Shown in pieces: positions 1 through 24,426 of a DNA stretch of 24,426 nucleotides. The stretch is from positions 1 to 24,426 of the IMG/VR virus record IMGVR_UViG_3300048694_000820. One strand, written 5' to 3'. How positions within the stretch are numbered: position 1 is the stretch's first letter; each line of letters starts with the position of its first letter. Source of the stretch: a virus. The notes below the pieces were generated by a model, which was not told the origin of the DNA, did no database searches, and saw nothing but the letters and a program-made list of their open reading frames with translations. The position numbers and the translations under genes are program-made.

Positions 1-622
1 ATTTAATATAATCCCCTTTGTTCCTTTTGTCAAATACTTCAACTTCTCCACCTGGAGTTACCATGATGGTAATTAATTTGACTGGCGGAATATCTGTTAG
101 TTCATAATATGCAGCAGCATAAAACGTTTCTTGGACAAAATAATTTTCAATCCATTCTTCGGGTTTAATTTTATCCGATGTCTTAAAATCGATTACTGCA
201 AGTTCACCTTCATACTCTGCAATACAATCTACTCTACCAGCAACTCCAAAGTATTCTGAATAAAGAGTTCTTTCAATTGCATGAATATTATTTATTTTAT
301 CAAGATATGGTTTTGCGTGATAGAACATGAACTTTGTTAGGGGTTTATAATCTTTCCAATTTAGTTCTTTGTTTTCAAGATAATCTTGACATACTTGGTG
401 AAAATCAGTTCCTCTTGCTGCTGCTTTACCACTGATTTGATTTGCTTTTTCTTCACCAACTCTTTTACGCCACTCTAAAATCTTATCTTTTTTATAAAAT
501 CCAGTAACTGTAGTAATAGAAGGCACCCATTCTCCATTTGGAAGATTATAGAGACGGATGCCGTTTTCTTCTTTCTTTTCTAGTTCAAGTTCACCTAGGT
601 AATTGCAATGAGTAAAAGTCAT
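1..622 (-). CDS. RecB/Cas4-like PD-(D/E)XK exonuclease, C-terminus cut by window edge
   Basis: This frame is open from ATG at 622 to the window edge and gives 207 residues, so the 3' end is missing. It looks like a PD-(D/E)XK nuclease of the RecB/Cas4 type found in T4-like cyanophages. The core is visible as GRVD (residues 129-132), then DFKT (145-148), which supplies the acidic and lysine residues of the active site; H75 in GTDFH may be the upstream metal ligand of this class. The family degrades or processes DNA ends. The start overlaps the phoH stop as ATGA, so the two are probably co-transcribed with phoH upstream. What I see is the motif order; the exact substrate and role (host DNA degradation or recombination) are inferred. 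Confidence 0.75.
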   Translation of the reverse strand, partial: MTFTHCNYLGELELEKKEENGIRLYNLPNGEWVPSITTVTGFYKKDKILEWRKRVGEEKANQISGKAAARGTDFHQVCQDYLENKELNWKDYKPLTKFMFYHAKPYLDKINNIHAIERTLYSEYFGVAGRVDCIAEYEGELAVIDFKTSDKIKPEEWIENYFVQETFYAAAYYELTDIPPVKLITIMVTPGGEVEVFDKRNKGDYIK

Positions 623-1374
623 AAATTCAGTCCCATCTTTGCAATGATATACTCCTTAACAACACCAGAACGAACAATGTCTTCCACACCAAATTCAATC
701 ATATCAAACGATGGCATTTCACGAAGAATTCTCATGAAATCAATAATTCCATTTCTTTCATTTGTTTTAATCAAATCCGATTGAGTTGCATCACCACAGA
801 AACAAATACGACTATCTTCACCTACGCGTGTAATAATACTATCCAATTCATGGAAGTTTAAATTCTGAAACTCATCAACAATAATAATTGCTTTGTCTAG
901 AGTTGTTCCACGAAGGAATGAAGTACTCCAAAATTTAATAGTTTCTTGCTGCTTCAGATTGCCATAAAGCATTTCGAAATCAGCATCAGAGGGCATTTGG
1001 AACATGTACTTTACCATATTCTTATATGGAATCTGATAAAGTGCTGACTTATCTTCGTGATCACCAGGAAGGAACCCAATTTCACGAGTAGCAACAAGAG
1101 ACCTAACGATATAGATTTTTTCGTAAGGAGTTCTTTCATCTAAAACATCGCACAGTGCGTTGTAAAGTGTAATGAACGTTTTACCTGTGCCTGCACATCC
1201 ATAAGCAACTAGATGCTGTCCATTTGAATAAGCATCAAATAATTTTTTTTGATTGTCTGTAAGAGGTTCAATATCCAGTAAAAGTTCAGAATTAATTGGT
1301 TTCTTACGCTTCATTTGTTTTGCAGTAAGACCGACACCAATTGGTTGATCGTTTGCTCTTTTTTTTCTTGCCAT
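619..1374 (-). CDS. phoH: PhoH-like ATPase
   Basis: A 251-aa P-loop ATPase of the PhoH family, very common in marine phages. Walker A is GCAGTGKT at residues 59-66 and Walker B is IVDEFQN at 165-171. A basic N-terminus (MARKKR) precedes the ATPase core, and the length is normal for phage PhoH. In bacteria phoH belongs to the phosphate-starvation regulon, but the function in phages is unsettled, with RNA- or DNA-linked helicase-like roles proposed. The gene lies 4 bp downstream of the 82-aa unknown gene and overlaps the exonuclease start by 4 nt. No PHO box was seen directly upstream, so phosphate control is not supported by the sequence here. Confidence 0.93.
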   Translation of the reverse strand: MARKKRANDQPIGVGLTAKQMKRKKPINSELLLDIEPLTDNQKKLFDAYSNGQHLVAYGCAGTGKTFITLYNALCDVLDERTPYEKIYIVRSLVATREIGFLPGDHEDKSALYQIPYKNMVKYMFQMPSDADFEMLYGNLKQQETIKFWSTSFLRGTTLDKAIIIVDEFQNLNFHELDSIITRVGEDSRICFCGDATQSDLIKTNERNGIIDFMRILREMPSFDMIEFGVEDIVRSGVVKEYIIAKMGLNL

Positions 1375-1378
1375 AAAT

Positions 1379-1627
1379 TCAAACTGGTTTTACTTTTGAT
1401 CCTGGTGCTTTTGATGCTTTTCTTAATACATCATTCCAACCCGGGTGAGTTTTTTTCAGTCGATCATAGACCTCACCAATTTCTCCGGAATTAGGACAAG
1501 TAGAGGGATCAGACCAATCCCTCTCCCAATCAGGATTATCCTTTTTCCACTGGTCCCAATCATGAACACTCATACTAACTTCTTTTTGTTCACCGGTGTT
1601 TTTATTAACTACAGGGTATACTGCCAA
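1379..1627 (-). CDS. Conserved-looking hypothetical protein, TTG start
   Basis: An 82-aa protein that I cannot assign. It is rich in Trp and Asp (DWDQWKKDNPDWERDW, residues 23-38) and contains no obvious membrane segment or enzyme motif. The only start that fits is TTG: a strong GGAGG lies 7 nt upstream, and no in-frame ATG or GTG occurs before it. A late-promoter octamer lies 26 bp upstream, at 1654-1661. The gene sits between thyX and phoH in the same direction. The start choice is well supported; the function is unknown. Confidence 0.75.
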   Translation of the reverse strand: MAVYPVVNKNTGEQKEVSMSVHDWDQWKKDNPDWERDWSDPSTCPNSGEIGEVYDRLKKTHPGWNDVLRKASKAPGSKVKPV

Positions 1628-1653
1628 ATTAATTCCTCCATTTTATATGTCAA

Positions 1654-1661
1654 TATTTATT
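1654..1661 (-). promoter_or_regulatory. T4-type late promoter octamer AATAAATA
   Basis: Reads AATAAATA on the minus strand, 26 bp upstream of the TTG start at 1627. It includes the TAA stop codon of thyX. The match to the T4 late consensus TATAAATA and the spacing equal to other sites in this window support a promoter for the 82-aa gene and possibly phoH. Confidence 0.5.
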
Positions 1662-2379
1662 CTATACGAAGTGAAGGTTGAATACTTTCACAATCGGCAC
1701 AGTTATCCCGAGTCCAACCAAGAGCAGTAGAAACTGCTGGGAATTGACAGGTAAAAATACAACGAACTGCCTCAGCAATGTCCATATGTTCTTTTTGTGT
1801 ACCATGTCCAGCACGAAGATCAATGTAATGAATCCAAGACCTCACAGAACCTGTCATATAGAGTCGTGTGGGAGTTGCTAGAGGAAGAACAAACCTTGCA
1901 CACTCCTTTGCTACTCCTTTGTCCAGAAGACGGTTGTAGACCCTTTGGGACTGCTCAAACAGAACACGAATATCTTCTAGTAGTGTGAGTTTCAAATAGT
2001 CTGGAAGGTCATCGACAGAGTTCTGACGATTCTTTGTATCCTGACGACGAAGTTCAGGAAGAGGAATAGTTTGATTCAGAAGATTGGTATCTGCGTATCG
2101 TTGAGAAAACTCTTGGAAAGTAAAAGACCTATGACGTAGAATCTGTGCTGCAATACCTCTTGTCGTATTGATCTCTACAGTCATAGATGCTTGTTCGAAG
2201 ATACTCCAGTGCTGATGTTTAATACAATATTTGAGCAATCCATCAAAACTTTCATTGTCTTGATTCTTTGGATTCGAAACACGAGCACAATATGCCATAT
2301 GTTTCTCTGCATCTGGTGTTACTGACACCAGTTTTACTTCTGGTTTCATGAATTCAAATTCGTCGAACATTTCCTTCAC
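1657..2379 (-). CDS. thyX: Flavin-dependent thymidylate synthase ThyX
   Basis: A 240-aa ThyX, which makes dTMP from dUMP using FAD, methylene-tetrahydrofolate and NADPH. The diagnostic ThyX signature RHRxxxxxxxS is present as RHRSFTFQEFSQR (residues 82-94), with RHR at 82-84 and the Ser at 92. The length is usual for the family. The start overlaps the stop of the acidic 78-aa gene as ATGA, so translation is likely coupled. The gene supplies thymidine for phage DNA synthesis, along with the reductant from glutaredoxin and the NADPH-producing zwf and gnd encoded further along. Confidence 0.96.
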   Translation of the reverse strand: MKEMFDEFEFMKPEVKLVSVTPDAEKHMAYCARVSNPKNQDNESFDGLLKYCIKHQHWSIFEQASMTVEINTTRGIAAQILRHRSFTFQEFSQRYADTNLLNQTIPLPELRRQDTKNRQNSVDDLPDYLKLTLLEDIRVLFEQSQRVYNRLLDKGVAKECARFVLPLATPTRLYMTGSVRSWIHYIDLRAGHGTQKEHMDIAEAVRCIFTCQFPAVSTALGWTRDNCADCESIQPSLRIE

Positions 2380-2612
2380 AATCCATCTCCATCATCGTCG
2401 TTAGTTAGTTTATATTTTTGATTCACTCTCAGTGAATCAAAATCATCTTCTTCTTCATCATCAGAAAATACCTCATCATAATCTTCAAGATAAGGAGCAA
2501 CCTCTTCATATTGAGGTTTATATGCATCAATATCAGAATATACTTCTGATTTTAGACAATCTACAAGAGACTCAAGGTTTCTGATGATTAATTTAAGCTT
2601 TTCTTTATCCAT
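2376..2612 (-). CDS. Acidic hypothetical protein
   Basis: A 78-aa protein of unknown function. The N-terminal half is predicted helical (KLKLIIRNLESLVDCLK, residues 5-21). The C-terminal half is strongly acidic, with DDEEEDDFDS at about residues 51-60 and a DDDGDG tail. There is no signal peptide or membrane segment. It overlaps the thyX start by 4 nt. The high negative charge could reflect a DNA-mimic or protein-binding role, but that is speculation. Confidence 0.7.
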   Translation of the reverse strand: MDKEKLKLIIRNLESLVDCLKSEVYSDIDAYKPQYEEVAPYLEDYDEVFSDDEEEDDFDSLRVNQKYKLTNDDDGDGL

Positions 2613-2644
2613 CCCGATTAACCCTCACAAAGGTCATTTTACAT

Positions 2645-2674
2645 AAAAAAAGAGAGGGAGTCAAGTCCCTCTCT
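2645..2674 (-). terminator. Rho-independent terminator
   Basis: On the minus strand a 9-bp perfect stem (AGAGAGGGA / TCCCTCTCT, loop CTTGAC) is followed by TTTTTTT. It ends the riboswitch, DUF4278 and 33-aa unit and separates it from the acidic gene and thyX. Confidence 0.85.
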
Positions 2675-2680
2675 GATTGG

Positions 2681-2782
2681 TCAAGTAACTTGTGGTTGCT
2701 TAGCCATATTCAGTTGTGCATTATGAAGGAGTTGCTCCTTCTTTGCCTTTTTTTTAAGATAACGAACGAAGTAAGTATTCAT
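2681..2782 (-). CDS. 33-aa basic micro-protein
   Basis: A short ORF, MNTYFVRYLKKKAKKEQ followed by LLHNAQLNMAKQPQVT. It has a very strong Shine-Dalgarno (AAAGGAGGTG) that lies inside the last codons of the DUF4278-like gene, and its ATG overlaps that gene's TGA as ATGA. It ends just before the terminator at 2645-2674. The basic cluster at residues 10-15 is the only notable property. I infer it is the second peptide of a riboswitch-controlled transcript. The function is unknown. Confidence 0.65.
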   Translation of the reverse strand: MNTYFVRYLKKKAKKEQLLHNAQLNMAKQPQVT

Positions 2783-2943
2783 TTCACACCTCCTTTAGTC
2801 TTCTCCATATGAAGTTTGTTTCCATTTTCATCAACGTAAAACATAGATCCACGGTAGATTTCTACATGTGGTTCGATCTTAAATGTTTGATTTGGGCGAT
2901 TTGCGGTGTCATATTCAACACCACGATATACGACTTTTGACAT
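2779..2943 (-). CDS. DUF4278-like small peptide (PirA-type?)
   Basis: A 54-aa peptide starting MSKVVYRGVEYDT. The YRGxxY element near the N-terminus is typical of the DUF4278 family of cyanobacterial and cyanophage small proteins. The start at 2943 has GGAGG 6-7 nt upstream. It is preceded by about 100 nt of GC-rich structured leader (2965-3062) resembling a glutamine riboswitch. From memory, small DUF4278 proteins of cyanobacteria include the PII-interacting regulator PirA, so a role in nitrogen metabolism of the infected cell is a reasonable inference. The family assignment rests on the short motif and context only. Confidence 0.75.
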   Translation of the reverse strand: MSKVVYRGVEYDTANRPNQTFKIEPHVEIYRGSMFYVDENGNKLHMEKTKGGVK

Positions 2944-2964
2944 TTAATTCCTCCAGAATGAGAT

Positions 2965-3062
2965 GTTTAATTCCCGTTCCTTTGGGCGGCGTTTCCGTTC
3001 GGCATTTGCGAATACCGAATGAACGAATTGCGTTCCGCGTCGTCCTACTTGCGTCCTATTCA
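2965..3062 (-). ncRNA. Candidate glutamine (glnA/Downstream-peptide class) riboswitch
   Basis: A GC-rich, highly structured leader lies between the stop of the 68-aa gene and the DUF4278-like peptide. On the minus strand it shows, in order, GGACGCAAGTAGG (3056-3044), GGAACGCA (3036-3029), CGTTCA (3025-3020), a long hairpin TTCGGTA...ATGCCGAA (3019-2998), CGGAAACGCCGCCC, and GGAACGGG (2980-2973). These boxes resemble the conserved core I associate with the glnA and Downstream-peptide glutamine aptamers, which sit upstream of short ORFs in marine cyanobacteria and phages. The boxes and stems are seen directly. The class and the ligand are from memory and untested. Confidence 0.7.
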
Positions 3063-3266
3063 GTTACACACTTTAACGAAATCCTTTCGGAGTTCTAATA
3101 GCAATCGGTCTTCTACTCTTTGAATTACTACATCGTCGTTTTTAACGATGTCCATTAGTTCCATCGCAGTGTCACAACTTACAGATACTTTAGATGTACT
3201 AATAAGTCGTGACGTTGAAATAGAGAGAAGTGGAACCCATGCTAAAAGCAAAAGTGCTTTAGACAT
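3060..3266 (-). CDS. Small secreted or membrane-anchored hypothetical protein
   Basis: A 68-aa protein with an N-terminal hydrophobic stretch (ALLLLAWVPLLSIS, residues 4-17) after MSK, which fits a signal peptide or anchor. A hydrophilic remainder follows, with many Val, Asp and Arg residues and two Cys. It lies upstream of the structured leader, and its TGA falls at the leader's edge. No function can be assigned. The region 3267-3356 upstream carries late-promoter-like and hairpin sequences. Confidence 0.6.
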   Translation of the reverse strand: MSKALLLLAWVPLLSISTSRLISTSKVSVSCDTAMELMDIVKNDDVVIQRVEDRLLLELRKDFVKVCN

Positions 3267-3323
3267 AGGATGAACGTTAGGGGACTAATATACCCCTATC
3301 CATTTTATATAGTCGAGTTTGTA

Positions 3324-3331
3324 TATTTAGA
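3324..3331 (-). promoter_or_regulatory. Late-promoter-like TCTAAATA upstream of the 68-aa gene
   Basis: Minus-strand TCTAAATA lies 57 bp upstream of the start at 3266. Just upstream of it is the small inverted repeat GATAC-TTAAAT-GTATC, and downstream are TATATAAAAT and GGGG-N9-CCCC. The octamer fits the late motif, but the longer spacing makes the call tentative. Confidence 0.35.
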
Positions 3332-3356
3332 TACATTTAAGTATCACTAGTATACA

Positions 3357-3683
3357 CTATCTTTCAATATAACTTAATGTGTGGTCAGTAGCATGAAGTT
3401 GATGAATGATCATATCGCACCCGATCTTAGGATTACAATCCCCACAAGTATAAACATCAACTGCTGCCTTACCCTCCTCTGGCCATGTATGAATACTAAT
3501 ATGACTTTCTGACAATAGACAAATTACAGTGACTCCCTGTGGATGAAATTTTTTTGAGATTGTTTGTACAACAGTAGCTCCACTTGCAATTGCTGCATTT
3601 TCTAGTAAATCTATGAGACACTGTTCATTATCCAAAAGAACGAATGAACATCCATATAGATTAAGTAAATAGTGTTTTCCCAT
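3357..3683 (-). CDS. speD: S-adenosylmethionine decarboxylase proenzyme
   Basis: A 108-aa prokaryotic-type (class 1b) SAM decarboxylase, which makes decarboxylated SAM for spermidine synthesis. The self-processing site is SESHISIHTWPE (residues 58-69): cleavage falls between E59 and S60, and S60 becomes the pyruvoyl group. H65 and C80 (YTCGD) match the processing and catalytic His and Cys of the family. The length is close to the usual 115-130. The start overlaps the 65-aa gene's stop as TAATG. Polyamines may help condense phage DNA or stabilise photosynthesis, which is inference. speD is a recurrent cyanomyovirus gene. Confidence 0.93.
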   Translation of the reverse strand: MGKHYLLNLYGCSFVLLDNEQCLIDLLENAAIASGATVVQTISKKFHPQGVTVICLLSESHISIHTWPEEGKAAVDVYTCGDCNPKIGCDMIIHQLHATDHTLSYIER

Positions 3684-3880
3684 TATTCTATAGGATTTTT
3701 TTCATATTCTTTAATCAATTCCGATATAATTTCTTCTGTACCATCAATTACTTTAATTGTGTAAAAATTTGACCTTTGATATCTTTTTATTTTTTTGTAA
3801 TCTTTAATCAGCTGATCTACACCTTGCTTATTAAATTCTACTTCCAAATTAACTTTGGATTTTTTTCCAAATCCACTCAT
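3683..3880 (-). CDS. Hypothetical protein, 65 aa
   Basis: An unknown small, charged protein starting MSGFGKKSKVNLEVEF. An in-frame ATG exists further upstream (3916), but I chose 3880 because its ATG overlaps the TGA of the previous gene as ATGA, the pattern used throughout this strand. It contains a lysine-rich middle (IKDYKKIKRYQR) and an acidic C-terminus. There is no membrane segment. It is translationally coupled to speD by a TAATG overlap. Confidence 0.65.
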   Translation of the reverse strand: MSGFGKKSKVNLEVEFNKQGVDQLIKDYKKIKRYQRSNFYTIKVIDGTEEIISELIKEYEKNPIE

Positions 3881-4212
3881 TTCCTTTTCTTTTTTTCTAC
3901 TTTTTGATATCCCCAAAGTTTGGGATTAGTTCTTCCATATCCAAAATCAATTTTTTTTACAGATCCGGGTCCATATTTGTCATAATACATATCAAAAATA
4001 CGAACTCTTGTTCCTCTGGTTAGATCTAAAAATTCTTGATCATCAACACTATACCAAATTAAATAAGCATCATTAGGAAACGAAGATTTTTTTGCTTCAG
4101 AAATAGTTGTTTTTTCTAAAAGAATTTCACACCCATAATTTTCTGGGAGATATTTATTATTACTATTTGAAGAAGCATCCATTTTTTTCTCCATACTCAT
4201 AACTATTGTCAT
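3877..4212 (-). CDS. Hypothetical protein, 111 aa
   Basis: An unknown soluble protein. I place the start at 4212 (MTIVMSMEKK) because it forms an ATGA overlap with the stop of the 190-aa gene; a start 15 nt further upstream is also possible. The N-terminus is Ser/Asn rich. The centre has an aromatic patch (DAYLIWYSVDDQEFLDL) and RGTRVRIFDMYYDKYGPGSV, then a lysine tail (KVEKKKRK). The fold is not recognised, although the RGTRVRIFDMYYDKYG stretch would suit a small beta-barrel such as a KOW/SH3-like domain. That is a guess. Confidence 0.65.
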   Translation of the reverse strand: MTIVMSMEKKMDASSNSNNKYLPENYGCEILLEKTTISEAKKSSFPNDAYLIWYSVDDQEFLDLTRGTRVRIFDMYYDKYGPGSVKKIDFGYGRTNPKLWGYQKVEKKKRK

Positions 4213-4781
4213 GAACGACCCCCCCAAGTAATATCGGGATAAGCCTCTTTGACAGTTTCAAATTTAATATTGTATTTAGTTGACAGTTTTTTATCCTTTG
4301 TAAGAATCAATATTTCTGCTTCTTTAGGATGGAGTCCTTGGAGAAGATTAATGAACATGGTTTCTCTACGAATAGTAGAAAGTCCATTATTACCACCTTT
4401 TATATAATGATATAAATTTCTATATTCCTTTCGAAGAGATGTTCTTCCACCACCACCAAGATCTTGACGAGTAGCAGATTCTCCACCTGCTGCTTCTCTC
4501 ATCAAATTATCTGATAGATTTCCAGAGTAAACATTTTGGTCTTTTGTATCTGAATAAGGAACTGGACCTTCTGGCAAAAGTGAAATCACGGTTTCATCAA
4601 AATTCCAAATAAAAATTGATTTCAAAGAATCATGCTCATAAGTTTTAAGAACCTCAACTTTTTTTGCATGAGTTCTTTGTTTTGATGCAAGTTCTAGAAC
4701 TTCAAAAACAAATGGATTTATTGGTAAGGTTTCAATTTTACTTTCAGTCGTTGTTGTCTTCTTCTTCGTCGTTGTAGTCAT
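4209..4781 (-). CDS. Conserved phage protein of unknown function (DUF6433-like?)
   Basis: A 190-aa protein with a Thr/Lys-only leader (MTTTTKKKTTTT) followed by a globular domain (FVFEVLELASKQRTHAKKVE...). It resembles a conserved T4-like family that I recall as DUF6433, with an N-terminal helix, a YEHDSLKSIFIWNFDETV segment, and a middle containing LPEGPVPY. The C-terminal part has LSTIRRETMFINLLQGLHP and LILTKDKKL. The first 38 nt overlap the end of the 78-aa gene in another frame. M at 4799 would make the overlap 56 nt, so I favour 4781. The function is unknown and the family match is moderate. Confidence 0.65.
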   Translation of the reverse strand: MTTTTKKKTTTTESKIETLPINPFVFEVLELASKQRTHAKKVEVLKTYEHDSLKSIFIWNFDETVISLLPEGPVPYSDTKDQNVYSGNLSDNLMREAAGGESATRQDLGGGGRTSLRKEYRNLYHYIKGGNNGLSTIRRETMFINLLQGLHPKEAEILILTKDKKLSTKYNIKFETVKEAYPDITWGGRS

Positions 4782-4980
4782 AATCGTAATCGTTTTCAAA
4801 TCTTACTGATACTATTTCGTCAGGGATTACTTGCCCATTTTCATCAAAAAACTCTGGATGCAAATAAGGAGGTTTAGTTTCTTGCAAATGCCTATAAGTT
4901 AACCATCCTATTATACCCCCAACCATAAAAAAAAGCAATACGAACATTGTGGTGAATGTTATTACATATGCTGTTTCCAT
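4744..4980 (-). CDS. Single-pass membrane protein with acidic tail
   Basis: A 78-aa protein with one transmembrane helix (ITFTTMFVLLFFMVGGIIGW, residues 7-26), a short conserved-looking soluble region (HPEFFDENGQVIPDEIVSVRF), and a very acidic Asp/Asn/Tyr tail (DYDYDYNDEEEDNND). GGAG lies 6-7 nt before the ATG. The acidic tail is encoded by the same DNA as the Thr/Lys leader of the next gene. The function is unknown; the topology suggests a short extracytoplasmic N-terminus and a cytoplasmic acidic tail, but the orientation is not certain. Confidence 0.7.
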   Translation of the reverse strand: METAYVITFTTMFVLLFFMVGGIIGWLTYRHLQETKPPYLHPEFFDENGQVIPDEIVSVRFENDYDYDYNDEEEDNND

Positions 4981-5173
4981 TTTTTTCTCCAGAGAGTTTA
5001 TTTTTTTCTGACATCAAAGTGAAATTCTATAAAGAAATGAAACTCTCTGTGGAATAGAGAGATCATTTTACCAAACTTCACTTGAAAAGTTTTTGGTTTT
5101 TCTGATCTTTTCCTCCTATTCCTAAGCAATAATTCAACACCCCTATTGATGTGGGGTTCTTGATTATTTATTG
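4981..5173 (-). other. Structured 193-bp intergenic leader with an orphan Shine-Dalgarno
   Basis: No convincing gene was found here. On the minus strand it begins with a late-promoter octamer (5165-5172), then a small CCCC...GGGG hairpin, then an isolated TAGGAGG with no ATG, GTG or TTG at usable distance. Next comes a hairpin with arms CTCTCT/AGAGAG, flanked by the inverted repeat AAGTGAA/TTCACTT, and finally the SD of the 78-aa gene. A 27-codon GTG ORF exists but has no SD. It may be a regulatory leader or a small RNA. Confidence 0.4.
5165..5172 (-). promoter_or_regulatory. T4-type late promoter octamer AATAAATA
   Basis: Minus-strand AATAAATA lies 2 nt past the glutaredoxin stop. It would start a transcript with a roughly 180-nt leader ahead of the 78-aa membrane protein gene. 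Confidence 0.45.
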
Positions 5174-5410
5174 TCATACAACACTGTTTTCTTGAAGATA
5201 TTTAACAGTATCAGTACAACCCCCAAGATGTTTATCTTCAAGGACTACTTGTGGAAAAGTAGATCCTTGACCAAACTCTGCATAAAATTCCTCATGAGTA
5301 AAATCTACTCCTAATTTATATACAACGTGTTGCAAATTTGCCAATTCTAGAACTTGTTGAATTTTGGAGCAATATGGGCAACCATCTTTTGAGTAAATTG
5401 TGAATTTCAT
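5174..5410 (-). CDS. nrdC: Glutaredoxin
   Basis: A 78-aa glutaredoxin/NrdC-type thiol oxidoreductase. The active site is CPYC at residues 11-14, the cis-Pro loop is TFPQV, and GGCTD is the glutathione-binding turn, in the usual order. The start MKFTIYSKDG is the normal family N-terminus; an upstream in-frame ATG at 5512 only adds sequence that belongs to the neighbouring 37-aa ORF. The protein probably supplies electrons to a class I ribonucleotide reductase encoded elsewhere in the genome. It lies just downstream of gnd, which makes NADPH. Confidence 0.92.
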   Translation of the reverse strand: MKFTIYSKDGCPYCSKIQQVLELANLQHVVYKLGVDFTHEEFYAEFGQGSTFPQVVLEDKHLGGCTDTVKYLQENSVV

Positions 5411-5426
5411 GTATCTTAAATAAAAA

Positions 5427-5540
5427 TCATTTTTTAGAATTATTTTGTGTATTATAGGACACCTTGGGTTTTCTGTAAAGACCAGGCCAGGTGTCCCGAA
5501 TAATCTCAGCAACTTTATAAGGAGTTGTTGATGTAATCAT
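5427..5540 (-). CDS. 37-aa ORF between gnd and glutaredoxin
   Basis: A short ORF, MITSTTPYKVAEIIRDTWPG followed by LYRKPKVSYNTQNNSKK. Its ATG overlaps the gnd stop as ATGA, the same coupling as for neighbouring real genes, and it fills the gap before glutaredoxin. Amino-acid composition is ordinary (soluble, basic C-terminus). There is no known motif. I think it is real because of the coupling and the lack of other content in the gap, but conservation is untested. Confidence 0.55.
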   Translation of the reverse strand: MITSTTPYKVAEIIRDTWPGLYRKPKVSYNTQNNSKK

Positions 5541-6559
5541 CGAACGTGATGTCCTCCAAACATATAACGCATACCGTTTAGAATCTTGGCTGCGAAAGTA
5601 CCCAGATTGCGACTATTAAATCTTTCATAAAGCGCAGTGGTGATGACAGGAGCGGGAACCCCCAAATCCACAGCAGCATTAACCGTCCACCTACCTTCAC
5701 CACTGTCGGATACTCCTCCAGAGAAGTTAGAAAGCTGTGGGCTGCGGCGCAACACATCAGCAGTAAGATCAAGTAACCAACTACCAACAACGCTACCACG
5801 ACGCCATAACTCAGCAACCTCAGCAACGTCAATATCATAGCAGTAGGATTCTGGGTCTGCCATAGGGGCAACCTCTGCGTCTCCTTCTCTGACATATTTG
5901 GCACCTGCGTTTGCATTCTTGATGATGTTGAATCCTTCTGCATATGCTTGCATAATACCATACTCAATACCATTATGCACCATCTTTACAAAATGTCCTG
6001 CACCAGGACCACCACAGTGCAACCAACCGTGCTCAGCAGAGGTTATAGATGAGTCAAACTCAGTCCTCGGGGCAGCATCGACTCCTGGAGAGAGGGCATT
6101 AAAAATGCGCGAGCAAGTGGCGACTGCAGTATCTCCACCACCAACCATAAGACAGTATCCACGATCCAGACCATAAACACCACCACTAGTGCCACAATCA
6201 ATATATTGGATGCCCATCTTTGCCAGACGTTCTGCTCTTTTCCGACTGTCTTTAAAATTGCTATTGCCATGATCAATAATAATATCTCCTTCACCACAAT
6301 ATCGTAGTAGCTCATTGATAGTTTCCTCCACTGTTTCAGCAGGAACTACCATCTGGAAAATTCCTGGTTGATCTTTTTGTTTGACTATTTTAACTAAATT
6401 TTCAATTGTAGTTGCAACTCCATTCACATATCCTTTTTCATATGCTTCAGTTGCCTTTTCATAATTTCTCCTATAACCCCAAACCTCAATACCTGCTTTC
6501 ATCATACGACGAGACATTCCCTCTCCCATTCTTCCCAGTCCAATCATTCCTACTCTCAT
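5537..6559 (-). CDS. gnd: 6-phosphogluconate dehydrogenase, decarboxylating (short type)
   Basis: A 340-aa enzyme converting 6-phosphogluconate to ribulose 5-phosphate, CO2 and NAD(P)H. The N-terminal Rossmann motif is GLGRMG (residues 7-12). Substrate and catalytic motifs are HGNSNFKDS (97-105), DCGTSGGVYG (121-130) and GHFVKMVHNGIEYG (188-201), with K192 as catalytic lysine and N196 and E199 nearby. The length fits the short YqeC/GntZ-like type rather than the 470-aa form. An SD of AGGAGAAAG precedes the ATG. It lies 10 bp after zwf and forms with zwf and talC a complete oxidative pentose phosphate cassette. Confidence 0.95.
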   Translation of the reverse strand: MRVGMIGLGRMGEGMSRRMMKAGIEVWGYRRNYEKATEAYEKGYVNGVATTIENLVKIVKQKDQPGIFQMVVPAETVEETINELLRYCGEGDIIIDHGNSNFKDSRKRAERLAKMGIQYIDCGTSGGVYGLDRGYCLMVGGGDTAVATCSRIFNALSPGVDAAPRTEFDSSITSAEHGWLHCGGPGAGHFVKMVHNGIEYGIMQAYAEGFNIIKNANAGAKYVREGDAEVAPMADPESYCYDIDVAEVAELWRRGSVVGSWLLDLTADVLRRSPQLSNFSGGVSDSGEGRWTVNAAVDLGVPAPVITTALYERFNSRNLGTFAAKILNGMRYMFGGHHVR

Positions 6560-6569
6560 CTTCTTTCTC

Positions 6570-7901
6570 CTATTTTAGTTTTAGTGGATAATCCCACTTT
6601 GTAATAAGTTCTGTTTTAGTTAAAGGACCCCAAACTCCTCCATTATAAAGATATGGCATCGTCATAATACGACACGAATCTCCAGTACATAGAAGATCAT
6701 CGACAATTCTCCAAGATTCTAACACTTCATCTGCATGAACAAAGTGAGATTGGTCCTCATTAATAGCATCATAAAAAAGTTTTACATAACCATCAATTGC
6801 TTTCTCTACAGGATAATGATACTGAAGAAGTGCTGGTTCTACCATATCATTGAGTCCAGGAGATTTAATATCAATCCTCATATCTAGATGTGGATCTGGT
6901 TGTAATCTCATCACTATTCTATCATTACATTCGTGCCCATCAAAGAGTTGTTGTGGAGGTGCTTTAAATTTAATCACAACTTCCACACAACCAACTGGCA
7001 TTTTCTTACCAGTCATAAAGTAAAAGGGAACACCTTTCCACCTCCAATTATCAACATACAATTCACCAGCAACAAAAGTTGGTGTTTGCGAATCTGGTTT
7101 TACACCTTCTTCACTCTTGTATCCATCATACTGACCAAGAACTACATTATCACCCAGTCTGGTTGCTGCAAGAACCTTAACCTTTTCCCTACGAATCTCT
7201 TTCGCATCATTCCTACAAGGAGGTTCCATAGCAATCAGGGCAAGCACCTGAAGCATATGGTTCTGGAGCATATCCCTTACAGCACCAGCAGTATCATAAT
7301 ACTGAGCACGACCTTCACAACCGATTGTTTCAGTTGCAAAGATTTGAACTTCCTCTATGAAATTTCGATTCCATAGTGGTTCCAAAAGTATATTGCTAAA
7401 ACGAGTGGCAAGAATGTTATTAACAGTATCTTTGCCGAGATAATGGTCAATGCGATATACTTGTTTCTCCCGTAAATATCCAGCCACCACAGATTGTAGA
7501 TAATTAGCAGATTGAAGATCGGTGCCAAAAGGTTTCTCAATAATGACTCTGGATTTTTCTGCGTCATCTAACTTACCTGCTTCTTTTAGGTTTGTAATAG
7601 CATCAGCATATCTTTCTGGTGGGACAGAAAGAAAATAAGTTGTATCTTCATAATCATTCAGCAACTTAAGAGATTCAGCATCACTTAAATCACAGGAGAC
7701 ATATTCAAGTCTCTTAATGAACTCTTGAGAATAACTACCAAGAACTTCTACCCAACTTTCTTTAGAATGTTGAGTTCTGGATGCACCAATAATCTTCAGT
7801 CCTTTTGGTAGAAGATTTTTCTTATGAAGAGTATAAAGTGCTGGAATTAGTTTCTTCTTACAAAGATCTCCAGTTGCTCCAAATATAACTAGTGCTTTCA
7901 T
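6570..7901 (-). CDS. zwf: Glucose-6-phosphate 1-dehydrogenase
   Basis: A 443-aa G6PDH, which oxidises glucose 6-phosphate to 6-phosphogluconolactone and makes NADPH. The dinucleotide-binding motif is GATGDL (8-13), the EKPFG segment is at 122-126, and the substrate and active-site signature RIDHYLGK is at 150-157. It is slightly shorter than host enzymes (about 480-510). The ATG overlaps the talC stop as ATGA. I saw no opcA activator gene or cp12 in this window. The placement between talC and gnd indicates one transcript supplying NADPH and pentoses for nucleotide synthesis. Confidence 0.95.
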   Translation of the reverse strand: MKALVIFGATGDLCKKKLIPALYTLHKKNLLPKGLKIIGASRTQHSKESWVEVLGSYSQEFIKRLEYVSCDLSDAESLKLLNDYEDTTYFLSVPPERYADAITNLKEAGKLDDAEKSRVIIEKPFGTDLQSANYLQSVVAGYLREKQVYRIDHYLGKDTVNNILATRFSNILLEPLWNRNFIEEVQIFATETIGCEGRAQYYDTAGAVRDMLQNHMLQVLALIAMEPPCRNDAKEIRREKVKVLAATRLGDNVVLGQYDGYKSEEGVKPDSQTPTFVAGELYVDNWRWKGVPFYFMTGKKMPVGCVEVVIKFKAPPQQLFDGHECNDRIVMRLQPDPHLDMRIDIKSPGLNDMVEPALLQYHYPVEKAIDGYVKLFYDAINEDQSHFVHADEVLESWRIVDDLLCTGDSCRIMTMPYLYNGGVWGPLTKTELITKWDYPLKLK

Positions 7902-8563
7902 TTTTCACCTTTACTCTTAATAACTTCCTCCCAATCTTTCTGGAATAGTTCAAGACCCTTTTCGGTCATAATGTTTTTGTACATCGACCAGAATACAACT
8001 GGTGGAATTGTAACAACATCAGCACCAGCAAGAGCAGATTGTTCTACCTGTCTTACATCACGAAGAGATGCAGCAAGAATCTGAGTACTAGTACCAGAGT
8101 AATCAAATGCTCTACGGATGTTTTTGATGAGTTCAATACCATCAATAGAGTTGTCCATCCATCTTCCTACGAATGGTGAGATATAAGTTGCTCCTGCCTT
8201 TGATGCAAGAATTGCTTGTGCTACCGAGAATACAAGAGTTACATTCGTTTTAATTCCTTTGTCAGAAAGAAACTTACAAGCCTTCAGTCCTTCTACAGTG
8301 CAAGGAACTTTAATTGTAACTGCTGGTGCGATTGTGTAATACTTTTCTGCCTGGGAAAGCATTTCATCGTGTTCATCAGCAACAACTTCTGCGGAGATGC
8401 TTTCCAACTTTGAAAATGCTTGTGAAATATTTTCAATAACTTCCTTTAACTGTCTTCCACTTTTGAGAATGAGAGTTGGGTTCGTAGTGACTCCATCCAA
8501 CAGTCCAGTATCATATGCTGGACCAATCATAGCAACATCTGCTGTGTCTAAAAAGATCTTCAT
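7898..8563 (-). CDS. talC: Transaldolase, TalC/FSA type
   Basis: A 221-aa transaldolase of the short TalC/fructose-6-phosphate-aldolase-like subfamily typical of cyanophages; the host enzyme is the longer TalB type. It has MKIFLDTAD at the N-terminus, DGVTTNPTL at 23-31, and TIKVPCT with the Schiff-base lysine K85. It moves carbon between the Calvin and pentose phosphate cycles. An AGGAG lies 13 nt before the ATG, which is unusually far. It is the first gene of the talC-zwf-gnd block, preceded by two tiny membrane peptides. No terminator separates it from those. Confidence 0.95.
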   Translation of the reverse strand: MKIFLDTADVAMIGPAYDTGLLDGVTTNPTLILKSGRQLKEVIENISQAFSKLESISAEVVADEHDEMLSQAEKYYTIAPAVTIKVPCTVEGLKACKFLSDKGIKTNVTLVFSVAQAILASKAGATYISPFVGRWMDNSIDGIELIKNIRRAFDYSGTSTQILAASLRDVRQVEQSALAGADVVTIPPVVFWSMYKNIMTEKGLELFQKDWEEVIKSKGEK

Positions 8564-8637
8564 AAAAGAAAAAGAACTCCTAAGTAATTATACTGAGTCC
8601 TTTTTCCATGTCATCCAAATGTTATGGAACGAACATA

Positions 8638-8706
8638 TTATTCTATCATAGACATCACGAACATAAAAATTCCAAAGAGAATAAGAACTGTGAGGATGAA
8701 AAACAT
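8638..8706 (-). CDS. 22-aa hydrophobic micro-protein
   Basis: The ORF is MFFILTVLILFGIFMFVMS then MIE. It is essentially one transmembrane helix. It begins 4 nt after the stop of the 39-aa membrane peptide and has only a weak SD (CTAAG). Size and hydrophobicity recall low-molecular-weight photosystem or cytochrome subunits or small phage membrane effectors, but I see no specific match. It could be a chance ORF; the back-to-back arrangement with another one-helix peptide makes it worth keeping. Confidence 0.45.
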   Translation of the reverse strand: MFFILTVLILFGIFMFVMSMIE

Positions 8707-8710
8707 ATGC

Positions 8711-8830
8711 TTAGAAGTACATCATACTGAGAGTGAATACTACAAACACAATAATGGTAAATCCCATTATTCCTACACCTGCCCAAACTACCCAGGGCTC
8801 CATAGGTTCGTGTTGAGGATTATGAGACAT
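8711..8830 (-). CDS. 39-aa single-helix membrane peptide
   Basis: A short protein with a hydrophilic His/Pro/Glu N-terminus (MSHNPQHEPMEPW) and one transmembrane helix (residues about 14-38, VVWAGVGIMGFTIIVFVVF...). The ATG lies 11 nt inside the end of the HNH gene, a typical tight overlap. The architecture resembles small photosynthetic-complex subunits, and the neighbours are psbA (upstream of the HNH gene) and talC. No subunit can be named from sequence alone. Confidence 0.6.
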   Translation of the reverse strand: MSHNPQHEPMEPWVVWAGVGIMGFTIIVFVVFTLSMMYF

Positions 8831-9260
8831 TGTTCTTATGCTTTTTTAGATATTTAATATATTCCTCAAAGAGACTTATATCATCATATGCCTGACCTAA
8901 TATCATATTACATCTCCTACAAAGAAGTTGGCGAACTTTACCTGTTTTATGGTCGTGGTCTACACATAATTTTTCCCATTTACCATCACCAGGTTTTTTA
9001 CAAGTAGCACAAACCCCATTTTGACTTTCATACATTTCTTTATGTTCTTGAAGGGTTATACCATAAAGTCTTTTTAAGTCATTGTTTTTTGTTCTTTCTG
9101 GATTTTCCTTATGCCGCTCCTTCACTCTTATTTTATCGCATTCTTTACACGAAGAATGTCTAACTCCTGTCTTTTTATTACGAATATAAAACTCAGTAGC
9201 AACCTTTTCTTTACCACAGGTCATACAAGTTCTATACAAGTCAGAGTATAGTTTAGTCAT
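8820..9260 (-). CDS. Endonuclease VII-like HNH endonuclease, downstream of psbA
   Basis: A 146-aa nuclease with an N-terminal zinc finger (C12, C15, C38, C41) and a C-terminal endonuclease VII / HNH domain. YGITLQEHKEMY leads into CATC (84-87), then CVDHDHKTGKVR with DHDH at 101-104 as the beta-beta-alpha-metal motif, and CRRCN at 114-118 completing the zinc site. It is transcribed just after psbA, from its own late promoter at 9285-9292. In phage S-PM2 a free-standing homing endonuclease (F-CphI) is also encoded next to psbA; this could be a relative. psbA here has no intron. A general recombination nuclease is the alternative. Confidence 0.88.
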   Translation of the reverse strand: MTKLYSDLYRTCMTCGKEKVATEFYIRNKKTGVRHSSCKECDKIRVKERHKENPERTKNNDLKRLYGITLQEHKEMYESQNGVCATCKKPGDGKWEKLCVDHDHKTGKVRQLLCRRCNMILGQAYDDISLFEEYIKYLKKHKNNVS

Positions 9261-9284
9261 TTCGTGTTTTCTTTCGTGCTTAAA

Positions 9285-9292
9285 TATTTATA
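9285..9292 (-). promoter_or_regulatory. T4-type late promoter TATAAATA for the HNH gene
   Basis: An exact consensus TATAAATA lies 25 bp upstream of the ATG at 9260. It directly follows the T-run of the psbA terminator, giving TTTTTTTATAAATA. Confidence 0.75.
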
Positions 9293-9316
9293 AAAAAAGG
9301 AACTCCTAAGAGTTCC
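9292..9316 (-). terminator. psbA rho-independent terminator
   Basis: A minus-strand 7-bp perfect stem (GGAACTC / GAGTTCC, loop TTAG) is followed by seven T. It lies 31 bp past the psbA stop. Confidence 0.85.
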
Positions 9317-9346
9317 CCTTTATTATATCACATATTGAATTTTATA

Positions 9347-10423
9347 TCAACCAATTGCAGGAGCAGTAAGAGCAACAGGAGTGTTCTCTACGGAAGCAAG
9401 GTCCAGAGGGAAGTTGTGGGCGTTTCTCTCATGAGCCACCTCAAACCCCAAATTAGCACGATTAAGAATATCAGCCCAGGTATTAATTACCAGACCCTGA
9501 CTATCAAGCAGCGACTGGTTAAAATTAAATCCGTTGAGATTAAAAGCCATCGTGGAAACACCAAGAGCAGCAAACCAGATACCAACTACAGGCCAGCTAG
9601 CAAGGAAGAAGTGCAGCGAACGGGAGTTATTGAACGAAGCATATTGGAAGATCAGACGACCAAAGTAACCGTGTGCAGCAACAATGTTGTAAGTCTCTTC
9701 TTCTTGACCAAACTTATAACCATAGTTCTGAGAAATATCTTCAGTCGTTTCACGAATAAGGGAAGAAGTCACCAGAGAACCGTGCATAGCACTGAACAGA
9801 GAACCACCGAAGACACCAGCAACTCCAAGCATGTGGAAGGGGTGCATCAGGATGTTATGTTCTGCCTGGAACACAAGCATATAGTTGAACGTACCAGAGA
9901 TACCCAGAGGCATACCATCAGAGAATGAACCCTGACCAAAAGGATAAACCAGGAATACAGCAGTAGCAGCAGCAACAGGAGCACTGTAAGCAACGAAGAT
10001 CCAAGGACGCATACCAAGACGATAAGAGAGTTCCCACTCACGACCCATATAAGAGAAGACACCAATAAGGAAGTGGAAGACTACCAGTTGGTAAGGACCA
10101 CCATTATAGAGCCATTCATCAAGAGAAGCAGCTTCCCAGATGGGATAAAAGTGCAGTCCAATAGCATTGGACGAAGGGACTACAGCACCAGAAATGATGT
10201 TGTTTCCGTACATAAGAGAACCAGCAACGGGTTCACGAATCCCATCAATATCGACAGGAGGAGCAGCAATAAATGCCACGATGAAGCACATTGTTGCAGC
10301 AAGCAACGTTGGAATCATCAAAGTACCAAACCACCCCACATAAAGACGATTATTAGTGGAAGTGACCCATTCGCAAAACTGTTCCCAAGTATTTGATTGT
10401 TGTTGTGAAAGTGTAGCAGTCAT
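9347..10423 (-). CDS. psbA: Photosystem II D1 protein, intronless
   Basis: A 358-aa D1 reaction-centre protein with all key ligands (canonical numbering is one higher): Y160 (YZ), D169, E188, H197, H214, H271, H331, E332 and D341. The C-terminal processing site is after A343 (HNFPLDLA). Position 129 (canonical 130) is Glu, which is typical of the high-light D1:2 form. The protein has five membrane helices. The phage copy replaces turning-over host D1 so that photosynthesis continues. The gene has its own sigma70-type plus late promoter (10594-10627), a structured leader without a clear SD, and its own terminator. No intron interrupts it. A long plus-strand ORF opposite it is a shadow. Confidence 0.99.
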
Positions 10424-10593
10424 TTTTGTTAAGAGAGTTAGATAAGAGTTCGGGGGGACGAACGATTATTGTTATGTTCCACAGCACCCTCCACTGTGGA
10501 TATGAGAGACGTAATTTATACACCCTATAGGTCTCGGTTAATGGGTGTTTAACAATGTTACAAATCCATTAAGGTTCGTAACATTTGTTTACC
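10424..10593 (-). promoter_or_regulatory. psbA 5' leader with three hairpins and no Shine-Dalgarno
   Basis: The transcribed leader of roughly 165 nt can form ATGTTAC...GTAACAT, CCACAG-TGGAGGGTG-CTGTGG and GTTCG-TCCCCC-CGAAC. The ATG is preceded by CTCTTAACAAAA, with no purine-rich SD. Conserved RNA motifs (PhotoRC-I and -II) are known ahead of photosystem genes in marine cyanobacteria and phages; whether this is one cannot be decided without a covariance search. Confidence 0.5.
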
Positions 10594-10627
10594 TATTTAT
10601 TGTACTATGATCTCTCGTGCTTGTCAA
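10594..10627 (-). promoter_or_regulatory. Composite early (sigma70) and late promoter of psbA
   Basis: Minus strand TTGACA (10627-10622), a spacer of exactly 17, then TACAAT (10604-10599). The -10 overlaps the late octamer AATAAATA (10601-10594). This is a near-consensus host-type promoter merged with the phage late motif. Confidence 0.85.
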
Positions 10628-10640
10628 CAAATTAAAAAAA

Positions 10641-10973
10641 TTATACAGATTCACTTGAATTGACTAAAACCATTCCATCAATCACTTTAGTTTTTTTGCC
10701 AGAAGAAGATGTGACGATTATATCATAATAATATCTTCCCGACTTTAAATCAGTCGTTACAGTGTTTGCAAGAGATACTACAACTTGTCCTGCGGTAGAT
10801 ACGATTCCTACAGAAAAAGGAGTATATGATGTTGATTCAGAAAATTTACGAATCTTTGCTGTTCCAGTATATCCAGTAAGATCTAAAGGACTTCCGTCCG
10901 AATTATTAATAGTAAAAACTTCTTGATAATCAGTTCCTTGCTCTATGACAATATTTACTGCAACAACTGCCAT
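10641..10973 (-). CDS. Probable virion structural protein, beta-rich
   Basis: A 110-aa protein of a type common in cyanomyoviruses: it opens with IEQGTDYQEVFTINNSDGSPL, followed by DLTGYTGTAKIRK, Ser/Thr-rich beta strands, LKSGRYYYDIIV, and a final strand GMVLVN. This pattern (a roughly 100-residue all-beta domain with DLTGYT) is seen in phage tail and baseplate-associated proteins. It has its own late promoter 24 bp upstream (10997-11004), fitting a late structural gene. The exact virion position is unknown. Confidence 0.6.
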   Translation of the reverse strand: MAVVAVNIVIEQGTDYQEVFTINNSDGSPLDLTGYTGTAKIRKFSESTSYTPFSVGIVSTAGQVVVSLANTVTTDLKSGRYYYDIIVTSSSGKKTKVIDGMVLVNSSESV

Positions 10974-10996
10974 TTCTACGATATAATACTTTTACC

Positions 10997-11004
10997 TATT
11001 TATT
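10997..11004 (-). promoter_or_regulatory. Late promoter AATAAATA of the 110-aa gene
   Basis: It lies 24 bp upstream of the ATG at 10973. The following GGTAAA resembles the sequence after the psbA late motif (AATAAATAGGTAAA in both). Confidence 0.6.
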
Positions 11005-11015
11005 ATAAACAACAT

Positions 11016-11023
11016 CCTAAATA
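11016..11023 (+). promoter_or_regulatory. Plus-strand late promoter CCTAAATA
   Basis: CCTAAATA lies 26 bp before the ATG of the first plus-strand gene and is divergent from the late promoter at 10997-11004. It is the only candidate I see for driving the four-gene plus-strand cassette. Confidence 0.5.
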
Positions 11024-11049
11024 AGAATAGTGTCTATCACATAAGAAAA

Positions 11050-11511
11050 ATGAAAAGACTTATTTTAGTTTTTTCGTTATTCTTCGCTATCCCAGTTAAT
11101 GCTGCTGAAATTACATCAAGAATTACTGATTCTGTTCAATTAGGTGTACAAGGTGCAGCGGTACAATCAACAAGAATTGGAGCATCATATTCTGCTTCAG
11201 GTACAAATATCCAATCAACTTCATTTGGTGGTGTAGGTGGTGCTGGAACTTATGATATCAATAATGCAGGTCAAGCATTTCAGTTCTCAGAAACTTACGT
11301 TCAAGCTGATACACCTGTCACCACTCAATCGGTCTCTGGTGGAGCTATTACTTCTCCCAACCTTTATGGGGATTCTGTTACTCAGTTAGCAGGAGATGCT
11401 GGTTCTCTTGCAGGAACACTATCACCGACAGGTGTTCCTACTGTCACTGCTGGTGGTCCTGGAACCACGGCAACTGGTCAACGTAGTGTAGAACTGAGCG
11501 TATTCAAATGA
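11050..11511 (+). CDS. Secreted Gly/Ser/Thr-rich protein with FQFSETY motif (paralogue A)
   Basis: A 153-aa protein with a classical signal peptide (MKRLILVFSLFFAIPVNA, cleavage near residue 18). The mature part is rich in Gly, Ser, Thr and Ala. It contains SYSASGTNIQST (46-57), a glycine-rich turn, and GQAFQFSETY (74-83). The downstream gene has the same GTNI...FQFSETY pattern, so the two are paralogues. The C-terminus ends VELSVFK, compared with TSISVFTQ in the paralogue. The composition suggests a beta-structured surface or fibre-like protein exported by the Sec system. The gene is the first of a plus-strand cassette and overlaps the next by ATGA. The function is unknown. Confidence 0.75.
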   Translation: MKRLILVFSLFFAIPVNAAEITSRITDSVQLGVQGAAVQSTRIGASYSASGTNIQSTSFGGVGGAGTYDINNAGQAFQFSETYVQADTPVTTQSVSGGAITSPNLYGDSVTQLAGDAGSLAGTLSPTGVPTVTAGGPGTTATGQRSVELSVFK

Positions 11512-11867
11512 GACATATCCTAGCAGGTTTATTCCTGCTAGGGTTTTCTTGTCCTGCCCTAGCAGAAAGTGTTGTGCCCAATTTTACCAGGGGTACAATT
11601 AATGCGACTACAGAATCTACTACGAAAGTAATAGAAACAATTCGTCAAGTTGAATACACAACTGGCGAATCTTATACTGTGACTGGAACTAATATTAATA
11701 TTCCTAGTGCTCCTCAAAAGGGTGCTAGTTATTCTATTATAGAACAAGGTGCCCCATTCCAGTTTAGTGAGACCTATCTCGGACCTGGAGTGGCAAAAGA
11801 AACATGGATAGATCGTACTACAGAAACTCAATCAAGCACTACATCAATCTCTGTCTTTACGCAATAA
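11508..11867 (+). CDS. Secreted protein with FQFSETY motif (paralogue B)
   Basis: A 119-aa protein with a signal peptide (MRHILAGLFLLGFSCPALA, cleavage after residue 19). The mature protein is Thr-rich and carries SYTVTGTNINIP (55-66) and GAPFQFSETY (81-90), matching paralogue A with similar spacing. It lacks the Gly-rich extension found after the motif in A. The ATG overlaps gene A's stop as ATGA. The last 64 nt overlap the next gene's signal peptide region in another frame. The function is unknown; co-expression with A and secretion of both suggest a joint extracytoplasmic assembly. Confidence 0.75.
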   Translation: MRHILAGLFLLGFSCPALAESVVPNFTRGTINATTESTTKVIETIRQVEYTTGESYTVTGTNINIPSAPQKGASYSIIEQGAPFQFSETYLGPGVAKETWIDRTTETQSSTTSISVFTQ

Positions 11868-12388
11868 TCTCAACTGGCACTGCATTTGCACAAAGCGCAC
11901 CAGCACCAAGCAATACAAACATCGCAGGACCTTCAGCATCTGCTACTGGTAATGTAACTAACCAGGCAGTTCAGGTGCTTCAGGGACCTTATGCACTCAA
12001 TACTTATGGTAATGGAGTTAGTTGTCAGGGAGCAACGTTTTCAATATCTCCTTTTTTAATGAACAGTGGAAATAAAAGTGAAGACCCAGAAAGTTTTGCA
12101 ACACATAATGGAAACTGGGGTATTTCTGCTGGTCTTAATATTCCGTTAGACGGAAATCTAATGGATTTATGTAGAAAAAGAGCAGCAGTTGAAATTGCCA
12201 GACAACAAGCAGAAACAGACAAAGCAAGATTAGATTTTGAATTAGTTAGATTATTGAAGTGTGGGGAAGCATATAAGAATGGAATAATGTTTCATCCAGA
12301 AAGTCCTTACTATAAAATTTGTGCTGATATTGTTGTGAAATATCCAAAGGTTGAGGATGTAGTTAATGGATCTAATCGCACCAATTGA
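11804..12388 (+). CDS. Secreted protein with C-terminal helical domain
   Basis: A 194-aa protein. The start at 11804 gives a signal peptide with a polar n-region (MDRSYYRNSIKHY) and a hydrophobic core ending in TAFA, cleaved before QSAP at residue 30. The mature part begins Pro/Ser/Ala-rich, then has a segment with one Cys and VLQGPYALNTYGNG, then a helical region with K/R/E/A bias (CRKRAAVEIARQQAETDKAR) and a final portion with two more Cys. The 64-nt overlap with the previous gene is long, but no later ATG keeps the signal peptide. The function is unknown. Confidence 0.7.
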   Translation: MDRSYYRNSIKHYINLCLYAIISTGTAFAQSAPAPSNTNIAGPSASATGNVTNQAVQVLQGPYALNTYGNGVSCQGATFSISPFLMNSGNKSEDPESFATHNGNWGISAGLNIPLDGNLMDLCRKRAAVEIARQQAETDKARLDFELVRLLKCGEAYKNGIMFHPESPYYKICADIVVKYPKVEDVVNGSNRTN

Positions 12389-13247
12389 TAATTCAAATTT
12401 AAACACTATAATCGGAAATAAACCGATTAATGTTCCAAATCCAAGTAATAACAGAATTTCTGGTCCTTCTGTAATTTCCACAATAGAAAGACCAACACTT
12501 CGTGATGTTGAAGCACCAGTAGTTCGTGGATTAGAAGTTCCAATTATTGATGTACCAAATACATCAATCAATTACCCGGTTATTAATGTACCAACTCAAG
12601 CAGAGTTTGATGCTGCGGTAAAAGCAGAAAAACAGAAACAACAGCAAGAAGAAAAACCAAAAGAAAGAGCATTACCATCAAATCCTGCTCCACCTCCTGC
12701 TATACCACAAATTCCACAAATCTCACACATTCAAACACCTGTTGCAGAAATACCAGCAGATAAACCAAACACTACCCCAACATTTACTCTCGGTGGAATC
12801 AATATTAATTTACCTGATCCTTCTGTTGTTGCTACGGCGGGTGCTGTCGCAGTAGTTACCACTGCTGCTACCGTAGCGTCAACTGCAGTATTTAATGCTT
12901 TAAGAAATGCTGCGGAACCATTAATCAAAGAGGCAGCAAAAAATAAGTTTAAAATTAAAATTAAACACGTTAAACCAGTGCTGCATTATGTTTTAGCAGA
13001 TAGTGGTCATATTGATATTTTTGAATATTCTTCTGAAGGTACAAGACTTGTAGCACAGACTGATAATGTAGAACAATATATTCGTGATGAGATTGAAAAA
13101 AATACTTTATATGAAATTGAAAATAAAGTGATTATTGATGATGTAATTAAAAATAAGTTCACAAAAGAAGGGCAAGAAAGATTTAAATCTCTATATGCCC
13201 CTCCTAAAAAGATTGCTAAAAAATTATCTGCTCGTCTTTCTTTTTGA
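12366..13247 (+). CDS. Proline-rich protein with one membrane segment and repeated N/D-V-P motifs
   Basis: A 293-aa protein. Residues about 1-75 contain repeated short IxVP-like units (INVPNP, IIDVPNT, VINVPTQ, and later INLPDP at about 150). A Gln/Lys/Glu stretch and a Pro-rich linker (PSNPAPPPAIPQIPQI) follow. An Ala/Val/Thr-rich hydrophobic helix (GAVAVVTTAATVASTAVF, about 158-175) precedes a charged C-terminal domain. There is no signal peptide at the N-terminus, so the hydrophobic helix may be an anchor. It overlaps the previous gene by 23 nt and ends in a 24-nt convergent overlap with the nuclease gene. The function is unknown. Confidence 0.7.
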   Translation: MDLIAPIDNSNLNTIIGNKPINVPNPSNNRISGPSVISTIERPTLRDVEAPVVRGLEVPIIDVPNTSINYPVINVPTQAEFDAAVKAEKQKQQQEEKPKERALPSNPAPPPAIPQIPQISHIQTPVAEIPADKPNTTPTFTLGGININLPDPSVVATAGAVAVVTTAATVASTAVFNALRNAAEPLIKEAAKNKFKIKIKHVKPVLHYVLADSGHIDIFEYSSEGTRLVAQTDNVEQYIRDEIEKNTLYEIENKVIIDDVIKNKFTKEGQERFKSLYAPPKKIAKKLSARLSF

Positions 13248-13643
13248 ATCTAATTCCGCAAAGTTTTTAACTTTAGTTCCACCATCATAATTCCAGGCAT
13301 AACCCTCAACAATCATTTGATTATTAAGAGAAGTTGTTTCTCCATTGATAAACAAATGACCAATGATGCGACCATACTTTTCTGTAGAGTCTGGAAGTTC
13401 AGTCTTGATAAGAATATCTTTTGCACCTTCACAACGGTGCTTTAACCATTCTTTTGCTTCAAGTCCGTACTTCTTTTCATTCGCATCTGCGGTTCTTGAT
13501 TCTGGTGTGTCTACACCAGCAAGACGAATGCGTTTAGTAAGAGAAATATCAAACCCCAAATCTATTGAGGCATCTACGGTGTCCCCATCAACTACTTTAT
13601 AAATTTCTTTGATTCTATAAATGTATGGGTCTCTGTCTGCCAT
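13224..13643 (-). CDS. Thermonuclease (SNase) family nuclease
   Basis: A 139-aa staphylococcal-nuclease-like protein. The catalytic set is complete: D21 (VDGDT), R40 (RIRLAGVDTPES), D45, E48 and R92 (KYGRIIG), matching D21, R35, D40, E43 and R87 of SNase. There is no signal peptide, so it likely acts in the cytoplasm or virion on DNA or RNA. A late-type octamer lies 26 bp upstream (13669-13676). The start overlaps the 70-aa gene's stop as TAATG. The 3' end runs convergently into the plus-strand gene. Confidence 0.92.
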   Translation of the reverse strand: MADRDPYIYRIKEIYKVVDGDTVDASIDLGFDISLTKRIRLAGVDTPESRTADANEKKYGLEAKEWLKHRCEGAKDILIKTELPDSTEKYGRIIGHLFINGETTSLNNQMIVEGYAWNYDGGTKVKNFAELDSKRKTSR

Positions 13644-13855
13644 TAGAAAGGTAATCTAAACTTCTCAGTATTTATCTTTGAAATAGGTAAACTTTGAATT
13701 GCTTTAGAAACTTGTTTTTCAACAACAACACCAACAAATTCCTCAGGATTGTCAAGAATCTTTTGTGCCTTTTGATATGTCATATAAGCACCAACACCGA
13801 TTGCAGCACTAATGCTTAGACTCAGAAGTGATAGGATTAGACTCAGTTGTTTCAT
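13643..13855 (-). CDS. Small membrane protein, 70 aa
   Basis: An N-terminal hydrophobic helix (LSLILSLLSLSISAAIGVGAY, residues about 4-24) is followed by a soluble amphipathic tail (QKAQKILDNPEEFVGVVVE...). The start overlaps the end of the 50-aa membrane ORF by 47 nt in another frame. It lies between a secreted metalloprotease-like gene and the nuclease. The function is unknown; it could be a membrane-anchored partner in lysis or entry. Confidence 0.65.
   Translation of the reverse strand: MKQLSLILSLLSLSISAAIGVGAYMTYQKAQKILDNPEEFVGVVVEKQVSKAIQSLPISKINTEKFRLPF
13669..13676 (-). promoter_or_regulatory. Late-promoter-like GATAAATA before the nuclease gene
   Basis: Minus-strand GATAAATA lies inside the 70-aa coding sequence, 26 bp from the nuclease ATG at 13643. 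The spacing equals that of other late promoters here. Confidence 0.4.
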
Positions 13856-13961
13856 CTTTCATCTCCTCATTTGCTAACTTTAATATGTAGTAAATGATAT
13901 ATGCAGTAAAGATAAAACCACAAGATAATATTATTACCACACCCCAAGGAAACTCATTCAT
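13809..13961 (-). CDS. 50-aa single-pass membrane protein
   Basis: The ORF starts MNEFPWGVVIILSCGF, with one transmembrane helix (about 6-27) and a hydrophilic acidic tail (NEEMKDETTESNPITSESKH). The ATG overlaps the stop of the metalloprotease-like gene as TGATG, and an AATGAGGAG inside it is the SD of the following 70-aa gene. The overlapping pair of two small membrane proteins in different frames is reminiscent of nested lysis genes (spanin-like pairs). No lipobox is visible, however, so that remains a guess. Confidence 0.6.
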   Translation of the reverse strand: MNEFPWGVVIILSCGFIFTAYIIYYILKLANEEMKDETTESNPITSESKH

Positions 13962-14707
13962 CAGTACTTACCTTCAACGCAATATTGTGCTTTTTTATTT
14001 GGATAATAAGGATATAAACCTTCTTGAGGTTTCATATAACCACATCCAATTAACCATTCCATCGTTTGTGGAGTTGGTCTTATCTGATCCCAAAGAGGTC
14101 CATTCGCACACATCTCTAATTTTTCGGCAGTTACATTAGACTGTTCCTCTGCCCAGTTTGCATCTGCTTCCCAAGGAACTGCACGACTTTGCATCATAGA
14201 TTCATAAGTTAGTTTTGTCATCTTCATTACCCAGGCAGGAATCTCACTATCCTGATGAACCTGTGCCATAAAAGAAGTTTTTAATCCACCACCCATACAA
14301 TCCTGAACGGTATGCCATCCTTCGTGGCGAAGAGTTCCTAAAAACTCTCTAGGGTCCGACACAAGTTCTTCATTAATAAAGAAACGATTATAGTTTGGTT
14401 TGTATAAACCTACTGTTCTTGGTGTAAAATATCTACTTGGAGCAAGATACACACCAATTTCTAATTTATCAAGTGCTTTAATAATTCTTTTAATCTCATC
14501 ACGGAAACGATCAAAGTTTGGGTCTTCAAAAACTTTTGATTCTGGTGAGAGTTTTTCTGTTCCATCTGTACATTCTAAAAGAATCATACAACCCATTGCT
14601 TCTGCACTATAAGGTCTTACTGTGGGTTGATTACTTAAAAGTTTATCTGCTCGAACTGGAAGAGCAAAACTTAACGTTATTCCGATTGCTGCAATGAATT
14701 TTTTCAT
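13961..14707 (-). CDS. Secreted putative zinc metallopeptidase (HEGWH)
   Basis: A 248-aa protein with a signal peptide (MKKFIAAIGITLSFALPVRA, cleaved near residue 20). It contains LRHEGWHTVQD with an HExxH zinc motif at residues 128-132. E180 in VPWEADANWAEE could be the third ligand 48 residues later, as in gluzincins. Several Cys (40, 46, 137 and others) suggest disulphides in the periplasm. The gene is coupled by ATGA to the 66-aa gene and lies in the same direction as the lysozyme. It might cleave host envelope protein or peptidoglycan cross-links. Activity is inferred from the motif only. Confidence 0.75.
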   Translation of the reverse strand: MKKFIAAIGITLSFALPVRADKLLSNQPTVRPYSAEAMGCMILLECTDGTEKLSPESKVFEDPNFDRFRDEIKRIIKALDKLEIGVYLAPSRYFTPRTVGLYKPNYNRFFINEELVSDPREFLGTLRHEGWHTVQDCMGGGLKTSFMAQVHQDSEIPAWVMKMTKLTYESMMQSRAVPWEADANWAEEQSNVTAEKLEMCANGPLWDQIRPTPQTMEWLIGCGYMKPQEGLYPYYPNKKAQYCVEGKY

Positions 14708-14904
14708 TCATTCCACCATCCTTCTTCTTTGTGTATCCAGACTTTCAAGTCTTTTACATACTTCCTCAAAATCTGGGCCTGTTCTTCATGCCAAAAATCA
14801 CCCGTTTCCATATGGAGACGGGTGTGATTGTCTATGGCTTTGAGTATTTTATGGATTGGAGCATTCCAACACTCCCTTTTTGGAGTGTTCCATTCTCTGG
14901 GCAT
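14704..14904 (-). CDS. Hypothetical protein, 66 aa, hairpin-rich coding sequence
   Basis: A small soluble protein rich in Trp, His and Glu (ECWNAPIHKILKAIDNHTR at 11-29, ending EEGWWNE). An SD of TGAGGA lies 4 nt before the ATG, and the end overlaps the metalloprotease start by ATGA. Two strong stem-loops lie inside the first half: AACACTCC...GGAGTGTT near codons 5-12, and ACCCGTCTCC...GGAAACGGGT near codons 28-36. The function is unknown. Confidence 0.65.
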   Translation of the reverse strand: MPREWNTPKRECWNAPIHKILKAIDNHTRLHMETGDFWHEEQAQILRKYVKDLKVWIHKEEGWWNE

Positions 14905-14910
14905 AAATCC

Positions 14911-15033
14911 TCACTTTTTCTTACCACCATTCTTTGCTTTTTTAGCATTAGCATTTCCAGAATTTTGCTTTTTATTATTAGCAGATCCAGCACCACCAGA
15001 TCCCTTTTTACCTTTGTTAGCAGACTTTGACAT
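14911..15033 (-). CDS. 40-aa Lys/Gly/Asn micro-protein
   Basis: The ORF is MSKSANKGKKGSGGAGSANN followed by KKQNSGNANAKKAKNGGKKK. It is extremely basic, low-complexity and without hydrophobic residues. A good SD (GAGGAG) lies 7 nt upstream, and the ATG overlaps the stop of the membrane protein gene as TGATG. The composition resembles a disordered nucleic-acid- or envelope-binding peptide. It is likely real because of the SD and the junction. The function is unknown. Confidence 0.65.
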   Translation of the reverse strand: MSKSANKGKKGSGGAGSANNKKQNSGNANAKKAKNGGKKK

Positions 15034-15437
15034 CAGAGATCTCCTCTTGAATAGGGTTTTTCTTCATCAACTTTCGCTTCTAAAGCTTCAACTCTTTCTT
15101 CAAGAGAAGATTCTTCTTTATAAGCAGTTTGAACTAGTGGTTCTTCATTTACTTCTTTCACAACCACTTTCTCTACTGCAGCAGATGCCTCTGCAGCAAC
15201 TGACTCAGTGTCAGATGTTGGAGGTGTTTCTACAAACTCCTCCGTTTTTGCTTCAGACTTTTTTTCATCATCATCATCTCCACCTTTCTTCATAGTATTA
15301 ATTCCAAACGTAGCAGCAGATGCGGTGAACACTGTTGCTATAAATGTCGGGTCCATCTTAGCAAGAAGACCCGCATAACTTGCCGTGAGAAGTGCGGCAG
15401 ACCAACTCAAAATCGCAACACGAATAAAAGTACTCAT
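15033..15437 (-). CDS. Holin-like two-helix membrane protein with acidic coiled tail
   Basis: A 134-aa protein with two hydrophobic helices near the N-terminus (about IRVAILSWSAALLTASYAGL and TFIATVFTASAATFGI) separated by a KMDP turn, then a highly acidic domain and a helical end (SLEERVEALEAKV). The position right after the lysozyme and the two-helix layout fit a class II holin, though the long tail is unusual. An ATG at 15467 would add ten residues but has no SD; 15437 has AAGAGAAAAG upstream. Holin function is inferred from topology and context. Confidence 0.6.
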   Translation of the reverse strand: MSTFIRVAILSWSAALLTASYAGLLAKMDPTFIATVFTASAATFGINTMKKGGDDDDEKKSEAKTEEFVETPPTSDTESVAAEASAAVEKVVVKEVNEEPLVQTAYKEESSLEERVEALEAKVDEEKPYSRGDL

Positions 15438-15485
15438 ATACTTTTCTCTTTTATTTGGCGTGTTCATTTTAGAGAACGTGAGAGG

Positions 15486-16181
15486 TTAACCTTTTTTCCA
15501 AGCTTCACCTTCAGACTTTCTTCTACGAGCAAGTCCTGCTTCTACACTTGAACCAGGATTTCTGTAAAGATACAATGCATCGGGAACTAAATCCCATTCT
15601 TTATCTTTCAAGCGTTTAGTAATAGTATTAAAGTCATTACTACCGTAAAAACCGGCACCAAGATTATAAGCAAAGCTGAGCAAAGCTCCCCTCTTTCCAT
15701 CTGACATTTCTCCCCAATGTGGAATTTTACGAAGTGAAGGTAAGAAGTGCTTTTTGCATTCATCAATCAGAAGTTCATCTGCTTCTGCTTGAGTAATTTT
15801 ATCTCCCATATGGAATGGAGATCCATCTTTTTTACGGGTGCAACCCCAACCAATAGTAATTGGTAAGTTTCCACTGAGAGGATCTGGATATGCATCCAGT
15901 CTACAACCTTCAAATTCTTTGATTAATTTGATACCCATCATTGGAACATCATCACCACCAGCTGGTGCTGGTGAAGAAGACGCTGCAGGAGCAGGAGCAG
16001 AATCTGATGTAGATGCTGCTGCAGCATTAGACTTTTTTCCACGATAGATTTCTGCCCAATCTACATTATCCTCAAGAAATTTATTTGGTAGATGATCTTC
16101 TAACCACTGAACTGCTTTAACATGATTAGGGTTTTTTTCATCATAAAATTTAAAAAAGTTATGTAGATCAATTCTTGCCAT
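15486..16181 (-). CDS. GH24 lysozyme (endolysin) with an extra N-terminal module
   Basis: A 231-aa protein. Residues 81-231 form a T4-lysozyme-like GH24 muramidase with FEGCRLDAYPD and ITIGWGCT; E91, D100 and T109 correspond to the catalytic triad E11, D20 and T26 of T4 lysozyme. Residues 1-48 are a module (DLHNFFKFYDEKNPNHVKAV...QWLEDHLP) that also starts the C39-like peptidase encoded upstream. A linker of Ala/Ser/Pro/Gly (51-80) separates the two. There is no signal peptide, so a holin or virion delivery is needed. The SD is CGGAGG. The protein cleaves the host peptidoglycan. Confidence 0.92.
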   Translation of the reverse strand: MARIDLHNFFKFYDEKNPNHVKAVQWLEDHLPNKFLEDNVDWAEIYRGKKSNAAAASTSDSAPAPAASSSPAPAGGDDVPMMGIKLIKEFEGCRLDAYPDPLSGNLPITIGWGCTRKKDGSPFHMGDKITQAEADELLIDECKKHFLPSLRKIPHWGEMSDGKRGALLSFAYNLGAGFYGSNDFNTITKRLKDKEWDLVPDALYLYRNPGSSVEAGLARRRKSEGEAWKKG

Positions 16182-16266
16182 TTTGTCCTCCGAAATATTT
16201 TTGATAAAGATCGTTTGCTTCTTTATGTTTTCCGTTATTTGTAAGATCCTTAATTACTTTAAGCAT
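16168..16266 (-). CDS. 32-aa ORF between the C39 peptidase and lysozyme
   Basis: The ORF reads MLKVIKDLTNNGKHKEANDL then YQKYFGGQNGKN. It contains a likely amphipathic helix (KVIKDLTNNGKHKEANDLYQKYF). It begins in the gap after the peptidase stop and overlaps the lysozyme start by 14 nt; the lysozyme SD lies within it. The SD is weak (AAAGAAAG). Its position fills an otherwise empty stretch, so I keep it as a likely small gene. Confidence 0.5.
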   Translation of the reverse strand: MLKVIKDLTNNGKHKEANDLYQKYFGGQNGKN

Positions 16267-16279
16267 CTTTCTTTTGAAA

Positions 16280-16951
16280 TTAATCGAAGATCCTTCCCCA
16301 TCCATCATTGCCTCCTGGACACCAACGTGCCTTAAGCATTGCTTTGGTATAAATTGTCTTCTTACCGTTGGTAACAGGTCCAGTATAGTTATCATTACAA
16401 GATCCATATGGATCATTGCAGTAATAACCTTTACCATCTGGTGTTCTACCAATCACTACAACCATGTGCCCACCAGTAGGATTAGATAAAGAACCACGAT
16501 GCAATATGCCAATAACGACAGGCTTCCCAGCATCAAGGCTCTTATCAATATCAGAGAAAGAAAGATTGTAACTAAAGTGTGACTTAACACCATAAGCAGC
16601 AAGAACTTTTGTCTGTACTGCGTGATCAGTTGTATCACCAATCTCAAATACTTTCTTAACGTATTCGTCGTCTCCTTTAATAGATCCTGGTTTAAGGAAT
16701 GCAAGACACATTGCACATGACGAACTGTTACAAGTTCTATGTGCATCTCTGTAGTTATCTACCTGATTAAAGTATGGAACTGCAAGAACTTCTGGAGTGG
16801 GTGGTTTTGTTCTAAAAATTGAAACCCACTCCGTCTCCGAATCATCCATGAATTGGGCAGGAAGATTATCTTCTAACCATTGAACTGCTGCTACATGATT
16901 AGAATTACTATCATCATAATACTTAAAAAAGTTATGAAGGTCTAAGGTCAT
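16280..16951 (-). CDS. C39-like cysteine peptidase with the same N-terminal module as the lysozyme
   Basis: A 223-aa protein. Residues 1-47 match the lysozyme N-terminus (DLHNFFKYYDDSNSNHVAAV, then QWLEDNLP). The rest resembles the papain-fold C39/C39_2 family: C74 (TCNSSSCAMCLAFL) as nucleophile, GGHMVVVIG with H162, and NDPYG with D180. Such domains cut peptides or act on peptidoglycan and glycine-type leader sites. It has its own late promoter 24 bp upstream. With lysozyme and the holin-like gene it forms a lysis or virion-wall-entry group. The substrate is unknown. Confidence 0.8.
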   Translation of the reverse strand: MTLDLHNFFKYYDDSNSNHVAAVQWLEDNLPAQFMDDSETEWVSIFRTKPPTPEVLAVPYFNQVDNYRDAHRTCNSSSCAMCLAFLKPGSIKGDDEYVKKVFEIGDTTDHAVQTKVLAAYGVKSHFSYNLSFSDIDKSLDAGKPVVIGILHRGSLSNPTGGHMVVVIGRTPDGKGYYCNDPYGSCNDNYTGPVTNGKKTIYTKAMLKARWCPGGNDGWGRIFD

Positions 16952-16974
16952 TGGATATTACTTAAACACTGAGA

Positions 16975-16982
16975 TATTTATA
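16975..16982 (-). promoter_or_regulatory. T4-type late promoter TATAAATA
   Basis: An exact consensus 24 bp upstream of the peptidase ATG at 16951. It is fused to the T-run of the peroxiredoxin terminator (TTTTTTTATAAATA), the same arrangement as at 9285-9298. Confidence 0.75.
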
Positions 16983-17007
16983 AAAAAAGCACCCTTTTGG
17001 GTGCTTT
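16982..17007 (-). terminator. Terminator of the hli-peroxiredoxin operon
   Basis: A minus-strand stem AAAGCACCC / GGGTGCTTT with loop AAAA, followed by a T-run. It lies 15 bp past the peroxiredoxin stop. Confidence 0.88.
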
Positions 17008-17021
17008 GATTATCTACAATT

Positions 17022-17549
17022 TTAAACCAACTCTTCTTCTAGAATTGTAGATTTAATATAACTATAAACATTTTCGGGTTTAGTGAACTCATAAGGATCG
17101 GTGTCAGCATTATCACGATGACCCTCTTCAACAAAGAGTTTCTCAATAATACCGTTATTTACCACAGCAGAGTAACGCCAACTGCGCTCACCGAACCCAA
17201 GATTCGACTTATTGACGAGCATACCCATACTACGGGTGAAATGTGCATTTCCATCAGGAATTAGTTTAACGTTTTTAATATTTTGATCTTGTGCCCAAGC
17301 ATTCATAACAAAACCGTCATTCACAGAAATACAATAGATTTCATCAATACCAAGTGCTTTAAATTCATCACACTTCTCTTCAAAACCAGGAAGTTGATAA
17401 GCACTACAGGTAGGAGTAAATGCACCAGGAAGTGAGAAAATAACTACTTTCTTACCATTAAAAAGTTCAGAAGAAGTGCGAGTTACAAACTCACCTGCTT
17501 CACGAAAAACAAACTCAACTTGAGGGATTTGATAACCTTCACTACGCAT
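17022..17549 (-). CDS. Peroxiredoxin (Prx5/atypical type)
   Basis: A 175-aa thiol peroxidase that reduces H2O2 and organic peroxides. The motif PGAFTPTCS (residues 41-49) contains the peroxidatic C48; SWRYSAVV holds the conserved Arg. The start at 17549 (MRSEGYQIP) is preceded by GGAGG at 6-7 nt; an ATG 12 nt upstream lies in the SD. The N-terminus overlaps the hli stop region closely. It sits last in an operon with two hli genes, suggesting protection against light-driven oxidative stress in the infected cell. The electron donor may be the phage glutaredoxin. Confidence 0.92.
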   Translation of the reverse strand: MRSEGYQIPQVEFVFREAGEFVTRTSSELFNGKKVVIFSLPGAFTPTCSAYQLPGFEEKCDEFKALGIDEIYCISVNDGFVMNAWAQDQNIKNVKLIPDGNAHFTRSMGMLVNKSNLGFGERSWRYSAVVNNGIIEKLFVEEGHRDNADTDPYEFTKPENVYSYIKSTILEEELV

Positions 17550-17560
17550 TTTAACCTCCA

Positions 17561-17680
17561 TCAGAACACACCGGGAATAATCTGACCAGTCGTGAGATAC
17601 GACGCAGTGGCAGCAATAAACCCAATCATTGCAGCACGACCATTTAGGCGCTCAGCAGCATCAGTAAACAGTTTGTTCAT
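17561..17680 (-). CDS. hli: High-light inducible protein, 39 aa
   Basis: A 39-aa Hli/Scp protein with the chlorophyll-binding signature AERLNGRAAMIGF followed by a single transmembrane helix (IAATASYLTTGQIIPGVF). This is the standard short phage form. It binds chlorophyll and carotenoid and protects newly made photosystem II. The ATG overlaps the 91-aa gene's stop as ATGA, and the peroxiredoxin SD lies just past its stop. Confidence 0.95.
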   Translation of the reverse strand: MNKLFTDAAERLNGRAAMIGFIAATASYLTTGQIIPGVF

Positions 17681-17952
17681 TTGTTTTCTCCTTGATATGA
17701 ATGTTGTTGTTTAAGTTCTGGATTTAGTTGTGAGAAAACCATAGGACTTCTGGTTTTGTTTTTAATCACAATAAAAGCATCATTTTGATAAGATACTGTC
17801 CCAAATGGTTTTGCCCACTTAGCATTAGCATCTGGATGAGTTGCAGTTCCAGTTACTGCTACACCACCGATTTCAACGGATAGTTCATCATCAGCATCCC
17901 ATCCAAGTTTTTCAAGGGCAAGAGCAAACTGCCCCAACATATTAGCACTCAT
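17677..17952 (-). CDS. Hypothetical protein between two hli genes
   Basis: A 91-aa soluble protein, MSANMLGQFALALEKLGWDA then DDELSVEIGGVAVTGTATHP. It looks like an N-terminal helix followed by beta strands (KPFGTVSYQNDAFIVIKNK). It is coupled to the 28-aa ORF (TGATG) and to the downstream hli (ATGA). Its place within a photoprotection operon suggests an accessory role. I do not recognise the family. Confidence 0.7.
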   Translation of the reverse strand: MSANMLGQFALALEKLGWDADDELSVEIGGVAVTGTATHPDANAKWAKPFGTVSYQNDAFIVIKNKTRSPMVFSQLNPELKQQHSYQGENK

Positions 17953-18038
17953 CAGTAAGTTTCTACAACCTTCTCAACAGCATAACTCAGGAGTACCAGA
18001 AAAGCAACCCCCGTAACGGTGAAAATTGTTTCAGTCAT
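17952..18038 (-). CDS. 28-aa single-helix membrane peptide
   Basis: MTETIFTVTGVAFLVLLSYA followed by VEKVVETY. It is one transmembrane helix with a charged C-terminus. It begins in a TGATG overlap with the hli stop and ends in a TGATG overlap with the 91-aa gene, so it fits exactly in the translation-coupled chain. The size is like that of photosystem low-molecular-weight subunits; no specific identity. Confidence 0.6.
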   Translation of the reverse strand: MTETIFTVTGVAFLVLLSYAVEKVVETY

Positions 18039-18232
18039 CAGAAGATACCGAAGAAGAAGTTACCAGTGATAGCATAAGAAATAACACCAGCAACAAATCC
18101 CATCATTGCCCAACGTCCATTAGTCCTCTCCTTGACTTGGTTGGGGGTCAGCATTCCGTAGTTCTCATAATACATTACGGGTTCTTTTGCCCACATATTT
18201 TGTTGTCCGTACTCATTAGAAGTTACAGTCAT
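18038..18232 (-). CDS. hli: High-light inducible protein, 64 aa
   Basis: A 64-aa Hli with a 34-residue N-terminal extension (MTVTSNEYGQQNMWAKEPVM...) before the signature KERTNGRWAMMGFVAGV and a transmembrane helix ending FFFGIF. It is the first gene of the operon, directly after a near-consensus sigma70 promoter (18259-18287). It binds pigment and protects photosystem II. Its difference in length from the 39-aa copy suggests separate acquisitions, not a recent duplication. Confidence 0.95.
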   Translation of the reverse strand: MTVTSNEYGQQNMWAKEPVMYYENYGMLTPNQVKERTNGRWAMMGFVAGVISYAITGNFFFGIF

Positions 18233-18258
18233 TGTCTTTTGTAACGATTTACAACAAT

Positions 18259-18287
18259 AGTATATAGGAAATGTTAAGAAAAGTCAA
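18259..18287 (-). promoter_or_regulatory. Sigma70-type promoter of the hli operon
   Basis: Minus strand TTGACT (18287-18282), a spacer of 17, then TATACT (18264-18259), 26 bp before the hli ATG. The -35 overlaps the stem and T-run of the pstS terminator. Confidence 0.85.
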
Positions 18288-18303
18288 GACGGTTTCCCGT
18301 CCT
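18286..18303 (-). terminator. pstS terminator
   Basis: Minus-strand stem AGGACGG / CCGTCTT with a GAAA tetraloop, then GACTTTTCTT. It lies 16 bp past the pstS stop. An alternative CCTGAC-A-GTCAGG hairpin precedes it. Confidence 0.75.
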
Positions 18304-18319
18304 GACTGTCAGGATTTCA

Positions 18320-19285
18320 TCACTTACCGATGCGATCCACGGCAAGTCGTGCTCGATTAAGAACAGAACCACTCAGAGGAACATAACCCAAATCATCCGC
18401 AATACTCTGTGCTGGAGTACTCAGAGCATACTTAAGTGCATTACGGATATCATCTGCTTTCTCTCCATTACCAGTCTTATATGCAAGAATCCAAGTCAGA
18501 GTAGAAATAGGATATGCATTAACACCAGAGGGATTAGGGTTCTCACCAGCAAGATTAGCATCCAAAGTGATACTATTCAGAGCAGCAGCACCAGTTACGG
18601 CAGAAGGTCCAACGAACTTACCTGACTTATTTTGGATTGCTGCTGCTTGGAGTTTGTTAGCACGAACAAATCCAGTATTCACATAACCGATAGAACCAGG
18701 AGTATTTTTGATTGTACCAGCAACACCTTCATTACCTTTGGATGCAACACCAGTAGGCCAGTTTACAGATTTAGCAACACCATAAGTCCAACCACCAAAT
18801 GCTTCCAGAGAGTTAGTAAAAGCAAAGGTAGTTCCAGAAGCATCAGCACGATGAACAACCCGAATAGGACCATTACCACAGTTAGGAAGTTGCTTCCAAT
18901 CCTTAATGCGTCCAGCAAAAACATCCGTAGTTTGTTTCTGCGTGAGTTTCAGTGAGCATCCAGGTTTGTTATAAGCAACAGCAATCGTTCCACCTACCAT
19001 AGGAATTTGAACGACACCACGTTTCACTTTTGCTGCTTCTGCTGGTTTGATTGGTTCGTCACTTGCTCCGAAGTCAACTGTACCCGCAAGGAATTGACGA
19101 ACACCAGCACCAGAACCAACGGACTGATAATTAATCCTACTCCCAGAAGTTCGTGCATAATCTTGAAACCAACGTTGATAAAGAGGTGCGGGGAAGGTGG
19201 CACCAGCACCATTCAAAGCAGGTCCAGCAACAGCAGCAACAGGAGTAGCAACCAGACCAATAGCAATAAAGTTTTTGAGTTTCAT
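18320..19285 (-). CDS. pstS: Phosphate ABC transporter substrate-binding protein
   Basis: A 321-aa periplasmic phosphate-binding protein. The signal peptide is MKLKNFIAIGLVATPVAAVA. Phosphate-contact regions are GAGATFPAPLY (26-36), FGASDEPI, and ASGTTF. An upstream in-frame ATG (19420) would place promoter sequence inside the gene, so the start MKLKNF is taken. It binds phosphate for the host PstABC permease. Directly upstream is a PHO-box-like repeat and a -10, so the host PhoB may induce it during phosphate starvation. It has its own terminator. Confidence 0.97.
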   Translation of the reverse strand: MKLKNFIAIGLVATPVAAVAGPALNGAGATFPAPLYQRWFQDYARTSGSRINYQSVGSGAGVRQFLAGTVDFGASDEPIKPAEAAKVKRGVVQIPMVGGTIAVAYNKPGCSLKLTQKQTTDVFAGRIKDWKQLPNCGNGPIRVVHRADASGTTFAFTNSLEAFGGWTYGVAKSVNWPTGVASKGNEGVAGTIKNTPGSIGYVNTGFVRANKLQAAAIQNKSGKFVGPSAVTGAAALNSITLDANLAGENPNPSGVNAYPISTLTWILAYKTGNGEKADDIRNALKYALSTPAQSIADDLGYVPLSGSVLNRARLAVDRIGK

Positions 19286-19309
19286 AAAAAGTGAATAACT
19301 ACGTGAGTA

Positions 19310-19354
19310 ATAATACTGGAAATCAATCTTAAAGTCCACTAAGATTAGGTTAAG
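19310..19354 (-). promoter_or_regulatory. PHO-box-like site and -10 of pstS
   Basis: Minus strand CTTAACCT (19354-19347), 3 nt, then CTTAGTGG (19343-19336), with TTAAGATT close after. This is followed 20 nt later by TATTAT (19315-19310) and the ATG at 19285. The tandem 8-mers with 3-nt gaps fit the cyanobacterial PHO box (consensus close to CTTAACCT), which substitutes for a -35. Confidence 0.65.
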
Positions 19355-19373
19355 GTTTGAATTCCATAAAAAA

Positions 19374-19391
19374 GACCACTCAAAGGTGGTC
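19374..19391 (-). terminator. Terminator of the 101-aa gene
   Basis: Minus-strand stem GACCAC / GTGGTC followed by TTTTTT. It lies just past the 101-aa stop and before the pstS promoter. Confidence 0.8.
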
Positions 19392-19416
19392 CTACTTATT
19401 AATCTATAAGTGATTA

Positions 19417-19722
19417 TCAAAAAGCCTTTTTAATTTCATCTCGGAGATTTGCAGTATTATCTCCTGCAGTAATAATAATTGCTTCTTGCCCTCTACACCA
19501 AACACCTACGGTAGAATCACCAACAAATCCCCAGATGATAGAATTGTCAGCAGTAATACCAGTAGCACCAAGAGCAAAGAATTTATTCCTTGCTCTTTCT
19601 ATACAACCAAACTGACCATAAATCGTAGATGCTGAGGCAACTCCAGCCCCAGGTGCTGCCGCAAAAGCAGAAGGAACAGAAGAAAGAATAATAGCAGTAA
19701 CAGTTAAAATAGATTTAATCAT
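19417..19722 (-). CDS. Small secreted protein between porin and pstS
   Basis: A 101-aa protein with a signal peptide (MIKSILTVTAIILSSVPSAFA, cleaved before AAPG). The mature part has two Cys (FGCIERAR and VWCRGQEA), possibly a disulphide, and a helical C-terminus. It is flanked by terminators on both sides, so it has its own transcript, though I see no clear -35. A TATAAT lies only 3 nt before the ATG. It may be a periplasmic accessory of phosphate uptake given the neighbours, but no family is recognised. Confidence 0.7.
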   Translation of the reverse strand: MIKSILTVTAIILSSVPSAFAAAPGAGVASASTIYGQFGCIERARNKFFALGATGITADNSIIWGFVGDSTVGVWCRGQEAIIITAGDNTANLRDEIKKAF

Positions 19723-19751
19723 TTTATTATACCATCCTAAATTAATAAAAA

Positions 19752-19769
19752 AGGAGGATTTCTCCTCCT
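19752..19769 (-). terminator. Porin gene terminator
   Basis: Minus-strand stem AGGAGGA / TCCTCCT with a GAAA loop, then TTTTTT. Confidence 0.88.
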
Positions 19770-19777
19770 ATATTTTA

Positions 19778-21298
19778 TCAGAACTTAAAGGTCGTCTGAA
19801 CCAGAGCACCGAAAGTATCAAGTCCACCTTGACCAGTAGGATTGCTCAGATAGAACACCGAAGGAGTAACTGCAATATTATCAGTTACTTGCATCTTGTA
19901 ATATGCTTCAAGAGCATAGTTACCATCATCACCATTCTTGCCGTTTTGTTCAGTTACAAAGGTAGGTTCGCCAACTGCAAATCCAAGAGCATTACCCTTA
20001 GCAATCACATCATTCCAAACCAGACCAGTGTACCAGGACTGGGAAACAGTAGCATCACCCTTGTTATAGGAAGAACTATTGTAACCCCAACCAGCAGAGA
20101 TAGAAGGAACCCAACCAGATTTGGAGGGTTGCCAATAACCAGCAAGAGAGAATGCGTTGGTGTTACCACCAGTTACTGCATTAGGAAGAGCAGAAGTCAG
20201 AGTAGGAGTACCAGAAATGCTTACACCGTTATTCGAATAAGTATAAGCACCAGTCACGTTCCAGTTCTTACCAGTGTAGGCAAGTTGAGCAGTTCCAGAG
20301 GCAGCAGAGTTGCCGTTGAACATACCACCCTCGGCACTATTACCGACATCAGCATCACCAGCAACATAAGCACCACCAAGGGTCCAACCACCTTTCTTAA
20401 CAGAAGCACCGAAACCACCACCAAGAACTTTAGTATATGTTCCAGGAGCACCAGCAAACTGGAAGATGTTCAGGATCTTATCTGCAGTATAAACGGAAGG
20501 CCACACAGGCAGAATGTCATCCTGACGGATACGAGGACCAGCAGCAATCGTTACATCCTTACCAACAGGGAACTTGTAGTAAAGACGTTGAATGGCAACA
20601 ACATCACCACCATCAGCACCACCAAGATTTTCTTGGAAACCAGCATCAAGTTTAGTGAGTTTGGTAGGTTCTGCACCAAAACCAGCATCATCAAAGTTGC
20701 CAGCACGAAGTTGAGTACGAAGCAGATCCTTACCAGTGAAAGAAGTATCCAGATTCAGTTTCACATCATAGTTGAAGGAAACTGCCTCACGAAGATTGTT
20801 GTAATCATTCTTACGATTACCACCATAAGAAAGACCACCAAGCACCCAACGGGTTTCACCACGCAGTTTAGTGGTGGTAGAGAACTGAGTTGCTTCAAGT
20901 TCTCCAACTTGTGCCTCCAGTTTATCTACACGACCACGAAGAACAGCAAGTTCAGAAGTAAATTCTGCTTGAAGACGCTTGATCTCATCGGTAACTTCAC
21001 TTACACGATCCAGGCAAGCATTCAGAAGTGCTGCTGCTTCAAATCGTGTCATTGCTTTTCCACCACCATAGGTGCCATTGGGATAACCAGCAACGCAACC
21101 ATAACGTTCTACAAGGTTGCTGAGTGCTTGATATGCCCAATCCGTGGGTTGAACATCAGACAGTTGTGAGACACTTGTAACTTGTTCTGAAGTGGAATAT
21201 TGGTTGACTGCTGCAATATTAAGATCTGCCGCACTTGCAGCAACAGGAGCAACCATTCCCAGAGCAACAGGTGCAAGCATCAGTTGTTTGAGTTTCAT
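19778..21298 (-). CDS. Cyanobacterial-type outer-membrane porin (SLH + OprB-like barrel)
   Basis: A 506-aa protein. It has a signal peptide (MKLKQLMLAPVALGMVAPVA, cleavage after ASA at 23), an SLH domain at about 47-100 (VQPTDWAYQALSNLVERYGC, GYPNGTYGG, TRFEAAALLN), a coiled coil (about 100-138), then a beta-barrel with alternating aromatic/Gly strands and terminal Phe (TTFKF). This is the Som/iron-uptake-porin architecture of cyanobacteria. In Prochlorococcus MED4 a phosphate-induced porin gene (phoE) lies next to pstS, so phosphate permeation is likely here. The start at 21298 was chosen because the upstream ATG is within the leader. It has its own composite promoter and terminator. Confidence 0.93.
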   Translation of the reverse strand: MKLKQLMLAPVALGMVAPVAASAADLNIAAVNQYSTSEQVTSVSQLSDVQPTDWAYQALSNLVERYGCVAGYPNGTYGGGKAMTRFEAAALLNACLDRVSEVTDEIKRLQAEFTSELAVLRGRVDKLEAQVGELEATQFSTTTKLRGETRWVLGGLSYGGNRKNDYNNLREAVSFNYDVKLNLDTSFTGKDLLRTQLRAGNFDDAGFGAEPTKLTKLDAGFQENLGGADGGDVVAIQRLYYKFPVGKDVTIAAGPRIRQDDILPVWPSVYTADKILNIFQFAGAPGTYTKVLGGGFGASVKKGGWTLGGAYVAGDADVGNSAEGGMFNGNSAASGTAQLAYTGKNWNVTGAYTYSNNGVSISGTPTLTSALPNAVTGGNTNAFSLAGYWQPSKSGWVPSISAGWGYNSSSYNKGDATVSQSWYTGLVWNDVIAKGNALGFAVGEPTFVTEQNGKNGDDGNYALEAYYKMQVTDNIAVTPSVFYLSNPTGQGGLDTFGALVQTTFKF

Positions 21299-21369
21299 AA
21301 AAATTTGTTTTTGTTCTATAGGACATAATGAGTAGTGGTGCAAATAGTTGCGGCACCTCCACTTCACGG

Positions 21370-21404
21370 TATTTATCTTAACAGTTACTTTGGGATCATG
21401 TCAA
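21370..21404 (-). promoter_or_regulatory. Composite sigma70 and late promoter of the porin
   Basis: Minus strand TTGACA (21404-21399, inside the last codons and stop of the glycosyltransferase), an 18-nt spacer, then TAAGAT (21380-21375), which overlaps the late octamer GATAAATA (21377-21370). The design matches the psbA promoter. The leader that follows folds GGTGC...GCACC. Confidence 0.75.
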
Positions 21405-22223
21405 GTTATTTTCGGTTTTTGCACCATCTTTTGATTGTGTGGGAGGATTCATATAATGACTATAATAATCATAATCTAAAAGTGTTTTAATAGGAACCTG
21501 ACTTCCACTTTCTCTCCAAAATTTCATAATATTTTCTACATTACTTTTGTGAAAAACTTCAATATGATCTTGGTGGATATTTGAATTATAGTCATAACGA
21601 TAAACAAAGAGAGGCATTGAATATGTTTTTCCAGCATTAAACAAAATTTCATCTGCAACTGCTCTTGGTTTTACTCCATTATCAATTTTATACTTTTCTC
21701 CCCTAAAGTGCAAATCAGCAAGTTTTTGTGCATAACGACGTGTAAACACATTACAAACGGTACAAAAATTTGTAAGAATTCTTGGATGCAAATTTGCCAC
21801 AAGATTTCCGGTACTCGTAATTGAAAGTTGCAAGCAATCCCAATCATAAGGAAGACTTTCTTTAAATAACTTCCAATTAAAAGGCCAAAACTCTACACTA
21901 TCAAAAACAATATCATCTTCACAAATAATTGCAATATCTTCATCAGTTTCTTCAAGAAAATAACGAAGTGCCTTTAAATGAGATAACGTACAACCCAATT
22001 CACCAGCATTCATTTGTGGTGGAACATTGCCTTCAAGATAAACACTCAAGTCTTCTTTTCTTCCATCATATCCAGAAATTCTAACATTTTGAATTTCATA
22101 ATAGGAAAAAAGTTCTTCCGTTTTTTCTTTTCTTTCAATATCAGTATCAAGATTGATCCAATAAACAGGACCAAATCCTTTAATTTTCTTTTTTACGGTT
22201 GACGTATTAATTACTTTGGTCAT
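21396..22223 (-). CDS. Glycosyltransferase family 25-like protein
   Basis: A 275-aa GT25 (LPS-type) glycosyltransferase. It has VYWINLDTDIERKE near residues 20-33, GELGCTLSHLKALRYF (about 74-89), and AIICEDDIVF with the EDD metal-binding motif (about 97-106). The ATG at 22223 is used; an alternative GTG at 22262 extends it by 13 residues into the previous gene. It probably adds sugars to a phage or host surface structure. Its last codons contain the -35 of the porin promoter. Confidence 0.85.
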   Translation of the reverse strand: MTKVINTSTVKKKIKGFGPVYWINLDTDIERKEKTEELFSYYEIQNVRISGYDGRKEDLSVYLEGNVPPQMNAGELGCTLSHLKALRYFLEETDEDIAIICEDDIVFDSVEFWPFNWKLFKESLPYDWDCLQLSITSTGNLVANLHPRILTNFCTVCNVFTRRYAQKLADLHFRGEKYKIDNGVKPRAVADEILFNAGKTYSMPLFVYRYDYNSNIHQDHIEVFHKSNVENIMKFWRESGSQVPIKTLLDYDYYSHYMNPPTQSKDGAKTENNLT

Positions 22224-22857
22224 CGAATTTAATTGGTTCAGGTCTAATAATACTTGGTTCACTTACTTGATCAATACTTTGAGTTGTTTGATATTGCCTC
22301 AAATCATGATAAGTGTGAGGTTTGTTGTACGTATCTTGATAGAACATTGGATTGTTTAATGCATATACTTCATAGTACTTTGCCATTTCAGCAATTGATT
22401 TATCGAAGTGCTGATTAACTTTGTATCCACAATAATATGCAATATCTTTTACCATATTAGCATAGTTGTCTGACAGATACAACATTGCGTGAGTGGAAAG
22501 CATATTATACACTCTACTGACTTCATCGGTCATTTCTTTGTATAATACTGCTGATATATTTCCATTGTAGTATCCAAATCCAGATATTCCAAGATACATA
22601 AAGTCAATGTCATCTGGAATGCCTAGGTCAATAACTTCATTCTTTAAAGCACAATCATCTTCAAGAACAATAAATGGTGCCTTCAATCCTTCAGAAAGAA
22701 GTTTGTGATGACTTTTTTCGCATCCCCATTCTGCTTGAACTCCAGGAAATCTTTCATAATTAAATCCAAGTTCAGAAAGCATCTTTTCCATACTCTCCTT
22801 TTTCTCTTCATCTTTATCGAGATTAATATAATAAGTTTTAATTTCTGATAGTTTCAT
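22207..22857 (-). CDS. Divergent GT25-like glycosyltransferase
   Basis: A 216-aa protein of the same family as the next gene: YYINLDKDEEKKES (9-22), GCEKSHHKLL (45-54), and FIVLEDDCAL with EDD (62-71). It is shorter than typical GT25 (about 250). The C-terminal third contains HTYHDLRQY and a polar tail. It overlaps the upstream gene by ATGA. The two neighbouring GT25-like genes are similar in motif order but not closely related, so they may act at successive sugars. Confidence 0.78.
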   Translation of the reverse strand: MKLSEIKTYYINLDKDEEKKESMEKMLSELGFNYERFPGVQAEWGCEKSHHKLLSEGLKAPFIVLEDDCALKNEVIDLGIPDDIDFMYLGISGFGYYNGNISAVLYKEMTDEVSRVYNMLSTHAMLYLSDNYANMVKDIAYYCGYKVNQHFDKSIAEMAKYYEVYALNNPMFYQDTYNKPHTYHDLRQYQTTQSIDQVSEPSIIRPEPIKFDDQSN

Positions 22858-23852
22858 AGATTATCGTAAATATTTTTCCATTGTCCTAAGATTTTTTCTT
22901 CCAATCTTTGTGAATGATATGCACAATTTTCTTGAATTACATCTTGGCTATGTTTAATATTTGTAATTAGATTTGGAATTTCTTCAAAACTACTGTAGTA
23001 ATATCTGCAATCTTCCAATTCTGGATCATACCACTCCAATACATCAATAATATTATCATCGAACTGAGCAGGTGCTAAAGGAATTCCATACCCTTCAGTG
23101 TTTTTTAATTGTTTCATCAATTGTTTTGCTGGAAGAAGTGCAGGAACTCCCAAATGAATCAATTCAAAACAAATTAATTTAGATGGAGCATCTGGCAAAG
23201 TAATCATTGCATAATGTCTTTTGAGTTCATTAATATCTGAATATCTTTCATCATCACCACCTTGAGCTTTAACTCCCATATCAAGAAGAGTTTGCTTAAG
23301 ATTCATGAACTTATTGTCATTCCAATACATCCCAACCCAAACATCATTATCTTTTTCCACTGGATCACTGGTTGCTGCCCATTTTCCAAGAGGAGTAATA
23401 ACTTCCCAGTTGTCTGTGCGAATTCCGTTTGCATCTGCCCAAACTTTTTCAAATAAAGTATAAGGAACTATTTTTACATTCGGAAAATCATTTGCTTTAT
23501 CAAAGAGTTTAGTCCATTCTTGATCTTCAAAAATATCATAATTATATCTATTGCAAATCCAAATCACAAGTTTACCGGTAAACTCTTCAATATTCTCTAA
23601 AATAATACGACTAGCTGGTGCAGTATCGGAAGTCAAAACAACATCAAAAGAGTTTAGATAATCCTTTACTTCACTCCAAACAACTCTTGCCAATGGAGCA
23701 CTCATTCTAAAACTTTCAATTGGTGGAATTAAGCTTAAAGTTTCGCCAAATCCAACAATTTTTTGATTAGTAACTTCGTGTCCAAGTTTGGTTAAAACAT
23801 ATTCTTGATCCTTAAAGCACCCAATATGATGAGAAAGATGTAAAATTTTCAT
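22854..23852 (-). CDS. GT-B-fold glycosyltransferase-like protein
   Basis: A 332-aa protein with an N-terminal MKILHLSHHIGCFKD typical of GT-B glycosyltransferases (group 1-like), then a Rossmann-like half with LTSDTAPASRIIL and VIWICNRYNYDIF. The C-terminal half has VWVGMYWNDNK and APSKLICFELIHLGVPALLP, the last resembling the E-x7-E-type donor-binding region. It is linked by ATGA overlaps to both neighbours. The donor and acceptor sugars are unknown. Confidence 0.72.
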   Translation of the reverse strand: MKILHLSHHIGCFKDQEYVLTKLGHEVTNQKIVGFGETLSLIPPIESFRMSAPLARVVWSEVKDYLNSFDVVLTSDTAPASRIILENIEEFTGKLVIWICNRYNYDIFEDQEWTKLFDKANDFPNVKIVPYTLFEKVWADANGIRTDNWEVITPLGKWAATSDPVEKDNDVWVGMYWNDNKFMNLKQTLLDMGVKAQGGDDERYSDINELKRHYAMITLPDAPSKLICFELIHLGVPALLPAKQLMKQLKNTEGYGIPLAPAQFDDNIIDVLEWYDPELEDCRYYYSSFEEIPNLITNIKHSQDVIQENCAYHSQRLEEKILGQWKNIYDNL

Positions 23853-24426
23853 AGTAATTTCAAAATAGTTTGAGCACGATTTACATAGGTGTGATTGTAT
23901 TTTATGAACAGCATTGCTTCCATCATATCAATTTTGTCATTTGAAGCATATTCAATCATGTTCTCGTAAAGTTCTTGTGGATTTGATCCAAATACAACGT
24001 AATCTCCAAAAACTCTCTTTACGTTAATTGAATTAGTTCCAATAATTTGACCGTAACTAATTGTTTTAAAAATCCTGCAAGGTATATATCCAACTTTAAT
24101 ATGGTGATAATTCCTAAAATCAGGACAAATAAAAGAGTTTCTGATCAATTGTCTGTTTTCATCATCACTCACACCACGATACAATCTAAGTTCTTTTTGA
24201 TTGGTGTGAAGTATAGATCCAAACTCTTGGGCAAACTCAAGCCCTTCTTCATACAACGATCCAACATAATTAATGTATTTTTTAGACGAATCAAATTGAC
24301 AGTAATCATTTTGATCAATTTCATTTGGAAGTAAATCAGTTGCCCAACATTGATAGAGTGTTTTGCTTTTAGAGTCAAAATATGTTTGGTCTCTTATCTT
24401 TTCAAATTTTTCAACATCAACAATAT
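23849..24426 (-). CDS. Glycosyltransferase-like protein, N-terminus beyond window
   Basis: The frame is open from the window edge to TGA at 23849, giving 192 codons and no start. It has GYIPCRIFKTISYGQIIGTN, then VFGDYVVFGSNPQELYENMI near the C-terminus. That resembles the glycan-binding C-terminal half of GT-B proteins (FKTISYGQ... donor site, and a helix with YENM). It probably belongs to the same surface-glycan locus as the next three genes. An internal TTG has been offered as start, but the frame continues upstream of it without a stop. Confidence 0.65.
   Translation of the reverse strand, partial: IVDVEKFEKIRDQTYFDSKSKTLYQCWATDLLPNEIDQNDYCQFDSSKKYINYVGSLYEEGLEFAQEFGSILHTNQKELRLYRGVSDDENRQLIRNSFICPDFRNYHHIKVGYIPCRIFKTISYGQIIGTNSINVKRVFGDYVVFGSNPQELYENMIEYASNDKIDMMEAMLFIKYNHTYVNRAQTILKLL

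Follow-up and report, generated by a model that had tools for sequence, protein, structure and literature searches.

Small protein genes within the aptamer loops of a predicted glutamine-I type riboswitch of cyanophages

Does a GC-rich block upstream of a short open reading frame (ORF) in viral DNA belong to a glutamine riboswitch and, if so, to which kind, and where does the RNA begin and end? The block lies in the 24-kb virus record IMGVR_UViG_3300048694_000820 (24,426 nucleotides, henceforth referred to as 'the window'), which is of T4-like cyanophage character. The original prediction placed a glutamine-type riboswitch at positions 2965-3062, and much of its description was borne out: the block has a GC content of 0.51, a level reached by 2% of 98-nt windows, compared with 0.37 across the window, the boxes GGACGCAAGTAGG (3056-3044), GGAACGC (3036-3030) and CGTTCA (3025-3020) are all present on the minus strand, and a short ORF with the YRGVEY motif follows (2943-2779, minus strand). 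The predicted hairpin (3019-2998, minus strand) is also present, although it is not perfect, as one of its 9 base pairs is G-U. Given its composition, the block is of unexceptional folding stability (z = -0.46), so folding energy alone lends it no support. The RNA ahead of the small DUF4278-type gene is indeed of the glutamine-riboswitch type, namely of the glutamine-I (glnA, RF01739) kind, whereas the proposed Downstream-peptide/glutamine-II identity was rejected since RF01704 gave only 10.6 bits (E 4.7) against a gathering score of 33. RF01739 itself matched positions 3027-2971 with 27.5 bits (E 5.8e-4 in a 401-nt search), which is below its gathering score of 35; formally, therefore, the covariance-model check ended without the above-threshold match whose absence had been named as grounds for abandoning the prediction. 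We ascribe this score to a P2 with a gene-holding 205-nt loop and to a second module on P3, both beyond the span of the Rfam model. Identical boxes in identical order ahead of a YRG-type ORF were found in phages S-PM2, S-CREM1, S-CAM7, S-B68 and S-N03, and RF01739 scores of relatives ranged from 23.8 to 33.5 bits; because the box order and the ORF recur in phage relatives, the block goes beyond chance. The sole Rfam match in the window at the gathering threshold was a PhotoRC-II RNA (10464-10560, minus strand, 85.9 bits) immediately ahead of psbA (10423-9347, minus strand), and just after psbA lies a small ORF (9260-8820) resembling an HNH endonuclease.

The boxes GGACGCAAGTAGG and GGAACGC make up the 3' portion of an aptamer that lacks a 5' half in their vicinity. 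The matching 5' strand, CGUUCAUCCUAU, lies at 3276-3265 (minus strand), 220 nt upstream of the 3' part, and CGTTCATC occurs only once on the minus strand of the whole record. The originally predicted coordinates thus captured the 3' part of the element and missed both its 5' part, which extends to 3276, and a nested ORF at 3266-3060 (Table 1). The window element and its relatives form a three-way junction of P1, P2 and P3 with the conserved P1 CGUUC-GGAACG. In P2, positions 3270-3265 pair with 3059-3054, which places the A and U of the nested AUG inside the stem, with the final base of the UGA stop codon adjoining it. The window has AAA in J3/1, where most relatives and the consensus loop E have GAA, and AGUA is present in its J2/3. 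Past the stop codon of the nested ORF, the frame at 3060-3046 (minus strand) reads ATA GGA CGC AAG TAG (I G R K stop), comparable to the marine IIGRK ending, and this vestige suggests that the window form arose through an earlier stop codon. A short hairpin of GGGA/UCUC or GGGG/UCCC type seems to be located 3' of P1 in many relatives (window 2974-2956) and may be part of the expression platform.

Table 1. Coordinates of the nested element and adjoining features in the window
Feature	Position	Strand	Basis
Entire nested glutamine-I type element (303 nt), P1 to P1 plus the pocket-pair base	2974-3276	-	Parsed with 251 relatives
Sigma70-like promoter: TCGACT (3316-3311), 18-nt spacer, TATATT (3292-3287)	3287-3316	-	Sequence
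P1 5' strand CGUUC, partner 2979-2975	3272-3276	-	Nested topology
Outer P2 5' strand UCCUAU, including A and U of the nested AUG	3265-3270	-	Covariation across the ORF
Nested ORFa, 68 aa, MSKALLLLAWVPLLS...C31...C67-N, lacking a Shine-Dalgarno	3060-3266	-	Family dN/dS 0.31
Outer P2 3' strand AUAGGA	3054-3059	-	Covariation across the ORF
J2/3 core CGCAAGUA, loop-E strand AGUA (3049-3046), C3051-G2974 pair	3046-3053	-	C-G/G-C covariation in 252/252
P3 5' strand GGACGACG	3038-3045	-	Covaries with 2991-2984
Inner hairpin CGGAACG-CAAUU-CGUUCA, circularly permuted P1'	3020-3037	-	Base-pair probabilities, linker/core covariation
Inner P2b hairpin, short form (ORFb in this loop in many relatives)	2998-3019	-	Sequence, comparison
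Inner core CGGAAA, G2995-C3030 pair	2992-2997	-	Core-to-linker covariation
P3 3' strand CGCCGCCC	2984-2991	-	Covariation
J3/1 and P1 3' strand AAAGGAACG	2975-2983	-	Rfam match region, nested topology
Shine-Dalgarno GGAGGA of the DUF4278-type gene	2949-2954	-	Sequence
DUF4278-type small protein, 54 aa (MSKVVYRGVEYDT...)	2779-2943	-	Sub-threshold Pfam match, phrog_5049

For comparison, we parsed 252 distinct cyanophage elements from among the matches listed of pattern scans (henceforth referred to as the 'listed elements'); their class counts are not frequencies, and covariation counts refer to distinct sequences rather than independent events. In the window, neither repeat can form a P3 of its own, and the P3 strands pair between the repeats. 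Across the 252 listed elements, one terminal cross-repeat pair of P3 is T-A in 104, A-T in 88, G-C in 54 and otherwise in 6, and the other is A-T in 227, G-C in 11, C-G in 8 and otherwise in 6; each end of P3 is thus Watson-Crick in 246/252, whereas pairing within a repeat would leave A-A in 90, A-G in 42 and G-G in 12. When scans were preselected for an altered base, P3 strands ending in A met T in 88/91 cases and C-started strands met G in 7/8. Odd but perfectly complementary P3 strands occur in P-RSM4 (ATTCG/CGAAT) and S-TIM5 (AGTCG/CGACT), and many elements retain two A-C mismatches in P3. The core base x of ACGxAAGTA is complementary to the base after the final GGAACG, not to that after the nearer one, in all 252 listed elements (C-G in 180, G-C in 72), and this pair is intact in 178/178 listed elements that bear an ORF, where it spans 212-452 nt. 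Nested and linear pairing make different predictions in 79 informative elements, 68 of which fully fit the nested and none the linear scheme, and base-pair probabilities favour the nested pairings (0.73 and 0.75 versus 0.02; 74/74). Covariation also reaches across the ORFs: pairs 4 and 5 of P2b covary in 79/83 elements each (45 and 39 in shuffles) and pair 4 of P2a in 48/62 (27.5 in shuffles). A permuted P1', a P2b and a core-to-linker pair, the last present in 241/252 listed elements, belong to the inner module itself, which is without loop E. Since P1, the core pair and P3 all cross between the two box sets, the element is a single nested fold, and linear tandem aptamers were rejected on the grounds of the P3 and core-pair covariation between repeats; an intergenic ORF unrelated to the RNA was likewise rejected because of the P2 covariation and the fixed start and stop positions. 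As judged from these sequence comparisons, the architecture is almost certainly that of a glutamine-I type element with a small protein gene in the P2 loop and a P3 arm capped by a second aptamer-like module that is circularly permuted. Two variants were seen: one contig (L056, 6500-7000) seemingly contains three consecutive repeat units, with the first P3 strand (AGCCGACT) left without a partner, and another (L118) contains two separate box sets.

The positions of the nested ORFs are tightly constrained. All 224 start with an ATG located 9-13 nt from the start of CGTTCA. ORFa stops between 13 nt before and 10 nt after the end of P2, inside the core GGACGCAAGUAA (IIGRK*) in 41 cases, and ORFb stops at +14 or +17 in 111/115, such that the codons for its C-terminal DAKAD are formed by the core and the P3 strand; the UGA or UAA stop of ORFb is shared with J3/1. 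None of 109 ORFa copies is preceded by a Shine-Dalgarno sequence. The dN/dS values were 0.31 and 0.24 for the ORFa sets and 0.39 for the best-aligned ORFb set (0.75 for all ORFb, with saturation), and codon position 3 is the most variable in the nested ORFs, indicating that the best-conserved sets are under purifying selection. The window ORFa displays more nonsynonymous than synonymous codon changes relative to its nearest relatives (e.g. 9 versus 4), so the evidence for selection on this particular copy is weak. Profile comparison identifies ORFa and ORFb as homologues (94.6%, E 7e-8), and each contains two invariant cysteines. The window ORFa had no PHROG match at 0.01 (phrog_504 and phrog_6471 included); phrog_6471 was matched by 21/39 ORFa relatives and phrog_504 by 39/40 ORFb, and no Pfam or PDB relative of the nested protein was found. 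AlphaFold models of modest confidence (pLDDT 66 and 75) suggest a hydrophobic N-terminal helix followed by two helices (a helical hairpin), for which fold comparison returned no significant match, and the text of the P-HM2 paper contained no infection-time expression data for genes of the nested element. Overall, comparison across relatives shows that the fold is nested, that the nested ORFs are coding where they are best conserved, and that starts and stops overlap the aptamer.

The arrangement is found in viruses of marine and freshwater cyanobacteria. Scanning viral contigs for the 3' boxes revealed two loop classes, one short and one of ~190-230 nt that holds an ORF; S-PM2, S-CREM1, S-CAM7, S-B68 and S-N03 have a short hairpin loop where the window has ORFa. 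The 252 listed elements comprise 74 with hairpins in both loops, 69 with hairpin and ORFb, 63 with ORFa and hairpin and 46 with ORFa and ORFb, i.e. 132 with an ORF in one P2 loop and 46 with ORFs in both. A scan with the window ORF returned 249 relatives, of which 80 were kept: in 70 of these ORFa begins directly after CGTTCATCCT, 6 are cut by the contig end, and 4 have the ORF and have lost the riboswitch, from which it follows that the coupling of ORFa to the riboswitch is not obligatory. In these four contigs (L135, L136, L139 and L181, ~2430-2705) ORFa is intact and the aptamer absent downstream, and in the three checked (L135, L136 and L181) ORFa follows CAGTTCATCCT; by sequence, this is riboswitch decay with retention of the gene. 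Searching phage records with the window ORFa by tblastn gave no match. Cultured phages with the arrangement, in which the ORFs are annotated as hypothetical proteins, include P-SSM4, P-HM1, P-RSM4, S-TIM5, S-IOM18 with both ORFs, and an Rfam search of the ORF-bearing cultured phages reported no glutamine riboswitch. Near the composite element, manA RNAs of 184 and 142 bits were noted in P-SSM4 (L207, 1216-1401) and P-TIM40 (L211, 1903-2097), respectively. As a control, we considered ordinary phage aptamers matching a pattern that includes a P3 hairpin; of 116 distinct sequences, 114 contain a hairpin at P2, and both terminal P3 pairs are self-formed in 100. One contig (L455) has an ordinary single aptamer with ORFa in the P2 loop and a DUF4278-type ORF downstream; the Rfam search of this contig did not report the aptamer. 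Among 84,980 genomes the composite was present in only 5 contigs (Prochlorococcus single cells, MAG or draft assemblies), which we infer to be phage DNA and not of host origin. Contigs L345, L346 and L347, filed as Nonlabens and Euryarchaeota TMED129 assemblies, carry the cyanophage composite and are most likely misbinned or contaminating phage DNA.

The sigma70-like promoter of the window ends 10 nt ahead of P1 and a -10-like box ends 7-10 nt ahead of CGTTCA in about 176/233 relatives listed (~three quarters), so that the transcript probably starts at P1 with the nested AUG near its 5' end. Downstream, an ORF with a Y-x-G motif follows in 222/230 relatives listed, and has a Shine-Dalgarno sequence in 219/230. 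In the window, the predicted DUF4278 identity of this ORF agrees with its Y-R-G-V-x-Y-D motif and a phrog_5049 match (2.6e-8), whereas the Pfam score was below the cut-off (PF14105, 19.9 bits, E 9e-4, gathering score 25.3). Glutamine-I and -II RNAs are known ON switches ahead of DUF4278-type genes, which glutamine turns on (PMC6316151, PMC6698751). Taken as a whole, a nested-gene glutamine-I type riboswitch with reciprocal output is the explanation that we consider rather probable. The prediction that glutamine is the ligand is a good deal firmer, and whether switching is reciprocal we regard as evenly balanced. Because the gene is inside the sensor's own hairpin loop, sensor folding and reading of the nested gene should exclude each other, and we infer this mutual exclusion from the AUG near the 5' end, the absence of a Shine-Dalgarno sequence ahead of ORFa and the known glutamine-ON switches. 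Glutamine would stabilise P1, P2 and P3, and the bound fold would conceal the start codon(s) of the nested ORF(s) within P2 and, by analogy with the known ON switches, permit DUF4278 translation. At low glutamine, ribosomes would load onto the nested ORF(s) close to the 5' end and hold the aptamer open, melting P2 (plus P3 for ORFb), and DUF4278 would stay off. A single transcript would then yield the nested protein(s) at low and the DUF4278 protein at high glutamine. In its fullest form, which may hold or fail with equal chance, the proposal is of a metabolite switch in which sensor RNA and controlled small proteins share nucleotides: the bound fold would hide the nested starts and open DUF4278, nested translation would dissolve the sensor, and unit and gene would have undergone a joint duplication, followed by new pairing into the nested RNA of two modules, with the result that conserved aptamer bases also encode a conserved C-terminus (DAKAD, IIGRK).

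The strongest competitor, which we hold to be unlikely but to deserve serious weight, is that the P2 loop merely tolerates a passenger ORF that is translated regardless of glutamine, the riboswitch acting on DUF4278 only. The free alternation of short hairpins and ORFs in the loops and the persistence of ORFa in the four relatives with a decayed riboswitch fit such a passenger, but a start codon within or adjacent to the P2 stem in every nested ORF, the end of ORFb inside the aptamer core in nearly all copies and the lack of a Shine-Dalgarno sequence ahead of ORFa do not, and translation requires the ribosome to melt P2 and, in the case of ORFb, P3 as well. More doubtful still is an autoregulatory leader in which the nested small protein, or its translation, takes the place of glutamine as the effector. 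In its favour are core bases that in part deviate from RF01739, the absence of loop E from the inner module and the case of metE, in which translating an ORF within the aptamer reduces MetE while B12 sensing persists (PMC11260477); however, the pair between the core base and the post-P1 base is kept in all listed elements, and the 74 that are ORF-free have the same RNA. Tandem glnA RNAs have been described (PMC2864571; 157 doublets in PMC9481103), yet two ordinary tandem glutamine-I aptamers that have an unrelated ORF in between or alongside are highly improbable here, as own-repeat P3 pairing fails in most elements where cross pairing holds, the core pair cross-matches throughout, and this reading is already refuted for these elements. 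Chance resemblance is negligible despite the sub-gathering score and the non-significant folding z-score of the window, because hundreds of phage relatives with covarying helices exclude it and the S-CREM1 match to RF01739 reaches 44.0 bits over the whole element (PMC9964418).

Riboswitches are regarded as leaders that do not code for protein, whereas the reading favoured here, a nested-gene glutamine-I type riboswitch, puts conserved protein genes inside aptamer loops and lets their codons share bases with the core, in many cyanophages including the cultured P-SSM4, P-HM1, P-RSM4 and S-TIM5. If glutamine sensing is true, the element links phage infection to host nitrogen status. Standard RNA annotation does not see the nested-gene arrangement, and the element shows why covariance models miss its kind. 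Glutamine riboswitches of cyanophages (PMC9964418) and tandem glnA RNAs (PMC2864571, PMC9481103) were already known; the S-CREM1 report describes one 99-nt RF01739 match of 44.0 bits (PMC9964418), which fits the nested unit. In the open-access literature, outside which most subscription papers lie, we found no description of genes nested in aptamer loops or of a shared P3.

The closest known system is the glutamine-I RNA (RF01739), with which the element shares P1 CGUUC/GGAACG, the A of J1/2, P2, the core CGxAAGUA with loop-E AGUA, J3/1 xAAG, a G-C or C-G pair between the core base and the base after P1, and a DUF4278-type gene downstream. The crystallised glutamine-I aptamer has the order AAGUA-AG...CU-GAAG (PMC5393176), which is that of the outer unit, and by our own reading of its sequence the core/post-P1 pair is G-C. 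The phage elements differ in their ~200-nt P2 loop with a gene and the permuted second module on the P3 arm, and they are below the Rfam threshold or undetected. Published tandem doublets (PMC9481103) similarly have two conserved box sets in a row, but were treated as separate aptamers; the phage elements lack the own P1 and own P3 per aptamer of a tandem pseudo-cooperative arrangement, and phage doublets of this kind can be one nested fold and not two aptamers. Glutamine-II RNAs (RF01704) have in common the CGUUCA and CGCA boxes and a small DUF4278-type ORF downstream, and differ in that the model scores only 10.6 bits here and that a small ORF lies inside the phage RNA too, not just downstream. 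Group I introns house ORFs in peripheral loops, a comparable case of a protein gene in the loop of a structured RNA; here, by contrast, nothing points to splicing or to an endonuclease domain, and the host RNA is a sensor. Experimental precedent for an effect of translation inside an aptamer on a downstream gene comes from the B12 aptamer of M. tuberculosis metE, where mutation of the start codon of the ORF within it raised MetE more than 10-fold (PMC11260477). That ORF is of 16-codon scale, has its own Shine-Dalgarno sequence and was reported in one species, whereas in the phages, where translation is predicted from sequence, conserved protein families fill the loops and their starts and stops are locked to stem and core positions.

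Follow-up and report, generated by a model that had tools for sequence, protein, structure and literature searches.

A four-gene cassette of predicted envelope proteins in cyanophages and its possible role in host lysis

The four-gene cassette and its products

The window analyzed here, a 24.4-kb virus record (IMG/VR IMGVR_UViG_3300048694_000820; 24,426 nucleotides), is a fragment of a T4-like cyanophage (Kyanoviridae) whose nearest relatives are the Dishui Lake phages DSL-LC02 and DSL-LC03. Four genes at positions 11050 to 13247, termed g1 to g4, are the only plus-strand genes among the evident genes of the window, and the rest are on the minus strand. The first, g1 (11050–11511, +), encodes a beta-rich, predicted exported protein of 153 aa that belongs to phrog_564 and T4-GC237, is named "OMP1" in S-RSM2 and occurs in myoviruses only. 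It is followed by g2 (11508–11867, +; 119 aa; phrog_650, DUF6322, T4-GC236), which also encodes a predicted exported protein, and by g3 (11804–12388, +; 194 aa; phrog_848/1755, T4-GC235), which starts inside g2 and encodes a cysteine-containing protein predicted to be exported. The last gene, g4 (12366–13247, +; phrog_570/9426 family, T4-GC234), encodes a protein of 293 aa with a proline-rich acidic N-terminal part, one transmembrane (TM) segment and a basic C-terminal tail, and at its stop codon it runs into the 3′ end of a minus-strand SNase gene.

The sequence-only reading of this DNA had described four overlapping genes running against all others. This was confirmed by the open reading frames and their strands, with overlaps of 4 nt (g1/g2), 64 nt (g2/g3) and 23 nt (g3/g4), and by the intact order g1-g2-g3-g4 in 169 related loci. 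The 4-nt overlap is kept in 195 of 201 loci and the 64-nt overlap in 222 of 227, and g2/g3 overlaps are present in P-SSP7 and S-TIP37 too. Codon position 3 accounts for 59% (g1), 67% (g2), 63% (g3) and 51% (g4) of the differences from same-length relatives. Given the conserved order and overlaps and this codon position bias, g1 to g4 are real genes. Within the 64-nt overlap, changes occur at a site that is third in the codon in g2 and first in g3, which indicates that the g2 frame is more constrained and makes the exact start of g3 less certain. The region from 10400 to 13700 also holds nine terminator-like hairpins (2.0 ± 1.7 in shuffled sequences), for example at 11517–11544, 11704–11728 and 12142–12165; one hairpin with 11 pairs lies directly past the g2 start.

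A T4-type late promoter box, CTAAATA, is found at 11017–11023 on the plus strand, 33 nt before the g1 ATG. The motif TAAATA is present upstream of g1 in 113 of 115 freshwater and 56 of 62 marine loci, mostly 28 to 36 nt ahead of the ATG, compared to a background of 4 to 6% in random stretches. As a sequence signal, the box argues for late expression of the cassette.

Clear Sec-type signal peptides are predicted for g1 (MKRLILVFSLFFAIPVNA/A) and g2 (MRHILAGLFLLGFSCPALA/E); that of g3 is weaker, has a long n-region and is encoded within the g2 overlap. Thus, the earlier assignment of Sec signals to three proteins, and of a membrane segment and proline-rich part to the fourth, was borne out, with the weaker signal of g3 to be noted. 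A crude Sec rule is passed by all of g1 to g3 and, in cyanophage S-SZBM1, by 2 of the 112 open reading frames that reach 100 aa; it is a rough filter that also lets through a few other frames of the window as well as some plain membrane segments. These predictions support export of g1 to g3 to the host envelope. No lipobox-like motif was found near the N-terminus in 22 g1, 19 g2, 70 g3 and 89 g4 representatives.

The profiles of g1 and g2 each retrieve the other, the two proteins can be aligned around a common core, "(S/T)GTN(I)...FQFSET", and by these comparisons they are paralogues. Structure prediction, proposed in the sequence-only reading, succeeded in part. The AlphaFold2 model of g2 (single chain, pLDDT 80) shows a hairpin whose two strands, 24 to 25 residues long, are Ser/Thr-rich, polar and only weakly amphipathic, whereas that of g3 (single chain, pLDDT 58) is poor. 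The best structural neighbors of the g2 model are mostly barrel-forming pore hairpins, together with phage tail/collar channels and flagellar rings, at Z of 4.4 or less, TM scores of about 0.2 and no significant E-value; any long hairpin could reach such Z scores, and they are not evidence of relationship. Barrel formation by g2 is therefore a hint from a model and not a result. The g3 protein contains between four and six cysteines as well as a conserved stretch that favors a helix, and is predicted to consist of strands followed by a 42-residue helix. Foldseek with the g3 model gave no useful match, and profile searches of PDB sequences gave nothing for g3 and only noise at E of 0.5 for g1 and g2. 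Overall, Pfam, PDB profile and structure searches returned no fold or sequence match of the cassette to a protein of known function.

The g4 protein has no signal peptide and no canonical signal anchor. It carries 19 to 31 prolines (about 25) ahead of its one membrane segment, located near residue 155, which is followed by the basic tail. In almost all representatives the net charge is negative before the membrane segment and positive after it, and cysteines, where present, lie almost only N-terminal of the segment. By the positive-inside rule, this charge pattern and the cysteine placement suggest an N-out/C-in topology.

Distribution, gene layouts and neighboring genes

Searches with tblastn recovered 462 phage records for g3, 381 for g2 and 266 for g1, all of them cyanophages or marine virus records. 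By pairwise search g4 seems rare; profiles join Syn9 gp164, P-SSM2_239 (phrog_570, T4-GC234) and P-SSP7 gp42 (phrog_9426) to its family. In cyanomyoviruses, g1-g2-g3 form a fixed block in hundreds of records. Most freshwater loci carry g1-g2-g3-g4 on one strand, with a minority in which g4 is inverted, and marine myoviruses carry g1-g2-g3 followed in most loci by an inverted g4. T7-like cyanophages, which lack g1, have the order g4, DUF6450, g2-g3, placed between the tail-fiber genes and the small terminase gene, the position of the holin gene in T7 itself. The same proteins thus remain neighbors in several layouts and in two phage families. The sequence-only reading had regarded an operon devoted to secretion as rare in tailed phages, which is true of phages overall, cyanophages being the exception.

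The constant partner of the cassette is a DUF6450 gene (phrog_721/21865; 15033–15467, −, in the window), which encodes a small, apparently two-TM, holin-like protein of the family of P-SSP7 gp43. Its open frames are 88 to 174 aa long and, read by eye, contain two hydrophobic stretches, with little sequence between them, and a charged tail, from which a holin role may be inferred. Among 17 whole genomes, 11 carry g2, g3 and DUF6450 together, and the other six (S-SZBM1, S-PM2, P60, Syn5, PSS2 and S-CREM1) carry none of the three. Together with the fixed block, this supports the joint inheritance across cyanophages that was checked following the earlier proposal. DUF6450 sits between g4 and g2 in all 67 podovirus loci, and lies at a median of 0.9 kb from g2-g4 in marine and 1.9 kb in freshwater myoviruses.

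In the window, a phage lysozyme (endolysin) gene (15486–16181, −; PF00959, 3.3e-21; PHROG endolysin families) lies 19 nt upstream of the DUF6450 gene. In 85 of 117 freshwater loci that hold both genes, the window included, DUF6450 follows the lysozyme gene by no more than 25 nt; the two do not adjoin in the tested marine genomes. A phage lysozyme gene occurs 1.0 to 2.4 kb after g3 in 15 podovirus loci (4 of the 15 checked against Pfam). Syn9, P-SSP7 and most of the other marine module carriers tested have no Pfam lysozyme, so the link to an endolysin comes chiefly from the freshwater clade and from some podoviruses. A C39-like peptidase gene (16280–16951, −; PF13529, 6.4e-15; phrog_10051 endolysin, 1.3e-76) encodes a probable second cell-wall enzyme.

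Several other genes of envelope character are found nearby. A small single-TM protein (13643–13855, −) weakly matches phrog_568, a neighbor of the module in marine cyanophages (Syn9 gp162, 8505–8768 of the Syn9 locus); the "plasmid stability" label of this family, widespread in cyanophages, looks wrong for a small single-TM protein beside the module. A frequent neighbor is an exported metallopeptidase-like protein of phrog_591 (13961–14707, −), whose membership in the module is uncertain; HEGWH (HExxH motif) is present in 154 of 161 relatives, which makes it a candidate exported metallopeptidase. In marine phages, the gene between g4 and DUF6450 (phrog_605) encodes another envelope protein, represented by Syn9 gp163 (7867–8502 of the Syn9 locus), with an N-terminal TM segment, a periplasmic domain and, at the C-terminus, a hydrophobic stretch that resembles a glycine zipper and has Cys as its last residue. 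The window also encodes, at 19778–21367 (−), an outer-membrane porin with an SLH domain (PF00395, 1.8e-8) and an OprB barrel (PF04966, 7.3e-20), like cyanobacterial SomA, and DSL-LC03 has an "autotransporter beta-barrel" gene near its cassette. By sequence look, 5537–8563 (−) and 9347–10423 (−) hold host-like 6-phosphogluconate dehydrogenase, glucose-6-phosphate dehydrogenase, transaldolase and psbA genes.

An origin of the cassette as host-derived auxiliary genes was considered and rejected. A g3 profile scan of bacterial and archaeal genomes gave 14 loci, mostly on short MAG contigs, in Prochlorococcus/Synechococcus single-cell genomes, or on 188- to 189-kb contigs of cyanophage size, and no host version was seen among them, with contig identity judged by size and source. 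The g3 homologues in genomes labeled Nonlabens xiamenensis (188-kb contig), Flavobacteriia, Euryarchaeota, Chloroflexota and others are on contigs that look like cyanophage contamination or mis-binning.

The cassette families are themselves T4-GC 234–237 of Sullivan et al. 2010 (phrog_570, 848, 650 and 564), where they are catalogued only as hypothetical; all four are likewise annotated "hypothetical" in S-SM1. Literature searches found no paper on DUF6450, DUF6322 or the PHROG numbers, none connecting the T4-GC 234–237 families with one another, with DUF6450 or with lysis, none on cyanophage spanins naming the cassette genes, and no expression or mutant data for them.

A possible outer-membrane arm of a lysis module

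The holin-like partner and the nearby lysozyme, both missed by the sequence-only reading, point to lysis. This reading draws on the late promoter box, the predicted export to the envelope, the constant holin-like partner, the fact that two lineages have an endolysin nearby, and, in T7-like phages, the location behind the tail-fiber genes. We give an even chance to the cassette serving as the arm of a cyanophage lysis module that acts on the outer membrane, in which unrelated proteins would play a spanin-like role.

The proposed sequence of events is as follows. The T4-type late promoter of the cassette would turn on g1 to g4 late in infection. Sec would export g1, g2 and g3 to the periplasm or outer membrane, while g4 would reside in the inner membrane and expose its proline-rich part to the periplasm. 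DUF6450 would then open the inner membrane and the endolysin would cut the peptidoglycan, after which a complex of g2 and g3, joined in myoviruses by g1 and tethered to g4, would disrupt the outer membrane and so stand in for the spanins absent from cassette phages. Both the action of such a complex on the outer membrane and its mode are only inferred here. The means of disruption could possibly be the assembly of the long g1/g2 beta-hairpins into a barrel. In the fullest version, which we hold to be doubtful, a g1/g2 hairpin barrel in the outer membrane would be coupled to the holin by g3 and the membrane-anchored g4, and lysis would proceed via a trans-envelope pore instead of spanin-driven membrane fusion. 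If this were true, it would be a further route to outer-membrane breach, common to T4-like and T7-like phages.

The absence of spanins from cyanophages has been described. Kongari et al. found none in 20 Prochlorococcus and Synechococcus phages surveyed and listed Syn9, P-SSM2, P-HM1, P-SSM4, Syn33, S-RSM4 and P-SSP7 among the spanin-less cyanophages; they described a possible spanin substitute consisting of an N-out/C-in inner-membrane protein and an OMP (PMC6139136). Of the listed phages, Syn9, P-SSM2, P-HM1, P-SSM4 and P-SSP7, among others, are carriers of the module. The predicted features of g4 and of g1 to g3 fit this description. The Rz-type Pfam family (PF03245) gave no match in 17 cyanophage genomes, with a positive E. 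coli control. Neither the module nor a known spanin is present in S-PM2, P60, Syn5 and PSS2, and the module therefore cannot explain all cyanophage lysis. The module and other spanins did not show a pattern of excluding each other, since phages without the cassette lack recognized spanins too.

Compared to two-component spanins such as lambda Rz/Rz1 and T4 PseT.2/PseT.3, the cassette exhibits several similar features: small envelope proteins with presumed late expression, an overlapping gene pair, inner-membrane and exported partners, a proline-rich stretch, and location near holin-like and endolysin genes. However, the cassette has no lipoprotein, g4 has no type II (N-in) signal anchor, three proteins instead of one are exported, and there is no sequence relation to Rz. 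The lack of a lipobox in g1 to g3 and of a canonical signal anchor in g4 makes the anatomy unlike that of a spanin, and a canonical spanin was rejected after lipobox, type II anchor and Rz homology had each been tested and found missing. Furthermore, N-out insertion of 130 to 190 residues without a signal peptide would be unusual, which counts against the lysis reading.

Alternative roles and significance

The proteins could instead build a trans-envelope structure for a purpose other than lysis, such as a pore, adhesin or surface layer serving superinfection exclusion, uptake or cell aggregation. The predicted export, the probable multimeric state and the additional envelope genes nearby, including the OprB porin of the window, are consistent with such a structure, and there is a precedent in the csgF/csgG modules exchanged between pelagiphage families, for which a non-lytic envelope use of phage-borne curli pores was proposed (PMC9599517). 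For the curli pore module of methylophage Melnitz, a role in lysis was proposed (PMC9004378). The cassette resembles these modules as an exported pore-type module common to phages of different families, but it has no CsgF, CsgG or CsgA/B homology by Pfam and has a holin-like partner instead. Homology to curli/T8SS was rejected at the sequence level, since a Pfam scan at E up to 1 gave no Csg family for g1 to g4. The likeness to oligomeric pores built from beta-barrel hairpins and to the tail channels of phages, a hairpin of two very long strands, applies to g2 only and at the hairpin level only. The late promoter box, the constant holin-like partner, the frequent endolysin neighbor and the lack of a Pfam match to curli proteins speak against a non-lytic structure, which we consider an improbable reading. 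Superinfection exclusion, raised in the sequence-only reading, fits poorly with the T4-type late promoter box and with near-core conservation among cyanomyoviruses. Of the other two roles suggested there, surface modification may still apply and virion decoration gained no support; all three are weaker explanations than lysis.

Control of lysis timing, with g1 to g3 as periplasmic, antiholin-like regulators of DUF6450 (compare RI in T4) and g4 as their membrane anchor, would account for the strict co-inheritance with DUF6450 and the interleaved gene order in podoviruses, and all the proteins would act late. But three or four regulators are many for one small holin, and DUF6450 offers little sequence between its hydrophobic stretches, so that this role appears more unlikely still. 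A role as virion or virion-assembly components crossing the envelope, for example as decoration proteins, is very unlikely: the late promoter box, the podovirus genes directly after the tail-fiber genes and the weak fold resemblance of g2 to phage collar/tail channels would suit it, but three of the proteins have predicted Sec signal peptides, and the S-TIM5 record calls nearby genes "virion structural" and the cassette genes hypothetical. The tabulated virion proteome matched to a genome is that of S-SZBM1, a phage that lacks the cassette.

A large fraction of the picocyanobacteria of oceans and lakes is killed by cyanophages. The present analysis names a five-protein candidate for the breaking of the outer membrane in many of these phages, comprising g1 to g4 and DUF6450 and common to two phage families. 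The genes could be deleted in S-TIP37 and Syn9, phages that grow on laboratory strains. If the lysis reading is true, it would provide a function for several abundant gene families now labeled "unknown."

Follow-up and report, generated by a model that had tools for sequence, protein, structure and literature searches.

The window, the whole 24,426-nt stretch of the IMG/VR record IMGVR_UViG_3300048694_000820, is part of the genome of a T4-like cyanophage (cyanomyovirus). Reading the ORF translations by eye, we recognised psbA, talC, zwf, gnd, phoH, thyX, speD and related genes. We infer the host of the phage from this cyanophage gene content. Two genes of the fragment encode a C39-like cysteine peptidase and a GH24 lysozyme, and both proteins start with copies of one short module (Table 1).

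The C39-like protein matches Peptidase_C39_2 (PF13529) with an E value of 6.4e-15 and 56.4 bits, passing the cutoff of 24. Its AlphaFold model has a pLDDT of 87, and the top PDB matches over residues 52–223 are C39 peptidases with Z around 15; the pseudomurein endoisopeptidase PeiR is among the structural neighbours of the domain. The C39/papain fold assigns a putative catalytic role to C74, H162 and D180, and the activity itself is putative. The lysozyme matches Phage_lysozyme/GH24 (PF00959) at residues 88–224 with an E value of 3.3e-21 and 76.3 bits, passing the cutoff of 22.3. It holds the E-D-T residues E91, D100 and T109, which we take, by comparison with T4 lysozyme, to be the catalytic positions of that enzyme. 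Judged from the folds, the C39-like enzyme is probably a peptide cutter, and the GH24 enzyme would be a glycan cutter.

Table 1. Features of the enzyme pair in the window, and predicted frameshift sites in relatives
Feature	Position	Strand	Basis
Module + C39-like cysteine peptidase gene, 223 aa	16280-16951	-	ORF; Peptidase_C39_2
Module copy 1, residues 1-49 of C39 protein, MTLDLHNFFKYYDDSNSNHVAAVQWLEDNLPAQFMDDSETEWVSIFRTK	16805-16951	-	Pairwise BLASTP to copy 2
Putative catalytic Cys74, C39-like peptidase	16730-16732	-	Invariant in 35 relatives
Putative catalytic His162, C39-like peptidase	16466-16468	-	Invariant in 35 relatives
Putative catalytic Asp180, C39-like peptidase	16412-16414	-	Invariant in 35 relatives
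Module + linker + GH24 lysozyme gene, 231 aa	15486-16181	-	ORF; Phage_lysozyme
Module copy 2, residues 1-50 of lysozyme, MARIDLHNFFKFYDEKNPNHVKAVQWLEDHLPNKFLEDNVDWAEIYRGKK	16032-16181	-	Pairwise BLASTP, profile, tree
Ala/Ser/Pro-rich linker, 30 aa, module to lysozyme	15942-16031	-	Translation
GH24 lysozyme domain	15486-15941	-	PF00959 match
Small gene without annotation, 45 aa, MDGEGSSINFKRKMLKVIKDLTNNGKHKEANDLYQKYFGGQNGKN, overlapping both enzyme genes	16168-16305	-	Conservation, codon changes
TATAAATA, a match to the T4-type late promoter element	16975-16982	-	23 nt upstream of C39 gene ATG
Predicted -1 frameshift M-C39/GH24, S-PM2	L005, NC_006820, 4678-5175		
Predicted -1 frameshift M-C39/GH24, S-CAM7	L007, 4690-5217		
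Module-only ORF ending CPHCGKPLGK-stop on G_GGA_AAG, GH24 in -1 frame	L079, L081, L305-L326		

The lysozyme gene starts at an ATG of its own, with GGAGG lying 5 nt upstream. T4-type late promoter elements number 2 in the window versus 1.7 expected by chance, and the position of the one ahead of the C39 gene is at most suggestive of a late promoter.

The 45-aa gene between the enzymes is kept in 42 distinct loci including the window, and in each of these the ATG falls on the same codon. AGGAGG lies just upstream of two tandem ATGs. Of its codon changes, 67% are synonymous versus 19% expected, and the gene is under strong purifying selection. In DSL-LC02 a different, secreted-looking protein of 127 aa replaces it, and at 235–663 of locus L155 the small ORF is in frame with the module of M-GH24 as one open frame. 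Directly downstream of the lysozyme, a 144-aa protein (15033–15467, minus strand), whose N-terminus has two hydrophobic segments and whose tail is charged, is a candidate holin; its PHROGs, phrog_721 and phrog_21865, are both without assigned function. Further along, a 248-aa protein (13961–14707, minus strand) with a signal-peptide-like start and a HEGWH motif belongs to PHROG_591, also without assigned function, and is perhaps a secreted metalloprotease.

The first-pass annotation had claimed a shared N-terminal module on the lysozyme and the C39-like peptidase, and this is borne out in place and in likeness. BLASTP aligns residues 3–49 of the C39 protein with residues 4–49 of the lysozyme at 28/47 identities (60%) and 81% positives with an E value of 1e-18, so the resemblance is far beyond chance. 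Outside the module BLASTP gives no other alignment of note between the two proteins, and their catalytic parts have unrelated folds. In a profile of 42 relatives, A5 and W42 are invariant and N7, F8, F9, Y12, L26 and R47 are kept in at least 90%. AlphaFold predicts a small helical domain with a pLDDT of 85 and helices at 17–29 and 41–47. It forms a domain of its own, with a linker behind it, and lies mid-protein in some relatives, so it is not simply N-terminal; an N-terminal export signal was rejected because the module also sits between domains.

The module was also said to belong to no named family, and the searches agree. Pfam-A gives no convincing match for the 42 module members, the best being single unrelated eukaryotic families at E 0.0025 and weaker; NCBIfam has no model covering the module, and the PDB sequences include no relative below E 0.5. 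The module is thus no named domain in these three collections, and the possible refuter given at the outset, that it is a known domain, fails. Foldseek with the 49-residue model finds no PDB match and one meaningless BFVD match, and neither Pfam nor this fold search reveals resemblance to known wall-binding domains. The window proteins match PHROG_3617 and PHROG_10051, where the module is present only inside whole-protein families. No paper on the module was found in the literature searched.

The two copies are old. Across 75 distinct loci with both genes, the C39-module and the lysozyme-module are 0.604 identical within a genome and 0.602 across genomes, whereas orthologous copies between phages are 0.88 identical for C39 and 0.94 for lysozyme. 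Equal identity within and across genomes with more alike orthologues means that there is no concerted evolution, that the duplication predates these phages and that both copies were kept. Both evolve separately under constraint.

In a tree of 73 short modules, of which only the well-supported nodes are used, the lysozyme modules of the window lineage form one clade (100/96) adjoining the C39 copy of S-SZBM1. This clade is nested with the C39 copies of its own lineage (100/98), as expected of one duplication. The lysozyme modules of loci L191 and L212 lie elsewhere on the tree, so the module has met GH24 at least three times. A recent gene conversion or a chance likeness within one genome, the former named at the outset as a possible refuter, has for it only that two adjoining genes have the module; the BLASTP E value, the equal identities in the 75 loci, the tree and the relatives numbering in hundreds reduce it to a practically negligible chance. 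By computation, the module is real, old and separately conserved on both genes.

Among relatives the module (M) is mobile in its context, and a divergent form (M2) heads the second enzyme, GH24 or GH19, in other relatives. M2 is homologous to M (hhalign probability 96%, E 1.8e-9), and S-SRP01 bridges both profiles. The two-gene arrangement of M-C39 and M-GH24 is found in the window phage, DSL-LC02 and DSL-LC03. S-SZBM1 has M-C39 and no adjoining GH24, ACG-2014f an in-frame M-C39-GH24 fusion, S-CREM1 GH24-M-C39, S-N03 M-C39-GH19, S-B68 C39-M-GH19, S-CREM2 C39 and M-GH19 as separate genes, and locus L203 GH24-M-M15. The distinct frames in IMG/VR and the named loci amount to 168 for M-C39, 97 for M-GH24, 18 for M-GH19 and 13 for M-C39-GH24.

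Counting M or M2 alike, the endolysins of P60, S-CBP42 and S-B28 are M-GH19, that of S-CBP2 is M-C39 and that of S-SRP01 is M-GH73. Those of S-EIVl and S-CBS1 are M-GH73-C39, that of S-CBS2 is GH24-M-C39, that of S-CBS3 is M-GH24-M15 and that of S-CRES2 is GH73-M-C39, with the GH73 of S-CBS1 and S-CRES2 and the M15 of S-CBS3 assigned by eye; the myovirus B23 has YkuD-M-GH19. In S-SRP01 a match in two pieces hinted at a module gene standing alone; on reading it proved to be a decayed stub running into a stop and was rejected as a gene.

The enzymes joined to the module, which is N-terminal or between domains, are C39, GH24, GH19, GH73 (glucosaminidase) and M15, all peptidoglycan-hydrolase folds. 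The earlier proposal of one module on different catalytic folds holds for C39 and GH24 in the window, and a survey of domain architectures adds GH19, GH73 and M15 from the relatives. The carriers are Kyanoviridae myoviruses, the Autographiviridae podoviruses P60, S-CBP2, S-CBP42, S-B28 and S-SRP01, and the siphovirus-type S-CBS1, S-CBS2, S-CBS3 and S-CRES2. All confident named carriers are Synechococcus phages; the 34 psbA-bearing Prochlorococcus-phage records of the same collection are absent from the named matches, and many Synechococcus phages lack a match too. A scan of prokaryote genomes, a weak test of absence from cyanobacterial genomes, returned the single locus L094. This 3.1-kb contig of a MAG called Euryarchaeota encodes both M-C39 and M-GH24, and most likely it is cyanophage DNA that was misbinned.

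By computation, the second enzyme is joined by different routes, namely duplication in the window, in-frame fusion in ACG-2014f, a divergent own copy (M2) and, as predicted for S-PM2 and many contigs, −1 frameshifting. A GH24 that comes after M-C39 and lacks an ATG occupies the −1 frame, and the C39 gene ahead of it closes with GWGRIFDAKK-stop on A AAA AAG stop. The heptamer A_AAA_AAG precedes GH24 at about 33 distinct junctions, where the GH24 frame is mostly without ATG. Of the 45 distinct M-C39 proteins overlapped by GH24, 35 have the KK tail, and it is absent from all M-C39 proteins with a different arrangement downstream.

The 65 nt past the heptamer fold with a mean z of −3.1, below −1.5 at 34 of 40 sites, versus a mean z of −0.8 at 16 control junctions whose second enzyme has its own ATG. 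A stem of at least 8 pairs is present at 28 of the 29 distinct A_AAA_AAG sites, mostly starting 0–8 nt downstream. The stems covary, with several pair types at most positions (at position −7, TA 11, AT 10, GC 3 and CG 1); as they come from the minimum-energy fold of each sequence and some sequences are close kin, this is a strong sign rather than a formal covariation test.

In S-PM2 the slippery site, the hairpin and the −1 GH24 are identical in its two sequenced records, and the annotated 'putative lysin' comprises the last 72 residues only, without the catalytic residues. In S-CAM7 a T run (T_TTT_TTC-like) replaces A_AAA_AAG and a strong hairpin is present. The GH24 'lysins' of both phages are annotated as short fragments because the catalytic half is in the −1 frame behind the slippery site, and these annotations are corrected here.

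A second cassette directly before GH24 comprises the module, a linker, CPHCGKPLGK and a stop, with the slippery sequence CTG GGA AAG (G_GGA_AAG). Searching for CPHCGKPLGK with all synonymous codons of LGK allowed returned 23 contigs among 2.9 million. All 23 have the module upstream and GH24 downstream in the −1 frame, and all read exactly CTGGGAAAG.

Programmed −1 frameshifting is accordingly predicted to join the second enzyme in these relatives, and with A_AAA_AAG the heptamer, the stop, the mostly start-less −1 ORF and the downstream structure are all found. The A_AAA_AAG sites appear to yield M-C39 plus M-C39-GH24 from one gene, and the CPHCGKPLGK sites are predicted to yield M-GH24 together with a module-only product of roughly 75 residues. 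As a speculation, the single CxxC per chain (CPHC) might bind zinc between chains. The window junctions carry neither cassette: the C39 gene terminates in GRIFD-stop and lacks a slippery site, the lysozyme starts from an ATG and ribosome-binding site of its own, and the place of the CPHCGKPLGK-stop cassette is taken by the Ala/Ser/Pro linker.

What the module does is best read, at about an even chance, as wall binding in free endolysins. The first-pass annotation had offered targeting, virion docking or wall binding as its role; wall targeting leads, and docking is disfavoured. The module would be a helical accessory domain of about 48 residues in free, non-virion endolysins of Synechococcus phages, and would bind the cyanobacterial cell wall, either peptidoglycan or something attached, to bring different cutters to the same substrate. 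In the window phage the duplicated module would have been put on the lysozyme, so that the glycan cutter and the probable peptide cutter share one anchor and act late, each tethered by it. In the relatives frameshifting may set the ratio of the anchor to the second enzyme. In favour of wall binding, the same module is on five peptidoglycan-hydrolase folds across three tail types. The module-only product without a catalytic domain, predicted in the 23 contigs, implies that the module probably does something by itself. Against it stand the lack of a sequence or fold match to known wall-binding domains in these searches and the many Synechococcus phages without a detectable module.

So short a module could equally be a protein–protein, oligomerising domain, which the module-only product fits too. 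The modules might bind each other, and the M-C39, M-GH24 and module-only chains might assemble into a single heteromeric lysin, with frameshifting or gene dosage determining its make-up. The matching modules on two genes of one operon, the module-only and enzyme-bearing chains predicted from one gene in relatives, and the CPHC that could hold zinc between chains agree with such an assembly, and it is established that a single gene can supply both polypeptides of a multimeric endolysin (PMC9430671). However, many relatives have only one module, in a single fused lysin with no evident partner, the two copies show no concerted evolution and the heteromer is hypothetical, so we regard the assembly as rather unlikely.

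The module might instead bind a phage lysis partner or the inner membrane and control release or its timing, as its restriction to lysis enzymes and the adjoining 45-aa gene and 144-aa protein with hydrophobic N-terminal segments would allow. Yet it lacks a transmembrane or signal-anchor segment, functions at internal as well as N-terminal positions and has different neighbour genes in the podo- and siphophages, which makes this role improbable. Docking to the tail or capsid for use at infection is more improbable still. Large proteins with lysin domains are indeed present in some cyanophage virions, for example ORF208 and ORF209 in S-CREM2 (PMC10665884). But the published virion proteome of S-CREM2, one carrier and not the window phage, lists the nearby ORF165 and ORF174 among its 52 proteins and misses both C39 (ORF168) and M-GH19 (ORF169) (PMC10665884 Table 3), and the carriers have unrelated virion types.

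Our tentative overall picture, held with slightly less than even confidence, is a combinatorial and possibly heteromeric lysin of Synechococcus phages built around one module. In many of the phages, −1 frameshifting would determine how much anchor (module or M-C39) is made relative to lysozyme, and the window lineage would have replaced or escaped this control via the module duplication. The cyanophage lysis of hosts is poorly known, though important in aquatic carbon cycling. As a search signature, the module picks out Synechococcus-phage lysis enzymes from all three tail types, many of which bear no annotation beyond hypothetical protein. The literature searched yielded no report of programmed −1 frameshift control of endolysins or of frameshifted cyanophage endolysins. 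If confirmed, the frameshift would offer a clear example of endolysin composition being controlled at translation, and S-PM2 on Synechococcus WH7803 is a cultured model for it.

An accessory domain shuffled among endolysins is of a known kind; this domain, its spread and its attachment routes are undescribed in the literature searched. Like LysM, SH3b, PG_binding_1 and CW_7, it is a small non-catalytic domain shuffled among endolysin catalytic domains, but it has no Pfam sequence match or fold match and is so far confined to Synechococcus phages. PHROG_3617 (405 aa) and PHROG_10051 (455 aa, 'endolysin') are likewise cyanophage lysins with the module beside a C39-like domain, but they are clusters of complete proteins in which a mobile module on other folds is not described.

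The slippery heptamers have familiar counterparts, as G_GGA_AAG is that of lambda G/GT and A_AAA_AAG that of E. coli dnaX. Both of those systems have a zero-frame stop, and dnaX also has a downstream stem-loop. The cyanophage sites share the heptamers and the zero-frame stop, but the joined product is an endolysin instead of a tail chaperone or a DNA polymerase subunit.

Two-polypeptide endolysins from single genes are represented by Lys170, LysIME-EF1, CTP1L and LysP7951 (PMC9430671, PMC7098653, PMC4777826). Separately made wall-binding subunits occur among them (PMC9430671, which does not mention frameshifting). In these, and as predicted in the cyanophage relatives, one gene gives the full-length enzyme and an extra non-catalytic domain. 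The former use an in-frame internal start to make the C-terminal part, whereas the relatives apparently use a −1 frameshift to make the N-terminal part, and their short product would end at the zero-frame stop of the frameshift site. The window phage differs from both in having two full genes.
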